Source: Sterolibacterium sp. (GTDB lineage Bacteria; Pseudomonadota; Gammaproteobacteria; Burkholderiales; Rhodocyclaceae). From it: a stretch of DNA of 64,000 bases. The position numbers and the translations under genes are program-made. The stretch spans positions 1 through 64,000 of the forward strand of contig JAHRWT010000105.1 in the NCBI GenBank assembly GCA_019105045.1, read 5' to 3'. Within the stretch, counting starts at the first letter, position 1, and every line of letters starts with the position of its first letter. Below are positions 1 to 64,000 of the stretch, in pieces. A model generated the notes under the pieces. It saw only the letters and a program-made list of their open reading frames with translations, ran no database searches and was not told the DNA's origin.

Positions 1-132
1 CTGGTCGCGGACCAGACGAGAGACCAGTCGCATCAACTTGCGCTGATACTTGGCAACCAGCAGACCAAAAGCCTGCTTGTCCCCTTGCTGCACACGTTCA
101 ACCAGTATCTGGTCTGTTTCCCGATCACTCAC
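1..132 (-). CDS. rpoE: RNA polymerase sigma factor RpoE, N-terminal part (runs off the window edge)
   Basis: The minus strand from a GTG at 132 encodes 44 codons without a stop to the window edge. The product starts VSDRETDQILVERVQQGDK and continues into the beginning of sigma-70 region 2 (AFGLLVAKYQRKL), which matches the N-terminus of extracytoplasmic-stress sigma factors of the RpoE/AlgU family. These redirect RNA polymerase to envelope-stress promoters. Divergence from nadB is the classical arrangement in beta- and gammaproteobacteria. There is no clear Shine-Dalgarno before the GTG; I chose it because family members begin at this residue. The rest of the gene, and any rseA/rseB genes, lie outside the window. 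Confidence 0.85.
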   Translation of the reverse strand, partial: MSDRETDQILVERVQQGDKQAFGLLVAKYQRKLMRLVSRLVRDQ

Positions 133-289
133 GATGCGCCAATAATTGCCGGATGAGGAAATGGTCAAAGCGAAGAGTATAGCCGACCCATCCGTCAAAC
201 CAGCCTGTTGCAACACATCAGCAACCGGGCAAACCGACACCCTGCCACCCTGCTACCCGCACATTCGGTACATCGATCAGCCTGACGAA

Positions 290-316
290 ATGACTGGCGG
301 GCCTTTGAAAAGTTCC
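290..316 (-). promoter_or_regulatory. Sigma-E-type promoter for rpoE (autoregulation)
   Basis: Reading the minus strand, GGAACTT occupies 316-310, followed by 15 bases and then GTCAT at 294-290. This fits the RpoE consensus (GGAACTT, about 16 bases, GTC-rich -10). It would start a transcript near 283 with a leader of about 150 bases. RpoE autoregulates in many proteobacteria, so a self-dependent promoter here is expected. A second, housekeeping-like -10 (TATACT, 181-176) lies nearer the start but has no good -35. Confidence 0.5.
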
Positions 317-365
317 CTTGCGCCCCCTTTTTCCTGCCATGCCCCACATGCCTGACAAGCCGTCG

Positions 366-374
366 TGATATATT
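366..374 (+). promoter_or_regulatory. Extended -10 element upstream of nadB
   Basis: TGATATATT fits the extended -10 pattern TGnTATAAT with one mismatch and lies about 47 bases before the nadB GTG. No convincing -35 hexamer is visible, as is common for extended -10 promoters. Transcription would start near 381. Confidence 0.35.
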
Positions 375-420
375 TCCGAACCATTTTTCATCGACTGGCA
401 CGGAACGGGTATTCCGCATC

Positions 421-2070
421 GTGATCGACTTTGACGTATTGATACTTGGCAGCGGCCTGGCTGGCCAGTCCCTGGCACTACGCCTGGCGGACAAGCAACG
501 GGTTGCCATCATCACCAAGAAAGCGCTTGAGGACTCGGCTTCTGGCTGGGCTCAGGGTGGCATCGCTGCCGTACTCGATTCAACCGATACCATCGAAGCT
601 CACATCCAGGACACATTCACTGCCGGCGCCGGCCTGTGTGATCCGGCCACCACTCGTCTTGTGGTCGAGCACGGGCGCCAAGCCATTGAGTGGCTGATCA
701 GCCAGGGCGTACATTTCACCCGTGACACCAATTCCGACATTGGCTACCACTTGACCCGCGAAGGCGGACACAGCCACCGGCGGGTGATCCATGTCGATGA
801 CGCAACCGGGGCCGCCGTTCAGGAAACCTTGACAGACAAGGTACGCCGCCACCCAAACATCCAGACTTTCGAACATCACATTGCCATTGATTTGATCACC
901 GGCAGCAAGCTGGGACTGGCCGATGACGCCTGTCTCGGGGCTTATGTATTCGATATTGCAACAAACCACGTCAAGACCTTCCGTGCGCCCCAGACAGTCC
1001 TGGCGACCGGCGGTACCGGCAAGGTCTATCTGTACACCACAAATCCGGATACCGCCACTGGCGATGGCGTTGCCATGGCATGGCGGGCCGGTTGCCGCGT
1101 CGCCGACATGGAGTTCGTGCAGTTTCATCCCACCTGCCTTTACCATCAGGACGCCAAGTCTTTTCTGATTTCCGAAGCCGTACGTGGTGAAGGTGGCCTG
1201 CTTCGGCTGGCCGACGGCACGCGCTTCATGCCGGATCACGACCCACGCGCCGAACTGGCGCCCCGCGACATCGTGGCGCGGGCCATCGATTTCGAAATGA
1301 AGAAGCATGGCCTGGATTGCGTGTTTCTCGACATCAGCCACCAACCCGCCAGCTTCATCCGCGAACATTTTCCCAACATTCACGCGCGCTGCCTGGAACT
1401 GGGCATCGACATCACCCGCGACCCCATTCCCGTCGTGCCTGCTGCCCACTTCAGTTGTGGCGGCGTTCTTGTCGACCTGCACGCCCGCACCGATCTGCCC
1501 GGTCTGTATGCGATCGGTGAAACCGCAGGCACCGGCCTGCACGGCGCCAATCGCCTGGCCAGCAACTCACTGCTTGAATGCCTGGTGTTTGCCGAAGCCG
1601 CCGCGCAGGATATTCTCGCCGCCCCGTCGCGCCCGCTGCCGGCCATTCCACCCTGGGACGAAAGCCGCGTCACCGATGCCGACGAAGAAATCGTCATCGC
1701 CCACAATTGGGACGAACTGCGCCGCTTCATGTGGGACTATGTTGGCATCGTGCGTACCAACAAGCGGCTGGAACGTGCTTTGCACCGTATTCGCCTGCTG
1801 GAACGGGAAATCGATGAATACTACGCCAACTTCCGCGTCAGCAATGATCTGATCGAGCTGCGCAATCTGGTTCTGACAGCGCACCTGATCGTACGCAGCG
1901 CACAACAGCGCAAGGAAAGTCGCGGGCTGCACTACAGCCGAGACTATCCACAACTACTCGCCAAGGCCCGCCGCACAGTGTTGCGGCCCACAATCCAACG
2001 GCGCAAGAACCGCCAGGACGGCGACGCAGAGCAAGTGCATCAGGCTGCAAGAATCAGACAGCGCGGATGA
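421..2070 (+). CDS. nadB: L-aspartate oxidase (quinolinate synthase B)
   Basis: This FAD enzyme oxidises L-aspartate to iminoaspartate, which NadA condenses with dihydroxyacetone phosphate to quinolinate in de novo NAD synthesis. The 549-residue product has the N-terminal dinucleotide fold (GSGLAG at 10-15), the flavoprotein segment around residues 40-53 ([11 protein letters not shown]), the PRD motif with the catalytic-type arginine at 282, HFSCGG at 343-348 and the C-terminal FAD motif [15 protein letters not shown] near 372-386. Length fits the family, although the last 20 or so residues (Arg/Gln-rich) look unlike usual NadB tails. The GTG start follows the Rossmann-fold N-terminus; there is no strong Shine-Dalgarno. 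Its stop lies 2 bases from that of convergent ygfX. Confidence 0.97.
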
Positions 2071-2072
2071 TT

Positions 2073-2546
2073 TCAGCCACGTCTGCTCGCTGCCTGGCGC
2101 TTACCTGCAGCAGATTCGTTCAGTGCAAACCAGCGCAGCCAAAGGCGCAGACGACGAAAATCATCATCAGACAAGGCATCCGACAGCACGGTTAACGACC
2201 AATGCCGACCGTCATCCAGGCGCAGCAACAGTACAGCCATCCACGGCCACACCGCTGTCTGAGGCTTGATGCGTCCTTGCAGGCAGGTCTGATCGCTGCA
2301 TTGCACGCTGATCGTACCATCCTTGTTCAGCGTCAATCCAAGCACACGCCGCGCCCCATACAGGTGCTGCATCTGCACGAACAAGGACACGGCCGTGACG
2401 GACAGCAACACAAGCAGCAGCCATGACAACTCAGGCCGTCGCAATAGCAACAGGATCAGCGTACAGGCGATTCCACCATGCGCCAGCCAGAGCAGCGCAG
2501 CCAGTCTTCCTGAAGGTCGCAGGGTGATTTGCCAGGGCAGTTGCAC
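2073..2546 (-). CDS. ygfX: YgfX/CptA-family inner-membrane protein
   Basis: A 157-residue product from a GTG at 2546, preceded by an AGGCGG Shine-Dalgarno. A longer reading frame extends upstream into fabF but lacks support. Two adjacent hydrophobic segments (about residues 15-35 and 40-58) form a helical hairpin, followed by a soluble beta-rich part with several Trp/Leu stretches. Size, topology and position near nadB/rpoE fit the YgfX family (PF07254), whose E. coli member was described as a toxin acting on MreB/FtsZ, a role that remains debated. In E. coli ygfX pairs with sdhE; no sdhE is present here. It follows fabF by 17 bases, so it is probably the last gene of the fab operon. Family assignment is from overall character, not a catalytic motif. 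Confidence 0.65.
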   Translation of the reverse strand: MQLPWQITLRPSGRLAALLWLAHGGIACTLILLLLRRPELSWLLLVLLSVTAVSLFVQMQHLYGARRVLGLTLNKDGTISVQCSDQTCLQGRIKPQTAVWPWMAVLLLRLDDGRHWSLTVLSDALSDDDFRRLRLWLRWFALNESAAGKRQAASRRG

Positions 2547-2563
2547 GACGGCAACCGCCTGAC

Positions 2564-3802
2564 TCAGATACGGCGCAGCACCAAGGTGCCGTTGGTGCCG
2601 CCAAAGCCGAAGGAATTGGACAGGGCGGCACGGATCTCCATCTTGCGCGCGGTATTGGCGCAATAATCAAGATCGCACTGCGCGTCCTGATTGAAAATAT
2701 TGATGGTCGGCGGCGAAATCTGATGATGCACGGCCAAGGCCGAAAAGACCGCCTCAACCCCACCCGCCGCACCCAGCAGATGACCTGTCATCGACTTGGT
2801 CGAATTCACCACCAGGCGCTTGGCATGGTCGCCAAAACAGCGTTTGACCGCCATGGTTTCGGCAATATCACCCAGTGGAGTCGATGTGCCATGGGCATTG
2901 ATGTAATCCACCTCGTCCATGTTCATCTGGGCATTGCGCAGCGCATTGACCATGCAGCGCCGCGCGCCATCACCGTCTTCAGCGGGTGCGGTCATATGAT
3001 GAGCATCCGCGCTCATGCCATAGCCCGCGATTTCGGCGTAGATTCTCGCACCGCGCGCCTTGGCGTGTTCGTATTCCTCAACCACCATGACACCGGCACC
3101 CTCGCCCAGCACGAAACCATCGCGATCCCTGTCCCAGGGGCGACTGGCCGTGAGTGGATCGTCATTGCGCGTGGACAGCGCCCGTGCCGAACCAAAGCCA
3201 CCAATGGCCAAAGGCACTACGGTGGATTCGGCACCACCGCAAATCATCACATCGGCATCGCCATATTCGACCATGCGCGCGGATTCACCGATGCAGTGCG
3301 TGGCCGTGGTACACGCCGTCACCATCGCCAGATTCGGACCTTTCAAGCCATACATGATGGACAGATGGCCGGAAATCATGTTGATGATGGTGCCGGGAAT
3401 AAAAAAAGGAGAAATCTTGCGTGGGCCACCAGCAAGATATTCGTTGTGAGTTTCTTCGATCATCGGCAAGCCGCCGATGCCCGAACCGATATTGACACCG
3501 ACACGCTCGGCATTCTCGGCGGTGATTTCCAACCCGCTGTCCTTGAATGCCTGCATACCGGCGACCAGACCGTAATGGATGAAGGTATCCATACGCCGCG
3601 CATCCTTGGCCGGCAGGTGGTCAGTGACGTTGAAGTCCTTGACCTCTCCGGCGATCTGCGAGGCAAATGTTGATGCGTCGAAGCGAGTGATGCGACCTAT
3701 CCCGGAACGCCCTGCAACAATGCTGTCCCAGGCTGCCGGGATGGTATTGCCTACGGGCGAAATGATACCCAGACCGGTAACGACGACTCTTCGACGCGCC
3801 AA
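2564..3802 (-). CDS. fabF: 3-oxoacyl-[acyl-carrier-protein] synthase II
   Basis: FabF condenses malonyl-ACP with growing acyl-ACP chains in type II fatty-acid synthesis and is needed for cis-vaccenate formation. The 412-residue product has the thiolase fold with the full Cys-His-His triad: C164 ([10 protein letters not shown]), H304 ([12 protein letters not shown]) and H341 ([13 protein letters not shown]). I chose the TTG at 3802 because it follows an AGGGAGAAGG Shine-Dalgarno and gives the family length; an upstream ATG at 3862 would add 20 residues unlike any FabF. It lies downstream of acpP in the minus-strand fab cluster. Confidence 0.97.
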
Positions 3803-3913
3803 GACCTTCTCCCTCTGTTTTTCCGATTTGTTGTTATATGCGCAGCCACCCTGCGGTGGCAAGCTTCAGGCCAGCAACACCCGCAACTGGTGGCCCTTGC
3901 TGCCTGTAGTCGA

Positions 3914-4153
3914 TTATTTCTTCAGGTGATTATTGACATAGTCAATGGCCTGCTGCACGGTGGTGATCTTCTCGGCTTCTTCATCCGGAATCTCGCACTC
4001 GAATTCTTCTTCAAGCGCCATCACCAGTTCAACGGTGTCCAGCGAATCGGCACCCAGATCATCAACAAATGCGGATTCATTCTTGATTTCGGACTCATTG
4101 ACGCCCAGCTGCTCGGCGACAATCTTGCGGACACGTTGTTCGATGTTCTCCAT
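3914..4153 (-). CDS. acpP: Acyl carrier protein
   Basis: A 79-residue, very acidic protein that carries fatty acyl intermediates on a 4'-phosphopantetheine arm. The attachment site is S37 in [10 protein letters not shown], exactly the family motif. A strong AAGGAG Shine-Dalgarno sits 7 bases before the ATG, in keeping with high expression. It lies between fabG and fabF. Its own promoter is likely in the 101-base gap after fabG. Confidence 0.99.
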
Positions 4154-4198
4154 GGACTACTCCTTCCCTGTTTGTCGGGTGTGATGAATGAATGTTTT

Positions 4199-4225
4199 AT
4201 TTTAACAGAATGTATACACGCGCAA
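4199..4225 (-). promoter_or_regulatory. Candidate promoter for acpP
   Basis: On the minus strand TTGCGC (4225-4220) is followed after 15 bases by TAAAAT (4204-4199). The spacer is shorter than ideal, but this AT-rich stretch is the only promoter-like element in the fabG-acpP gap. A separate promoter for acpP inside fab operons is well known. Confidence 0.4.
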
Positions 4226-4254
4226 GTGCTGTAGCGCACCTGCAAAAAGCCTCA

Positions 4255-4995
4255 TCAGCTCATGTACATGCCCCCATTGACATGCAATGTTGCACCGGTG
4301 ATGTAGCTGGCGCGCGGGCTGGCAAGAAACCCGACAGCCGCCGCAATTTCATCGGCCTGACCAAGGCGCCCCAGCGGAATCTTGCCGAGCAGGACATCAC
4401 GCTGCGCATCCGGCAGTGCCTTGGTCATGTCGGTATCGATGAAACCCGGCGCAATGCAATTCACCGTGATGTTGCGGCTGCCCAGTTCCTGTGCCAGTGC
4501 CCGCGTCATGCCGGCCACGCCGGCCTTGGCAGCCGCGTAGTTGGCCTGCCCCGGATTGCCGGCCGCACCGACCACGGAGGTAATATTGATGATACGGCCA
4601 TTGCGCGCCTTCATCATGCCGCGCATGACCAGCCGGGACATGCGGAAGACCGCTTTCAGGTTGGTATCGACGACCACATCCCATTCGTCGTCTTTCATGC
4701 GCATGGCCAGGTTGTCACGGGTAATGCCGGCGTTATTGACAAGCACGCCCACCGTACCGAATTTATTCTCGATTTCAGCCATCAGGGTTTCACATGCCGC
4801 CGCATCGGTGACGTTGAGCATCGCGCCCCAGCCCTGGATACCCGCGGCATCGAGTCCTTTCTGGATATCTGCCGCGCCTTCCGCGCTGGTTGCCGTTCCC
4901 ACCACAATGGCACCCAGCTTGCCAAGTTCCAGCGCGATGGCCCGACCAATCCCGCGTGAAGCGCCGGTAACCAGAGCAATCTGTCCTGTCAGCAT
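4255..4995 (-). CDS. fabG: 3-oxoacyl-[acyl-carrier-protein] reductase
   Basis: FabG is the NADPH-dependent short-chain dehydrogenase that reduces 3-oxoacyl-ACP in each elongation cycle. The 246-residue product has the cofactor motif TGASRGIG (10-17), NNAG (87-90) and the catalytic Ser140-Tyr153-Lys157 set (NITS ... YAAAK). The ATG at 4995 was chosen because a GGGAGAAG Shine-Dalgarno precedes it; the upstream start would add ten residues of leader. It lies between fabD and acpP in the operon. Confidence 0.98.
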   Translation of the reverse strand: MLTGQIALVTGASRGIGRAIALELGKLGAIVVGTATSAEGAADIQKGLDAAGIQGWGAMLNVTDAAACETLMAEIENKFGTVGVLVNNAGITRDNLAMRMKDDEWDVVVDTNLKAVFRMSRLVMRGMMKARNGRIINITSVVGAAGNPGQANYAAAKAGVAGMTRALAQELGSRNITVNCIAPGFIDTDMTKALPDAQRDVLLGKIPLGRLGQADEIAAAVGFLASPRASYITGATLHVNGGMYMS

Positions 4996-5046
4996 GTATC
5001 TTCTCCCTTGTTTTTGCTGCTGCAATCAATCGCTGGATGTCAGAGC

Positions 5047-5997
5047 TCAAGCGTGCGATGTCGCCGGCGCAGCCAGTGCAGCAATTGCCGAAGCAATCGC
5101 TGCCGCATCGGCCAGGGCGCCACCTTCCAGTGTTTCTGCACAGCGTTTGGAAAGCCCGGCGAGTACCTTGCCGGGGCCACATTCATAAACATGCGTCACC
5201 CCTTGTGCCGCCATCGCCTGCATGATCTCAACCCAGCGCACCGGTGCGGCCGCCTGCCGAACCAGGGCATCCTTGATCTGTTCGGGGTCGCTCACAATGG
5301 CTACATCGACATTATTGACGAGGGGAATCTGTGGCACCTGCAGCGTCAATGTTGCCAGTTTTTGCTTGAGTTTTTCTGCGGCTGGACGCATCAATGCGCA
5401 ATGAAATGGTGCGGAAACCGGCAACATCACGGCGCGTTTGGCTCCTTTGGCCTTGCACAGATCGGCGGCTCGCTGCACGGCAGTGGCATGACCAGCGATC
5501 ACCGTCTGTTCCGGTGCGTTCAGATTGACGGCTTCGACAACTTCACCCTGTTCTGCTGCAGCGCAGGCAGCGCGTACCTCAGCCAGCTCCAGCCCCAGAA
5601 TCGCCGCCATGCCGCCTGTCCCTGCAGGGACAGCCGCCTGCATGGCCTGGGCACGCAGTTCAACCAGTGGCACGGCATCAGCAAAACTGATGACGCCTGC
5701 GGCGACCAGCGCCGAATATTCGCCCAGACTGTGCCCGGCAACGCAGGCCGGCTGCGGGCCACCCTCTGCCAACCACAGGCGATAAGCCGCAATGCCGGCA
5801 GTGAGCATCAGCGGCTGGGTATTCACCGTCTGGTTGAGCGCCTCGGCCGGGCCTTCCGTCACCAGCTGCCAAAGATCTCGGCCAAGTGCGTTCGAAGCCT
5901 CACTGAAAGTATCGCGAATCACGGGATGGTCGCCATAGGCTGCCATCATGCCGAGCTTCTGTGATCCCTGACCGGGAAAAACCAGTGCGAACTTCAT
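5047..5997 (-). CDS. fabD: Malonyl-CoA:ACP transacylase
   Basis: FabD moves malonyl from CoA to ACP, supplying the extender unit for fatty-acid synthesis. The 316-residue protein starts MKFALVFPGQGSQ, with the conserved GQGSQ, nucleophile S90 in GHSLGEYSAL and catalytic H199 in SAPFHCALM. The ATG at 5997 has an AAAGGA Shine-Dalgarno about 9 bases upstream. The region upstream stays in frame but encodes fabH-antisense-like sequence and is not part of the protein. It is followed by fabG after a 51-base gap. Confidence 0.98.
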   Translation of the reverse strand: MKFALVFPGQGSQKLGMMAAYGDHPVIRDTFSEASNALGRDLWQLVTEGPAEALNQTVNTQPLMLTAGIAAYRLWLAEGGPQPACVAGHSLGEYSALVAAGVISFADAVPLVELRAQAMQAAVPAGTGGMAAILGLELAEVRAACAAAEQGEVVEAVNLNAPEQTVIAGHATAVQRAADLCKAKGAKRAVMLPVSAPFHCALMRPAAEKLKQKLATLTLQVPQIPLVNNVDVAIVSDPEQIKDALVRQAAAPVRWVEIMQAMAAQGVTHVYECGPGKVLAGLSKRCAETLEGGALADAAAIASAIAALAAPATSHA

Positions 5998-6043
5998 ATG
6001 CGTGTTTCCTTTGTCGATACTTACCAGACAGACAGCCGGGCAA

Positions 6044-7042
6044 TCAGAACTTGAGCAGAACCGCGCCCCACGTGAAGCCACCGCCCACGCCTTCAAGCAG
6101 CAGCGTATGGCCGGGCTTGATCCTGCCGTCACGCACAGCCATATCGAGCGCCAGTGGCACCGAGGCAGCCGAAGTGTTGCCATGGCGGTCAACGCTGACA
6201 ATGACCTTGTCTTCGGACAGTTCCAGTTTTTTCGCTGTTGCCTGAAGTATGCGGATATTCGCCTGGTGCGGAATCAACCAATCGATATCCAGCGTATTCA
6301 TTCCGGCCGCCTCAAGCACTTCACCTGCGGTTTCGGCAAGCACCTTGACGGCAAACTTGAACACGGCCTTGCCATCCATCTGCAGGAAAGGAGAGCCTGT
6401 CACCAGACCCTGGCTGATCTGACCGGGAACGGAAAGAATGTCGCTATAGCTGCCATCAGCATGCAAGGAGGAAGCCAGTATGCCAGGCTGTTCGCTGGCT
6501 TCAAGCACCACGGCCCCGGCACCGTCGCCAAACAGGACGCAGGTACCACGGTCTTCCCAATTCAGAATACGAGAGAACACTTCGGCACCCACTACCAGAG
6601 CGCATTTGTGCGAACCGGAGCGTATGAATTTTTCCGCAACAGTCAGGCCGTAGATGAAACCGGTACACACCGCCTGCACATCAAAAGCCGCGCCGCCGTT
6701 CCTGATCCCCAGCTTGCGCTGAAGGATCGCCGCACTGCTGGGAAAAATGAAATCCGGCGTCGAGGTTGCATAGACAATCAAATCCACTTCATCGGCCAGC
6801 CGTCCAGCCGCTTCAAGCGCCCGGCGACAGGCTTCAAGCGCCAGATCGCTGGAGGTCACACCTTCGCTCGCCAGATGACGGGCGCGGATACCGGTGCGCT
6901 CGACAATCCATTCGTCGCTGGTATCGATGCCGCGCGTGCGCAGGTCATCGTTGCTGACCGGCGCACCTGGCAAATAACTGCCGGTACCGGTAATCCGGGC
7001 ATGAATGACGGAATGTTGCGTCTGATCAGGTTTCATCTGCAT
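6044..7042 (-). CDS. fabH: 3-oxoacyl-[acyl-carrier-protein] synthase III
   Basis: FabH starts fatty-acid synthesis by condensing acetyl-CoA with malonyl-ACP. The 332-residue product has the Cys126-His259-Asn289 triad ([28 protein letters not shown]). It is about 12-15 residues longer than typical FabH at the N-terminus. The ATG at 7042 overlaps the plsX stop in a TAATG junction, indicating translational coupling; a second in-frame ATG at 7036 is also possible. Confidence 0.98.
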
Positions 7043-8079
7043 TACGATCCGACAGCGTGCGGAGTCTGGTTGATTATCGGCATATGCGCCATGCGCTCGG
7101 CAATACGCTCCGGCAGACGGTTGCGCGCAGCTTCGGCGGCTCGTTCCAGCGCATTGAAAAAGCCAACGGCATCGGCCGAACCGTGACTCTTGACAACCAC
7201 CCCGCGCAGCCCAAGCAAGCCTGCGCCGTTATAACGGCGCGGATCAAAACGTCGCTTGAAAGACTTGAGTACACGCAAGGCCATCAAAGCCGCAAACTTG
7301 GTGAACACATTACGCGTGAACTCATGCTTCAAGGCTTCGAACACCATGTGCGCCAGACCTTCCGAAGCCTTCAGGGTGACGTTGCCAACGAAACCATCAC
7401 AGACGATCAGATCCACGGTTCCCTCGAAGATGTCATCACCTTCAACATTGCCGTAGAAATTCAGGCCACTGTCGCGCAGCAACTCACCGGCGCGCTTGAC
7501 CACATCATTGCCCTTGATGAGTTCCTCACCGATATTCAGCAGCCCGACACTCGGTTGTTCCTTGTGCTCCAGAGCAGATACCAATTGGGCCCCCATGACG
7601 GCAAACTGCAGCAGATGCTCGGGTTCGCAATCGACATTGGCGCCCAGATCGAGCATATAGGTATAGCCGTTGATGTTCGGCATCGCCGTGGCAATGGCCG
7701 GACGATCAATACCGGGCAACGTCTTGAGAACGAATCGCGAAATCGCCATCAGCGCCCCGGTATTGCCCGCCGATACAGCACCCTGGGCCTCGCCGGATTT
7801 GACCAAATCAATCGCCACGCGCATCGACGAGTCTTTCTTGAGACGCAACGCAGTGGCAACCGGATCGGTCATATCCACGGTTTCAGTGGCATGACGTATG
7901 CGCAGACGACCGGCAAACTGCGCTGCCGCCTTGCCCAGATAAGGAGAAATAACCTCTTCACGCCCGACGAGGATGACGGAACAATCCGTATCCTTGCGCA
8001 GAAAATCCAGAGCGGCAGGCACCGTGACCCCGGGGCCATGGTCGCCGCCCATGCAATCTATGGCCAGAGTGACCGTCAT
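7042..8079 (-). CDS. plsX: Phosphate acyltransferase PlsX
   Basis: PlsX converts acyl-ACP to acyl-phosphate, the donor used by PlsY to make lysophosphatidate, and so links fatty-acid and phospholipid synthesis at the inner face of the membrane. The 345-residue product has the diagnostic N-terminus [19 protein letters not shown], the [10 protein letters not shown] segment near residue 100 and [11 protein letters not shown]. The ATG at 8079 was chosen by comparison with PlsX N-termini; an earlier in-frame start at 8112 would add 11 residues. It lies between rpmF and fabH, the usual order. Confidence 0.97.
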
Positions 8080-8230
8080 TGGAGTAACCGGAAACGAACA
8101 GACCGCAGCCATTCCGCCGGGGCCTGAAGATATTCAAATATGCCGGATGAAATCCAGTCGCGTGCAAAGACAACCGTTACCCATGTTCATTGGCAACGGC
8201 ACATCCTGCAGCAGACGACCGCAGACAGAT

Positions 8231-8410
8231 TTACTCGCTCTTGCCCTTGGCAACTTTCTTGCCGCGGTAATAACCGCTGGGGCTGACGTGGTGACGCAGA
8301 TGCACCTCACCCGTGCTTGCCTCCACTGCCAGCGGAGGCGCTGTCAGAAAATCGTGGGCGCGATGCATTCCGCGCTTGGAAGGGGACTTTTTGTTCTGCT
8401 GAACAGCCAT
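8231..8410 (-). CDS. rpmF: 50S ribosomal protein L32
   Basis: A 59-residue protein read from the ATG at 8410 to the TAA at 8231. It begins [20 protein letters not shown] and contains [20 protein letters not shown], which is clearly bL32. This is the Zn-ribbon-free form: it has no CxxC pair. An AAGGAG Shine-Dalgarno sits 7 bases before the start. It is translated between yceD and plsX in the conserved order linking ribosome and lipid synthesis. Confidence 0.98.
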
Positions 8411-8450
8411 TTTGCAACTCCTTCAAAAACGTATATGACTCTTGAACTTT

Positions 8451-8963
8451 TCAATGTTTCTTCAACTGTGCCAACTGCGCGAAAGGTGATGCAGCCGCCC
8501 TGCCATCATCATGTTCCGGCACGCCGCAGCTTGCATGACGGGGAGCCAGCGGCAGCGCCAGCAAAGCTTCATCCTCGACCAGATCCAGCAAAGGCTGCGC
8601 AGGCAGCGCCTCGATGGGATCGGAACTGCTGGTCAGCAAATCCTCCAGCGTCTCTTCTGGCCAAGGCTCACCCGACGGAATCAGCAAGAGACAGTTTTCA
8701 ACTGCCAGCGAAAAAGGCAATGCCGCAAGGCAACGTTGACACACCAGCCTGACTTCGCCGCTGAGCTGAATCCACAGACAGGCCTGCCGCTCTCCATTCA
8801 AACCCTCGCTCATCTCACCGCGTATCGACCAGGTCAGTTCGCCTTCCTGATCGGAGAGGCTGTCTGCCAATCGTTGCAATGCGGCCAAGGCCACGCTGCC
8901 AGACATTTTCCGCCCGCTGCGAGCAAACTCGAGACTATCGATGGTAATACCGCTCAACTGCAT
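8451..8963 (-). CDS. yceD: YceD family protein (DUF177), 23S rRNA accumulation factor
   Basis: A 170-residue product of the YceD/DUF177 family, which lies upstream of rpmF in most bacteria and is reported to be needed for normal 23S rRNA levels in plants and E. coli. The characteristic CxxC is present ([10 protein letters not shown]), with the conserved acidic [16 protein letters not shown] segment near the C-terminus. I prefer the ATG at 8963 with CAGGG just upstream; a TTG at 8978 would add five residues. It is probably the first gene of the rpmF-plsX-fab operon. Confidence 0.88.
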
Positions 8964-8990
8964 CCTGCCCTGCCGCAATGCAAACGCGGG

Positions 8991-9019
8991 ATAATATTAT
9001 CTTTTGTGCCTCCAGTCAA
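8991..9019 (-). promoter_or_regulatory. Promoter of the yceD-rpmF-plsX-fab operon, with palindromic -10
   Basis: On the minus strand TTGACT (9019-9014) is separated by exactly 17 bases from TATTAT (8996-8991), a near-consensus sigma-70 promoter that would start about 21 bases before the yceD ATG. The -10 lies inside a perfect 12-base palindrome, GATAATATTATC (8990-9001), which also presents a TATTAT to the opposite strand towards maf. The palindrome could be a coincidence of the symmetrical -10 or an operator. Confidence 0.6.
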
Positions 9020-9110
9020 AACCCATCCGCAAGAAAATCAACGGCCAGACAACCCACCGCTGCTCCCTTGTCAGCCATATCGGCCAGCCTCCATCACAGA
9101 AAAACCTGCC

Positions 9111-9698
9111 ATGAAACCTGCCAACCGCCTGATTCTTGCCTCAACTTCCAGCTTTCGCCGTGAACTCCTGGCAAGACTGCAAATCCCGTTCTCAACCTTC
9201 GCCCCCGATATTGACGAAACCGCCCTGCCCGGAGAAGCGCCGCCGGCAACAGCCGAACGCCTGGCCCGGGAAAAAGCCCAGGCAGCCGCCAAAGAACATG
9301 CCGACGCACTGATCATCGGCAGCGACCAGGTGGCTTACTGTGGCCAGAGTATCTACGGCAAACCGAGAACCCGGGAGAATGCCATGCAACAGCTACAGTC
9401 AATGCGTGGAAAAGAGGTGATTTTCCATACAGGCTTGTGTTTGTTCAATGCTGCCAGCGGGCACTGCCAGGTCAGCGGGATACCTACGGTGGTACGCTTT
9501 CGTCAGCTTGACGATGCTGAAATCCAGCGTTATCTCGATCGGGAAAACGCGCTCAACTGCGCTGGCAGCGCAAAATCAGAAGGTTTGGGAATTGCGCTGA
9601 TGGATGCCATGCGGGGCGACGATCCAAACGCTCTCATCGGCTTGCCCCTGATTGCGCTTTGCCACATGCTGCGCAATGAAGGTATTGATATCCCCTGA
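9111..9698 (+). CDS. Maf-family nucleotide pyrophosphatase (YceF type)
   Basis: A 195-residue Maf/Ham1-fold protein that hydrolyses non-canonical nucleotides. The neighbourhood (yceD, rpmF, plsX) is that of E. coli YceF, an m7GTP pyrophosphatase. Visible motifs are the N-terminal [12 protein letters not shown], the DIDE segment around residue 34, the catalytic-type SDQV near residue 73 and GKP. The C-terminus [23 protein letters not shown] is typical. I took the ATG at 9111; in-frame sequence upstream overlaps yceD on the opposite strand and is not coding. It is divergent from yceD and converges on sppA with a 12-base gap. Confidence 0.93.
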
Positions 9699-9710
9699 GT
9701 TTTCCGGTCA

Positions 9711-10700
9711 TCAACGCCAGTTCAGGGCGCCTGCACGTTCGGCCACGCTCTCCGCCAGACCGGCACCAAAACGGCTGGAAAATCGCTCGGCAAAATTCTG
9801 CTTGATGGTGTAATCGCGAATATTCTCCACCTTGACGACATCGCGCGCCACCGAATCAACGGTACCGTAAGCATCTGCCAGACCGAGTTCGATGCTGCGC
9901 GCTCCGGACCACATCAGACCGCTGAACAAATCCTCACCGGCATCTTCCTTGAGGCGCGCGCCGCGCCCCTTGCGCACGACCGTAATGAATTGCTGATGAA
10001 TCTCATCGAGCAAGCGAAGAGCCTGTGCCTTCTGCTCCGTCGCCTGCGGCAGGAAAGGATCAAGAAACCCCTTGTTCTGCCCCGCCACCAGCAGACGGCG
10101 CTCGATCCCCAGCTTGTCCATGACGCCCGTAAAACCAAAGCCTTCGATCAGCACACCAATTGACCCCACCATGCTGGCCTTGTCGACAAAAATCCGATCT
10201 GCCGCCGCCGCCACGTAGTAGCCTCCCGAAGCGCAGTAATCCTCGACCACGACATACAAGGGTGTATCCGGATGCTTGTCGCGTAGGCGGATAATTTCAT
10301 CATTGATCATGCCCGCCTGCACGGGTGAGCCGCCCGGGCTGTTGATACTGAGAATGACAGCCTGCGTCTTCCTGTCATCAAAAGCGGCTTGCAGCGCACC
10401 GATGATACGTTCCGCACTGGCTTCGCTGCTGGCCTCGATTGCCCCTTGTATCCGCACCAGTGCGGTATGGGAAGGCGCTTCACCAAAACCTTCGACTGAA
10501 TCTCCCCAGCCCCCCATGATGGCCAGGAAGAAAAACAGACAGCCCAATCCCAGCAACCTGAAAAAAATGCGCCAGCGTCGGCTGCGTCGCTGCTCGGCTA
10601 TCGCCTCAAGGGCTATCCGTTCGAGGGCCCGGCACTCCCCGCCAGACTCGGCTCTTGCTGTGGCGCCGCCCGGGTGTCCTGCGTGATCAACTGTGCTCAT
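9711..10700 (-). CDS. sppA: S49-family signal peptide peptidase (SppA-like), membrane anchored
   Basis: A 329-residue serine protease of the short SppA type, expected to degrade cleaved signal peptides at the periplasmic side. A basic cytoplasmic leader (1-43) is followed by one membrane segment (about 46-63), then the ClpP-like fold with NSPGGSP (120-126), nucleophile S158 in CASGGYY and probable general-base K210 in GQNKG. A GGAATG Shine-Dalgarno overlaps the end of the Rieske gene, whose stop is one base before this ATG, so the two are translationally coupled. It is the last gene of the rluC operon. Confidence 0.93.
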   Translation of the reverse strand: MSTVDHAGHPGGATARAESGGECRALERIALEAIAEQRRSRRWRIFFRLLGLGCLFFFLAIMGGWGDSVEGFGEAPSHTALVRIQGAIEASSEASAERIIGALQAAFDDRKTQAVILSINSPGGSPVQAGMINDEIIRLRDKHPDTPLYVVVEDYCASGGYYVAAAADRIFVDKASMVGSIGVLIEGFGFTGVMDKLGIERRLLVAGQNKGFLDPFLPQATEQKAQALRLLDEIHQQFITVVRKGRGARLKEDAGEDLFSGLMWSGARSIELGLADAYGTVDSVARDVVKVENIRDYTIKQNFAERFSSRFGAGLAESVAERAGALNWR

Positions 10701-10701
10701 G

Positions 10702-11049
10702 TCATTCCTTCAAATAGATATTGCCATCGCGTTCGACAACAGTCAGCGATGCCAACCCCTGACCGCTGCAACGCCCGCCCAGACAGCGTCCGGACTCAGG
10801 CGCATAGATCGCACCATGTGCCGCACAGATCAGATAATCACCAGTCAGGTCAAAAAACCGGCCTTCCTGCCAATCCAGTTCTATTGGTACATGCCCGCAA
10901 CGGTTGATGTAGGCATGTGCCACACCGCGATAACGGACAACAAACGCAGGCTCTTCGACGCCATGCCGGCTGACCGTGAAGCGCACACCATCACCACCAT
11001 CCTTCAGGACTGCGCTGGCACACAGCAAACGCTCTGTGGATATCGACAT
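10702..11049 (-). CDS. Rieske [2Fe-2S] domain protein
   Basis: A 115-residue single-domain Rieske protein. The cluster ligands are visible as C51-G-H53 and C75-x-x-H78 (RCGHVP ... CAAHGAIY), with the usual proline-containing loop after the first pair. Such small soluble ferredoxin-like proteins occur next to sppA and rluC in many betaproteobacteria; their electron partner is unknown. There is no signal peptide or membrane segment. The gene sits 12 bases after the HAD phosphatase and one base before sppA. Confidence 0.93.
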   Translation of the reverse strand: MSISTERLLCASAVLKDGGDGVRFTVSRHGVEEPAFVVRYRGVAHAYINRCGHVPIELDWQEGRFFDLTGDYLICAAHGAIYAPESGRCLGGRCSGQGLASLTVVERDGNIYLKE

Positions 11050-11061
11050 CTACCTGCCTGC

Positions 11062-11718
11062 TTACGCGTTCCGCAGTAACCAATTGTGCACTTCGGCAAC
11101 CGAATCAGCACACAGCAACGGCGACTCGGCCTCCAGCAATGTCCGGGAATGGGCGCCGTAGGCTACCGCCAGCGACGCCACACCCGCATTCTTCGCCATT
11201 TGCAGATCATGGGTGGTATCACCGATCATCAGCGTCTGCCCAGGCACGACGGCAAATTCATCCATCAACTCAAGCAACATCTGCGGATGTGGTTTGGAAT
11301 GACATTCGTCAGCACAGCGCGTGGCCTGGAAGTAGTCATGCAAACGGCTGTGCTCCAACGCGCGTTGCAAACCCAGACGACTTTTCCCCGTGGCAACGGC
11401 CAGCATGAAACCGGCCTCTTGCAGGCTCTGCAACATTTCCTGAACCCCATGAAAGAGCGCCAGCTCATGATCGCGGGCCAGATAATGATGACGATAGCGC
11501 TGACTCATTTGTGGATAAAAATCCGCATCAAGACCAGGCACGGCCACCTGCATGGCATCGTGCAGGCCCAGTCCGATGACATGACGGGCGCGCTCCTCGG
11601 TGGGCGGCACCACGCCCAGGTCGCGGCTGGCCGCCTGAATGGCCGCAACGATTGCCGCTGCAGAATCCATCAGCGTGCCATCCCAGTCGAACACGATCAG
11701 TTCAAAAGACTGCGCCAT
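11062..11718 (-). CDS. HAD-superfamily phosphatase, phosphoglycolate phosphatase-like
   Basis: A 218-residue HAD hydrolase of the Gph/PGP subgroup. Motif I is FDWDGTLMDS (nucleophile D11, D13), motif II falls in VATGKSR, motif III in HSKPHPQM and motif IV in MIGDTTHDLQMAK; the helical cap lies between about residues 17 and 85. It may salvage 2-phosphoglycolate, but the family is promiscuous. Its ATG lies 22 bases inside the rluC end, so it is coupled to rluC. The rluC-gph-Rieske-sppA order is conserved in betaproteobacteria. Confidence 0.88.
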   Translation of the reverse strand: MAQSFELIVFDWDGTLMDSAAAIVAAIQAASRDLGVVPPTEERARHVIGLGLHDAMQVAVPGLDADFYPQMSQRYRHHYLARDHELALFHGVQEMLQSLQEAGFMLAVATGKSRLGLQRALEHSRLHDYFQATRCADECHSKPHPQMLLELMDEFAVVPGQTLMIGDTTHDLQMAKNAGVASLAVAYGAHSRTLLEAESPLLCADSVAEVHNWLLRNA

Positions 11719-12710
11719 GCAGCATCACCTCCCTGTGTTTCATATAATCTTGTCTCGTTCTGGTCCAGCCAGACCAGAAAATCGCGCAATTCTGCCGGCA
11801 AAGGGGCTGCCAGTGCCAGCACAGGGGCATCCGCATCCAGTGGATGACGCAGACGCAGCCTTGCCGCATGGAGGAACATGCGCTTCAAACCGACTTTCTG
11901 CAACGCCTTGTTCAGACCGAAATCACCATACTTATCATCCCCCACCAGAGGAAAGCCCAGATGCGTCAGATGCACACGGATCTGGTGGGTGCGTCCGGTC
12001 TTTAGTTCCACTTCCAGCAGGCTGTAATTCTGCCAGCGCACCAACAAACGCACGATGCTGTGCGCTTCCTTGCCCTCACTGGAAACCCTGACCCGACGTT
12101 CATCTTCGCCAGTCAGATACTTCAACAAGGGCAAACGGATTTCCTGGCGCTCGGCCAGCCACTGTCCCTTAACCAGAGTCAGATAGCGCTTATTGATGCT
12201 GCCGCGCCGAAAAGCCTCGTGCAGACGGGCCAGCGCCGAGCGCTTCTTAGCAACAATCAGCAGTCCGGACGTCTCGCGGTCCAGGCGATGCGCCAGTTCC
12301 AGCATACGGGCAGCCGGCCGCAAGCGGCGCAACTGCTCGATCACCCCGAAGCTGATACCACTGCCCCCATGCACGGCCATGCCGGCAGGCTTGTCGAGCA
12401 CCAGCAACGCATCATCTTCATGCACGATGCGGAAAGCGCAGGCCGGAAACGCCGGCACGGCAACGGCTGAATCCGCCGCGCGCATCGCCAGCCGGATGGG
12501 CGGCACACGAACCTGGTCACCCGTTTGCAAACGGTATTCAGGACCAACCCGCCGCCGATTCACCCTGACCTCGCCACTGCGCAATATCCGGTAAATATGG
12601 CTTTTGGGCACACCTTTGCAAAAACGCAGCAGAAAATTGTCGATACGCTGCCCTTCGGCCTCTTCACCGACTTCCAGCCAATTCACCGAATCTTTACTCA
12701 AGCCCTTCAT
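11697..12710 (-). CDS. rluC: 23S rRNA pseudouridine(955/2504/2580) synthase
   Basis: A 337-residue RluA-family synthase with an N-terminal S4 RNA-binding domain (about 30-90) and the catalytic domain carrying D144 in HRLDRETSGLL. The GRTHQIRVHL motif and the C-terminal DKYGDFG ... FLHAARL follow the RluC pattern. The ATG at 12710 is preceded by TTGGAAA. An in-frame upstream extension to 12893 encodes nothing RluC-like. It diverges from rne across a 676-base gap, as in E. coli, where rluC and rne are also divergent neighbours. Confidence 0.94.
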   Translation of the reverse strand: MKGLSKDSVNWLEVGEEAEGQRIDNFLLRFCKGVPKSHIYRILRSGEVRVNRRRVGPEYRLQTGDQVRVPPIRLAMRAADSAVAVPAFPACAFRIVHEDDALLVLDKPAGMAVHGGSGISFGVIEQLRRLRPAARMLELAHRLDRETSGLLIVAKKRSALARLHEAFRRGSINKRYLTLVKGQWLAERQEIRLPLLKYLTGEDERRVRVSSEGKEAHSIVRLLVRWQNYSLLEVELKTGRTHQIRVHLTHLGFPLVGDDKYGDFGLNKALQKVGLKRMFLHAARLRLRHPLDADAPVLALAAPLPAELRDFLVWLDQNETRLYETQGGDAAWRSLLN

Positions 12711-13333
12711 TTTCCAATATACTGCTTGCGGTTTGCCATCCTTCGGCAAGCGTGCCCGACGGCCCGAAGCGGCGCCGGTGACGCTCCCGGGGATGTTTTT
12801 GGTACATCCTGAGTGGTTCAACCTGTGCTGCCTCATTTTGCCTTCGCAGCCATCCATGCGCCCGCATGAAACCGGCACCAAAACCGAATTCAACGTTCAA
12901 CACGAATTTGAATTCAGCGAATTGAATGCCGGCCTCGGGAAGCATGAATACACTGGCGGAAGCACACAGACACCAGCAGGATGACTGCCAACAAGGTGCG
13001 ACTGTCGTGATCGCTACAGAAAGCGCAAGATTATCACCCACTGCACAGCAAACCACCAAGGTTATTTCACTCACCACAAGCAGTGATACGACAACCGAAG
13101 TTGCGCGCACAAAGCAAGTAACAGACAGAACACAGAACACTGCATGACCACTGGCTATCAGGAACAGGCTACATAGCCCGTCACCACAAAACCAGTAAGC
13201 CATCACCCGGATCCCTCCAGACATCAACCATCCGCCGTTTTTTTGTGGCCACTTTCAACCATGCCCCTGAAACTGCAATCCTGATGCGAAGCCTCCCGAC
13301 ACCGGCAGATGCCGAACAGGGAGCGAGGCCGGG
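12711..13333 (+). other. Long rluC-rne intergenic region (rne 5' leader and promoters)
   Basis: No gene is supported here. The stretch 12870-13260 is richer in A/T than its surroundings and contains repeated GAATT/TTCAA motifs (for example 12885-12925). It should hold the divergent promoters of rluC and rne, but I could not single out a convincing -35/-10 pair. A long untranslated leader is characteristic of rne in other proteobacteria, where it mediates autoregulation. Confidence 0.6.
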
Positions 13334-13382
13334 TTCTGCCCGTGTACTGGATTCTGCCCGTGTGTATTGTGCGCGCGGGAGA
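13334..13382 (+). promoter_or_regulatory. rne leader: duplicated arm and hairpin masking the Shine-Dalgarno
   Basis: TTCTGCCCGTGT occurs twice, at 13334-13345 and 13352-13363, with an 18-base period. The second copy can pair with the Shine-Dalgarno region: CCCGTGTG (13357-13364) with CGCGCGGG (13372-13379), eight pairs including two G-U, with a 7-base loop. The GGG of the ribosome site GGGAGA (13377-13382) is locked in the stem, five bases from the ATG. The first copy offers an alternative partner. This would suit post-transcriptional control of rne. Confidence 0.45.
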
Positions 13383-13386
13383 CAAC

Positions 13387-16281
13387 ATGAAACGCATGCT
13401 ATTCAATGCGACGCAGGCCGAAGAACTCCGCGTCGCGATCGTCGATGGTCAAAAACTGATTGACCTGGACATCGAGTCGGCCACCAAGGAACAACGCAAG
13501 AGCAATATCTACAAAGCCGTCATCACCCGCATCGAGCCCAGCCTCGAAGCAGCCTTTGTCGACTACGGCGCAGATCGCCACGGCTTCCTGCCCTTCAAGG
13601 AAGTCTCGCGCAACTACTTCAAGCCGGATCTCGAACCGGGCAAGGCCCGCATCCAGGACGCGCTCACAGTGGGCCAGGAACTGATCGTCCAGGTCGACAA
13701 GGACGAGCGTGGCAACAAGGGCGCAGCCCTGACCACATTCATTTCGCTGGCAGGCCGCTATCTGGTGCTGATGCCCAACAACCCGCGTGGCGGCGGCGTC
13801 TCGCGCCGGGTTGAAGGGGATGAGCGCCAGGAATTGCGCGAAATCATGGATAGCCTCGAAGTACCGAAAGGCGCCAGCCTGATCGCTCGCACCGCCGGCA
13901 TCGGCCGTTCCAGCGAAGAACTGCAATGGGACCTCAATTATCTTCTGCAATTGTGGAACGCCATTGAAGGCGCAGCCAATTCACAGTCCGGTGCCTTCCT
14001 GATCTATCAAGAATCCAGCCTGGTGATTCGCGCCATTCGTGACTACTTCCACGCCGAGATCGGTGAAATCCTCATCGATACCCAGGATGTCTTCGAACAG
14101 GCCCAGCAGTTCATGTCGCACGTCATGCCGGGCAATGTTGCCCGCGTCAAGCGCTATCAGGACGATGTGCCCCTGTTTTCACGCTTCCAGATCGAACACC
14201 AGATCGAGTCGGCCTATTCCCGCCAAGTGAATCTGCCCTCCGGCGGCGCCATCGTCATTGACCACACCGAAGCGCTGGTCTCGGTGGATGTCAACTCCGG
14301 GCGAGCCACCAAGGGTACCGATATCGAAGAAACCGCCTTCAAGACCAACTGTGAAGCGGCCGATGAAATCGCCCGCCAGCTGCGCCTGCGCGACCTGGGC
14401 GGCCTGATCGTGATCGACTTCATCGACATGGAAAACACGCGCAACCAGCGCGAAGTCGAAAACCGCCTGCGCGATGCGCTGCGCTATGACCGTGCCCGCG
14501 TGCAAACGGGCAAGATCAGCCGCTTCGGCCTGCTTGAACTGTCGCGCCAACGTCTGCGCCCGACCCTGGCCGAAACCAGCTACATTCCCTGCCCACGCTG
14601 CAACGGCACCGGCCACACGCGCTCGACCGAATCCTCGGCACTGCACATCCTGCGCATTCTCGAAGAAGAAGCGATGAAGGAAAACACCGGCGCCCTGCAC
14701 TGCCAGATGCCGGTCGATGTGGCCACTTTCCTGCTCAATGAAAAGCGCACGGATATCGCCAAGATCGAAATCCGCCATCGCGTCAATCTGGTACTGATTC
14801 CCAACATCCACATGGAAACGCCGCAGCACAGCATCGTGCGCCTGCGCCATGACCAGCTCAACCAGGAAGACAGCAACCAGCCCAGCTACACCATGGCGGA
14901 AAACCCGGCCGAAAAGACCTATACGCCCCCTTCAGCCCAGATTGATGGCCGTCAGACACGTGCCGAAGCTGCCGTCAAAGGCATCACACCCAGCCAGCCG
15001 GCTCCCATCGTCGCACCAAGAAACGGCAATGGCGAATCCAGCAACGCGGCGGCCGCAAACGCGCCTGTTCCGGCCACCAGCCCCGGCCTGTTTTCGCGCC
15101 TGCTTTCCTGGTTCAGTGGCAGCAAACCGGCGCCGACAGACAGCAACGAAACCTCAACCACCACCAATCAAATCACTGACGGTCGTTCGCGTCGGACACA
15201 AGGCGAACGCAACGATAACCGGCGTGGTGGGCGTGGACGTCAGTCGCGCAGCGAAAACGGTCAGCGCGAACCGCGCGAATCCCGCGACAATCGCCAGACA
15301 CGTCCGGAAAGCAGCACAGACAAACCGGAAAGCCAGGGCCGCACGCAGCGCAATCGCGGAGAAAAGCGTGACGAAAGCGCAAGCGAGCCACGTGAACAAC
15401 GCAATGCCAAACCACGGCAGCCGCGTCCGCCCAAGCAACAACCCACCGTCGAAGCAAGCGAAACCAGCCTGCCACTGGACATCGCACAGAACGCAACATC
15501 TGTTCCCCCCAGCACCGCAGACGCATCCCAAACACCGCGTGAGGCGCGCGAACCGCGCGAAGGCGGACGTCGTCGCGGACGCCGGGGTGGTCGCGACCGG
15601 CGCAGCGAAGGCAACGAAGTCCAGACAACCGCCGATACGGCCTTGGACAGTACAGCGCAAGCCACTGCCGCCGCCAGTCTGCCCCAGCCTGTCGCGGCAC
15701 TCGCCGACACAGACACAGCCGCAGCCACAGCAATCACTGCGCCTGCTTCGCTGACTGAAGAAGCCAAGAACCCTGCCGAGACGGTCACGGCAACGCCGCC
15801 AGCAACCGCCGCTGCGCCGGCCAACATCACCACGACGGCTGCCGCTGAAAGCGCCCCAGCCAGTATCGCCGCTGTCGCGACCACCGCGACCAGCCTGCCG
15901 GCAGATAGCGCTGCTGCAACGCCGCAGCCAGAAACCCAGGCAGGCCATGACGTACCTGATGCGGCGGAAATGGCTGCCTCAAGTACGCCGAGCGTACCGG
16001 ACACCGCAAATACATCGCCGCTCAGCGCAACACCCGAGCCAACCATGTCTGCACCGGAGTCGAAGTCTGAAAGCGCGCCGGGCAAGCCTATCCAGCTGGC
16101 CAGTCCTGTCGTCGACTTGAGTGCCTCCCTGGAGCAGGCCGGACTGGTATTGATCGAAACCAGCAGCAATCACGCCCCCGTGCAGATTGAAGAGACGGTA
16201 CAAAAGCGCGGTCGCAAACCACGTCCTGCCCCAGTGATCGTCAATGAACCATTGCAGATGGTGGAAACCCGCACCGACTAA
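13387..16281 (+). CDS. rne: Ribonuclease E
   Basis: RNase E is the endonuclease that starts bulk mRNA decay and processes rRNA and tRNA; its C-terminal half scaffolds the degradosome. The 964-residue product has the S1 domain near the N-terminus, the DNase I-like catalytic site with D301 (VDVNSG) and D344 (IDFIDMEN), and the Zn-link C402-x-x-C405, all matching E. coli spacing within two residues. From about residue 500 onwards the protein is disordered. It carries two Arg/Gly-rich blocks (about 595-690 and 715-745), an Ala/Thr/Pro-rich linker and a basic C-terminal RGRKPRP motif. The ATG at 13387 is preceded by GGGAGA. A strong bidirectional terminator follows. Confidence 0.97.
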
Positions 16282-16321
16282 GCGGACCAGCCTCTACCGG
16301 CAGCCAAGGCCGCCAGCCAGT

Positions 16322-16363
16322 CAAACAAAAGGGCACAATTGATTTGTGCCCTTTTGTTGTTTG
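16322..16363. terminator. Bidirectional intrinsic terminator between rne and dedA
   Basis: A perfect 12-base-pair stem (16327-16338 with 16344-16355, AAAAGGGCACAA and its complement) closes a 5-base loop. A-rich sequence lies on one side and TTTTGTTGTTT on the other, so it can end transcripts from rne and from convergent dedA. Confidence 0.9.
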
Positions 16364-16491
16364 TGCCTTGTTGCTCTGCTATTGCGACCTGAGCCGCCCG
16401 CGTATTCAAACATTCAACTTTCTGCCATCCGCCTATCTACCGCCATCCGACTGCAAATGGTAAGCAAATCCGGCGTCTGACCTCTGTGCCG

Positions 16492-17148
16492 CTACACCTG
16501 CCGTTGCCTGCGCCGATGCTTGAGAAAACCGATAAGGCCGGGCGCAAGAGAGATGAAGACAATCGCGAGTATCACCAGAAAAAGATTGTTCTTCACCAAA
16601 GGTTGATTGCCGAACCAATAGCCTGCCAGTGTCAGCGAACCGATCCAGATGACACCCCCCAGCAGATCCATCATGAAAAAACGAATGTAAGTCATGCGGC
16701 CAATGCCTGCGACAAAAGGTGCGAATGTCCGCGCCAACGGCAAGAAGCGGGCAATGATGATGACCTTGCCACCGTGTTTCTCATAGAACAGATGCGTTTT
16801 CAGCAGCGCAGCCTTGTTGAAGATGCGCGAATGCTCCCAGCGAAAAGCCCGCGGTCCGACCGTATGACCTACCCAGTAATTGACGTTGTCCCCCAGAACC
16901 GCCGCAAAAAACAACACAGCACACAGGGTCACGATGTCCATCCCCCCCGTGGCGGCCGTTGCGCCAGCAACAAACAACAAGGAGTCGCCCGGCAAGAACG
17001 GGAAAATCACCACTCCCGTCTCGCAAAAAATGATGGCAAACAACAGGGCATAGATCCAGACGCCATACTGCTGCACCAGCAGCGCCAGATACTTGTCCAG
17101 ATGCAGAATCAAATCAAGCAACTGTCCAATGACAGACAAATCTTCCAT
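16492..17148 (-). CDS. DedA-family membrane protein (VTT domain)
   Basis: A 218-residue polytopic protein of the DedA family, members of which act as undecaprenyl-phosphate or phospholipid translocases and influence membrane potential and drug resistance. It shows the conserved acidic/Pro-rich segment ETGVVIFPFLPGDSLLF (re-entrant loop) and the Arg-containing motif RFLPLARTFAPFVAG, with hydrophobic helices before and after. The ATG at 17148 has GGGGA five bases upstream; a TTG at 17160 would add four residues. It diverges from mutL. Confidence 0.9.
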   Translation of the reverse strand: MEDLSVIGQLLDLILHLDKYLALLVQQYGVWIYALLFAIIFCETGVVIFPFLPGDSLLFVAGATAATGGMDIVTLCAVLFFAAVLGDNVNYWVGHTVGPRAFRWEHSRIFNKAALLKTHLFYEKHGGKVIIIARFLPLARTFAPFVAGIGRMTYIRFFMMDLLGGVIWIGSLTLAGYWFGNQPLVKNNLFLVILAIVFISLAPGLIGFLKHRRRQRQV

Positions 17149-17270
17149 GAAAATCCCCAAACGCCCTCAAGCCTTGCCAGAACAATGCCGTGCGATACCA
17201 TGTCGTACCAGCGCAGCACACGCGAAGCCGCGATTCTAGCCGAAGCACCGAAGGCCCACAGGCAGCCGGA

Positions 17271-17276
17271 TATAAT
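17271..17276 (+). promoter_or_regulatory. -10 element placed for leaderless mutL transcription
   Basis: A perfect TATAAT ends 6 bases before the mutL ATG at 17283, so the expected transcription start coincides with the A of the start codon. There is no Shine-Dalgarno before the ATG. No good -35 is visible 16-18 bases upstream, so the promoter may depend on an activator or be weak. Confidence 0.4.
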
Positions 17277-17282
17277 CGACGG

Positions 17283-19136
17283 ATGAACTCTCCCGGCCAC
17301 AGCCAGCGCCTTGCGCATATCCAGCCGCTTCCCGATCAGCTGATCAACCAGATTGCTGCCGGTGAAGTCGTCGAACGTCCCGCTTCGGTACTCAAGGAAA
17401 TCCTGGAAAACAGCCTGGATGCCGGCGCACAGCAGATCGATGTGCAACTTGCCGCAGGTGGCAGCCAATTGATCCGCCTTGCCGATGACGGCCACGGCAT
17501 CTCCCGCGACGATTTGCCCCTGGCCCTGATGCGTCACGCCACCAGCAAGATCCGCAGTCTTGACGATCTCGAACATGTCGCCAGTTTCGGTTTTCGCGGC
17601 GAAGCGCTGGCCTCGATTGCTGCCGTGGCCAGGCTCAACCTGACCAGTCGCACCGCCGACAGCGAACATGCCTGGCGCATCAGCAATGCAAACGCCGCCT
17701 CCGCCCCGGTACCGGCTGCGCTCAGCGCCGGTACGGTGATAGAAATTACCGACCTGTACTACAACACACCGGCCCGCCGCAAATTTCTCAAATCGGAAGC
17801 CACCGAATTCGCCCACTGCCAGGAAGCCCTGCTGCGCATGGCGATTGCCCGCCCCGATGTCGCCTTCAGTCTTGCTCACAACGGCAGCAGCAAATTGCGC
17901 CTGAGTCGCAGCGACAGCGCCCAACGCATCCGCGACTTGCTGGGCGGCGAATTCTTTGAACAGGCACGGTCGCTTGAGCTTGCTGCCGGCGACTTGCATC
18001 TCAGCGGTTATGCAGCCCTGCCCGCCTATTCACGGGCCACACGTGATGAACAGTACTTCTTCGTCAATGGCCGCTTTGTACGCGACAAACTGCTGACCCA
18101 CGCCGTGCGCCAGGCCTATGCAGACATCCTGCACGGCAGCCGCCATCCGGCTTATGTGCTGTTTCTGGAACTCGATCCCTATGGCGTCGATGTCAACGTC
18201 CATCCCGCCAAGACCGAAGTCCGCTTTCGCGATGCGCGCAGTATCCATCAATTCATCTTTCACGCCTTGCAGCGCACGCTGGCCACGCCGCTCAGCGCAC
18301 TGCCCGCCATCTCCCTGGCCTCTGCCAGCGACACCAACGCCGCAACCACAGCGGAACCCGGTCAAACGCTGCGCACCGCACCTGCTTTCGCGACAACAGC
18401 CGGTTCTCCTTATTCCTCGGCCCACAGCAGCCAGCGACAAGCCTCACTGGGCATTGCTGAAAGCCGGCGACAACACGAGAACTATCTGAATTTTGCTGCG
18501 GCGGCAGCAAGCGGCCTGGATGCCACGCCTCCCGGCCCCAATGAAAACACCACGTCGCCACTGGGCTACGCCCTGGCCCAACTGCATGGCATCTACATCC
18601 TCGCGCAGAACGCCAGCGGACTGATCCTGGTAGATATGCATGCCGCCCACGAACGCATCCTCTATGAAAAACTCAAACAAACCCTGGATACCCGCACGCC
18701 CGCCACGCAAGCCCTGCTGATACCCGTCGTGCTCTCTGCCAGCCTCAGTGAAATGGCGACCGCGCAGACTCATGCCGATACGCTGACCCAACTGGGTTTC
18801 GAACTATCCATTGCCGGGCCGCAGCAACTGACCCTGCGCAGCGTCCCCGTACTGCTGGCCCGGGCCCAACCGACCGAACTGATCCGCGCCCTGCTCGCCG
18901 ACCTGGGCGAATACCCTACCAGCCAGCTGATCGCCGCACGACGCAACGAACTGCTGGCCACCATGGCCTGCCATGGTGCCGTGCGCGCCCGCCGCCAGCT
19001 CAGCCTGCCGGAAATGAATGCGCTGCTGCGCGACATGGAAGCCACCGATCGCGCCGATCAGTGCAACCATGGCCGGCCGACCTGGACCCAACTGTCCATG
19101 ACAGATCTGGATCGTCTTTTCATGCGCGGCCAATGA
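17283..19136 (+). CDS. mutL: DNA mismatch repair protein MutL (endonuclease type)
   Basis: MutL couples mismatch recognition by MutS to strand incision. The 617-residue product has the GHKL ATPase (E42/N43 in [16 protein letters not shown] near 76, [10 protein letters not shown] near 102) and the linker-separated C-terminal dimerisation domain. That domain keeps the metal-binding endonuclease motif DxHAxxExxxxE at 451-462 ([12 protein letters not shown]), so this MutL probably nicks DNA itself rather than depending on MutH. A Gln/Ser/Ala-rich linker spans about 345-435. The stop overlaps the miaA start as ATGA. Confidence 0.96.
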
Positions 19137-20083
19137 CGTCCGCTTCGTCCAACACACTGCCCGCAGCCCTGCTGCTGATGGGTCCGACCGCCAGCGGCAA
19201 GACCCAGCTGGCAATGGAACTGGCCAGCCGGCTACCCATCGAACTGATCAGCGTCGACTCGGCCCAGGTCTTTCGCGACATGAATATCGGCACGGCCAAA
19301 CCCGACGCCGTTACCCTGGCCCAATTTCCACATCATTTGATCGACATCGTCAGCCCCGAGGAGCGGTATTCCGCCGCCCAGTTTCGCAGCGACGCCCTGT
19401 GCAAGATGGCTGAAATCACGGCACGCGGGCGTATTCCACTGCTGGTGGGCGGCACCATGCTTTACTTCAAGACACTGCGCGAAGGCCTGGCTGACCTACC
19501 GGCTGCCGACCCAACGCTGCGTGCCGAAATCGACGCGCTGGCCGCCGACCACGGCTGGCCGGCGGTACATGCCGCGCTGGCGCGACTTGATCCGGCCAGC
19601 GCCGCCCGTCTCAAGCCGACGGATGCCCAGCGCCTGCAACGCGCCCTGGAAATCGTTCGCCTGACCGGCCAGCCTGTCGCCGAGCTCTATGCACGCCAGC
19701 AAGCAGATCCGCCGCCTTACCGTCTGCTCTGCCTGGCGCTGCTGCCCAGTGATCGCAGCATCCTGCATCAGCGCATTGCCCAACGCTTCGAACTCATGTT
19801 GCAGCAAGGTCTGGTCGAAGAAGTCGAGCAGTTACGTCGCAACTACCGACTGGACGCCCAGCACGCATCCATGCGCTGCGTCGGCTATCGTCAGGTCTGG
19901 GACATGCTGGAAGGACAACTGCCGCCAGGCCAACTCTGCGAACGCGGCATCTACGCCACCCGCCAACTGGCCAAACGTCAGCTCACCTGGCTGCGCAGCA
20001 TGAACGCCATCGAAAGCATCGACCCGCTGGCCACCACCTGCGGCCGTACCCTTCTGCAGCGCGTGCAGCAGTTTCTGGACTGA
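19133..20083 (+). CDS. miaA: tRNA dimethylallyltransferase
   Basis: MiaA transfers a dimethylallyl group to A37 of tRNAs that read UNN codons, the first step of ms2i6A formation. The 316-residue product has the P-loop GPTASGKT (17-24), the [16 protein letters not shown] substrate segment and YSAAQF near 82. Its ATG overlaps the mutL stop by 4 bases, so the two are co-translated. mutL-miaA adjacency is conserved in proteobacteria. An intrinsic terminator follows. Confidence 0.97.
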
Positions 20084-20113
20084 CATTGGCGGAAATTCAC
20101 GCCGCTACATGCG

Positions 20114-20147
20114 CAAAGACGACCTGCCAGTCGTCTTTGTTTGTGTT
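20114..20147 (+). terminator. Intrinsic terminator of mutL-miaA
   Basis: A 10-base-pair stem, CAAAGACGAC (20114-20123) with GTCGTCTTTG (20130-20139), has a 6-base loop and is followed by TTTGTGTTC. It lies between the convergent stops of miaA and the lipase foldase gene. Confidence 0.75.
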
Positions 20148-21217
20148 CATTTACCCGCCTGCTGCCTTCTGTACAGACTCAGCGCAGCATCAAGCCGCAA
20201 CTGTTCCTGTGGCGTGAATTCGGTTTCGCGCATCTGCTGCCGCACTGCCGAATCAGCCTGGTCATAGCGGGCAATGCGCTGCTGCCACTCAGCCTGCTGC
20301 CGATCAAGCTCGGCCAGGCGCTGGGTGGCTGCCGTACCAAATTCCCTGCTGCGCGCAGCCTGCCGCTCGTCCAATACCGTTGCATCCGCTGTGTGAAATG
20401 CCTCATTCTGTGCCGCGATGCGGGTTGGCAGCAGCGCAGCGTACCGCGCTTCGCGTTGCTCCGGACTGAGCAGCTGGTTGCTCAGAACTTCAAGCCGCTG
20501 CTCTTTTTCAGCCAGACTGAGATCCTCCCGCGCCCGCAAACGCAGGCGCTCGACAGTGAATTGGTCATAACGGTTGTCGTCACCAAACAGCCCATCAACT
20601 TCTGCCGCCGTGAAGTATTTTTCCTGCACGGCCTGACGGGTCAGCAGCGCAGTTTCCAGCGCACCAGCGGTCGCGCTGTAATCCATGTTGAGCGCCTGAG
20701 CCGACTCGCCAGGAAAATTGAGCTGGCCAAGCTGGCCACCACCTCTGGGAGCCGTCATTTGTGCCAGTTCATCACGATAACGCACGAACTGCTCCAGCAA
20801 ATGCAAAGCCTGCGCGCGATATTTTTCTGGTACCCGGTTGACCAGCAAACTGGCCGCATCGAGTCCGGGCCGACCGGCCAGTTGCTCGAAAATACGTACC
20901 AGATCGGCATTCAGCAAGGGATGTTTGCCTCGCCTTTGCCAGTCATTGACATCCAGCACCTGCACATCGATGTCATCAGGCAAAGTATCCGATGCCCGCC
21001 CCTGCCTTCCCTCGGCCATCGCTGTCCCAGAACCGGAGCCCACCGTCAAATCACTGCCATTCGCATGACCTGCGACAACAGCGTAGCCAGGCGAATAGTC
21101 CGAGCCTGGCTGCGGCGGTGGGCGATGATGCCCATGTTGAAAATAGGCAAGCAGCAGCCCCAGAGCCAGCACACAGACAACAACAGCCGCAGCGGCGGCT
21201 ACAACGGGCAAACGCAT
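20147..21217 (-). CDS. Lipase-specific foldase (lipase chaperone), membrane anchored
   Basis: A 356-residue steric chaperone of the Lif family that stays in the inner membrane and helps the adjacent secreted lipase fold in the periplasm. One N-terminal membrane helix (about 4-25) is followed by a Gly/Pro-rich linker and the long helical Lif domain. The family signature around residues 106-118, normally RxxxFDYxLSAxGE-like, reads VRIFEQLAGRPG here, so the Phe is kept but the Asp-Tyr-Leu-Ser part is lost. Its ATG follows directly on the lipase TAA with no gap. Identification rests on the helical pattern, size and the lipase partner. Confidence 0.85.
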   Translation of the reverse strand: MRLPVVAAAAAVVVCVLALGLLLAYFQHGHHRPPPQPGSDYSPGYAVVAGHANGSDLTVGSGSGTAMAEGRQGRASDTLPDDIDVQVLDVNDWQRRGKHPLLNADLVRIFEQLAGRPGLDAASLLVNRVPEKYRAQALHLLEQFVRYRDELAQMTAPRGGGQLGQLNFPGESAQALNMDYSATAGALETALLTRQAVQEKYFTAAEVDGLFGDDNRYDQFTVERLRLRAREDLSLAEKEQRLEVLSNQLLSPEQREARYAALLPTRIAAQNEAFHTADATVLDERQAARSREFGTAATQRLAELDRQQAEWQQRIARYDQADSAVRQQMRETEFTPQEQLRLDAALSLYRRQQAGK

Positions 21218-22222
21218 TTAAAGCCCAAGCTTTTTCAGACGGTTGGCATGTTCGCGATAGATCACTACCGGGCTGACGTCATTGGGTGAAACCAGGCCCC
21301 AGAAATTATTCACTTCATCCAGGTGATTCTGCCGATAGACCCCCAGCTGCCGCCCCAAACGCGATGCACAGATCGAAATCAGGCCGTCATTGGCCGTGCG
21401 GTCTTCCGGATCCAACAACCACATTGCCGGACCAGTCAAGGCAAACACATAATCCAGCGGATCGACATACGTCGTGAAAATCGCATTGCCTGTCCAGGAG
21501 TAATAACGCACGCCATCCACCAGCTCGGGCCCATCCAGCACCTTGCAATCCGCTGGCGGCAACCCTTGCGGGAACTTGGCATTGAACGCGGTCATGCCTT
21601 CCACACTCAGCGCCTCTAAAGACTTGAAGGCATCTTCCGGCGCGTTCTGCTTGCCTGAAAGAAAATCGATCAACTTTGCCAAGCCCTCCAGTCCCCCCTT
21701 GATCACATTGCCCAGAGGTTTACCCTTGAAATTGGTTGCAATGCCCGTCAGCGGCTGACCGCGCGTGTTCAGACCAGCCACGGCCGTGGCCGAAGCCACC
21801 CTGTCGGGCATCACCGCAGCGGCATAGCGAATAGTCGGCCCACCGTGGGAATGGCCAATCAGATTGACCTTTTCAGCCCCCGTGGCCGCCAGCACGTATT
21901 CAATCTGTCTCACCAACTGTTCGCCGCGTTCCTCGGAGGTGTTCAGTCCGGAAACTTCCGCCACATACACCTGGGCACCGCCAGCACGCAAATCGGGTAC
22001 GATCTTGTACCAGTAGTCGATGAACCCATTGAGAATGCTGTCAAAACCCAGCATGCCATGCACCAGAACGATGGGGTATTTCGTGGCGGTATAGCCCGCC
22101 GTCGGTGTGCCAATCGCGGTATTTGCCGGCGCTGCCCAAACCTGCCCTCCGCCAGGCGCCACACCGGCAAAAAGCACCAGCGACAAACCGACCGCTACAG
22201 CCCATTTTCTGCCTGTAAACAT
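21218..22222 (-). CDS. Secreted triacylglycerol lipase (family I, foldase dependent)
   Basis: A 334-residue extracellular lipase. A signal peptide (about 1-31, ending VWA-A) is followed by the alpha/beta-hydrolase core: oxyanion region VHGMLGFDS (54-62), nucleophile S125 in GHSHGG, acid D279 in ANDGLIS and catalytic H300 in NHLDEVN. C226 and C285 are placed like the single disulphide of Pseudomonas/Burkholderia family I.1-I.2 lipases, so export by Sec and a type II secretion system is likely. An AGGAGG Shine-Dalgarno lies 8 bases upstream. Confidence 0.95.
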   Translation of the reverse strand: MFTGRKWAVAVGLSLVLFAGVAPGGGQVWAAPANTAIGTPTAGYTATKYPIVLVHGMLGFDSILNGFIDYWYKIVPDLRAGGAQVYVAEVSGLNTSEERGEQLVRQIEYVLAATGAEKVNLIGHSHGGPTIRYAAAVMPDRVASATAVAGLNTRGQPLTGIATNFKGKPLGNVIKGGLEGLAKLIDFLSGKQNAPEDAFKSLEALSVEGMTAFNAKFPQGLPPADCKVLDGPELVDGVRYYSWTGNAIFTTYVDPLDYVFALTGPAMWLLDPEDRTANDGLISICASRLGRQLGVYRQNHLDEVNNFWGLVSPNDVSPVVIYREHANRLKKLGL

Positions 22223-22550
22223 CGCCTGCTCCTCCTGTTTTTTTGTTCATCCAGACGTGTGATGGGCAACGACCATACCCACAGCACACCCGCTTTTATC
22301 CAAGATTGTGGCTTTTTTAACACAGTTGGATTTTCAATGGAACGGAATCACAGGCAAGCGGTTGCTGGCCGTATAATCCACAGATCAACCTTCATACAGG
22401 GAGGCGCTGAGGAAATGATCGGAGTAAAGGCTGGGCGCGACGGCCGTCACATGTCAGCAAGACATGCGACGCAACCCGGCAGCGCACAACGCCATCGCAG
22501 CCATGTCAGCCATTTGCTTGACTTTTCCTGCGCACGCCAAGCTCACGGCC
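22223..22550. other. Divergent intergenic region, lipase / DUF4202 operon
   Basis: No gene is supported. On the plus strand a perfect TATAAT (22372-22377) could start the DUF4202-GGDEF/EAL operon, though no -35 is clear. A small inverted repeat, CATGTC-N5-GACATG, sits at 22450-22466. An in-frame ATG at 22464 would lengthen the DUF4202 protein by 29 residues. The lipase promoter should lie on the minus strand in the AT-rich part (about 22290-22345), but I could not fix it. Confidence 0.4.
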
Positions 22551-23198
22551 ATGGTTGAGCTTTCTCATCGATACCATCAGACAATCGCGCTGATTGATGC
22601 CTGCAATGCGGCAGATCCGAATCGCGAATTCGACGCTTTGAGCAACATGTTGCTGCCCAAAGAACAGCTCTACGCGCAACGCATGAGCGCAATGCTCGAG
22701 CGCTTCTCTCCGGAAGCAACAGAAACTGCCCGTATTGCCATACGTTCCCAGCACATCCAGCGCTGGAAAATTCCACGCAGCGACTATCCCGCCACACCGC
22801 AAGGTTACAAACAATGGCGCACGCGTCTCTACAGCTTCCACGCCGAAACTGTTGCCGCCCTGATGCAACAGGCCGGCTATGATGAAACCGCCATCGACTG
22901 TGTCAGGATCAGCGTTGGCAAGCGTGGCATCAAGACATATGCCCAGACGCAATTGCTCGAAGATGTCGCCAGCCTGGTCTTCATGGCGCACTATCTGGAT
23001 GATTTCCATACCCGGCATCCGGAATACAACCAGGACAAATGGCGTGACATCCTGCATAAAACCTGGAAAAAAATGTCGCCCGCCGGCCGCCGCTTTGCGC
23101 AGACTGCCATCAACGTGCCAGCCGCCCTCGCCCCTCTGCTGGCAGAGATAACAACTGCAACCGAGCCTGTGCAAGCCAATCTTTCCATGCGCGCATGA
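22551..23198 (+). CDS. DUF4202 family protein
   Basis: A 215-residue soluble protein matching DUF4202 by its N-terminal LIDACNAADPN, LLPKEQLYAQRMS, the RSQHIQRWKIPRSDYP segment (conserved His and Arg/Trp), FHAET and the late LVFMAHYLDDF. The conserved His/Asp residues resemble HD-type metal-binding helices, but the biochemical role is not established. The ATG at 22551 fits family N-termini; starts at 22464 or 22503 are possible. Its stop overlaps the next ATG (ATGA), so it is translationally coupled to a c-di-GMP protein. Confidence 0.75.
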   Translation: MVELSHRYHQTIALIDACNAADPNREFDALSNMLLPKEQLYAQRMSAMLERFSPEATETARIAIRSQHIQRWKIPRSDYPATPQGYKQWRTRLYSFHAETVAALMQQAGYDETAIDCVRISVGKRGIKTYAQTQLLEDVASLVFMAHYLDDFHTRHPEYNQDKWRDILHKTWKKMSPAGRRFAQTAINVPAALAPLLAEITTATEPVQANLSMRA

Positions 23199-25777
23199 GC
23201 AAACCCCCCAGCCAGATGACGGTGTACGACGAACTGCGCAAGGTGATGCTTGAGCAGCGCGCGATTTTTGACAACGTCACCGTGGGAGTCCTGTTTTCAC
23301 GCAACCGTACCGTGATTGCCTGCAATGCTCTGTGCGCGACGACCCTCGGTTACCCCAAGGAAGAACTGATCGGCCTGTCGGGCATGGCGCTTTACCCGTC
23401 GGAAGCAGCCTACCGGCTGATGGCCCGCAAAGCCACGCCGATACTTGCCGCAGGCAAGCCTTTTCACGATGAAATCGAATACCGCCGCAAGGACGGCAGC
23501 ACCTTCTGGGCCCGCACTTCGGCCAAGGCCATCGACCCGCAGCAACCTGCCAATGGCACCATCTGGATCATTACCGACATCACCGAAGAGCGCCGAGTGC
23601 GCGAAGAGCTGGCTGAAAAAACCCACGAACTGGAAGCCGTCTTTGAAACCTCCTTTGTCGGCATTGCCGTGCTGCGCGGAGAAAACATCCTCCGCTGCAA
23701 CCAGCACTATGCCGAACTGATCGGCGTCACGGTCGATGAACTCATCGGCCAGAACATGCGCGCGCTGTATCCGAACGAAGCCGACTACCTCAACTGTCAA
23801 ACCGCCTTTCGTGAAAGCCTTCAACACGGCAACGAGCATCAACTGGAACGCCGTCTTTGCCGCCAGGATGGCAGCCTGTTCTGGGCGCGCCTGTCGGCCC
23901 GGGCCTTTGATCCGGCCAGGCCCGATGATGGCACGGTCTGGATGATCGAAGACATTACCGATCGCAAGAATGCCGACGAACGGGTACGCACGGCACTGAC
24001 AGAACAGCAACTGATCTTCAACAACGCGGCCGTCGGCATGGCTTTCGTTCGCAACCGCATCATCAGCCGTTGCAACCGCAAGTTTGAAGAACTTTTCGGC
24101 TACGCTGAAAACGAACTGATCAACAGCTCGACCCTGATTCTTTACCCCACCTTGCGTGATTACGACGAAGATGGCATGGCCGTCCTCAACCCTCTGCAGT
24201 GTGGCGAAACCGCCATCAGCGAGCGCTTGATGCGTCGCAAGGATGGCAGCCAGCTCTGGATACGCGCTACCGGCCATCGCGCCAACACACCGGATGGCGG
24301 TCTGGATGTCATCTGGATCTACGAGGATGTCACCGAACGTCATCAGGCCGAAGATGCGCTGTTGCGTGCGCATGACGAACTGGAACAACGCGTGGTCGAG
24401 CGGACCTCCGAACTGGCGCGCACCAACAGTCAATTGCAGGAGGAAATCTACGAACGTCTGCAGGCCGAGCAGCGCATCTGGCACGTTGCCCACCATGATG
24501 CCCTCACCGGACTGCCCAATCGCAGCCTGCTGATGGATCGGCTCGACCAGGCACTGACCCAGGCCGCGCGCTCGCAACAGCGGGTGGCCATCATGTTTCT
24601 TGATCTGGATCGTTTCAAGAGCATCAACGACACCCTGGGGCATCATATCGGCGACCTGCTGCTCAAGCATGTCGCCAGCCACCTGCGTGAAGCGGTGCGC
24701 GCCATGGATACGGTCTCCCGCCTCGGAGGCGATGAGTTTGTCGTTGTTCTGCATGAAATCCAGGACATGGATGATGCCGTGCGGGTCGCAGAAAAAATCC
24801 TTGCCCGACTGGCTACGGCAGTCAAACTCGAAGGCCATACCCTTTACGCCACGCCGTCAATCGGCATCAGCCTCTACCCGGATGACGGCAGGGAAGCCTA
24901 TCAACTGATGAAAAACGCTGACACGGCGATGTACCACGCCAAGGAAAGCGGGCGCAACAATTTCCAGCTGTTCACCTCTCAGATGAACGACGAAACCGAG
25001 CGCGTTTTCACGCTGGAACAGCGCATGCGCCGAGCCCTGGAAGCGGGACATTTCGTTCTGCACTACCAGCCATTGTTCGATCACAACGACGGCAACATCT
25101 GCGGCGTGGAAGCACTGGTACGTTGGAATGATCCACAACACGGCCTGATTCCACCGCAGGAGTTTCTTCCCGTTGCCGAGGAAATCGGCCTGATCCTGCC
25201 TCTGGGTGAATGGATACTGCGCGAAGCCTGCCGTCAGCAGATGGCCTGGCAAGCACAAGGGCTGCCGGCCCTGCGCATGTCGGTCAACCTTTCGGCACGC
25301 CAGTTCCGCCAGAAAAGCCTGATCAACACGTTGCAGAACATCCTGACCGAAACCGGCATGAACGCCCGGCAACTGGAACTCGAAATCACCGAATCCTCAT
25401 TGATGCACGATGCGGATGAAACCTTGATCAAGCTGCGCCAGTTAACCGAAATGGGCATCACCCTGGCGATTGACGATTTCGGCACGGGCTATTCCAGCCT
25501 GTCCTATCTGAAAAAATATTCCGTCAACCGTCTCAAGATCGACCGGGACTTTGTCCGCAGTCTCTGCGACAACCAGGACGATGCCGCCATTGTGTCAACC
25601 ATTGTGGCCATGGCCAGCCATCTGGGACTGCATACCATGGCCGAAGGTGTTGAAACCCAGGACCAATTGCAGGCCCTGCTCGACCTGGGCTGCAAGCAGT
25701 TCCAGGGCAATCTGTTCTCCCAGCCTCTGCCGGCGGTGGATGCGGCCCTGCTTCTTGAAAAAGCAGGCAGGCAATGA
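23195..25777 (+). CDS. Triple-PAS diguanylate cyclase/phosphodiesterase (GGDEF-EAL)
   Basis: An 860-residue cytoplasmic signalling protein with no membrane segment. Three PAS domains (about 15-135, 145-255, 265-385; each ends in a D-I/V-T-E/D motif) lead into a coiled-coil linker (about 385-430). The GGDEF domain follows with an intact GGDEF (511-515) and an RxxD inhibitory site (RAMD) five residues before it. The EAL domain has EALVRW (639-644) and DDFGTGYSSLSYL. Both domains keep their key residues, so it may make and degrade c-di-GMP, with output set by the PAS inputs. It is coupled by 4-base overlaps to DUF4202 upstream and the hydrolase downstream. Confidence 0.96.
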   Translation: MSKPPSQMTVYDELRKVMLEQRAIFDNVTVGVLFSRNRTVIACNALCATTLGYPKEELIGLSGMALYPSEAAYRLMARKATPILAAGKPFHDEIEYRRKDGSTFWARTSAKAIDPQQPANGTIWIITDITEERRVREELAEKTHELEAVFETSFVGIAVLRGENILRCNQHYAELIGVTVDELIGQNMRALYPNEADYLNCQTAFRESLQHGNEHQLERRLCRQDGSLFWARLSARAFDPARPDDGTVWMIEDITDRKNADERVRTALTEQQLIFNNAAVGMAFVRNRIISRCNRKFEELFGYAENELINSSTLILYPTLRDYDEDGMAVLNPLQCGETAISERLMRRKDGSQLWIRATGHRANTPDGGLDVIWIYEDVTERHQAEDALLRAHDELEQRVVERTSELARTNSQLQEEIYERLQAEQRIWHVAHHDALTGLPNRSLLMDRLDQALTQAARSQQRVAIMFLDLDRFKSINDTLGHHIGDLLLKHVASHLREAVRAMDTVSRLGGDEFVVVLHEIQDMDDAVRVAEKILARLATAVKLEGHTLYATPSIGISLYPDDGREAYQLMKNADTAMYHAKESGRNNFQLFTSQMNDETERVFTLEQRMRRALEAGHFVLHYQPLFDHNDGNICGVEALVRWNDPQHGLIPPQEFLPVAEEIGLILPLGEWILREACRQQMAWQAQGLPALRMSVNLSARQFRQKSLINTLQNILTETGMNARQLELEITESSLMHDADETLIKLRQLTEMGITLAIDDFGTGYSSLSYLKKYSVNRLKIDRDFVRSLCDNQDDAAIVSTIVAMASHLGLHTMAEGVETQDQLQALLDLGCKQFQGNLFSQPLPAVDAALLLEKAGRQ

Positions 25778-26673
25778 ATGGCCAACATGCCACGACGGCC
25801 GCAGACCGAATGGCCTTTTTGCGCATTTCTTGTTTACCACTCATCTGCAGCCTGCTTGCCAGCCACCTGCTGGCCGCGTGCATCAGCCTGCCCTCCCTGG
25901 CCGAGCGCCGCGAACTGGCCGACACGCTGGCAGCAGCCCACCATTGGCAAGCAACGATGTTTTCCACCGACAGATTTGACTTGCTGGCCTATCTGCCACA
26001 GCAGACCAACCCGGTTGATGAACTGACAATCTACATCGAAGGCGACGGCTTTGCCTGGCAGACACCCGCCACGCCTTCACCCGATCCCACGCCGCGCAAC
26101 CCGCTGGCATTACGTCTGGCACTGAACCAGCCCGAAGGAACGGCCATCTACCTGGCTCGCCCCTGTCAATACACAGACGCTGTGGCAAGCGGCTGCAATG
26201 AACGTTACTGGACTGAGCAGCGTTTTGCCAACGACGTGATCCTTGCCACGAGTCAGGCCATCGATAAACTCAAATCCCGGTTCAACGCCCAGCGACTGAC
26301 ACTGGTTGGCTATTCCGGCGGCGGTGCCGTAGCCACCTTGGTCGCAGCGCGCCGGGACGATGTCAGACGCTTGATTACCCTTGCCGGCAACCTCGATCAT
26401 CGCGCCTGGACCACACATCATCGCCTTCAGCCACTTGCCGGCTCACTGAATCCGGCCAATGTATCTCCACTGCCGGCCAGCATCCAGCAAACCCATCTCG
26501 TTGGCGGCAAGGACAGAATCATTCCGGTGTGGATTGCCCAGAATTTTTCTGCCGCCTACGAGGCCAGGCAGCGTCCGGTCGTCCGCATCATCGACAATTA
26601 CGATCACAACTGCTGCTGGGCAGACGACTGGCCACAGCTCTGGCGCAGCCTGCAGCAGGAGAAATCTCGATAA
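25774..26673 (+). CDS. Alpha/beta-hydrolase lipoprotein
   Basis: A 299-residue predicted lipoprotein: a hydrophobic N-terminus ends in the lipobox LLAAC (C36), followed by a serine-hydrolase fold. The nucleophile is S181 in GYSGGG, the acid probably D247 in GGKDRIIP and the base H278 in DNYDHNC. The substrate is unknown; an esterase or peptidase role at the envelope is possible. Paired cysteines (131/141 and 280/281) could form disulphides. It is translated from an ATGA overlap with the GGDEF-EAL gene. The leader before C36 is long for a lipoprotein, so an ATG at residue 13 may be the true start. Confidence 0.8.
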
Positions 26674-26701
26674 ACCCACTGCCGACCAAGCGGCAAGCAC
26701 A

Positions 26702-26720
26702 CGGGCAGGTATACTGCCCG
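26702..26720. promoter_or_regulatory. Inverted repeat overlapping a -10 hexamer upstream of FKBP gene
   Basis: CGGGCAG-GTATA-CTGCCCG is a perfect 7-base inverted repeat. Its centre contains TATACT (26710-26715), a near-consensus -10 that would start transcription about 20 bases before the FKBP ATG. It could be an operator or, less likely given the absence of a T-run, a terminator for the hydrolase gene. Confidence 0.4.
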
Positions 26721-26740
26721 CCTTTCAAGGAGCCTACACA

Positions 26741-27085
26741 ATGACAACAATGACGACTGCAAGCGGCCTCGGTATTGAGGACATCAAAATCGGTGATGGC
26801 GCAGAAGCGCAGCCCGGCCAGCTGGTGACAGTCCATTACACCGGCTGGCTGACTGACGGACGCAAGTTTGATTCGAGCAAGGATCGTTTCGACCCTTTTA
26901 CCTTCCATCTTGGCGGACGCGAAGTGATCGCCGGCTGGGATGAAGGCGTTGCCGGCATGAAAGCAGGCGGCCTGCGCAAGCTGACCATACCGCCGGAACT
27001 TGGCTACGGTGCCCGTGGCGCAGGAGGCGTCATTCCTCCCAATGCGACCCTGTTGTTCGAAGTTGAGCTGCTGAGCGTTGCCTGA
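26741..27085 (+). CDS. FKBP-type peptidyl-prolyl cis-trans isomerase
   Basis: A 114-residue single-domain FKBP that catalyses prolyl isomerisation. The active-site residues are in order: [35 protein letters not shown] and [23 protein letters not shown]. It has no signal peptide or targeting extension, so it acts in the cytoplasm. An AAGGAG Shine-Dalgarno sits 8 bases before the ATG. It lies 67 bases after the hydrolase gene and converges on the histidine kinase gene. Confidence 0.95.
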
Positions 27086-27145
27086 TCAGGTCGCAGTCTG
27101 CGCCACAACGTGCCCCACTCACCCCTGTTCCATCCTCTGGACAGA

Positions 27146-27892
27146 TCAGGGCAGAATCAGGGTCAAGCGCGCACCTTGGCCGCCCTCCGCCGCAAAGCCA
27201 TCATTGGCCAGTTCCAGCCGCCCCTGCTGCCCCGCCCGCCTGCTCTGACCAGACGGCACAGCATGACGGCTGGCAATCAGCCGGGCAAAACTGAGCCCCA
27301 GCCCGGTGCGCCCCCCCGTCCCACTGCCCGCCTCTCCGATCCAGCCATTGCACGTACTGCCAAAATCACCCAGTATCTCCTCGGGATATCCCGGACCATC
27401 GTCTTCGACGGTGAACCGCATTCCTTCGGCCATCAGATGCCCAATACTGAAGCGGACTTTTCTGTGTGCATGACGCACTGCGTTGCGCAAGGCGTCCAGT
27501 AGCGCGAACTTGACCAGGTAGGCATCAAAAACCCAGGGGCCGATTTCTTCAGCCACGGAAAAATCGGTTTCAACGCGAATGACATCCTCCGCCGATCGGG
27601 AGACCGCAAATTCCGCCATGACCTCAGCCAGAAAATCCGGGAGCAGATGATCTTCTATGCTCATGCGCAAACTGCCTTCACCGGCACGATAGAACGCAAG
27701 CAATTCCACCAATTGCCCGGTGAGCAAACCAACAAGCGCCTCTGCCTGCTTGAGTGCGGGGCAATCCGCAGGCTGCACACTGTGCACCTGCTCCCGCCTG
27801 GAAAAATCCTGGCGTGCCCTGGCAAGCAGGACACCCAGGCTATTCAGTGAATTCTTGGCATCATGAATGGCCACAGCCACCAGAGAATCCAC
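27146..27892 (-). CDS. Small soluble histidine kinase
   Basis: A 248-residue kinase core without any N-terminal sensor domain. It starts almost at the H-box (AIHDAKNSLNSL, H10), then has the N-box LRNAVRHA near 135, G1 box DDGPGYP near 163 and G2 box GLGLSFA near 199. The HDxKN form of the H-box resembles HisKA kinases with Asp after His. The GTG start lies 2 bases after the response-regulator stop, so it is co-translated with that gene. With no sensor of its own, it probably takes input from a partner, perhaps the TPR part of the response regulator. Confidence 0.85.
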   Translation of the reverse strand: MDSLVAVAIHDAKNSLNSLGVLLARARQDFSRREQVHSVQPADCPALKQAEALVGLLTGQLVELLAFYRAGEGSLRMSIEDHLLPDFLAEVMAEFAVSRSAEDVIRVETDFSVAEEIGPWVFDAYLVKFALLDALRNAVRHAHRKVRFSIGHLMAEGMRFTVEDDGPGYPEEILGDFGSTCNGWIGEAGSGTGGRTGLGLSFARLIASRHAVPSGQSRRAGQQGRLELANDGFAAEGGQGARLTLILP

Positions 27893-27894
27893 AA

Positions 27895-29520
27895 TCAGCC
27901 TTCCTTGCTGATGCGCGGCAAACCCGGAGGCGCCACTTTGTCATAAAAAAGTATGGCAGCAGCAAGTTTGGGATGCTCCGGATTGGCCTGGATGGCTCGC
28001 TCGACATAACGTCTGGCATCGGCAAGCTGCCTCAAATCCATGCCTTGCTGAGAGATGCGCATCATGATCGCCTGAGCCGCGTTGAGCAGTACCTGGGCGT
28101 TATTGTGCAAACGCTCTGCCGCTTCGACCAGCATGACGATTGCCTGATCAAGTTTGCCTTCCTTGGCCAGCGCAACCGCATCATTATTGAGGCGGATCAT
28201 GCGCGTTCGGGTTGCTTCGATGAACTCGACACCTTCATCTTTCAGACCGGCAACTTCAAATACCTTGCGCGCCCTCGCAAGCACCTGTTCATTTTCATGA
28301 TGATCTTCGGCAATTGTTTCTATGATCTGCCGGGCTTCACCTTCCTGTCCAATCGCAAAACATGACTGAGCCACTTCCAGCGCCGTATTGGCATCCAGCT
28401 CACCTTCCCGCTGCAAGGCTACCGCCTGGGCGTAGGCAGCTTCTGCAGCTTCAAGATTGCCGGCACTGATCTGCACCTGACATTCAAGTGCCGCCTGACG
28501 TGCCTTGAGATTCGGCGTATGGGAAAAATGCTTGCCCATGTCATTGACAGCCGTCAGGGCTTCCTTGTGCTTGCCCTGCTCGATACAGCTGCGCGAAAGT
28601 GCCGCATAGTCATCATGGCTTTTGAAAAAACCGGTGCGATCCTTTTCAACAGCAACCCGCAAGGCAGTTTCAGCTCGCCCAAAATCTGCATTTTCCAGCG
28701 CCAGGTTACCCAGCTCGCGATGACGCTGTGTAGAGGCAGAAACCTTCAGCGCGCGTTCAACCATCGCCTGTGCCGCAACCTTGTCGGTTTTTTCAAGAAT
28801 CTCGGTCAAAGCATCATAGGCCGCCAGATAATTGGGATAGGCCTGCAGCGAACTTTCCAGCGTGACTTTTGCTTCCTCCAACTGCCCCAAAGACTTCAGT
28901 GCAAAAGCCTTGCCCACCACGGCCCATGGCACCGAGCGTTGCGCAAGAATATTGTCGTAAAAAGCGTGTGCCTCATCATTCCGACCACATTTCAGCAACA
29001 AATCGCCCTTGATGCGCAGCAAATCCATTGCGTAGCGCCCGCCTTTGGCAAGCAGCGCATCACAAGCCTGCAACGCTTTTTGCGGATCGCCGCCCTTGAT
29101 GAGCATATGCTGGTAAACGGATTTCAGCGCTTCCTTTTTTTCCAATATGCGCAACAATCGTGTTGCCATGGTGTCAGCAGTAAATGGCTTGAGCAAATAA
29201 TCATCCGGCGAATACTCTGCTGTTGTTGAAACCTGTTGATAGCCAGACTCACCGGTTACCATCAGAAAAGCCGATGACAGTGGCAGCAGGTTACGACGGC
29301 GTATCAGTTCCAGAAACTGTTGACCATCGGCACCCTGACCGAGATTGTAGTCACAGACAATGATGTCGAATTTCCGTGCCGTCAGATTGTCAATGGCCTC
29401 CTTGATGTTGCGCACACTGACGCAGCTCTGCACACCGCACTCTGACAACTGTATGCGCAGGGAATTGCGCATCTCAGCATTGTCATCAATCAACAAGCAG
29501 GTTTTATTACTTAAATTCAT
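27895..29520 (-). CDS. TPR-containing response regulator
   Basis: A 541-residue protein with an N-terminal receiver domain (phospho-acceptor D57 in IVCDYNLG; acidic pair D12/D13; T89; K111 in LLKPF) fused to a long array of tetratricopeptide-like helical repeats from about 140 to 530. There is no DNA-binding or enzymatic output domain, so output is presumably through protein-protein contacts. A similar architecture occurs in several proteobacterial regulators of unknown output. It is followed at once by its kinase gene and lies downstream of pilQ, with a terminator-like hairpin just before its start. Confidence 0.9.
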   Translation of the reverse strand: MNLSNKTCLLIDDNAEMRNSLRIQLSECGVQSCVSVRNIKEAIDNLTARKFDIIVCDYNLGQGADGQQFLELIRRRNLLPLSSAFLMVTGESGYQQVSTTAEYSPDDYLLKPFTADTMATRLLRILEKKEALKSVYQHMLIKGGDPQKALQACDALLAKGGRYAMDLLRIKGDLLLKCGRNDEAHAFYDNILAQRSVPWAVVGKAFALKSLGQLEEAKVTLESSLQAYPNYLAAYDALTEILEKTDKVAAQAMVERALKVSASTQRHRELGNLALENADFGRAETALRVAVEKDRTGFFKSHDDYAALSRSCIEQGKHKEALTAVNDMGKHFSHTPNLKARQAALECQVQISAGNLEAAEAAYAQAVALQREGELDANTALEVAQSCFAIGQEGEARQIIETIAEDHHENEQVLARARKVFEVAGLKDEGVEFIEATRTRMIRLNNDAVALAKEGKLDQAIVMLVEAAERLHNNAQVLLNAAQAIMMRISQQGMDLRQLADARRYVERAIQANPEHPKLAAAILFYDKVAPPGLPRISKEG

Positions 29521-29539
29521 ACAGCCTGTTTCGCACTAA

Positions 29540-29581
29540 AAACAACGCCTGACTTGCAGAACGACTGCCATAGTCAGGCGT
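29540..29581 (-). terminator. Hairpin with U-run between pilQ and the response regulator gene
   Basis: On the minus strand a 10-base-pair stem (29581-29572 with 29554-29545) encloses 17 bases and is followed by TGTTTTTAG. It looks like the pilQ-operon terminator. It ends only about 20 bases before the downstream ATG, leaving no room for a promoter in between. It may therefore be a terminator read through to some extent, or a leader attenuator. A weak -35/-10 pair (TTGACT 29613-29608, CATATT 29588-29583, 19-base spacer) would start right at the stem. Confidence 0.6.
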
Positions 29582-29716
29582 AAATATGCTTGCGATCACG
29601 ATAAAACAGTCAATCTATCGATGCTCTCCGGTCGCAAAGCTCTGTAAGAAGTCAGCCAAATCAGGAAACTTGTCTGATCATGACCACATTGGCAATCAGT
29701 CGCCAAGATCATGAGA

Positions 29717-31975
29717 TCAGCGCATTGCTCCCTGTATTTGCTCATCAATGATTTTTGGCGTGATGAACACCAACAGTTCCTTCCGCGACTGGGAGCGGGT
29801 ATTGCTCTTGAACAAGTTACCGAACAGGGGAATGTCTCCCAGCATCGGCACTTTGTTGACCAGATCTTTTTCATCCTGTTGATAGACCCCGCCAAGCACA
29901 ACCGTTCCGCCATTATCAACCGTTACTTTGGTACGGATGTTTTTGGTATTGATGGAGACACCATCGACGTAGACCGCACCAACCTCATCATTTGAAACCT
30001 CCAGATCCAGGATGACCGTACCATCCGTAGTGATCTGCGGCGTTACAGACAGCCGGAGTTCTGCTTTCTTGAACTGGGTTTGCGGTGTTCCCTTGTCGGT
30101 AATGACCGTAAAGGGCACTTCAACCCCCTGGGAAATCTGTGCTTGCTGCGAATCAGCCGTTACCACGCGCGGGCTGGCAATGCTCTTCAGGCGCCCATCC
30201 GTCTCGGCGGCCTGCAGTTCAAGATTAATGAAATTCGAGACACCGTTCCTGAACAAGCTGATAGCCAAGCGGCTCGGATCCGCCCCGCCCTGCTTTATGG
30301 CAGGCAGGTTGACCGATGTCGTCTGCGCCAATGAAGCAGATCCAATGCCGCCGCCCCCGCCATCCTGCCCCGTCTGGGCAAAAAGACCATCCAGGCTGCC
30401 GCCCACTCTGGCACGGGTGACTTTCTTGGCCGGATCAATCAGATTGCTCGCGTCGTTGAAACCCAGTCGAACACCCAAACTACGTCCGAAGTTATCCTCG
30501 GCACTCACGATACGCGCTTCGATCAGAACCTGCTTGACCGGCTTGTCGAGCTGCATGATGAGCGTTTTGACGCGCTCCAGATACTGTGGGTAATCAGTCA
30601 CGAACAGTTGATTGGTGCGCACATCCATGGCAACAGCGCCAAAGGGAGAAAGATAGCTGCCGCGTTCGGTGGCCGAAGCAATCGCTCCCTTGATCTGTGG
30701 CACATCGCCACGCACTCCGGCCAGCGTCCCGCCACGGCGGAGCTCATCTTCGGATTTTTTCAGATCCTCGCCTGTCAGCAATCTGGAAACGTCTTCCGCT
30801 TTGGCGTAGCTGAGGCGGAAAGTCTGGGTCTGCATGGGTTCGGCAATGCTTGATGCCTGACGGGATTGTGCCTGGTATTCATCGCGCTCGATGATCTCCT
30901 TGTCAGGCGCAATCCAGATGACGTTGCCCTTCTTGCGCATACCCAGCCCCTTGGACTGCAGAATGATGTCCAGCGCCTGATCCCAGGGAACATCCTTGAG
31001 ACGCAGGGTCACATTACCCGTTACGGCGTCACTGGTAATGATGTTGTAGTTGGTGAAATCCGCAATCACCTGCAGCACGGCGCGTACTTCAATGTTCTGG
31101 AAATTCAAGGAGAGTTTTTCTCCGTGCGCCCCCGTTGAACTACCCGGCACCAGCTGATTGGGATCCTCAACAATGGGACGCACCTCGACGACAAACTGGT
31201 TGTCGCTCTGATATGCGTTATGCTCCCATAGGCCGTGAGGGGTGATCGTCATTTGAACATTGCCGCTCTGCCTCTTGGTGTCGACAACCGAAACAGGCGT
31301 CGCAAAATCGGTCACATCCATGCGACGGCTGAGATGGCGAGGCAAATCCGCTTTCTTGAAAGTCACCAGCAGGTTTCTGCCCTGCTTTTGCAGGTCGATC
31401 CCGATATTTGGGTCGGACAGGTCAACCATGATGCGCGCTTCACCATCACGCCCCCTGCGGAAATTGATTTCCCGCAAGCCTGGTGCGCTCGCTCCAGACG
31501 CCTGTGGTGTGGCCGTGGAAAAATGTGAAATCGGCGCCGTTGGCGCGGCAACCGCCGAACTCGCGGCACTTCCGGCAGCCGCCAGCGTCACATAGACATC
31601 CGCACCATCGACACGGGTATCGTATGAAGCCATCCGGTTCAGGTTGAGTACCATACGAGTACGATCACCGACCTGGATGACATTGATGCTGCGCAAGTCT
31701 CCCTGGTTCACCTGTTCAACATTGCGCGTCAACGTGCTTGATGTTGCCGGAAAGTCAAAGGCAATACGGGGTGGGCTGGCAATGCTGAAGCTGGCGGGCG
31801 AAGTGGCCGGTGGCTGCTTGAGCGTGAGCTTGACGATGGTCACCCCCTCTGACTGACTCACTTGCAGATTATCAATGCTGTTGGCCGAGGCATCCTGCGC
31901 CCAGGATACAGAAGCCAAACCACAGAATATTGCAATAGAGGCCAGGTAACGACCCGTTGTGCGAAGTAAGCTCAT
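29717..31975 (-). CDS. pilQ: Type IV pilus secretin PilQ
   Basis: PilQ forms the outer-membrane gate through which type IV pili extend and retract. The 752-residue product has a signal peptide (about 1-26, VSWA-QD), AMIN-type beta domains in the first half (about 30-250, peptidoglycan binding), a secretin/TonB short N-terminal domain (about 285-335), N-domains, and the C-terminal secretin with EVPFTVITDKGTPQTQFKKAEL and VVLGGVYQQDE. Its ATG overlaps the pilP stop (ATGA). It is the last gene of pilMNOPQ; aroK, the common next gene elsewhere, is not present here. Confidence 0.97.
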   Translation of the reverse strand: MSLLRTTGRYLASIAIFCGLASVSWAQDASANSIDNLQVSQSEGVTIVKLTLKQPPATSPASFSIASPPRIAFDFPATSSTLTRNVEQVNQGDLRSINVIQVGDRTRMVLNLNRMASYDTRVDGADVYVTLAAAGSAASSAVAAPTAPISHFSTATPQASGASAPGLREINFRRGRDGEARIMVDLSDPNIGIDLQKQGRNLLVTFKKADLPRHLSRRMDVTDFATPVSVVDTKRQSGNVQMTITPHGLWEHNAYQSDNQFVVEVRPIVEDPNQLVPGSSTGAHGEKLSLNFQNIEVRAVLQVIADFTNYNIITSDAVTGNVTLRLKDVPWDQALDIILQSKGLGMRKKGNVIWIAPDKEIIERDEYQAQSRQASSIAEPMQTQTFRLSYAKAEDVSRLLTGEDLKKSEDELRRGGTLAGVRGDVPQIKGAIASATERGSYLSPFGAVAMDVRTNQLFVTDYPQYLERVKTLIMQLDKPVKQVLIEARIVSAEDNFGRSLGVRLGFNDASNLIDPAKKVTRARVGGSLDGLFAQTGQDGGGGGIGSASLAQTTSVNLPAIKQGGADPSRLAISLFRNGVSNFINLELQAAETDGRLKSIASPRVVTADSQQAQISQGVEVPFTVITDKGTPQTQFKKAELRLSVTPQITTDGTVILDLEVSNDEVGAVYVDGVSINTKNIRTKVTVDNGGTVVLGGVYQQDEKDLVNKVPMLGDIPLFGNLFKSNTRSQSRKELLVFITPKIIDEQIQGAMR

Positions 31976-32505
31976 TTCTTAGTCTCCTGTTCCTGCAGCT
32001 GCAGAGAGGTGGCGCGCTCGACCCACTCACTGTCTTGATCCTGCACCAGCTCCTTGAGCTGGATTTCCGTATCGGTGATGCCAACTACCTTGCCGAAATT
32101 CTGCCCCATGTAATTTCCAATACGAACCGTATGTACCATCTTGTCGGCCAGCACCATGGCGCTTATCCGGCCTTTTTCGTGAACCACACCAACCATTTTC
32201 AGAGCTTCAAGAGGATAGGCCTCCAACGGTTCCTTGTAGCGATCAAGATCAGGCCGCAGACCACTGCCTTCGCCTTTCTTTCCGGTTTCAATCCGTAACG
32301 AATTGAATGGATCCATCAAATCGGAGGCATCATAGGAAACGATGGGAAAGGGCTTGATCTCGGGTAGCGGCGGAATCCTGCCCTTGATATTCTTGCTGGC
32401 TTCCTGCATCCATTGCTTGATATCCTGATGCTCATCAGCCATGCAACCGGCAAGCAGCAAGGCGGCCAGCACAGTCACGCTTAGGGTCACGGGCAATCTG
32501 CTCAT
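31972..32505 (-). CDS. pilP: Type IV pilus lipoprotein PilP
   Basis: PilP is the inner-membrane lipoprotein that links the PilMNO platform to the PilQ secretin. The 177-residue product has a lipobox (LLLAGC, C21), a disordered Pro-rich linker including IPPLPEIKPFP, and the beta-domain with YPLEALKMVGVV and VRIGNYMGQNFGKV typical of PilP. Its start overlaps the pilO stop and its stop overlaps the pilQ start. Confidence 0.96.
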   Translation of the reverse strand: MSRLPVTLSVTVLAALLLAGCMADEHQDIKQWMQEASKNIKGRIPPLPEIKPFPIVSYDASDLMDPFNSLRIETGKKGEGSGLRPDLDRYKEPLEAYPLEALKMVGVVHEKGRISAMVLADKMVHTVRIGNYMGQNFGKVVGITDTEIQLKELVQDQDSEWVERATSLQLQEQETKK

Positions 32506-33191
32506 TTCTTGCCCCCCTTCTTGCCTTGCTCCTGTTTTTCACGCTTCTGCTTGGCTATCTCGGCCTCGTCAAGATAGCGGAAAGTCTTTGCCACCATGGT
32601 CATGCTCAGCCTGTCATCCTTGAGCGTAGTCACATCGATATCATTCAGAGTGACAATGCGCGAAAGCTTGGCGACATCACCGGTAAAAGCACCCAGATCA
32701 TGATAGCGCCCGACCAGCTTGATGGTGATGGGCAGCTCGGCGTAGAAATCCTTAACGGCCTCGGTTCCTGGCTTGAACAACTCGAACTGCAGCCCTCGAC
32801 CAATGCCTGACTGATTGATATCAACCAGCATGGACTCCATTTCCGCCTTGTCTGGCAATTGACGCAGCAAGGTACCAAATGACTGGTCAATTTCAGCCAG
32901 CTGCTTGCTGTACTGGTCCAGATTGACAGCCTGTTTTTTCTTGTCAAGCCATTCATCCTTGAGACGAGATTCTTCGTGTCGCTTGGCATCCAGCTCGTCA
33001 AACTGGGTACTCCAGCCAAACCACCAGGCACAAAGCAGCAGCAACAGAAAAACACCCAACAGAATTGTGATGCGCGGAATCAGCGGCCAACTGCCCGGCT
33101 CTTTGAAATCCAGCGTCTTGAAATCTTCAGCCAGCGACTGAAAGTCGATTGTCGGCATGGAAGGTTTACTCAGCGCAGGGGCTTTTCTCAT
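32502..33191 (-). CDS. pilO: Type IV pilus inner-membrane protein PilO
   Basis: PilO pairs with PilN through periplasmic coiled coils to form the pilus alignment complex. The 229-residue protein has a short cytoplasmic tail, one membrane helix (about 40-60), a coiled coil (about 65-115), the conserved LLRQLPDKAEM segment and a ferredoxin-like C-terminal domain. It ends in a Lys-rich tail. Four-base overlaps with pilN and pilP indicate coupled translation. Confidence 0.95.
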   Translation of the reverse strand: MRKAPALSKPSMPTIDFQSLAEDFKTLDFKEPGSWPLIPRITILLGVFLLLLLCAWWFGWSTQFDELDAKRHEESRLKDEWLDKKKQAVNLDQYSKQLAEIDQSFGTLLRQLPDKAEMESMLVDINQSGIGRGLQFELFKPGTEAVKDFYAELPITIKLVGRYHDLGAFTGDVAKLSRIVTLNDIDVTTLKDDRLSMTMVAKTFRYLDEAEIAKQKREKQEQGKKGGKK

Positions 33192-33790
33192 GATTTCTTG
33201 CCCTTCTTGACTTTCTTGTCGCTCACCTTGCCGTCTTCGGCCGCTGCTTGCTGGCGCGTAAAGAACACGTTCAGGTTGAACTGACTGAGACGGCGCGAAC
33301 CCAGTGTCACCGACTGTATCTCCACCAGATTCGGACGCTCAAGCAGCGGAGAGGCTTCAAGATTGCGCATCATGGAAGAAACGCGCGAATTGCTCTGCGC
33401 ATAGCCAATCAGGGTGATCTTGTCACCTTTCTGCTTGATGCTTTTCAGATAGGTACCTTCCGGCAACTGATGCACCAACTCATTGAACAGATGAACAGTC
33501 TCGGCACGGTTTGCCTGGAGCGACTCGATGACACGCTTGCGCGAAAGCAACGCATCGGTCTGCTCCTTGAGGTTCTTGATGGCTTCGATATCCTTGTCCA
33601 GGGCGGCAATTTCAGTCACAAGAAAACGGTTCTTTTCATCCTGGGTACTGATATAGCCGCTGATGACACCGTATCCCATGAACCAGATCAGCCCGGCAAG
33701 CAGGACGACAGCACCCAACAGCGCAAAAAACTGCTGCCGCCGTGCTGCGCGTTTTTCCTCACGATGAGGAAGCAGGTTGATGCGAATCAC
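33188..33790 (-). CDS. pilN: Type IV pilus inner-membrane protein PilN
   Basis: PilN carries the N-terminal INLLPHREEKR motif (residues 3-13) that binds the groove of PilM. A membrane helix (about 20-45), a coiled coil (about 50-85) and a periplasmic ferredoxin-like domain (about 95-175) follow. The 200-residue product ends in a Lys-rich tail like PilO. It overlaps pilM and pilO by 4 bases each. Confidence 0.96.
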   Translation of the reverse strand: MIRINLLPHREEKRAARRQQFFALLGAVVLLAGLIWFMGYGVISGYISTQDEKNRFLVTEIAALDKDIEAIKNLKEQTDALLSRKRVIESLQANRAETVHLFNELVHQLPEGTYLKSIKQKGDKITLIGYAQSNSRVSSMMRNLEASPLLERPNLVEIQSVTLGSRRLSQFNLNVFFTRQQAAAEDGKVSDKKVKKGKKS

Positions 33791-34872
33791 TGATCAAACC
33801 TCCGTAGGGCGAGACCACATGCAACCATCAGGGCTGGCGCATCCGCCAGCAATTGCTTCGGCCTGATGCGTGCCGAAGCAAGCATGTTGGCAAACGGATT
33901 GGCGATGATTGCCGGAACACCAATGCGCTCCTTGATGGCTGCATCCAGTCCGGGAATGACGGCACACCCTCCGGCCAAAACAATCTGATCAACCTGGGTG
34001 TGCTGCGACTGCCCGGATGAAAAGAAGAACTGCAACGCACGCGAAACCTCCAGGACAAGATTGTCCATGAAAGGCTTGAGCAAATCTGTCTCGTAATTGT
34101 TCGGCAATGATTGAGTACGTTTTGCCGCATCCGCCTCTTCGTAACTCATGCCATAGGCACGCATGATTTCCTGAGTCAGCAGGTTGCCGCCAAATGCCTG
34201 TTCCCGCGCGTAGAGCTGCTGCCCGTTACGCAAGATGGTCAACCCCATGATATTGGCGCCAATATCAACCAGCGCGATCAACTTGTCCCTGCCGCCACCG
34301 GGCAGTTGCTGCCTGACCAGCTCGAATGCCGACAAGCTTGCGTAGGACTCGACATCGACGATCAGCGCCTTGAGACCGGCAGCCTCGGCACAGGCCACGC
34401 GATCTTCCACCTTTTCCTTGCGTGAGGCCGCAATCAGAACCTCGACTTCATCCTGGCTCGACGGAGCCGGGCCCAACACCTGGAAATCGAGATTCACCTC
34501 ATCCAGGGCAAATGGAATGTACTGATTGGCTTCGGATTCAACTTGCACTTCCATTTCCTGCTCGCGCAAGTTTGCAGCAAGAATGATCCTGCGGGTAATC
34601 ACCGCCGCTGCCGGCAAGGCCAGAGCCACATACTTTGCAGAAGAGCCGAGACGCTTCCAGGCGCGCTTGACACCATCGGCGACTTGGTCAAAGTTGGCAA
34701 TATTGCCGTCAGCCACCGCATCGCGCGGCAAAGATTCGATCGTGTAGCGCTCAATGCGTCGCGCACCTTTACCGGTATCCACCAACTCGACCATCTTGAC
34801 CGATGAGGAAGTGATATCCACACCAATCAGCGGCCGGTTTTTTGGATTGAAAATTGACAAGTCGATCTGCAA
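33787..34872 (-). CDS. pilM: Type IV pilus cytoplasmic ATPase-fold protein PilM
   Basis: PilM is the actin/FtsA-like cytoplasmic ring component that binds PilN. The 361-residue product begins with a short amphipathic stretch, then LIGVDITSSSVKMVEL (phosphate-1 motif), LVDIGANIMGLTIL (phosphate-2) and VLAGGCAVIPGLD (adenosine motif). The TTG at 34872 was chosen because AAAGGA lies 9-12 bases upstream and homologues start at this point. It is the first gene of pilMNOPQ, diverging from mrcA. Confidence 0.96.
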   Translation of the reverse strand: MQIDLSIFNPKNRPLIGVDITSSSVKMVELVDTGKGARRIERYTIESLPRDAVADGNIANFDQVADGVKRAWKRLGSSAKYVALALPAAAVITRRIILAANLREQEMEVQVESEANQYIPFALDEVNLDFQVLGPAPSSQDEVEVLIAASRKEKVEDRVACAEAAGLKALIVDVESYASLSAFELVRQQLPGGGRDKLIALVDIGANIMGLTILRNGQQLYAREQAFGGNLLTQEIMRAYGMSYEEADAAKRTQSLPNNYETDLLKPFMDNLVLEVSRALQFFFSSGQSQHTQVDQIVLAGGCAVIPGLDAAIKERIGVPAIIANPFANMLASARIRPKQLLADAPALMVACGLALRRFDQ

Positions 34873-34927
34873 GAAAATTTTCCTTTTAAAATCTTGCGTT
34901 AGACGCCATACAGATAATTCACTTTAG

Positions 34928-34956
34928 ATGCTAGCAGCAACATTGGCGAGTGTAAA
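34928..34956 (-). promoter_or_regulatory. Promoter of pilMNOPQ
   Basis: On the minus strand TTTACA (34956-34951), exactly 17 bases and TAGCAT (34933-34928) form a good sigma-70 promoter that would start near 34921, about 50 bases before the pilM TTG. The region is AT-rich. Confidence 0.6.
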
Positions 34957-35255
34957 GAAATTTTTCTGGAGGCATTTTTACCATATCGTGCCGGACAAGC
35001 AACAGTTCACTCCAAGGAAACTTTGCACGAATCGGGCCGGTCAGCAGATGCTGTGCGCCGTTTCAACTGGCACGAGAGGCAAGGCGCGAAATTGCAACAA
35101 GGGCGCGCTTGCAAGGATGAGCAACGCCGTCATGCAAATGCTGCGTGCCAAATCTGCAGATGGATGTGACGGAACGATTCTTGCAGGGCTTCCCCAAGGA
35201 ATTTCTCACTTCACGGCCTATAATACGTTTCCGATTTCCACACGAAAACTTTCCC
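34957..35255 (+). other. pilM-mrcA divergent spacer with mrcA -10 element
   Basis: No gene is supported. A perfect TATAAT at 35219-35224 would start mrcA transcription near 35231. It lies inside the longer in-frame reading frame of mrcA (open from 35145), which is why I place the mrcA start downstream of it. No clear -35 is present. Confidence 0.45.
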
Positions 35256-37682
35256 TTGTCCCCCTTTTTTCGCTGGCCTCTCTACCTGCTTGCGCTACTT
35301 GCTGGTGCCGTTCTGGCCGGTGTGGCATTGCTCGGCATCATCATCGTTCTGGCCTATCCGCAACTGCCTTCGCTTGAAGTCCTTACCGACTACCAACCCA
35401 AGATTCCCTTGCGCGTCTATACCGCCGATGGCTATCTGATCGGGGAATTCGGTGAAGAGCGACGGGCTCTCGTGCGCATCGACGAAGTCCCCGATGTCAT
35501 GAAGCACGCCATTCTTGCAGCCGAAGACGAGCGCTTCTACGTCCATGGCGGCGTTGACACACTGGGCGTCTTGCGTGCCGCCTATTCCAACTTCGTCGGC
35601 GGCGGCAAACGTCAGGGCGCCTCTACCATTACCATGCAGGTTGCGCGCAATTTCTTTCTGTCCAGGGAAAAAACCCTGACACGCAAACTCTACGAGGCCC
35701 TGCTCGCTTTCAAGATCGAGCACAGCCTCTCCAAGGATGAAATCCTGCAGTTGTACATCAACCAGATCTATCTGGGCCAGCGTGCTTATGGTTTTTCCTC
35801 TGCCGCGCAGATCTACTATGGCAAGGCGCTCAAGGATCTCAGCCTTGCCGAAGCCGCCATGTTGGCCGGCCTGCCCAAGGCGCCATCATCCTTCAATCCC
35901 GTGGTCAATCCAAAGCGCGCCAAACTCCGGCAACTGTATGTCCTGCGGCGCATGCTCAGTCTCAAATACATCAGCAACAGCGCCTATAGTGAAGCCGAAA
36001 ACGCTGTACTCACCGTCAAACGCGATTACAACGACTTTGGCGTACATGCCGAATTCGTTGCAGAAATGGCTCGTCAAATCGCCTATGAACAGTTCCAGGA
36101 CGGCATTTACGACCACGGCCTGAAGATCATCACCACCATTACCAAAGCCGAGCAGGAAGCCGCCTACAACAGTCTGCGCAAGGCATTGTTCGATTACGAT
36201 CGACGCCACGGTTACCGTGGTGCCGAAGGCTATATCGACCCGCAAGCCATCCAGTCAGAGCAGGATGACGCCCTGGAAGAAGCCCTTGCCACTCATGAAG
36301 ACTCCGACGACCTGCGCGCTGCCATCGTGCTTGATGCCAGACCGGATGCTGTTCGTGCCTACCTGCGTGGTGGTGAAACCATACAGATCAACGGCGATGG
36401 CCTCAAGTTTGCCAGCCGTATGCTGGATGACAAAGCCCCACCCAACAAGCGCATTCGACGCGGCGCAATCATTCGCGTCAATAAAAACAACAAACAGCAA
36501 TGGCAGATCAGCCAGATGCCGGAAGCCGAAGGTGCCTTTGTCGCAGCCAGCCCGATTGACGGCTCGATTCGCGCTCTGGTTGGCGGTTTCGATTTCAACC
36601 GCAACAAGTTCAATCACGTCACCCAAGCCTGGCGCCAGCCCGGCTCCAGTTTCAAGCCCTTCATTTACTCGGCAGCCCTGGAAAAAGGCTATAACCCGTC
36701 CTCAATCCTGGCAGACGCACCCATCGTGATCTCCGCCGAAGAAACCGGCAGCCGTGCCTGGGAGCCGAAAAACTACGATGGAAAATACGATGGCCCGATG
36801 TCGCTGCGCACGGCACTGGCCAAATCGAAGAACATGGTGTCCATCCATCTGCTCAGGTCAATTGGCCCGCAGTACGCTCAGGACTACATTACCCGGTTTG
36901 GCTTTGATGCTGACAAACATCCTCCCTATCTCACCATGGCTCTCGGTTCGGGCGGCGTCACGTCGTGGCAACAGCTGACTGCCTATGCAACTTTTGCCAA
37001 TGGCGGCTATCGCATCACACCCTTCATCGTCCGCCAGATACTCGACAACAAAGGCAAGGTTCTTGCCGAAACGAAACCGGCCATCGCCGGTGATGAATCC
37101 CTGCGCGTCATCGATGCCCGCAACGCCTATCTGATGGACAGCATGTTGCACGACGTTGTCAGGCGTGGCACGGCAACCAAGGCACTGTCACTGAAACGCA
37201 GCGATCTTGCCGGCAAGACCGGCACCACCAACGATTACGTCGACGCCTGGTTCTGTGGCTATCAGCCAACTGTCGTCGGCATTGCCTGGATCGGCTTCGA
37301 CCAGCCCAAGAAGCTGGGTAGCGGAGAAACCGGCGGCACCGCCGCCCTGCCCATCTGGATCGGCTACATGGAAAAAGCCCTGCAAGGCGTACCGGAAAGT
37401 TTCCTCGATCTGCCAGAAGGCTTGACTACCATCACGCCAGCCAGTCCTGATGGCAAAGCAGGCGCCCGAGAATACATCTACGCCGAGGATCTTCCTGAAA
37501 CAAGCGACACCATGGTGCATGACAAGGAAGCGCCGGAAACCGAAACTTCGTTGCTGCCCTCGCTCTTTCCTGGAGTGACAGCACCCACCCAGGAAAAACA
37601 GCAGCCACCAGCCCCTGTACAGGACGCCCGACCCAAACCCGTCCAGGCGCCGGCAGCCAAGTCCCAAGGCGCGACGCCTTGA
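35256..37682 (+). CDS. mrcA: Penicillin-binding protein 1A (bifunctional glycosyltransferase/transpeptidase)
   Basis: PBP1A polymerises and cross-links peptidoglycan. One membrane helix near the N-terminus is followed by the GT51 domain with catalytic Glu (AAEDERF, E90), QGASTITMQVARNFFL and INQIYLGQRAYGF. An OB-like insert and the transpeptidase come next: SxxK at S464-K467 (GSSFKPF), SKN, and KTGTT near 655. A Pro/Gln-rich tail ends the protein. I chose the TTG at 35256 (808 residues, MSPFFRWPLYLLALL) because a TATAAT lies just upstream. The frame stays open to an ATG at 35160 and a GTG at 35145, either of which could be annotated instead. Adjacency to divergent pilM is conserved in proteobacteria. 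Confidence 0.93.
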   Translation: MSPFFRWPLYLLALLAGAVLAGVALLGIIIVLAYPQLPSLEVLTDYQPKIPLRVYTADGYLIGEFGEERRALVRIDEVPDVMKHAILAAEDERFYVHGGVDTLGVLRAAYSNFVGGGKRQGASTITMQVARNFFLSREKTLTRKLYEALLAFKIEHSLSKDEILQLYINQIYLGQRAYGFSSAAQIYYGKALKDLSLAEAAMLAGLPKAPSSFNPVVNPKRAKLRQLYVLRRMLSLKYISNSAYSEAENAVLTVKRDYNDFGVHAEFVAEMARQIAYEQFQDGIYDHGLKIITTITKAEQEAAYNSLRKALFDYDRRHGYRGAEGYIDPQAIQSEQDDALEEALATHEDSDDLRAAIVLDARPDAVRAYLRGGETIQINGDGLKFASRMLDDKAPPNKRIRRGAIIRVNKNNKQQWQISQMPEAEGAFVAASPIDGSIRALVGGFDFNRNKFNHVTQAWRQPGSSFKPFIYSAALEKGYNPSSILADAPIVISAEETGSRAWEPKNYDGKYDGPMSLRTALAKSKNMVSIHLLRSIGPQYAQDYITRFGFDADKHPPYLTMALGSGGVTSWQQLTAYATFANGGYRITPFIVRQILDNKGKVLAETKPAIAGDESLRVIDARNAYLMDSMLHDVVRRGTATKALSLKRSDLAGKTGTTNDYVDAWFCGYQPTVVGIAWIGFDQPKKLGSGETGGTAALPIWIGYMEKALQGVPESFLDLPEGLTTITPASPDGKAGAREYIYAEDLPETSDTMVHDKEAPETETSLLPSLFPGVTAPTQEKQQPPAPVQDARPKPVQAPAAKSQGATP

Positions 37683-37751
37683 AGGAAAATGACGCGCAGA
37701 TGGCGAGCTGATCAGTCAACCCGCTTAACCGCTGTTCAGCCAGGACTTACG

Positions 37752-38093
37752 CTAACTGTTCAGCGCTATTCTTTCACCGGCTTGTTCACTCATGCACAAG
37801 GACAGCCGCGTCATGAGCGCCATGCCATCCCGCGTCCCCAGCCAGCTTTCGGGGAGAGTTCCATCCGCGACCGGACGGAAATGATAGCCTCCCGATCTGG
37901 CAGCAATCCAGATTTCCTGCGCCGCGCTGTGGCGGTTGATGATGATTTTGCTGCCGCCCGCATGATCGAAATCCAGCTCGATCACACCACCGGCTAGAAA
38001 CTCATAGTCAAAATCCGCCGTGCATTTTTCCAGCGCGCTCTCGATACGTGCCAGCATTGCATCAGCCAGCGCGTTGAAGGTTTGCTCATCCAT
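37752..38093 (-). CDS. cyaY: Iron-sulfur cluster assembly regulator CyaY (frataxin)
   Basis: A 113-residue bacterial frataxin that binds iron and modulates IscS activity. Features are the acidic first helix (DEQTFNALADAMLARIE), DYEFLAGGVIELDF, the INRHSAAQEIWIAARSGGYHF sheet and the final WLGTRDG segment. It diverges from lptM-lysA, as in most beta- and gammaproteobacteria, and converges on mrcA. Confidence 0.95.
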   Translation of the reverse strand: MDEQTFNALADAMLARIESALEKCTADFDYEFLAGGVIELDFDHAGGSKIIINRHSAAQEIWIAARSGGYHFRPVADGTLPESWLGTRDGMALMTRLSLCMSEQAGERIALNS

Positions 38094-38225
38094 GGCTCAA
38101 ATCTCCGTCCGTATTGCCATCAACAATTGCAATGACCGCCTTAGGGCACAACATGTTAGGATTTCGGGCTTTTATCCATCACCCGGTTTCCTCTGTCCAA
38201 CCGTCTGCTGACAGTCCCTACACTC

Positions 38226-38438
38226 ATGCGCCTTCGATACACAAGCCGTCATCTCGTTTATCCGGTTTTTATCCTGCTGGCCGCCTGCGGCACAAAGACA
38301 CCATTGAGTCTGCCGCCAGGACACAGCCAACCGCCCCTGTTCGGTAACTCGGCACCGCGCGCCACCACAGCGCAGGCCGAAGATCATAACAAACCTGTCA
38401 ACAGCCGCGAAAACCAGACAACGACAGAAACACCATGA
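38226..38438 (+). CDS. lptM: LPS-transport-associated lipoprotein LptM (YifL/LppL)
   Basis: A 70-residue lipoprotein with the lipobox LLAAC (C21) and the family's post-cysteine GTKTPLSLP segment. LptM of E. coli assists oxidative maturation of the LptD-LptE translocon. The remainder is low in complexity and hydrophilic. It overlaps lysA by ATGA and diverges from cyaY, the conserved location. Confidence 0.85.
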   Translation: MRLRYTSRHLVYPVFILLAACGTKTPLSLPPGHSQPPLFGNSAPRATTAQAEDHNKPVNSRENQTTTETP

Positions 38439-39748
38439 GTCAAGCCCATCCTTTTTTCATCTATCGCAACGACATCATGCATGTCGAGGCAGTCAGCCTG
38501 ACCGAGATTGCCGCAACTTACGGCACGCCCTGCTATGTCTATTCACACGCGGCCCTGACAGCAGCCTACGACAACTATCGCCGCGTACTGCAGGGCGCAT
38601 TGAATCAGGCAGCCCTGATCTGCTACGCCGTCAAGGCCAATTCCAATCTGGCGATTCTCAATCTGTTCGCCCGCCTGGGTGCCGGCTTCGACATCGTATC
38701 CGGCGGTGAGCTCAGCCGCGTGCTGGCGGCCGGCGGCGATCCGGCCAAAATCGTCTTTTCCGGAGTCGGCAAGTCCTCTGCAGAAATCACTCAAGCCCTG
38801 CAGGCCGGCATCCACTGCTTCAATGTCGAATCCGCCAGCGAACTGGAGCGTATCGACCGTATTGCCGGCCAGCTCGGACTGAAGGCGCCAATTTCGCTGC
38901 GCGTCAATCCCGACGTCGACCCGAAAACCCATCCCTACATTTCCACCGGGCTGAAAAGCAACAAGTTCGGAGTTTCCTTCGAAGAAGCCCTCCCGCTTTA
39001 CCGGCGCGCCCGCCAGCTTCCCCACCTGTCCATACGCGGCATCGACTGCCACATCGGCTCGCAGCTGCTCGACCCGTCCCCGGCCACCGAAGCCGCCGAG
39101 AAGATTCTCGGCCTGGTCGATATGCTGGCCGCAGAAGGTATCGTGCTTGAGCATATCGATCTGGGTGGCGGCATGGGCATTCGTTATCGTGATGAAGACG
39201 TCCCCAGTGTCGATGACTATCTGGCGCCCATACTTGCCCTGCTCAAGGGCCGGCGCGAAAAACTGATCATCGAACCGGGCCGCTCCCTGGTCGGCAACGC
39301 CGGCCTGCTGCTGAGCCGCGTCGAAATCACCAAGCAGGGCAGTGAAAAGAATTTTGCCGTGGTTGATGCTGCCATGAACGACCTGATGCGCCCGGCGCTG
39401 TACGACGCCTGGCATGACATCGTGCCCGTGCATTCGCACAGCGCGCCGTCCAAAAATGTCGACACACTGGTTTGGGAAATCGTCGGCCCAATCTGCGAAA
39501 CCGGCGACTTCCTCGGTCGGCAGCGGCCATTGGCGTTACAGGAGAACGACCTGCTGGCCATACTCTCGGCGGGCGCCTATGGCATGACCATGAGCTCCAA
39601 CTACAACTCGCGGCCACGCGCCGCCGAAGTCATGGTCGATGGCCACCGCAGCCATCTGATTCGCCAGCGCGAGCAGATCAGTGCGCTCTATGCGGGTGAA
39701 TCGCTGTTGCCAAGCGCCGAAGCCGAAGCCAAAGACGCAGCTCAATGA
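38435..39748 (+). CDS. lysA: Diaminopimelate decarboxylase
   Basis: LysA converts meso-diaminopimelate to lysine with pyridoxal phosphate. The 437-residue fold-type III enzyme has PLP-lysine K67 (ICYAVKANSN), SGGELSR near 90, HIGSQ, the Gly-rich LGGGMGIRY near 248, EPGRS and the late GAYGMTMSSNYNSRPR. It is translationally coupled to lptM. Its last 7 bases overlap those of the convergent PCuAC gene. Confidence 0.97.
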   Translation: MSQAHPFFIYRNDIMHVEAVSLTEIAATYGTPCYVYSHAALTAAYDNYRRVLQGALNQAALICYAVKANSNLAILNLFARLGAGFDIVSGGELSRVLAAGGDPAKIVFSGVGKSSAEITQALQAGIHCFNVESASELERIDRIAGQLGLKAPISLRVNPDVDPKTHPYISTGLKSNKFGVSFEEALPLYRRARQLPHLSIRGIDCHIGSQLLDPSPATEAAEKILGLVDMLAAEGIVLEHIDLGGGMGIRYRDEDVPSVDDYLAPILALLKGRREKLIIEPGRSLVGNAGLLLSRVEITKQGSEKNFAVVDAAMNDLMRPALYDAWHDIVPVHSHSAPSKNVDTLVWEIVGPICETGDFLGRQRPLALQENDLLAILSAGAYGMTMSSNYNSRPRAAEVMVDGHRSHLIRQREQISALYAGESLLPSAEAEAKDAAQ

Positions 39749-40275
39749 TGCATGCCGTGCATACCATGGCCGTGTGATGCCGACTCTGCACGCACCTCGC
39801 TTGCACCACTCACGCCACGTACCTGGGCCCGCACATCGAGCGTAAATCGTCTTTTGCTGCGCGTCTCAAACTGCAACTGCAACGGCAGCCAATCACCCGC
39901 CGCAAGCGGCTGCTGCAGACCATACAGCATCAAGTGATAGCTGCCTGGCCGCAGTGCCAGGGTCTTGCCAGGGTGTAATTCCAGAAAAGGCAAAGGCGTC
40001 ATCTTCATGACGCCGCCAGCCATCACCATCTGATGCAACTCCGCCCTGGCCGCCAGAGGACTGCGCGCACCAAGCAATCGCAAAGGCTCGCGAGCGGTCA
40101 ATTCAACATAGGCCGCACTTGTCTGCTGCCCAGCCACCGTACTGCGTAACCAGGCGGCCGAAGCCATCACCGGTGGCGCATCGACCCCAGTATCCGCCAG
40201 CGAGGACATGGCCATCAGCAAACACAGGACAAACCATGTTGCCGGCATAAAAATTCGTTTCTGACTTTGCTCCAT
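39742..40275 (-). CDS. Periplasmic copper chaperone of the PCuAC family
   Basis: A 177-residue exported protein with an N-terminal signal sequence (about 1-27, SSLA-DTG) and a cupredoxin-like fold. The Cu(I) site follows the published H(M)x10Mx21HxM pattern exactly: H81/M83, M92, H114 and M116. A His/Met-rich C-terminus (HGHGMHGMHH) adds likely copper ligands. Such chaperones deliver copper to cytochrome oxidase. The ATG at 40275 gives a proper basic n-region; an ATG at 40248 is an alternative. It diverges from a RegB-type kinase, which suggests a redox or respiratory theme. Confidence 0.88.
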   Translation of the reverse strand: MEQSQKRIFMPATWFVLCLLMAMSSLADTGVDAPPVMASAAWLRSTVAGQQTSAAYVELTAREPLRLLGARSPLAARAELHQMVMAGGVMKMTPLPFLELHPGKTLALRPGSYHLMLYGLQQPLAAGDWLPLQLQFETRSKRRFTLDVRAQVRGVSGASEVRAESASHGHGMHGMHH

Positions 40276-40443
40276 CAAAGATTCAGACTCAATCACCAAA
40301 GACCAGCAGATTAACATTCCTGTGCAGCCAGGGCTGGCTCTGATCTGCGACGCATTGTCGCAACCATCGCTGAAAACCCATGTACAAAGAGCACTACAGA
40401 CTACAATAACTGCCAGCCAATCCGGCTGATTGCCCTGATACAG

Positions 40444-41778
40444 ATGCATCAAAATCCTTTGCAAACGCCGTTGCCGCCCCCGCAGATCGCAGGTCATGAC
40501 GAGCTGCGCCGCCTGCAATGGCTGCGCGACTTTGCCATTGCCGCGCTGGCCCTGGTCACCCTGCTGGCCCGGCCACTGTTCCACACGCTGGTGCCCTGGC
40601 TGCCGGCCTTCAGCCTGCTCGCCGCATGGACGTTGATCAGCATCGTCACCTGGGTTCGCCTGCGCCATCCAGCAACCGTCACCCAGCGCGAATTGCTGCT
40701 GCATATCGGCTTTGACCTGCTCATGCTGACGGCCCTGCTGGCTGTCTCTGGTGGCCCGGCCAACCCACTCACCGCTATTTATCTGCCCCATATTGCCGTT
40801 GCTGCCATCATGCTGCCGGCCGCCCAGGCCTGGCTGATCGCCCTGCTCGGTGTGGCCGCCTACTCCCTGCTGTGGAAATTCAGTCTGGCCTTGACCGTCG
40901 AAGATGTCGATCGCGCCATGCAGATGCACCTGACCGGCATGTGGCTGACCTTTGCTGCATCAGCCTTGCTGATTGCCGGCTTCATCAGCCGCATCACCCT
41001 GGCCCTGCGACAACGTGAACAACAACTGGCGACAGCACGCGAACAGGTTTTGCGCGATGAGCGCATCGTCGCGCTGGGCAATCTGGCCGCCGGCGCTGCC
41101 CATGAACTGGGCACGCCGCTGGCTACCATGGCGGTAATTGCCGGCGAACTGACGCATGAAACCCAGCTGCCTGCGGAAGTACGGACGGACATTCAACTGC
41201 TGCAACAGCAAATCGCCGCCTGCAAACGCATCATCAGCAGCCTGGCTGCCCGCGCCGGTGTGGAACGCAGTGAAAGCGCCAACATCCTGCCCATCGATCG
41301 CTGGCTGGAACAGCTGGTAACCCGCTGGCGCGCCATGCGGCCACAGGTTGCGCCGCACCTGCAACTGCTGGCAGCAGATGGCAGCGACGCCAGCGCACCG
41401 CGCATCCTCATCGAAACCACCCTGGAACAGGCACTGCTCAATCTATTCAACAACGCCGCCGATGCCAGCCCGGAGGATGTGAGCATCCAGGCACGCTGGG
41501 ATGGGGATGACGCTGCGCAGCCGCTGCAAATTGACATACTCGATCGCGGCCCCGGCATGGATCAGCAATTGCTCACCCAGGCGGGAAAGAATTTCTTCAG
41601 CACACGCCGGGAAGGCATGGGCATCGGCCTGTTCCTGGCGCACGCCGCACTGGAACGCCACGGCGGCAGCATCCAGATGATGCCGCGTGACGATGGCCTG
41701 GGCGGTACGCTGACCCGCGTGCGGCTGCCATTGCAGGGCATGATGGAACATGACGAAAGTGATGAGTGCCATGAATGA
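40444..41778 (+). CDS. regB: Redox-sensing histidine kinase of the RegB/PrrB/ActS family
   Basis: A 444-residue membrane kinase. Six hydrophobic segments (about 30-195) contain the GGxxNP quinone-binding motif (GGPANP, 103-108). The H-box AHELGTPLATM (H220) is the RegB signature. C260 in AACKRII matches the redox-active cysteine of Rhodobacter RegB. N-box NLFNNAADAS, G1 DRGPGM and G2 GMGIGLFLA complete the ATPase. The homologous systems control respiratory and carbon/nitrogen genes in response to the quinone pool. It overlaps the response-regulator gene. Confidence 0.9.
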   Translation: MHQNPLQTPLPPPQIAGHDELRRLQWLRDFAIAALALVTLLARPLFHTLVPWLPAFSLLAAWTLISIVTWVRLRHPATVTQRELLLHIGFDLLMLTALLAVSGGPANPLTAIYLPHIAVAAIMLPAAQAWLIALLGVAAYSLLWKFSLALTVEDVDRAMQMHLTGMWLTFAASALLIAGFISRITLALRQREQQLATAREQVLRDERIVALGNLAAGAAHELGTPLATMAVIAGELTHETQLPAEVRTDIQLLQQQIAACKRIISSLAARAGVERSESANILPIDRWLEQLVTRWRAMRPQVAPHLQLLAADGSDASAPRILIETTLEQALLNLFNNAADASPEDVSIQARWDGDDAAQPLQIDILDRGPGMDQQLLTQAGKNFFSTRREGMGIGLFLAHAALERHGGSIQMMPRDDGLGGTLTRVRLPLQGMMEHDESDECHE

Positions 41779-42364
41779 AGTCACGGACACCAACCGCCGC
41801 ATCCTGGTCATCGACGATGACGCCGATTTCAACGCCGTACTCTGTCGCGCCCTGCAGCGGCGTGGTCATCCGGTACAGGGCGCGCTTACTGGCGATGAGG
41901 CACTGGCCATCGCACAGCGCGAACAACCGCAGCGCATCGTGCTCGACCTGAACCTGGCCGGGCGCAGCGGCAACGAAAGCGGCCTGGCGCTGATTGCGCC
42001 CCTGCGTGCCCATTGCCCCGACAGCCGCATCGTGCTGCTCACCGGCTATGCCAGCATCGCCACGGCCGTCGATGCCATCAAGCTGGGTGCGGATCACTAT
42101 CTGGCCAAGCCGGTCGACGTGGATACACTGCTGGCCAGTTTCGTCACTGCCGAAGCCGATGCCCAGGCCGCCTCGGCCATGACGGCACGCATCAGCAGCC
42201 AGACGCCCCCCAGCGCGCCCCTGTCGGTAGACCGGCTGGAATGGGAGCATATCCAGCGCGTGCTGCGCGAACATGATGGCAATATTTCGGCCACGGCCCG
42301 CGCACTCAAAATGCACCGACGCACCCTGCAGCGCAAGCTGAGCAAGCATCCGGTCAAAGAATGA
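41771..42364 (+). CDS. regA: Response regulator of the RegA/PrrA/ActR family
   Basis: A 197-residue regulator with receiver domain (acidic DDD 15-17, phospho-acceptor D59, T91, K113) and the compact Fis-like helix-turn-helix typical of RegA: GNISATARALKMHRRTLQRKLSKHPV at the C-terminus. It should bind DNA downstream of RegB signalling. The ATG at 41771 overlaps the regB stop by 8 bases; starts at 41750 and 41762 are also in frame. It is followed by a short repeat-rich spacer and convergent hslU. Confidence 0.9.
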   Translation: MNEVTDTNRRILVIDDDADFNAVLCRALQRRGHPVQGALTGDEALAIAQREQPQRIVLDLNLAGRSGNESGLALIAPLRAHCPDSRIVLLTGYASIATAVDAIKLGADHYLAKPVDVDTLLASFVTAEADAQAASAMTARISSQTPPSAPLSVDRLEWEHIQRVLREHDGNISATARALKMHRRTLQRKLSKHPVKE

Positions 42365-42404
42365 GCCGGCAGCGCCGGCAGCCATGACAGCGCGGGGCAT
42401 CCGC

Positions 42405-42436
42405 GCATCAAAGCATCAAAGCCTCAGCGCATCAGA
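42405..42436 (+). repeat. Degenerate 8-base tandem repeat between regA and hslU
   Basis: Four consecutive 8-base units, GCATCAAA twice then GCCTCAGC and GCATCAGA, run into the end of hslU. Compare the similar short-period arrays at 52352, 52427 and 56917. Confidence 0.6.
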
Positions 42437-43778
42437 GTACGTAGCGCGCCAGATTTTCGCTCAATGACAAGTCCTTCAGCCGTTGATCGACATACGCCGC
42501 ATCGATCAACACTTCCTGCTCACGGCGCTGGCCGGCATCGAAGGAAATCTCTTCCAGCAATTTTTCCATCACCGTATACAAGCGGCGCGCGCCAATGTTC
42601 TCGGCACGCTCATTCACCGCATAGGCGATTTCCGCCAGGCGCCTCACGCCCTCCTCGGCGAAGCGCAGCGTCACGCCCTCGGTACCGAGCAAGGCCTGAT
42701 ATTGCCGGGTCAGGCAGGCATCGGTGCTGGTCAGGATGCTGGCAAAATCATCCACGGACAGTGAAGACAGCTCGACACGGATGGGGAAGCGCCCCTGCAT
42801 TTCCGGAATCAAATCGGCAGGCTTGGACAAATGAAACGCCCCGCTGGCGATGAACAGGATGTGATCAGTCTTGACCATGCCGTACTTGGTGGACACCGTC
42901 GTGCCCTCGACCAGCGGCAGCAGGTCGCGCTGCACGCCCTGACGCGACACATCGGCCCCCTGGCTGTCGGACCTTGCCGCGATCTTGTCGATCTCATCGA
43001 GAAAGACGATGCCGTTTTCCTCGACATTCTTCAGCGCCTGCAGCTTGATCTCCTCGTCGTTGATCAAGCGCGCGGCCTCCTCCTCAGCCAGCAGCTTCAG
43101 AGCTTCGCGGATCTTCAGCTTGCGCGTGCGCCGCTTGCCGCTGCCCATGTTCTGAAACATGCCCTGGATCTGCTGGGTCAGCTCCTCCATACCGGGCGGC
43201 GCATAGATTTCCATGTGCGCCGTGGGCGCAGCGACATCAATTTCTATTTCCTTGTCATCCAGATCACCTTCCCGCAGTTTCTTGCGGAATTTCTGCCGGG
43301 TGGGCGAATCGGCTTCCTGCAGCGCTTCCTCGTAAGCCTCCGTCCCGGCGCCCGCCGAACGCGCTGGCGTCAGCAGGACATCCAGCACACGATCTTCGGC
43401 CGCATCCTCGGCACGATGACGCACGTTGCGCATGGCCTGCTCACGGCCATCCTTGATGGCGGTTTCCAGCAAATCACGAATGATGGTATCGACATCGCGC
43501 CCGACATAGCCGACTTCGGTGAATTTGGTCGCCTCGATCTTGATGAACGGCGCATTCGCCAGCCGTGCCAGACGGCGGGCAATTTCGGTCTTGCCCACGC
43601 CCGTCGGGCCGATCATCAATATGTTCTTGGGCGTGATCTCGGTGCGCAGCGGCTCGGCCACCTGGGCGCGCCGCCAGCGATTGCGCAGGGCAATGGCCAC
43701 GGCGCGCTTGGCGCTGGCCTGTCCAACAATGTGCTTGTCAAGCTCCGAGACAATCTCGGCAGGGGTCATTTGGCTCAT
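42432..43778 (-). CDS. hslU: ATP-dependent protease ATPase subunit HslU
   Basis: HslU is the AAA+ unfoldase that feeds substrates to HslV. The 448-residue product has Walker A GPTGVGKT (57-64), the EVGYVGRDV pore loop, the large I domain (about 110-240), Walker [11 protein letters not shown], and the C-terminal LARYVL tail that inserts into HslV to activate it. The ATG at 43778 follows GAACC. It lies 42 bases after hslV. Confidence 0.97.
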
Positions 43779-43820
43779 GGTTCAGTAAAAAATCAGTGAC
43801 GAGAAATGCGGCGCACCGCC

Positions 43821-44357
43821 TCAATCCAGCGTTTCGATCAGATGCTGCTGGTTGGTGTAAATGCACAGATCGCCGGCAATGCCCAGCGATTTGCTGACGA
43901 TATCCCTGGGGGCCAAGTCGGTATTTTCCAGCAAGGCGCGCGCGGCAGATTGTGCATAGGGACCGCCGCTGCCAATGGCGACGATGCCCTGCTCCGGCTC
44001 CAGCACATCACCATTGCCGGTGATGATCAACGAATGTTCGCGATCGACCACCGCCAGCATGGCCTCCAGCCGCCGCAACATACGGTCGGTGCGCCAATCC
44101 TTGGCCAACTCGACAGCCGAACGCAGCAGATTGCCCTGATGTTTTTCCAGCTTGGCCTCGAAACGCTCGAACAGCGTGAAGGCATCTGCCGTACCACCGG
44201 CAAAACCGGCGAGAATCTGTTCGTTGTAAAGCCGGCGAATCTTGCGCGCACTGGCCTTGATGACGATATTGCCCAGCGTGACCTGGCCATCACCCCCCAG
44301 GGCAACCTGCTGGCCACGGCGAACAGAAAGTATGGTCGTACCGCGAAATTGTTCCAT
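43821..44357 (-). CDS. hslV: ATP-dependent protease peptidase subunit HslV
   Basis: HslV forms the double-ring threonine protease core of HslUV. The 178-residue precursor starts [14 protein letters not shown]; removal of the six-residue propeptide exposes catalytic T7, the form common in betaproteobacteria (E. coli has only Met before Thr). GGDGQVTLG, the [12 protein letters not shown] loop and [11 protein letters not shown] are conserved. The ATG at 44357 has GAAAG upstream. It is the first gene of hslVU, which is heat-shock inducible elsewhere; I could not find a clear sigma-32 promoter. Confidence 0.97.
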
Positions 44358-44456
44358 GAAGTGCTTTCGATATATCTGATGATGTGCCTGGCACACGGTG
44401 TCTGCGCCCGTGCCGATTGACTTTGTTGCGCCGATACGATCAGGATCAATCCGGAA

Positions 44457-44522
44457 TCAACCGCTCACCCGCGCTGGCTGCAGGACTTTGTCGAACGTGG
44501 GATAAACGGACTCAAATTCCAT
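44457..44522 (-). CDS. Possible 21-residue leader peptide upstream of hslVU
   Basis: A short reading frame (MEFESVYPTFDKVLQPARVSG) begins at the ATG at 44522, preceded at 5 bases by AGGTGAGG, one of the stronger Shine-Dalgarno sequences in the window. It ends about 100 bases before hslV. It could be a leader peptide, the relic of a longer gene, or chance. I recognise no family. Confidence 0.3.
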   Translation of the reverse strand: MEFESVYPTFDKVLQPARVSG

Positions 44523-44611
44523 CTGACCTCACCTGGCCGGACACTAGATGCGGATGAACACTGACATTTCAAGGGAGGCGTCAGCCAAGCCGGCAAAAGC
44601 GGCCGGCCTCA

Positions 44612-45886
44612 TCAGTGATGCGCTGGCACGATCCGCGCCAGTTGGCCGACCCCGGCCATTTCGAACAGGGCGGCCAGCAGATGATGACATCCCGTCAGGC
44701 GCACACCCGGATGATCCGTTGGCAACTCGCGCAATACCTGCTGAAGACTCAGGGCGCTGGTCTGATCCATGCGCGTCACTGCGGTAAAGTCGGCAGATTG
44801 CGCGACCGAAGTCAGGGTCTTCAAGGCAGCAAACGCTTCTCTCCCGATATTCAGCAGCTCACCCGAAAAGCGCAGAACAGCCTCGTCTGGCGGCTCGGGA
44901 TTCATGCGGGTTCTGGCTGCCAGGGCCTTGGCTGATCCGGGATTTTTCTGCCGCGGCGCCTCCCATGCGGGCGGCGACACTTCAAAGGTCAGAGCGTAGT
45001 CGAGAGCAAGGACTTCATAGGCTTCGTTTTCATCCAATTGCTGATGCAGTTCCAGCAACAGCAGCCAGATCGCGTCGTTTTTTGTTTCATTTTTTGCCTT
45101 GCCGGCCGCAATGGCCTCCCCGAGCATATCCCGCAAATGCGCCATGCCGGCAAGCACCAGCTCACAAGAGGTTTTTTTCAAGGCCTGAATGACACCCAAC
45201 AGCAGGGCACACCCCCCATTATCAACATCCTGAATACGTCCCAGATCGAGGCGCAGCAACGCACGCGTTTTGGCGACCGTCAACAATTGGGTGAATTGGG
45301 GTGCGCAGCGTGCACTCAGAGAACCACTCAGGACAACGGATGCCCGGCCATCTGCGGCACGATCGGCTGACGCCGGCATCCCGGGTTTCTGCCCCCCCCA
45401 CGGCCAGACCGGCGCCGACTTTTCAAAGGTTTTCACGTAGCGCAGAGCCAGCTGCTCGAACGCTGGCTGATCGTGCATGACACGATAGACATCGAACAAC
45501 AGCAGCCAGTGCGTCTCATTGCCGGTCTCTGCCTGCAATGCAGCCTCCAGCACCTTGCGCGCCTCCGTCGGCTGGCCGGCAGCATAGGCTGTGACGGCAG
45601 ACTCCGTCAGCGGATCCAGACGCCGCAATGGAAAAACCGCCGGCTGACTTGCCGGTGGATGATCTTCCCGTGGCGCCAGCTCCAGCGCCTGCCTGGCAGC
45701 GGGTTGAGGCGGTTGTTCCTCACTGGTTCGGGCAAGCGCTGCCGGATGGGTAAAGTCCAGCGAAAACGGATCGTCCTCCTCCGTCACGGACACCGGATCA
45801 ACCAAGACATCTGCCGCATCTTCCGACAATGTTTTCAGTGATGAATTGCTCGCCAAGGACCTATCCCGCCTGGAAACCGTTATCAA
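44612..45886 (-). CDS. Internally duplicated TPR-like/STAS protein
   Basis: A 424-residue soluble protein of unassigned function. After an acidic/Pro-rich N-terminal 90 residues it contains two copies of one unit. Each has a helical pair resembling a TPR (126-163, HWLLLFDVYR...ALRYVKTFEKSAPVW; 272-309, IWLLLLELHQ...ALDYALTFEVSPPAW) followed by a STAS-like alpha/beta domain (about 181-262 and 335-420). STAS domains act in anti-sigma antagonism and scaffolds; neither copy shows an obvious phosphorylatable Ser. The start is uncertain: TTG at 45886 or TTG at 45856, the latter with AGGCGGGATAGG upstream. Confidence 0.7.
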   Translation of the reverse strand: MITVSRRDRSLASNSSLKTLSEDAADVLVDPVSVTEEDDPFSLDFTHPAALARTSEEQPPQPAARQALELAPREDHPPASQPAVFPLRRLDPLTESAVTAYAAGQPTEARKVLEAALQAETGNETHWLLLFDVYRVMHDQPAFEQLALRYVKTFEKSAPVWPWGGQKPGMPASADRAADGRASVVLSGSLSARCAPQFTQLLTVAKTRALLRLDLGRIQDVDNGGCALLLGVIQALKKTSCELVLAGMAHLRDMLGEAIAAGKAKNETKNDAIWLLLLELHQQLDENEAYEVLALDYALTFEVSPPAWEAPRQKNPGSAKALAARTRMNPEPPDEAVLRFSGELLNIGREAFAALKTLTSVAQSADFTAVTRMDQTSALSLQQVLRELPTDHPGVRLTGCHHLLAALFEMAGVGQLARIVPAHH

Positions 45887-46208
45887 AGCCTGTCACCTGC
45901 AAACCGCCTCAGTCTGTTTGTCAGCAATGGCCAGCAGTCACTTTTAGCACAGCGCCGATTATCCCGCAATGAATATGCCATTTTTGATTGTGACCCGTTT
46001 TGCACATCTGTCGAAAATCATCCGCCCCCAGAAAAGCACTGCACGCATCCTGCCCCTGTGCCGCCGATCCATCGGCCGATCTGGCGCAATCTGCGACGTT
46101 GCGTATCCTCGCAAGAGCACCACTCACTGCAGATTCACGCCTTGCATCTCGCACCCAGTCAAACGCCGCGCAGCGTCTGCTTACCGACTCGATTCGTGCA
46201 GAACTTCC
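45887..46208. other. Intergenic region with candidate promoter for the STAS protein
   Basis: No gene is supported. On the minus strand TTGCGG (45968-45963), 17 bases and TAAAAG (45945-45940) could serve the STAS gene with a leader of about 47 bases. The remainder (46000-46208), which follows the ygjP stop, shows no terminator I can recognise. Confidence 0.35.
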
Positions 46209-47021
46209 CTAAAGTATCGGCAGCGTTCCACCACATTTCTTGAGTTCATCGCGCGCCTTGCGCCAATCCGGATACAGACTGCCCACCAATGCCCAGAAGC
46301 GGGCGCCATGATTCATTTCAACCAGATGCGCCAACTCGTGGACAATCACATAATCGATCAGTTCGATGGGTAAATGAATCAGCCGCCAATTGATGCGTAT
46401 GCCGCTTTTCAGACTGCAGCTACCCCAGCGGGTACGGGCATTCGACAATCCCAGAGTCGGTGGCGTGCGCGCCATCTGCGCCGCATAATAACTGCAACGT
46501 TCGGCAAACAAGGTCAGCGCACGCCGCTGCAGGACTCGTTGCAGCATGGCCGCATGTTCATCGCTGCCGGTGTCTGGCCGCACTTCCAGCAGAACATGGT
46601 CTGCCTGCCAGTGCGCACGCATCCTGCCCGCCGTGCAGGCAATGCGCACGGTGATCTCGCCTCCCAGCAAAGGCAGCCGGCAACCATCGCGGATCAGCAG
46701 ATGGCGGCGCGCATTGCGTGCCGTATAGTCGGCAAGTTTTTCCAGCACCCATGCGTCATGCCGTTTGATGAAACGCTCAATCTCGGCCAGCGAGGTGCGG
46801 GCAGGCGCACCGACCATCAGACCGCGTTCATCAATCGTCATGAACAACCGCCGCCGGCCCTGTCCCTGACGCAAGGTGTAACTCACGATCTGGCTGCCCA
46901 GTTGCAGATGACGCTGCCTGTCCGATCCTGGCGGTTTTTTTCCGGCGTTTGGCAGTACTCGCCCCGGCCGACCATCGGCCACGTGGAACAAGGCAAGCTG
47001 CTGGAACAACTCCGTACTCAT
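46209..47021 (-). CDS. ygjP: YgjP-type M48-like metallopeptidase (DUF45)
   Basis: A 270-residue protein of the YgjP/WLM-related DUF45 family. It carries the zinc motif HELAH (228-232) with a third ligand candidate H238 in EMNHGARFW. The family block TRWGSCSLKSGIRINWRLIHLP lies before it, and the C-terminus ends PDWRKARDELKK. The substrate is unknown; homologues sit with plsC and glyQS in betaproteobacteria. Its start overlaps the stop of the upstream paralogue by 4 bases. Confidence 0.88.
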   Translation of the reverse strand: MSTELFQQLALFHVADGRPGRVLPNAGKKPPGSDRQRHLQLGSQIVSYTLRQGQGRRRLFMTIDERGLMVGAPARTSLAEIERFIKRHDAWVLEKLADYTARNARRHLLIRDGCRLPLLGGEITVRIACTAGRMRAHWQADHVLLEVRPDTGSDEHAAMLQRVLQRRALTLFAERCSYYAAQMARTPPTLGLSNARTRWGSCSLKSGIRINWRLIHLPIELIDYVIVHELAHLVEMNHGARFWALVGSLYPDWRKARDELKKCGGTLPIL

Positions 47022-47533
47022 GGCGATGCGGGCTCATTTCCCCAGAGATCAGCCGTCACCTGCGCCGATCCCTGGTTTGCCGAAGTCAGCGCCGCAACCG
47101 CAACAATCCGGCTGATTTCAGCGCGCGGCAATTCAATCAGCCGCCAGTTGAAACGCAATGAACCATCGGGATGCAGTTGCACCCAGTCTGCCTGCGCAGC
47201 AAATGAAAAAGCCCATTGCGGCATGACCGCCCTGGCGTGCGGGTTTGCCGGTGTCAGCCCGGCCACAATCAGCTCGGCCGCTGCCTGACGCAACCAGGCT
47301 TCGACACCATCCTGGATTTGTCGCGCCGTGGCTGCCGGTGGCAAAGGCAGATGCAGGACATCGCCCTCCAAGGTCGCCATGTCATGTTGGCCGGTCAGGC
47401 ACAGCGTCAGCTCACCGCCCAGAAAGGCGAAACGCATGCCATCACGCCAGCGTTCCGCCCCGGCCTGACGGCCCGAGTCAAGCCACAGAGCGAGCTGCGG
47501 ACTCCGTGGCCGACGTAACTTGTTCTGCTTCAT
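47018..47533 (-). CDS. Inactive-looking paralogue of YgjP, co-translated with it
   Basis: A 171-residue protein that resembles the next gene, ygjP. It has GGELTLCL against GGEITVRI, a helix QIQDGVEAWLRQAA, and SLRFNWRLIELP against GIRINWRLIHLP. At the place of HELAH it reads VAALT (146-150) and the zinc-binding continuation is missing, so it cannot be a metallopeptidase. The ATG at 47533 was chosen for the Lys/Arg-rich N-terminus; it lies 56 bases inside the plsC end. It may be a pseudo-enzyme partner of YgjP or a decaying duplicate. Confidence 0.6.
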   Translation of the reverse strand: MKQNKLRRPRSPQLALWLDSGRQAGAERWRDGMRFAFLGGELTLCLTGQHDMATLEGDVLHLPLPPAATARQIQDGVEAWLRQAAAELIVAGLTPANPHARAVMPQWAFSFAAQADWVQLHPDGSLRFNWRLIELPRAEISRIVAVAALTSANQGSAQVTADLWGNEPASP

Positions 47534-48254
47534 GACGATACAGATGGGGACTGATACGGGCCATTTCGGCTTCGATCCAGGCTTCGGCCTGGGCATTGAC
47601 CTCACTCACGCGCCGGCCCGTCGTCGGAATCGCCGGGCCGATGCTGACCGTGACCGTACCCGGTGTCTTGAAAAAAGCATTGCGCCCCCAGTATTCACCA
47701 GAATTCAGCGCCACCGGCAATACGCTTGCTCCGCTCTTGACGGCCAGATGGGCGCCGCCACTCTTGAAGGGGCGATGCTCGCCAGGTTCGGTGCGCGTGC
47801 CTTCCGGAAAGATCACGATCGGGTAGCCCTGGCTCAGACGCAGCTTGCCCTGGCGCACCAGATCACGCAGCGCGTGTTTGCCCGCCTGGCGGTCGATGGC
47901 GATCATCGGAATCACCGCCAGCGCCCAGCCGAAGAAAGGGACCTGCCAACGCAATTCCTTTTTCCAGACAAACAGAGCGAGTGGAAAAACCTGTTGCAGC
48001 ACCACGGTTTCCCAGGCGGACTGATGCTTGGCCAGGATCACCATCGGCTCATCGGGCATGTGCTCACGCCCCAGCACCCGGTAATCGATGCCCAGCATGT
48101 GCTTGATCAGCCAGATGGTGAAATACACCCAGGGCACGGCGCTGTAACGGCGCAGCCGGTGCGGCAGGGGAAAGCAGAGGATCATCAGCAGGGCGTAGGG
48201 CGGCGTCACCACCAGCATCACCAGCAGAAAGACGATGGAGCGCAGATAGTTCAT
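47478..48254 (-). CDS. plsC: 1-acyl-sn-glycerol-3-phosphate acyltransferase
   Basis: PlsC makes phosphatidic acid from lysophosphatidate at the inner membrane. The 258-residue product has an N-terminal hydrophobic helix (about 5-30), the acyltransferase HX4E motif (KHQSAWE, H77-E82), the conserved FPEGTR near 149 and a Gly/Pro-containing block IVIFPEGTRTEPGE. I prefer the ATG at 48254; a TTG at 48263 overlaps the gmhB stop. It is tightly linked to gmhB, an order conserved in betaproteobacteria. Confidence 0.93.
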   Translation of the reverse strand: MNYLRSIVFLLVMLVVTPPYALLMILCFPLPHRLRRYSAVPWVYFTIWLIKHMLGIDYRVLGREHMPDEPMVILAKHQSAWETVVLQQVFPLALFVWKKELRWQVPFFGWALAVIPMIAIDRQAGKHALRDLVRQGKLRLSQGYPIVIFPEGTRTEPGEHRPFKSGGAHLAVKSGASVLPVALNSGEYWGRNAFFKTPGTVTVSIGPAIPTTGRRVSEVNAQAEAWIEAEMARISPHLYRHEAEQVTSATESAARSVA

Positions 48255-48259
48255 GTCAC

Positions 48260-48793
48260 TCAAGCCGTGAGCCGGGCAACGACAGCGGCCAGATCGGGAT
48301 GGATCGGCGTACCTGCCGGCAAAGCCGGGTCATTGGCGGTCTGCTTGCCCTTGCCGGTCAGCACCAGTATCGGCTGCGCACCAACGGCCACGGCGGCCTG
48401 CAGATCGCGCAAGGAATCGCCCACGACAGGAACACCGGTCAGCTCGGTGCTGTAGCGGCTGGCAATTTCCTCCAGCATACCGGGCTTGGGTTTGCGGCAA
48501 TCGCACTGATCCCCGTTGGTATGGGGACAGAAGAACACAGCATCGATGCGGCCGCCTTCCTGGGCAACGGCTTTCACCATCTTGTCATGGATGCTGTTCA
48601 GCGTATCCATGTCGAACAATCCCCGGCCGATGCCGGATTGATTGGTCGCCACGATCACCCGATAGCCCCATTGCGTCAGGGTGGCAATGGCCGCCAGGCT
48701 GCCGGGAATCGGCCGCCATTCATCAGGAGACTTGATGAACTGATCGGAGTCATGATTGATGACGCCATCGCGATCGAGAATGATAAGCTTCAT
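48260..48793 (-). CDS. gmhB: D-glycero-beta-D-manno-heptose-1,7-bisphosphate 7-phosphatase
   Basis: GmhB dephosphorylates heptose bisphosphate in the ADP-heptose pathway for LPS core. The 177-residue HAD enzyme has motif I DRDGVIN (D7, D9), motif II in ATNQSGIGRG, the structural zinc site CPH...DQCDCRKPKPG and motif IV VGDSLRDL. It lies between glyS and plsC, 18 bases after the glyS stop. Confidence 0.95.
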   Translation of the reverse strand: MKLIILDRDGVINHDSDQFIKSPDEWRPIPGSLAAIATLTQWGYRVIVATNQSGIGRGLFDMDTLNSIHDKMVKAVAQEGGRIDAVFFCPHTNGDQCDCRKPKPGMLEEIASRYSTELTGVPVVGDSLRDLQAAVAVGAQPILVLTGKGKQTANDPALPAGTPIHPDLAAVVARLTA

Positions 48794-48811
48794 TGCTTTT
48801 TTTCTGCGGCC

Positions 48812-50866
48812 TCACAGCCGGGAAATATCGGCCACCTGGTTCATCAGCCCAGCCAGTTGCTTGAGCAGGGCCAGACGATTCTGGCGAATCAGGGTTTCTT
48901 CGGCCATGACCATGACATCCTCAAAAAACCGATCGACAGCGGCTCGCAGACCGGCCAGCTGGGTCAGCGCCTCGGTGTAGTCCTCGGCCGCCACCAGCGA
49001 ACGGATGTGCGGCGTGATGGCGACAACCTGCTCGAACAGAGCTTTTTCCGCCGGCGCCTGCAGCAAGGCGACATCGGCCTCGTCGGGCAGGCTCTCCAGT
49101 GCAGATTTCTTCAGGATATTGACAATGCGCTTGTTGGCCACAGCCAGTGCCTCGGCTTCCGGCAAGGCGCTGAAAACACGCACGGCTTCCAGCTTGGCTG
49201 TGACCAGATCGATGCGTGTCGGTTTCAGGGCAAGCACGGCATCGACCGCATTCACCGCATGGCCGGCATCGCGCAGCAAGCCACGCAGGCGTTCCAGCAT
49301 GAATTCGAAAAGTTGCCCGGCGGCCGCCGCATCGCCCCGATTGAGCTGCATGGCCGTGCCGATCAGCTCATCCAGCGGCAAGGGCAGCGGCGTTTCCAGC
49401 AGGATGCGCAGCACCCCCAGGGCGGCACGGCGCAGACCGAACGGATCCTTGTCGCCGGTTGGAATCTGGCCGATGCTGAATAGACCGGCCAGCGCATCGA
49501 GCTTGTCGGCCAGCGCCACGGCGCAGGCCACATTGCCCTGCGGCAGCGCATCACCGGCATAACGCGGCCGGTAATGGGCTTCGATCGCGTCCGCCACCGC
49601 CTGGGCTTCGCCATCGTGCAGCGCATAGTAACGCCCCATGGTGCCTTGCAGCTCGGGGAATTCACCCACCATGAGGCTGGTCAGATCAGCCTTGCAAAGC
49701 AGGGCCGCGCGCTCGGCCTGGGCCACATCGCTGCGTAGCAGAGTCGCCACCTGACGGGCGATGGCCACCAGGCGTTCGACACGCTGCTGCTGCGTACCCA
49801 GCTTGTTGTGATAGATCACCCGCCCCAGTTCGGCCGCACGCTGCTGCAGAGGCAGGCGGCGATCCGTCTCGAAAAAGAACTTGGCATCTGCCAGCCGTGG
49901 CCGCACCACGCGGGCATTGCCTTCGATGATGTGGGTCGGATCGACCACCGCCATGTTGGAGACGACCAGAAAACGATTGCTCAGCTTGCCCTGCTCGAAC
50001 AGCGGGAAATATTTCTGGTTGGCCTTCATGGTCAGGATCAGACATTCCTGTGGCACTGCCAGATATTCGGCCTCGAAACTGGCGGCATAGACGGCCGGAT
50101 ACTCGACCAGCGCAGTCACTTCATCGAGCAAGGCGGCATCTTCCAGACACTGCAGCCCGCCCGCCGCCTGCTGCAATTGCGTGCGTATCATCTCGCGCCG
50201 CTCGGCGAAATCGGCAATCACCTTGCCGGTATCGCGCAGCGTATCGACATAGTCGGCAGCGTTCGCAATGACGATCTCGCCCGCGCTCATGAACCGATGA
50301 CCCCGCGTGACATTGCCGGCAGTCAGCCCGAGCACGTTGCCCGGCACGACGCGTGAGCCATGCAGCATCAACAGACGATGCACCGGCCGCACGAACTGCG
50401 CCTCGCCCGCGCCCCAGCGCATCAGCTTGGCCACCGGCAGCTTCTTCAATGCCGCCTCGACCATGGTTGCCAGATGCAGATCGAGCGCCTCGCCCGCCTT
50501 GTGCTGGCGGGCCACGAAATATTCTGCCTTGCCATCATGCGTGCGTTCCAGCTGCTCGAAGCTCACCCCGGCCGAGCGCATGAACCCCTGCAGGGCCTTG
50601 CTGGGCTGGCCGTTGTCCTCCAGACCACTGACCACCGCCGGCCCCTTGCGTTCGATCACGCGATCCGGCTGGGCGGCCTGCACCTGCTCGAACTGCACGG
50701 CCAGACGACGGGGTGTGGCCAGCCAGCGGCCGGCTTCCTGCGCCTCAATGAAGCCCGCCGCCAGCAACTGGGCATGCAGCTGTTCATGAAATGCCTGGGC
50801 CAGACGGGCAAGCGATTTTGGCGGCAATTCTTCGGTCAGCAACTCGACCAGCAACATGTCTTTCAT
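48812..50866 (-). CDS. glyS: Glycine-tRNA ligase beta subunit
   Basis: The 684-residue beta subunit of the tetrameric bacterial glycyl-tRNA synthetase. It starts [19 protein letters not shown], has the B3/B4-like and HD-like regions in the middle ([29 protein letters not shown]) and the anticodon-binding C-terminal domain. The ATG at 50866 overlaps the glyQ stop (ATGA), ensuring balanced synthesis of the two subunits. Confidence 0.97.
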
Positions 50867-51792
50867 GCCGACACCTCCACCGCCGCAGATTGCCCATCCC
50901 TGCACATCGGAAAGCCCAGCCGCTCGCGTGAATCGTAGTAAGCCTGGGCCACTTCCCGCGCCAGCGCACGCACGCGGCCGATGTAGGCGGCACGCTCAGT
51001 CACCGAAATGGCGCCCCGCGCATCCAGCAGATTGAAGGTGTGCGAACATTTCATCACCATTTCGAAGCCCGGCAACGGCAAGCCCAGCTGCATCAGGCGC
51101 TGGGCTTCCGACTCGAACTTGCCGAACTGGGCAAACAGCCAGTCGACATCGGCATGTTCGAAGTTGTATTTCGACTGCTCCACTTCATTCTGGTGATAGA
51201 CATCGCCATAGGTCACGCCGGGCGTCCATACCAGATCGAAAACGTTTTCCACGCCCTGCAGGTACATTGCCAGCCGCTCGATGCCATAGGTGATCTCACC
51301 CAGCACCGGACGGCAGACCAGGGAACCGACTTCCTGAAAATAGGTGAATTGCGTGACTTCCATGCCATTCAGCCAGACTTCCCAGCCCAGCCCCCAAGCA
51401 CCCAGGGTGGGTGATTCCCAGTCATCCTCGACGAAACGGATGTCATGTTCTGCCGTATTGATGCCCAGCGCCTTCAGGGAATCCAGGTAGAGCTCCTGAA
51501 TATTGGCCGGTGAGGGTTTCAGCACCACCTGATATTGATAATAGTGTTGCAGGCGATTGGGATTCTCGCCATAGCGCCCGTCCTTGGGCCGCCGTGAAGG
51601 CTGGACATAGGCCGCTTTCCAGGGCTCCGGCCCCAGCGCGCGCAGGAACGTCGCCGTATGGAAGGTCCCGGCGCCAACCTCGATGTCGTAAGGCTGCAGC
51701 AACACGCAGCCATGCTCACCCCAGAATGTCTGCAAACGCAGGATGATTTCCTGAAAACTGGGGGCATCATCTTTACTGCTCATGCGGCTCAT
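50863..51792 (-). CDS. glyQ: Glycine-tRNA ligase alpha subunit
   Basis: The 309-residue alpha subunit carries the class II catalytic core. It shows [46 protein letters not shown] (motif 2 region) and [15 protein letters not shown] (motif 3). The ATG at 51792 has GGGAAG 6 bases upstream; TTG at 51795 and ATG at 51783 are alternatives. It is the first gene of glyQ-glyS-gmhB-plsC. Confidence 0.97.
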
Positions 51793-51826
51793 CAAGGCTT
51801 CCCATAGTCAAAATCGTGAAACGGAG

Positions 51827-51856
51827 ATTCTAGCGGGAATCAGAGAACACGTGCCA
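51827..51856 (-). promoter_or_regulatory. Candidate promoter of the glyQS operon
   Basis: On the minus strand TGGCAC (51856-51851), 18 bases and TAGAAT (51832-51827) would start transcription about 28 bases before glyQ. Confidence 0.4.
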
Positions 51857-52049
51857 GCAACGAGCAGCGCATGGGCCGTGACCACCCAGAAGTTTGACCA
51901 GCATGGCTGAAATGCGTTATTTTTCCGCCTTTTCCCAAGACTTTCATCGGGGCCGGCGCATTCTGCCGCACTCTGCCGCATTGTTGCTGTTGCCAAACAG
52001 CAGCAGAACGGTTGCAGATACTCGATGCACAGCCCGATACCCTACCCGT

Positions 52050-52343
52050 ATGGCCAAATCCCCACCCGCCTCTGCCTCATCTTCCGCCCAGGCAGCTGCC
52101 GACACGCCACCCACCTCTTTCGAAGCGGCGCTGGAAGAGCTTGAAGGCATCGTCCAGACCATGGAAAGCGGACAGCTGCCCCTGGAAAAATCCCTGGCTG
52201 CCTACGAGCGCGGCATCACCTTGCTCAAGTACTGCCAGACCACGCTGGATGGGGCTGAACGCAAGCTGCAGGCGCTGGAAAATGGTGTCCTGCGCCAGCT
52301 TGCCGATTCACATGATGCAACCTCCCGTGCAGACCCGCTCTGA
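52050..52343 (+). CDS. xseB: Exodeoxyribonuclease VII small subunit
   Basis: XseB is the small helical subunit of exonuclease VII. The 97-residue product has a low-complexity Ser/Ala-rich N-terminal 25 residues and then the family core SFEAALEELEGIVQTMESGQLPLEKSLAAYERG. The ATG at 52050 was chosen as the first plausible start. xseB-ispA-dxs is a conserved order. The large subunit xseA is not in the window. Confidence 0.93.
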   Translation: MAKSPPASASSSAQAAADTPPTSFEAALEELEGIVQTMESGQLPLEKSLAAYERGITLLKYCQTTLDGAERKLQALENGVLRQLADSHDATSRADPL

Positions 52344-52351
52344 GGCCACAT

Positions 52352-52372
52352 CAAGCACCAAGCACCAAGCGC
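52352..52372 (+). repeat. 7-base tandem repeat after xseB
   Basis: CAAGCAC occurs three times in tandem (the last as CAAGCGC) immediately downstream of the xseB stop. Confidence 0.6.
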
Positions 52373-52426
52373 ATCTCAGCAAACACCCATGCTGCCGTGC
52401 AACACCGACTGTCCAGCCTCAGCCTC

Positions 52427-52466
52427 TGAATTTCTGAATTTCTGAACATCTGCATCCCTGAACTCC
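52427..52466 (+). repeat. Degenerate 8-base tandem repeat upstream of ispA
   Basis: Five consecutive 8-base units fit TGAAYTYC: TGAATTTC twice, then TGAACATC, TGCATCCC and TGAACTCC. The array lies in the 187-base xseB-ispA spacer, 64 bases before ispA. It explains the local change in composition; no gene is present. Confidence 0.65.
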
Positions 52467-52530
52467 CGCACGCTGCGGACGCGCCCTGATTCACCCCGGC
52501 CCAACACAACCGAACTCGACCTGGCTTGAT

Positions 52531-53427
52531 ATGGATTTTTCCACCTGGATGGCTGCCATGCAGCAACGCAGCGAAGAGACGCTCGAGCGCCTGCTGCCGG
52601 CGGCTGACATTGCGCCGCAACGCCTGCATCAAGCCATGCGCTACGTTGCGCTGGGGGGCGGCAAGCGCATCCGCCCCCTGCTCTGCCATGCAGCAGGCGC
52701 ACTGTGCCAGGCCGATCCGGCCGCGCTCGATCGCAGTGCGGCTGCGCTGGAGCTGATCCACGTGTACTCCTTGGTGCATGACGATCTGCCCTGCATGGAT
52801 GATGACGTCCTGCGCCGTGGCAAGCCCACTTGCCATGTCGAATTCGACGAAGCAACCGCCTTGCTGGTTGGCGACGCCCTGCAGTCCCTGGCCTTCCAGG
52901 TACTGGCCGAACAGCCGCCCAACGCTGACACACCGGCCGCCGCCCGCCAGCTTGAAATGCTGCACCTGCTGGCCCAGGCTGCCGGCTCGCGCGGCATGGC
53001 CGGCGGCCAGGCCATCGATCTGGCAGCGGTCGACCAGCAACTCAGTCTGGCCGAACTCGAATTCATGCATATCCACAAGACCGGCGCCCTGATCCGTGCT
53101 GCGGTGCTGCTCGGCGCGGCCTGTGGCCAGCCGCTGGCCAGCGCTGACCAGCAACGACTGGATCACTACGCCAAACGCGTCGGCCTGCTGTTCCAGATCG
53201 TTGATGACATTCTCGACAGCGAAGCCGATACCGCCACGCTCGGCAAGACCGCCGGCAAGGACGCCGCCAACAACAAGCCGACCTATGTCAGCCTGCTGGG
53301 CCTGTCTCAAGCCAGGGAGAAGGCCGCCGAATTGCGTGCCGAAGCCCACACCACCTTGAGCCATTTCGGCGATCGGGCACGCCGCCTGAATGAACTGACG
53401 GATTACATCTGCAACCGTCATTTCTGA
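52531..53427 (+). CDS. ispA: (2E,6E)-farnesyl diphosphate synthase
   Basis: IspA makes farnesyl diphosphate from isopentenyl and dimethylallyl diphosphates. The 298-residue all-helical enzyme has the first Asp-rich motif DDLPCMDDD near 89, GGGKRIRP near 43, the KTGALI segment and the second Asp-rich motif DDILD near 226. The two residues between the Asp pairs of the first motif fit short-chain (C15) synthases of bacterial type. It lies just upstream of dxs. Confidence 0.96.
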
Positions 53428-53489
53428 ATGACGATTGCCTGTCCCCCATTACCATGACTTCTTGTCCGCAGGATTCTTGCAACACCATC

Positions 53490-55385
53490 ATGTCCAGCAC
53501 CCCGCTTCTCGACACCATTGCCAGCCCCGCCGACCTGCGCCAGCTTGCGCCCGCCGAGCTGCCCCGACTCGCCCAGGAACTGCGCGACTTCCTGATCGAA
53601 TCGGTCGCCCAGACCGGCGGCCACCTGTCATCCAACCTGGGTACGGTGGAACTCACGCTGGCGCTGCACTACGTCTACAACACGCCGGAAGACCGCCTGG
53701 TCTGGGATGTCGGCCATCAGACCTACACCCACAAGATCATCACCGGCCGCCGCGCAGGCATGGCCCGCCTGCGCATGCAGGATGGCGTGTCCGGCTTTCC
53801 CCGCCGTTGCGAAAGTCCCTATGACACCTTTGGCGTCGGTCATTCCTCGACGTCGATTTCCGCCGCGCTGGGCATGGCCGTGGCCGCCCGCAACAAGCAG
53901 GAATCGCGCAATGTGGTGGCCATCATCGGTGATGGCGCAATGTCGGCCGGCCAGGCATTCGAAGCGCTCAACAACGCCGGCGTGATCGACGCCAACCTGC
54001 TGGTCATCCTCAACGACAACGACATGTCGATCTCACCGCCGGTCGGTGCGCTGAACAAATATCTGGCCCGCCTGCTCTCCGGCCAGACCTTCAACGCCGC
54101 CCGTCGCGCGGGTGAAAAAGTGCTCTCGCTGGTGCCTTCGGTGCTGGAACTGGCACGCCGCGCCGAAGAACATGTCAAGGGCATGGTGGTGCCCGGCACG
54201 ATGTTCGAGGAACTGGGCTTCAACTACATCGGCCCCATCGACGGCCATGATCTCGATTCGCTGATTCCCACCCTGCAGAATCTACGCGAGCTGGACGGCC
54301 CGCAATTTCTCCACATCGTCACCCGCAAGGGCCAGGGCTACAAGCTGGCCGAAGCCGATCCCGTGCTCTATCACGGCGTGGCCAAGTTCGACTGCACTGG
54401 CGGCATCCAGCCAGCCAGCGGCAGCAAGCCCAGCTATACCAAGATCTTCGGCGACTGGCTGTGCGACATGGCCGCGCAGGACGAACGCCTGATCGGCATC
54501 ACGCCCGCCATGTGTGAAGGCTCGGGTCTGAGCCGCTTTGCCTGTGAATATCCCCAGCGCTATCACGATGTCGGCATCGCCGAACAGCACGCGCTGACCT
54601 TTGCCGCCGGTCTGGCCTGCGAAGGCATGAAACCCGTGGTGGCGATCTATTCGACTTTTCTGCAACGCGCCTACGACCAGCTGATTCATGATGTCGCCCT
54701 GCAGGAACTGCCGGTCGTGCTGGCCATCGACCGGGGCGGGCTGGTCGGCGCGGATGGCGCCACGCACAATGGCGCTTTCGATCTGTCCTTCCTCACCTGC
54801 ATACCCAACATGCTGGTGATGACCCCCAGTGATGAGCAGGAATGCCGCGACATGCTGACCACGGCTTATCAGCATGACGGTCCCAGTGCCGTGCGTTATC
54901 CGCGCGGCAGTGGCCCCGGCGTTGCCGTTGATGACAAGCTGACGGCCCTGCCCATCGGCAAAGGCGAAATCCACCGCCACAGCAAGCAGCCCGAAACAGC
55001 TCCCCGCGTTGCCCTGCTGGCTTTCGGCAGCATGCTGGCGCCGGCCCTGGCAGCGGCGGAACAACTGGATGCGACAGTCGCCAACATGCGCTTCGTCAAA
55101 CCACTGGATACCGACCTGCTGCACAGCCTGGCAGCCAATCACACGCTGCTGGTCAGCATCGAAGAAAACAGCATCATCGGTGGCGCCGGCAGTGAAATCG
55201 CCCGCCATCTGGCACAGGCAGGCATCAGCACGCCCCTGCTGCGGCTGGGTCTGCCGGACCGTTTCATTGATCATGGCGACTGCACCGCACTGCTCGGCCA
55301 GCTGGGCCTCGACGCCCAGGGTATCAGCAACAGTATCCAGACCTGGCTGGCCGCAGCGGGTTGCCACACACAAAACCCAGTTTAG
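53490..55385 (+). CDS. dxs: 1-deoxy-D-xylulose-5-phosphate synthase
   Basis: DXS joins pyruvate and glyceraldehyde 3-phosphate with thiamine diphosphate, the first step of the MEP isoprenoid pathway. The 631-residue product has [14 protein letters not shown] near 73, the TPP-binding [18 protein letters not shown] near 150, [12 protein letters not shown] and the catalytic Glu in [15 protein letters not shown] near 370. The ATG at 53490 ([10 protein letters not shown]) matches homologues; an ATG at 53454 would add 12 residues. It follows ispA, linking early and late isoprenoid steps. Confidence 0.96.
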
Positions 55386-55402
55386 GTGCCGACAGATAAT
55401 AG

Positions 55403-55431
55403 TTGAGCAATTTTGTCGGATTTGATAAACT
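55403..55431 (+). promoter_or_regulatory. Promoter of folE2
   Basis: TTGAGC (55403-55408), exactly 17 bases and TAAACT (55426-55431) form a sigma-70 promoter. The bases TGA directly before the -10 also give an extended -10. Transcription would start near 55438, 44 bases before the ATG. Confidence 0.6.
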
Positions 55432-55481
55432 GCTCCTGATTTGCACGGGAAACACTTTTCCTGCTTCCAGGAGCACGCCAC

Positions 55482-56297
55482 ATGAACAACAGAGATCTCA
55501 ATATCATGGCTATTGCAGACGTCCAGGGTAGTACCGATACCCGCGCCATTCCGATCAACAAGGTCGGCATCAAGAGCATCCGTCACCCGGTCAAGGTGCT
55601 CGACAAGAATCACGGTGTGCGGCACACCATCGCCGAATTCAACATGTATGTCGGTCTGCCGCATAATTTCAAGGGCACCCACATGTCACGCTTCGTTGAG
55701 TTGCTCAACAGCAACGAACGCGAGTTTTCCGTCGAAAATTTCGAAACCATGTTGCGCAGCATGGTCTCCCGTCTGGAAGCCCAGACGGGCCATGTCGAAA
55801 TGCATTTCCCTTATTTTGTTGACAAGGCCGCGCCGATTTCCGGCGTGCGCAGCCTGATGGATTACCAGGTCACCTTGATCGGCGCCATCCAACCCGATGG
55901 CAGCTATGTTCAATCGACGCGTGTCGTCGTCCCGGTCACCAGCCTGTGCCCCTGTTCGAAGAAAATTTCCGAACGTGGCGCCCACAATCAACGTTCTCAC
56001 GTCACCATCACGGTCACCACCAATGAACTGGTCTGGATCGAGGAAATCATCCAGATGGCCGAAAGCCAGGCATCCTGCGAGCTCTTCGGTCTGCTCAAGC
56101 GTCCGGACGAAAAATACGTCACCGAACGCGCTTACGACAACCCGAAATTCGTCGAAGACATGGTGCGCGATGTCGCCGGTGTCCTGAATGCTGACCCACG
56201 CATCGATGTCTATGTGGTGGAATCGGAAAACTTCGAATCCATCCACAACCATTCGGCCTATGCCCTGATCGAAAAGGACAAAAGAACCCAGGCCTGA
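55482..56297 (+). CDS. folE2: GTP cyclohydrolase IB (FolE2)
   Basis: FolE2 converts GTP to 7,8-dihydroneopterin triphosphate for folate and other pterins; it uses other metals when zinc is short. The 271-residue product has the T-fold with the catalytic Cys segment [33 protein letters not shown] near 65 and a conserved C-terminal [15 protein letters not shown]. An AGGAG Shine-Dalgarno sits 9-13 bases before the ATG at 55482; a second ATG at 55506 is less likely. A strong terminator follows. Confidence 0.96.
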
Positions 56298-56352
56298 TCC
56301 ACACTCGCAGACAGGCCAACTCCCTGTCTGCCCTTTCTCATGTTGTCATCAG

Positions 56353-56391
56353 CCAATAAAAAACGGAGCGCAAGGCTCCGTTTTTTATTGG
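56353..56391. terminator. Bidirectional intrinsic terminator, folE2 / rpsP operon
   Basis: A perfect 17-base-pair stem (56353-56369 with 56375-56391) closes a 5-base loop. Its A-run and T-run flank the GC-rich CGGAGC/GCTCCG core, so it works for convergent transcripts from folE2 and rplS. Confidence 0.93.
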
Positions 56392-56406
56392 GCAAAACCG
56401 GGAAAA

Positions 56407-56790
56407 TCAGGCTTCGGTCGCCGTCTTCTTGCTGCGGCTGACCAGCTTTTCCTTGATGCGTGCCGACTTGCCGGAGCGCTCACGCAGATAATACAGCTTG
56501 GCGCGGCGCACATCGCCACGACGCTTGACTTCAATGTTGCCGATCAACGGCGAATAGGTCTGGAAAGTCCGCTCGACACCTTCACCGGCAGAAATCTTGC
56601 GCACGATGAAACTTGAATTGAGACCCCGGTTGCGCTTGGCGATGACCACGCCTTCATAGGCCTGAACACGCTCACGCTCGCCTTCCTTGACCTTTACCTG
56701 AACAACGACCGTATCACCCGGTGCAAATTCAGGGATATTCTTGCCAAGGCGCGCAATTTCCTCGGCTTCGAGTTGTGCAATCAGATTCAT
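56407..56790 (-). CDS. rplS: 50S ribosomal protein L19
   Basis: A 127-residue bL19 that lies at the interface of the 30S and 50S subunits. It contains [29 protein letters not shown], the [15 protein letters not shown] loop, [13 protein letters not shown] and [15 protein letters not shown]. It is the last gene of the rpsP-rimM-trmD-rplS operon and is unusually far (183 bases) from trmD. Confidence 0.98.
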
Positions 56791-56916
56791 TTGTTACTCC
56801 ATTTCTTCAATCACATGGCCTGAGGCCGTTCGCCCAGAGCAGCGAACCGCAAGCGGCTGACGCTGATGTGCGCTCTATTTTTGGGAACTGCCAACAACAT
56901 TTGCTGCTTACTGCCG

Positions 56917-56934
56917 ACTACTCACTACTCACTG
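56917..56934 (+). repeat. 7-base tandem repeat in the trmD-rplS spacer
   Basis: ACTACTC is repeated twice and then partly (ACTG) between trmD and rplS. The 183-base spacer shows no gene or clear promoter. Confidence 0.5.
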
Positions 56935-56973
56935 CTTGACGACTGCGCGACGACATTGCAGTCCCCCATGCAG

Positions 56974-57819
56974 TTACAACCCGCATTCCTGCTGAAACTC
57001 CGCCAGCAGTCCTGCTTCCTCGCGACTGAGCCGCCGCTGCTCGATGAGCTCCGGCCGTCGCCGCCAGGTCCGCCCCAGTGCCTGCTTCAGACGCCAGCGA
57101 CGAATTTTCTCATGATTGCCGGACAACAGCACATCCGGCACCTGCATTCCTTCATAAACCTCCGGTCGCGTGTAATGCGGACAGTCCAGCAAACCCGTGG
57201 CGAAGGAGTCTTCCTGCGCCGATGCGCTGTCATTCAACGCGCCGGGCAATTGCCGGACAGCAGCATCAATCAATGCCAGTGCGGCAATTTCCCCCCCTGA
57301 CAGGACAAAGTCCCCAAGGGAAACTTCTTCATCAACACAACGTTCAATGACCCGCTCGTCGATACCTTCATAACGCCCGCAAAGCAGAATCGCACCGGGC
57401 CCCTGCGCCAGATCCTGCACATAGGCATGATCCAGCAAGCGCCCCTGGGGCGAAAAATAAATCACCTTCCTCCTGCCTGGCCTGCCCGGCAAGTCGGCTG
57501 CCCAGGCGTGCTGCCTTGCCTGAGCAGCCGCAATCGCTGCCTCCAGCGGCTGCGGCAACATCACCATACCCGGGCCACCACCGTAAGGTCTGTCATCGAC
57601 ACTACGGTAATTGTCAGTGGCATAGTCACGCGGATTCCAGCAATTCAACTGCCACAAACCACGCTCCAGCGCACGACGCGCAATACCTGACTGCGTCAGC
57701 GCCGAAAACATCTCCGGAAACAGCGTAATCACATCGAAATCAAGCCCATGCCCGACTCCGTCGATACCGTTTGCTGGTATCCCGTGCGCTGTCGGCACTG
57801 CGTTGTCCGGGGCGGACAT
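56974..57819 (-). CDS. trmD: tRNA (guanine(37)-N1)-methyltransferase
   Basis: TrmD methylates G37 of tRNAs with a G at position 36, preventing +1 frameshifting. The 281-residue SPOUT enzyme has [19 protein letters not shown], the trefoil-knot [14 protein letters not shown] and [21 protein letters not shown]. The N-terminus carries an extension of about 27 residues before DVITLF, absent from most TrmD; no good start lies closer. The ATG at 57819 is 2 bases after the rimM stop; a TTG at 57828 is in frame too. Confidence 0.96.
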
Positions 57820-57821
57820 GC

Positions 57822-58388
57822 TTACCAATCCACACCCCAGGCAACACGAATCATCCGCTGCCCGCGATCCACTTCCTTGACCACCGCCGCCACGAACGGC
57901 AACAACCGCTCCTGACCGCTTTCATTCCTGACACACAAAATTTCATGTGCGCCGCTGCGCATCAGCTCGGCCACTCGGCCCAGCCTTGCGCCTTCCTCAT
58001 TCACCACGTCCAGATCGAGCAGATCGACCCAGTAATATTCATCGCCGGTCGTCTCCGGCAAAACCGCGCGTGGCGCACCAACAAAACAGCCTTCGATTGC
58101 TTCGGCAGCCGTTCTGTCATCAATGCCGGCGAACTTGGCCACATACCCCTTGCCGTGTGGCTTGAGCGCTGACAATTCATGCGGCTGCCACTGCGAGGAT
58201 GAACCCACTGCGTGCGCCGAGCGCACCGAATGCGCTGCTTGCACGGCACGTTCATCTGCACTTTGCGCAAGCCACCATTGTGGCATGTCGCCAAAGGCAT
58301 CGGCCTGTTCGCTGAAGAAATGCACTCGAATCCAGCCGCGCAGGCTATATGCCTCACCTAGCCGACCGAGAACCACCATGTCCGACAT
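57822..58388 (-). CDS. rimM: Ribosome maturation factor RimM
   Basis: RimM assists assembly of the 30S head by binding S19. The 188-residue product has the N-terminal RimM fold ([21 protein letters not shown]) and the PRC-barrel C-terminal half ([27 protein letters not shown]). Between them an Ala/His/Ser-rich stretch (about 46-72) makes it somewhat longer than usual. The ATG at 58388 follows GGTGA. It lies between rpsP and trmD. Confidence 0.95.
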
Positions 58389-58462
58389 GGCTCATTCACC
58401 GCAAAAGCTGAAGACCGTGCGGCGCAACAGACGGACGCCGAAACGTCCAGCCATTTCAGCGC

Positions 58463-58708
58463 TCAGGCAGCAGCGGTTTTCTTGACCAGACGGGCAACAG
58501 TCGGCGACAACTGGGCGCCCTGACCCTGCCAGTAGGCCAGACGCTCGGCATCAACGCGCAAACCCTGCTCGTTTTCGCCCGCAACCGGGTTGTAATAACC
58601 GATGCGCTCAACGAAACGGCCATCACGACGATTGCGTGATTCAGCAACAACCATGTTGTAGAAAGGGCGCTTCTTGGAACCACTGCGGGCAAGGCGGATG
58701 ACTACCAT
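58463..58708 (-). CDS. rpsP: 30S ribosomal protein S16
   Basis: An 81-residue bS16, needed for early 30S assembly. It starts [23 protein letters not shown] and has [12 protein letters not shown] and [18 protein letters not shown]. An AAGGAAA Shine-Dalgarno precedes the ATG. It is the first gene of the rpsP-rimM-trmD-rplS operon. Confidence 0.98.
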
Positions 58709-58746
58709 TACGTTTCCTTCATTATCCGGATTTGGAAAATCTGCGG

Positions 58747-58775
58747 AATATACAGGAAAACCATCCTTACCTCAA
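58747..58775 (-). promoter_or_regulatory. Promoter of the rpsP-rimM-trmD-rplS operon
   Basis: On the minus strand TTGAGG (58775-58770), exactly 17 bases and TATATT (58752-58747) form a strong sigma-70 promoter that would start about 33 bases before rpsP. Just upstream an 11-base direct repeat (CTTGTATTTT at 58783-58792 and 58794-58803 on the plus strand) provides an A/T-rich element where an UP element would sit. Confidence 0.65.
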
Positions 58776-58877
58776 CTGTTTACTTGTATTTTGCTTGTAT
58801 TTTCATCTTGTGCCCGGCCAGTAAAAAGAGCGAAAAATCCGCTGCCTATCGGGCAAACCGGCCATTCTCCGTGGTTT

Positions 58878-59345
58878 TCAAAAGCCCTCTGGGGCGCTTT
58901 CGATCCCGCCGATCCGCATACCGCTTCCCACTCCCCGACTGGCAAACCAGCCGCCCGGCATCTCCAGCGCATATTTGGCAGCCTGCCCGGCACAGTGTTC
59001 ATTCTCGGTTCTGGGCTGCATTTCCTCGATATTGATGATGCGGCCCTGAGCATCGATGAAGGCCACTGAAAGCGGAATCAGGGTATTGCGCATCCACATG
59101 CATTGCACGCCCGGCTGCGCAAAGACAAACAGCATCCCCTGATTGCTGGCCAACTGCTCGCGGAACATCAGGCCACGGTTGCGCATGGCCGGGGTATTGG
59201 CAATTTCCGCATGAATGCGATGAATGCCAGCATTGAGTTCGTGCAAGCGTTGCGGTGCAACCGTACCATCGGCCCGCGCCAGGCTCGGGATCAGCATGGC
59301 CCACAACGCAAACGACAGGACAAACAAGACAGGCTGCAGCTTCAT
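58878..59345 (-). CDS. DUF192 family exported protein
   Basis: A 155-residue protein with a signal peptide (about 1-25, SLARA-DG) and a DUF192 domain: IHAEIANTPAMRNRGLMFREQL, GMLFVFAQPGVQCMWMRNTLIPLSVAFID and the final ALEMPGGWFASRGV. The domain forms a small beta-barrel of unknown function found across bacteria. The ATG at 59345 has CGGAG upstream; an upstream start would place an extra 29 residues before the signal. It lies between rluE and the rpsP operon. Confidence 0.88.
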   Translation of the reverse strand: MKLQPVLFVLSFALWAMLIPSLARADGTVAPQRLHELNAGIHRIHAEIANTPAMRNRGLMFREQLASNQGMLFVFAQPGVQCMWMRNTLIPLSVAFIDAQGRIINIEEMQPRTENEHCAGQAAKYALEMPGGWFASRGVGSGMRIGGIESAPEGF

Positions 59346-59447
59346 GAAAACTCCGACAAAGAGATCGGGAACAAGCAACAACCCGATATTACTTTCATAC
59401 AGGAAAACAAGGTGTAGCGCCGATGGCGGCAATGCCCAAAGCCGGCA

Positions 59448-59999
59448 TCAGGAAATACCCTCCGCTGCCTGACGCCATTGACCCGGCGCCAGGCCAGCCA
59501 GCGTCCACTCACCAATCGCCCAGCGGATCAGGCGCAGCGTGGGATGACCGATCTTCGCCGTCATGCGCCGCACCTGGCGGTTCTTGCCTTCGCGCAGTTC
59601 GATCGCCAGCCATTGTGTGGGAATTGCCTTGCGATAACGAATGGGCGGATCGCGCGGCCAGAGTCCCTGCGGCTCATCGATCAGACGCACGCGGCAGGGA
59701 CGCGTATGAAAATCACCCAAATCCAGGCCATGTGCCATGCGCTGCAAAGCCGTTTCATCCGGTACGCCTTCCACCTGTGCCCAATAGATTTTCGGCAGCT
59801 TGTGGCGCGGATCGGCAATGCGGCTTTGCAGGCGGCCATCATCGGTCAGCAGCAGCAAACCTTCGCTGTCCGCATCCAGCCGTCCGGCGGCATAGACGCC
59901 CGGCAGCGGAATATAGTCCTTCAAGGTTGCCCGGCCATCGACTGCGGTAAATTGCGTCAGTACGCCATGCGGCTTGTTGAACAGGATCAGCCGGCTCAT
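59448..59999 (-). CDS. rluE: 23S rRNA pseudouridine(2457) synthase
   Basis: A 183-residue RsuA-family enzyme without the S4 domain, as in RluE. It starts LILFNKPHGVLTQF, has the catalytic Asp in AAGRLDADSEGLLLLTDDG near 42, RKAIPTQWLAIELREGKNRQVRRM and the C-terminal HPTLRLIRWAIG. Its ATG overlaps the aceK stop by 4 bases. Confidence 0.93.
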   Translation of the reverse strand: MSRLILFNKPHGVLTQFTAVDGRATLKDYIPLPGVYAAGRLDADSEGLLLLTDDGRLQSRIADPRHKLPKIYWAQVEGVPDETALQRMAHGLDLGDFHTRPCRVRLIDEPQGLWPRDPPIRYRKAIPTQWLAIELREGKNRQVRRMTAKIGHPTLRLIRWAIGEWTLAGLAPGQWRQAAEGIS

Positions 60000-61813
60000 G
60001 CCTGTGCGCTTTCATCCTGGCGGATATGCGCATCTGTTTCATGGACATGAGCAAACCGCATGTCCTCGGGATAGGGATAGAAATCCTTGACCAGACCCCG
60101 GCTGATTTCCGCCTTGGTTTCCTGCCAGAAGGCCGCATCGAACAAGTCCGGGTGATGGCGCATGAAGGCAGCACGGATGCGCGGCGAAGTCAGCAGGAAA
60201 GTGGAAAACTCCTCGGGAAAGACATCGTTGCGCGACACCGAATACCAGACCTCGCCGGACATTTCCAGCTCAGGATAGGGCGCGGGCGGAATACGCCGGA
60301 AATTGCAATCCGTCATGTATTCGATTTCGTCGTAGTCGTAGAACACCACCCGGCCATAGCGCGTCACGCCAAAGTTCTTCCACAGCATGTCGCCGGGAAA
60401 GATGTTGGCGATGGCCAGCTCGCGGATGGCATTGCCGTATTCGCGCACGGCATGTTCGATGCGATCCTCCCGTCCTTCGCGCTCGGCTTTTTCCAGATAC
60501 ATATTGAGCGGCTGCATGCGCCGTTCGATGTACAGATGCTTGATGACGATATATTCGCCATCCTCCTCGATCAGCGAAGGTGCCAGCTGGCGCAGTTCAT
60601 CGAGCAGCTCCTGCGAAAAACGCGCCTTGGGCAAGGCCGCATAGGAAAACTCCAGCGTATCCGCCATGCGCCCGACTCGATCAACCTGCTTGACCAGCTG
60701 ATATTTGCGCCGCACGGTGGCGTGATCAACCTCCTTGGAACTGCCGAAGACATCCTTGATCAACTTGAACACGTAAGGATAGGACGGCAGGGTAAACACC
60801 AGCATGACCAGACCACGGATGCCCGGCGCGATGATGAACTGATCCTGGGAATGACGCAGATGGGCGATCAGGTCACGGAAGAAAGTCGTCTTGCCCTGCT
60901 TGCCCAGGCCCAGCATGGTGTACAGCTCGGAGCGCGGCTTGTAGGGCATGATGTCACGCAGAAACTGCACATAGGCCGCAGGCACGTCCATATCCGCCAG
61001 AAAATAGGCGCGTGACAGGGAAAACAGCGTACCGATGCGCCAGGCATCCAGCAGGATGGTATCGACGTACAGCTCACCTGCGGCTGAATGCAGCACCGGC
61101 ATGGCGAAGGGATATTCATTGGCGCCATTGACCGCCCGGCCGATGATGTAGGCTGCCTTGTTGCGATAGAAAGCCGAGCGCAGCACCTGTACCTGCAGGT
61201 TGTATTCCGGCTCGGGCCACTCCCCCAGATGCCGCTCGATCGCCCGGCAGATGTGATCGACATCGCGCGCCATGTCGGCGAACGGGCGCTGCCAGCCAAA
61301 ATCCTGCAGGATGCTGCCGATCACCCCGCGAAAACCTTCTTCGTGCGCATGAGGGTAGTAGCTGCGATAGACCGGCTGCTCGGATTCCAGATATTCCGTC
61401 GACACCGCCGGCCGCACGAAGATGAAATCATTGTTGAAATAGGTGCGGTACAGGATGCGGCAGAACACTGAATTGAAGAAAGTCTCGGCCAGCTCGGGCT
61501 GCTTGTGGTCGAGCAGCAGGTCGATGAATTCCAGCTTGGCCATGCGCCAGATGTTGTCATCATCATCCAGCGCCTTGAACTCGCGCTGCATGCGCAGCAC
61601 CGTTTCATTGACGCGTTCATCGTAAAAGGCGATGCGTTCGCGTACCGAATCCTGTATCCCCGGCCAGTCTGCCGCATCGAACAGCTCCTTGGCGCGCGCC
61701 GAACAACGGCGAAACAAACGATAGTGCCGATCAAACCCGGCCACCATCGCCCGCGCCATGTCTCGCGCCTTGGTGCTCTGACTGGAAAAATCCATGTTCA
61801 TGCCTTTGCTCAT
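59996..61813 (-). CDS. aceK: Isocitrate dehydrogenase kinase/phosphatase
   Basis: AceK phosphorylates and dephosphorylates isocitrate dehydrogenase to steer carbon between the TCA cycle and the glyoxylate bypass. The 605-residue product has the regulatory N-terminal half and a kinase-like C-terminal half. The latter shows GIRGLVMLVFTLPSYPYVFKLIKD (ATP-binding Lys), DRVGRMADTLEFSYAALP and the catalytic PGDMLWKNFGVTRYGRVVFYDYDEIEYM. The start is uncertain: I give the ATG at 61813 (MSKGMNMDFS), with ATGs at 61801 and 61795 also possible. Co-translation with rluE and location beside a fatty acyl-CoA dehydrogenase fit growth on acetate or fatty acids. Confidence 0.95.
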   Translation of the reverse strand: MSKGMNMDFSSQSTKARDMARAMVAGFDRHYRLFRRCSARAKELFDAADWPGIQDSVRERIAFYDERVNETVLRMQREFKALDDDDNIWRMAKLEFIDLLLDHKQPELAETFFNSVFCRILYRTYFNNDFIFVRPAVSTEYLESEQPVYRSYYPHAHEEGFRGVIGSILQDFGWQRPFADMARDVDHICRAIERHLGEWPEPEYNLQVQVLRSAFYRNKAAYIIGRAVNGANEYPFAMPVLHSAAGELYVDTILLDAWRIGTLFSLSRAYFLADMDVPAAYVQFLRDIMPYKPRSELYTMLGLGKQGKTTFFRDLIAHLRHSQDQFIIAPGIRGLVMLVFTLPSYPYVFKLIKDVFGSSKEVDHATVRRKYQLVKQVDRVGRMADTLEFSYAALPKARFSQELLDELRQLAPSLIEEDGEYIVIKHLYIERRMQPLNMYLEKAEREGREDRIEHAVREYGNAIRELAIANIFPGDMLWKNFGVTRYGRVVFYDYDEIEYMTDCNFRRIPPAPYPELEMSGEVWYSVSRNDVFPEEFSTFLLTSPRIRAAFMRHHPDLFDAAFWQETKAEISRGLVKDFYPYPEDMRFAHVHETDAHIRQDESAQA

Positions 61814-61880
61814 ACAGCCGCCCATTCTATTGCAGAGGCCATTCTTTCCGCTGCGCTGCTGCCTCTTCAGACACAGTGCA

Positions 61881-63692
61881 TCAAAGCATTTCCTCAGCCA
61901 TCGCCAGCGCCGAAGCGCCGCCGTTGACCACGATCTGCGCCAGCCCTGGTGCGGTTGCCAGCACATGGTCGGCGAAAAAACGCGCGCTGACGATCTTGGC
62001 CGGATAGAAGGCATCGGCGTTGCCGGCCGCGATTGCGGCCTGGGCGACGAGCGCAGCGCGGCCCATCTGCCAGCCACCGCAGACGATACCCATCAGCTTG
62101 AGGAAGGGCACGGCGTCGACGGAAACAGCAGCGATATCCTCGCTATAGCCCGCAAGGATATGGGCCACACTGCGCTCGACAGCGTCAATACCCTGCCCCA
62201 GCGCTTCGCCGATGGCCTGGGGCTGCCCACCGGTCTGCTTCAGTTCGGCTTCGGTGAGGCGCATCTGAGCGATCACGGTCTTGATTGTGGTCCCACCTTC
62301 ACGGGCGATCTTGCGGCCGATCAAGTCGCTGGCCTGGATGCCGGTCGTCCCTTCATAGATGGTCGTGATGCGCGCATCACGCATGTCCTGCGCCGCACCG
62401 GTTTCCTCGATGAACCCCATACCGCCATGCACTTGCACGCCCAGATAGGCGACTTCATTGGCAGTTTCGGTCAGCCAGCCCTTGACGACAGGAATCATCA
62501 GATCGACCAGCGCCTGATAACGCGCTCTCGTTTCGCCATCGCTGGCCCGCAGGGCCTGATCCTGCCAGGCGGCAACGCAATAACCCAGCGCCCGCATGGC
62601 TTCAACCTGCGATTTCATCAGCATCAACATGCGGCGCACATCAGGGTGCCTGGAAATACTCACATTGCCCGGCAGACGACCACTGATATCCCGCCCCTGT
62701 ATACGCTCCCGGGCATAGAGCAATGCCCGCTGCCAGGCACGTTCGGCAATGCCGAGGCCCTCCAGGCCAACAGAAAAACGCGCTGCATTCATCATGACAA
62801 ACATGTATTTGAGACCGGCATTCTCCTCCCCCACCAGATAGCCGATCGCGCCTCCACCGAAATTGCCGGCATCACCAAAGGCCATCACGCAGGTCGGACA
62901 GGCATGGATGCCCAGCTTGTGTTCGACCGATACGCAGTAGGCATCATTGCGCGCGCCCAGCGAACCGTCGGTATTGACCAGAAACTTCGGCACGACGAAC
63001 AGCGAAATGCCTTTCACCCCCGGCGGCGCATCCGGTGTGCGCGCCAGCACCAGATGGATGATGTTCTCGCTCATGTCGTGATCGCCGTAGGTAATGAAAA
63101 TCTTCTGGCCGAAAATCCTGTAAGTGCCATCCTCCTGCGGCACGGCCCGGCTACGAATGGCCGCCAGATCCGAGCCGGCCTGCGGCTCGGTGAGGTTCAT
63201 GGTGCCCGTCCAGCGGCCATGGACCATGTTGGGCAAGTACTGTGCTTTCAGAGCCGCCGAACCGCTCAGTTCCAGCGCTTCGATTGCGCCTGAAGTCAGC
63301 AGCGGACACAGGGAAAACGACAGATTGGCCGCCATCCACATTTCCTGGACAGCCGCGCCGAGCAGCTTGGGCAAACCCTGCCCGCCATGCTGCGGATCGG
63401 CAGAATAGCCATTCCAGCCAGCGTCGATGAACTGCTGATAAGCCTCCCGAAAACCTTCTGCCATGCGCACCCGCCCACCCGCCTCAGGCTCCCAGCGGAT
63501 ACCAGCGCGGTCGCCGGCAACATTCAGGGGCGAAAGCACTTCGGTCGAGAACTTTGCCGACGCATCAAGCACGGCATCAGCCATGTCGCCGGCAAACTCC
63601 TCATAGCCCGGCAAGCGGGCAATGGCATCAAAATCGGCAAGCGTCTGCAACACAAAGCGCATATCTTTCAGAGGAGCAAGATATTCAGCCAT
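61881..63692 (-). CDS. Long-type acyl-CoA dehydrogenase with C-terminal extension
   Basis: A 603-residue flavoprotein of the DmdC/AidB-like subgroup. It has the core acyl-CoA dehydrogenase domains (GTMNLTEPQAGSDLAAIRSRA, GQKIFITYGDHDMSENIIHLV, GLEGLGIAERAWQRALLYARERIQG, QVHGGMGFIEETG), probable catalytic Glu in the YEGTTGIQ motif near 440, and the extra C-terminal domain (about 480-600). Substrates may be 3-phenylpropionyl-, aryl- or alkyl-CoA; I cannot tell which. An AAAGGAAG Shine-Dalgarno precedes the ATG. Its stop is 67 bases before the aceK start, so the two may be co-transcribed. Confidence 0.92.
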   Translation of the reverse strand: MAEYLAPLKDMRFVLQTLADFDAIARLPGYEEFAGDMADAVLDASAKFSTEVLSPLNVAGDRAGIRWEPEAGGRVRMAEGFREAYQQFIDAGWNGYSADPQHGGQGLPKLLGAAVQEMWMAANLSFSLCPLLTSGAIEALELSGSAALKAQYLPNMVHGRWTGTMNLTEPQAGSDLAAIRSRAVPQEDGTYRIFGQKIFITYGDHDMSENIIHLVLARTPDAPPGVKGISLFVVPKFLVNTDGSLGARNDAYCVSVEHKLGIHACPTCVMAFGDAGNFGGGAIGYLVGEENAGLKYMFVMMNAARFSVGLEGLGIAERAWQRALLYARERIQGRDISGRLPGNVSISRHPDVRRMLMLMKSQVEAMRALGYCVAAWQDQALRASDGETRARYQALVDLMIPVVKGWLTETANEVAYLGVQVHGGMGFIEETGAAQDMRDARITTIYEGTTGIQASDLIGRKIAREGGTTIKTVIAQMRLTEAELKQTGGQPQAIGEALGQGIDAVERSVAHILAGYSEDIAAVSVDAVPFLKLMGIVCGGWQMGRAALVAQAAIAAGNADAFYPAKIVSARFFADHVLATAPGLAQIVVNGGASALAMAEEML

Positions 63693-64000
63693 GTTTCTTC
63701 CTTTCTAGCTTCGATGAGTATCGAGTCAAATCCTGCGAATTTCACTTCATTTGAGGATGCCCTGCACGAAGCGCTACAGTACGCAAAGCGCTGCGGAGGA
63801 TGCGGATGAGGCGTGCAACGTCTTGTTGCCTTGCCAATGGTCGCATCCTTGCAGGTGCGGACAACAGCGTATCCCCCGCAAAAAATCCGCAGAAGGAATA
63901 CAGCAAAACGATTGACACAGGGCTTCTGTGATTCCGCTCGCCGCCAGACGGCACAGGCACGTCCGGACAACGCCGGCAAAGCATAGCACGCAGCCTGCCG
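63693..64000. other. Window end upstream of the acyl-CoA dehydrogenase gene
   Basis: I see no supported gene in these 308 bases. A lone TTGACA at 63912-63917 on the plus strand has no matching -10. Short overlapping reading frames on both strands show no recognisable family or codon preference. It probably holds the promoter of the acyl-CoA dehydrogenase gene. Confidence 0.4.

Follow-up and report, generated by a model that had tools for sequence, protein, structure and literature searches.

Three genes of unrelated families, encoding a DUF4202 protein, a PAS-GGDEF-EAL protein and a lipoprotein hydrolase, follow one another in a genome of Sterolibacterium sp. so closely that each start overlaps the stop before it, which raises the question of whether their products form a dedicated three-part system. 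The window analysed here is a stretch of 64,000 nucleotides from a MAG that is 85% complete with 5.8% contamination. As the initial annotation had described, it carries three intact co-directional open reading frames joined by consecutive ATGA overlaps (Table 1). From this arrangement it was proposed that the three proteins are made in a fixed ratio, as a c-di-GMP module in which the hydrolase serves as an input or output at the envelope and DUF4202 is a metal-dependent partner.

Table 1. Features of the three-gene run and its downstream neighbour; positions are those of the window.
Feature	Position	Strand	Evidence
DUF4202 protein, 215 aa	22551..23198	+	Pfam 3.8e-63; AF2 pLDDT 93; HD-fold matches; alignments
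ATGA overlap, DUF4202 stop / PAS-GGDEF-EAL start	23195..23198	+	Sequence; G003 junction also ATGA
PAS-PAS-PAS-GGDEF-EAL protein, 860 aa	23195..25777	+	Pfam; NCBIfam; conserved residues
ATGA overlap, GGDEF-EAL stop / hydrolase start	25774..25777	+	Sequence; G003 junction is GTGA
Lipoprotein alpha/beta hydrolase, 299 aa; alternative start 25810	25774..26673	+	Pfam Abhydrolase_1 4.3e-6; conservation in 22 sequences
FKBP-type prolyl isomerase	26741..27085	+	Pfam 8.7e-37

All three genes are real and under purifying selection, because dN/dS between the window and the congener G003 is 0.136 for DUF4202, 0.111 for GGDEF-EAL and 0.185 for the hydrolase. The start sites of all three agree with those of G003, the one relative in which short overlaps of this type are kept; another congener, G001, has a 30-base gap. 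Scans for promoters (three predictions against a shuffle mean of 1.7) and terminators (four against 5.4) performed no better than shuffled sequence. The trio is a genuine co-directional run, probably read as one transcript, and the overlaps probably couple translation locally. They imply neither a shared complex nor a shared pathway among the products.

A 4-base overlap alone is not unusual. In 118 DUF4202 loci, a count made without repeats, the window or G003, it was found in 123 of 910 co-directional pairs, and two such overlaps in succession in 17 of 621 triplets; the counts became 142/1008 and 24/686 when the repeated loci and G003 were included. Repeats were dropped by identical DUF4202 protein, and some loci were the same contig listed twice. 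The window itself holds five 4-base overlaps among 38 pairs according to a simple gene caller, which missed both junctions of the trio because it chose other start codons. In a survey of 1,695 species, −4 and −1 are by far the most frequent intergenic distances (PMC10666635). The same survey reports that complex subunits make up 30.4% of short-distance E. coli pairs versus 6.8% of distant pairs (PMC10666635), an enrichment that leaves room for some interaction within the trio.

The motifs initially described in the two larger proteins also stand. In the GGDEF-EAL protein, Pfam detects three PAS stretches, GGDEF (2.1e-52) and EAL (8.6e-74). GGDEF and RxxD are kept in 31/31 aligned rows and the catalytic residues of the EAL domain in 28 to 30, in an alignment that contains the window protein twice. 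With cyclase, RxxD and phosphodiesterase residues all present, the protein has the motifs expected of a dual c-di-GMP enzyme, and it would sense through its PAS domains in the cytosol and make or degrade c-di-GMP. The hydrolase exceeds the Pfam cut-off for an alpha/beta hydrolase by a small margin (27.0 bits against 25.8) and carries a LAAC lipobox (C36), GYSGGG (S181), D247 and H278. These positions are kept in 22, 21, 22 and 22 of 22 rows, respectively, the window included; S181, D247 and H278 are the putative catalytic triad, assigned by motif. The protein may start at the internal ATG, with a shorter signal peptide. It would act in the envelope on a substrate of its own. A PDB sequence search gave weak matches only (0.016 and 0.084), and a search of viral contigs found no relative.

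The comparison across the family bears on how the trio should be read. The sample comprised 121 genomes, assigned as Rhodocyclaceae by named relatives, of which four belong to the genus of the window. The full trio was found in the window genome and G003 only, and the congeners G001 and G002 lack it. The possibility that the trio occurs nowhere else, or that close relatives lack the overlaps, does not hold in full, because G003 also carries the trio and joins it by two 4-base overlaps. After six weak matches (G008, G021, G302, G320, G362 and G365) were dropped from 34, a strong hydrolase homologue was present in 28 genomes, and it adjoins the c-di-GMP gene in two of them. Of the other 26, 10 have the GGDEF-EAL gene far away or on another contig, while a GGDEF-EAL match at 1e-150 is absent from the remaining 16. 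An autotransporter-like barrel gene stands near the hydrolase homologue in 10 of 20 non-trio loci (18 of the 26 strong matches plus two from a further search).

The other two genes are found together much more often. The usual order in the family is DUF4202, one or two genes resembling 3-hydroxyisobutyrate dehydrogenase (NAD-binding beta-hydroxyacid), PAS-GGDEF-EAL, FKBP and often an aminotransferase. DUF4202 and GGDEF-EAL lie within 2.3 kb on the same strand in 22 of the 43 genomes with DUF4202, spanning 13 genera; in six the two are unlinked, and 15 have no GGDEF-EAL match at 1e-150. A GGDEF-EAL match at this threshold occurs in 28/43 genomes with DUF4202 versus 7/78 without, a closer link than chance alone would give, although shared ancestry inflates this test. 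Because many of the genomes are in fragments, a link that crosses a contig end goes undetected. Linkage well beyond the window is supported for this pair, but not for the hydrolase. Loci were available for 30 of the 35 GGDEF-EAL matches. The gene directly upstream is dehydrogenase-like in 21 of these 30, three of them in genomes without a DUF4202 match, and FKBP is a frequent downstream neighbour (19/30). In 21 of 26 loci DUF4202 and GGDEF-EAL have one or two dehydrogenase-like genes between them, and a fixed ratio is not supported.

In a midpoint-rooted tree of 26 GGDEF-EAL proteins, those from loci without dehydrogenases (L191, L024, the window and L026) fall inside dehydrogenase-bearing branches, L191 being weakly placed (support 0.157). 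The dehydrogenases are also absent from L232, separately from this group. The wider comparison suggests a recent local rearrangement. We consider it likely that the trio is not a dedicated three-component system but a local derivative of the Rhodocyclaceae neighbourhood, formed by dehydrogenase loss and then hydrolase arrival. The Sterolibacterium-like lineage would have lost the dehydrogenase genes, which brought DUF4202 next to the c-di-GMP gene. The lipoprotein hydrolase gene would have landed behind the c-di-GMP gene later, in the common ancestor of G003 and the window genome.

An explanation that overlaps with this one is pure neutral synteny, in which even the DUF4202/GGDEF-EAL neighbourhood is a chromosome segment inherited from a common ancestor and has no functional meaning. 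We regard it as a serious alternative, to which we give rather less than even credence. At some loci the shared segment continues into genes of unrelated kinds (CbiX, RND efflux genes, argJ, nitrate reductase and aminotransferase, several of them presumed identities). Across the class sample no gene stays constant beside DUF4202: varied genes flank it, and this GGDEF-EAL gene never adjoins it in the loci covered. Against this, the linkage is found in 13 genera although the number of intervening dehydrogenase genes varies from 0 to 2. A contig scan with the window DUF4202 protein alone found no relative; an alignment-based query found 468, and the 80 best were carried forward. In some loci DUF4202 has CbiX, CobB/CobQ-like plus CysG, and presumably TusA-like neighbours, which would suggest a siroheme or sulfur role; this was set aside, as the class sample shows no constant neighbour. 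DUF4202 was also found to be associated with RuBisCO- and SoxB-bearing genomes, in a test that excluded the window genome and G170, a fragment interrupted by a stop. An apparent tandem pair of DUF4202 genes at L204 was rejected as a single gene broken into two open reading frames.

What the DUF4202 protein might do is best approached through its fold. The protein belongs to PF13875 (213.1 bits, cut-off 35.1). With its AlphaFold2 model, the first 15 Foldseek rows are of the HD fold, the best E being only 0.15, and the top VIA-align rows are also of the HD fold, with Z from 12.8 to about 10, although helical folds can reach Z under about 13 by chance. YpgQ, Ddi2 and MESH1 are among the matches, and we take these to be HD proteins. 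Pfam HD matched neither the window protein (E 1e-3) nor L075, a member of the main subfamily (E 1). Distant members that bear the HD residues match the DUF4202 profile at 1e-16 to 1e-18, and two of the three scanned exceed the Pfam HD cut-off; hhalign links the main subfamily to them (95.7%, 8.6e-9 for that single comparison). Taken together, the modelled fold and this sequence bridge indicate that DUF4202 is probably a member of the HD superfamily. No match was found to Pfam HDOD in the window protein at E 1e-3, and a PDB sequence search with the profile gave matches only at E 0.5 to 1. A defence role is without support, since PADLOC, searched at E 0.1, matched neither DUF4202 nor the hydrolase. 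Among the papers searched, none names DUF4202 or PF13875.

The ligand positions were compared in an alignment of 115 sequences, from which exact repeats and proteins shorter than 165 aa were left out. At the four positions the five HD-bearing sequences read H, H, D and D, whereas the main subfamily of 110, which includes the window protein, has Y41 (110), Q67 (110), H68 (110) and D138 (109). The first H is thus replaced by Y41 and the HD pair by Q67-H68, with D138 kept; hmmsearch and hhalign agree on the columns. The invariance of Y41 is partly selected, as one search pattern that recruited named loci contained it; no pattern included Q67 or H68. The main subfamily therefore lacks the H...HD...D ligands of catalytic metal-dependent HD phosphohydrolases, and the proposed metal-dependent role appears doubtful because the canonical positions hold other residues. 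DUF4202 would instead lack the usual HD metal site yet bind or hydrolyse a small phosphorylated ligand.

It is conceivable, though improbable, that DUF4202 and PAS-GGDEF-EAL are a functional pair, in which the HD-fold protein binds or processes a nucleotide of c-di-GMP turnover (GTP, pGpG or c-di-GMP) and the other genes are passengers. The linkage across 13 genera, the nucleotide hydrolases among HD-type folds, the large number of Arg, Lys and aromatic residues that are invariant in DUF4202, and the lack of dehydrogenases between both genes in the window's group are all consistent with this. The varied neighbours in the class sample, the 21 DUF4202 genomes in which GGDEF-EAL is unlinked or unmatched, and the dehydrogenase neighbour that GGDEF-EAL keeps in three genomes without a DUF4202 match argue against it. 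A more specific version is still less probable: that DUF4202 acts as a phosphoesterase or nucleotide sensor of the HD fold, its site rebuilt to do without metal (Q67, H68, H97, E137, D138 and invariant Arg/Lys), and works in Rhodocyclaceae with the neighbouring PAS-GGDEF-EAL on a c-di-GMP-related nucleotide. The fixed-ratio module with an envelope hydrolase and a metal-dependent DUF4202 is very unlikely, as the overlaps shared with G003 and the purifying selection on all three genes are outweighed by the hydrolase's linkage in just two of 28 strong-homologue genomes, which leaves its input or output role without comparative support, by the replaced ligands, and by the probably different compartments of a lipobox-bearing hydrolase and an enzyme with only PAS, GGDEF and EAL domains.

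As a three-part system, the trio is close to ordinary. Its c-di-GMP enzyme shares the GGDEF-EAL order and intact residues with DibA, PRK10060 and DosP, the top-scoring NCBIfam equivalogs, but scores far below their cut-offs and has three PAS domains. What gives the locus its value is that an uncharacterised family can be assigned to the HD fold and shows a specific, almost invariant ligand replacement; a recurrent DUF4202 neighbour in one bacterial family and the RuBisCO/SoxB genome association are a further yield. SidE/Dup phosphodiesterase domains, which work metal-free with two His and a Glu, resemble DUF4202 in structure only (VIA-align Z about 10 to 11 across the greater part of the model) and differ in sequence (6 to 13% identity in the VIA-align rows) and biology. 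HDOD domains, described as HD-related without key active-site residues (PMC4114195), are alike in having an HD-derived fold without the canonical residues; unlike them, DUF4202 is a stand-alone protein with nearly invariant residues at the replaced positions. The HD phosphohydrolases (YpgQ 5dqv, 2pq7, Lin1889 3b57 and small alarmone hydrolases) share the overall fold, and distant DUF4202 members keep their HD dyad. Where they have H and H-D, the window's subfamily has Y and Q-H, with only the last Asp in common, and a replacement so specific and almost invariant makes the chemistry of DUF4202 directly testable.

The initial annotation had described three open reading frames joined by ATGA overlaps, and these genes (listed in the table) as well as the ATGA at both junctions were borne out in the window sequence, which comes from a metagenome-assembled genome of 2.36 Mb (121 contigs, 84.8% complete). 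Sterolibacterium and other Rhodocyclaceae MAGs are among its named relatives, so that the family sampled below is probably the Rhodocyclaceae. In the congener G003, all three genes are present in unchanged order, joined by ATGA at the first junction and GTGA at the second. Over aligned codons, the amino acid identities between the two genomes are 72% for the DUF4202 protein, 85% for the GGDEF-EAL protein and 72% for the hydrolase, with dN/dS values of 0.136, 0.111 and 0.185, respectively. The shared order, the overlapping junctions and the low dN/dS values therefore indicate that the genes are real and that the overlaps are no annotation accident. An FKBP gene starts 67 bases past the hydrolase gene. 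A divergent pair coding for a lipase and a proteobacterial lipase chaperone lies upstream of the trio. The FKBP gene faces two convergent genes, for a histidine-kinase-type ATPase and a receiver-TPR protein; the same pair is located 3' of FKBP in loci L025 and L041.

Coordinates of the trio and of features mentioned in the text
Feature	Sequence	Coordinates	Strand	Remark
Lipase and lipase-chaperone genes	window	20147-22222	-	divergent, upstream of trio
DUF4202	window	22551-23198	+	first trio gene
PAS-PAS-PAS-GGDEF-EAL	window	23195-25777	+	second trio gene
Lipoprotein alpha/beta hydrolase	window	25774-26673	+	third trio gene
Histidine-kinase-type ATPase and receiver-TPR genes	window	27146-29520	-	converge on FKBP
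DUF4202 between CobB/CobQ-like and CysG-type genes	L044	6561-10004		
DUF4202 in two ORFs	L204	2414-3016		Sedimenticola MAG

At 118 DUF4202 loci (without repeats, the window and G003), 4-base overlaps were found in 123 of 910 co-directional pairs, and two consecutive ones in 17 of 621 co-directional triplets. The window has 5 in 38 pairs, a count that misses the trio junctions because the simple gene caller picked different starts there. A published survey (PMC10666635) reports that distances of -4 and -1 predominate by far, and that complex subunits are encoded by 30.4% of short-distance pairs in E. coli versus 6.8% of distant ones. An overlap, therefore, makes a complex likelier but does not establish one.

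The conservation of the trio was assessed by searching the same 121 family genomes for DUF4202, the GGDEF-EAL protein (at 1e-150) and the hydrolase, which gave matches in 43, 35 and 34 genomes (28 of the last being strong). In 22 genomes of 13 genera, DUF4202 shares a strand with the GGDEF-EAL gene within 2.3 kb; six genomes carry both genes unlinked, seven have the GGDEF-EAL gene and no DUF4202 match, and 15 have DUF4202 and no GGDEF-EAL match. A dedicated three-part system is made unlikely by the position of the hydrolase gene, which adjoins the GGDEF-EAL gene only in the window genome (G000) and G003 among the 12 genomes with both (strong hydrolase matches). In the congener G001, DUF4202 is followed after a 30-base gap by the GGDEF-EAL gene, and a search for the hydrolase gave no match. 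The third congener, G002, has DUF4202 and then FKBP, with no GGDEF-EAL match and a hydrolase homologue (44%) elsewhere in the genome. Some entries of the separate searches behind these comparisons were, by their matching coordinates, genomes that the counts already include; those searches were therefore used for G000 to G003 and the locus L191 only. The trio observation is sound and extends in the same order to G003, though not to G001, G002 or the other sampled family genomes; taken as a named system of three parts, it amounts to local gene order of an ordinary kind.

Across 120 distinct DUF4202 loci, DUF4202 is recurrently followed by one or two 3-hydroxyisobutyrate-dehydrogenase-like genes, then by GGDEF-EAL and FKBP, and often also by a class I/II aminotransferase gene (neighbour families were assigned from example genes). 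One or two dehydrogenase genes are present in 21 of the 26 loci with DUF4202 and a downstream GGDEF-EAL gene. Among 30 GGDEF-EAL loci, a dehydrogenase gene lies directly upstream in 21 and FKBP within the stretch in 19; three loci have the dehydrogenase to GGDEF-EAL order in genomes with no DUF4202 match. When 26 GGDEF-EAL proteins were placed in a midpoint-rooted tree, those of the window, G003, G001 and L191 (the last weakly supported, 0.157) formed a dehydrogenase-less group within dehydrogenase-bearing branches. This suggests a loss of intervening genes, which would have brought DUF4202 into contact with the GGDEF-EAL gene in the window; locus L232 is without dehydrogenase genes independently of this group. 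The trio is thus probably a local derivative of the family gene order, rather than a dedicated three-component system. Since L209, a record titled Sideroxyarcus, has the recurrent order too, the arrangement may extend past the family, or this MAG may be misnamed; the record and the fragmented contigs leave the family-level counts less tidy. No constant DUF4202 neighbour was found among the class-sample loci. At L044, DUF4202 has a CobB/CobQ-like amidotransferase gene on one side and a CysG-type siroheme synthase gene on the other, and the genes further upstream may be dsrJOP-like; at L204, the DUF4202 gene is split into two ORFs.

All 31 aligned rows keep the GGDEF and RxxD motifs, and 28 to 30 of them the EAL-domain residues (the window being counted twice), in agreement with the intact sites reported initially; as these residues are conserved, cyclase and phosphodiesterase activities are both possible. 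In the hydrolase, the lipobox Cys36, D247 and H278 are conserved in all 22 rows and S181 in 21. This enzyme had been proposed as the input or output of c-di-GMP signalling. Of 20 non-trio loci with a homologue, 10 (L108, L111, L116-L120, L123, L254 and L255) carry an autotransporter-like barrel gene, a count obtained with a profile built from the seven barrel genes confirmed by Pfam; of the other three, one was scanned and gave no Pfam match. Such neighbours speak for a separate function of the hydrolase in the envelope, without a tie to c-di-GMP. Two of the hydrolase loci, L116 and L121, have confirmed caspase-domain genes.

The window-type main subfamily of DUF4202 is concentrated in genomes with RuBisCO and SoxB. 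In a class sample of 229 genomes (228 without the window genome), a RuBisCO-family match was found in 20 of 22 genomes with this subfamily versus 96 of 206 without, and SoxB over the cut-off in 19 of 22 versus 74 of 206; the counts carry no correction for shared ancestry and are associations only. The RuBisCO link is weaker in the 121 family genomes (28 of 43 versus 29 of 78), HD-bearing members in the class sample show no link to either gene (3 of 5 each), and both matches are missing from the window genome.

What merits specialist attention in this analysis is the DUF4202 result. With the AlphaFold2 model of the window protein (pLDDT 93), HD-type proteins fill the first 15 Foldseek rows, at E values of 0.15 or worse, and folds of other kinds come next. 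In VIA-align, HD hydrolases, alarmone hydrolases, PDE10 and SidE/Dup domains reached Z scores from 12.8 down to about 10, although values under about 13 between helical folds may reflect a mere common arrangement. Main-subfamily proteins have no Pfam HD match (searched at an E limit of 1e-3 for the window protein and of 1 for L075). A sequence bridge through distant members therefore matters: the DUF4202 profile recognises L098, L099 and L101 at 1e-16 to 1e-18, and Pfam HD recognises them as well, in two cases over its cut-off. The L101 model (pLDDT 93) matched HD structures somewhat better, with a best E of 0.014, yet above 0.001. Apart from L100, the six divergent loci L098-L103 were read and show the HD dyad. 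Five of these loci (L098-L102) lie 3' of a myo-inositol-1-phosphate-synthase-like gene, L099-L102 also 3' of a fused NTP-transferase/CDP-alcohol-phosphotransferase gene (upstream genes were grouped by clusters, with Pfam run for L101 and L102). The HD-bearing proteins could be phosphatases in a pathway for an inositol-phosphate solute or lipid.

MAFFT, hmmsearch and hhalign agree that the HD dyad of the distant members corresponds to Q67-H68 of the main subfamily, their first His to Y41 and their last Asp to D138. All 110 main-subfamily sequences have Y41, Q67 and H68 (for Y41 this partly reflects the sampling, as one search pattern contained it), 109 have D138 and 104 have H97. The models and alignments point to an HD fold for DUF4202, with the canonical metal site lost and its replacement strongly conserved. 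The suggestion of a metal-dependent partner is doubtful, as the canonical ligand positions are occupied by Y41, Q67 and H68. A precedent is known in the HDOD domains, described in PMC4114195 as HD-derived without the key residues.
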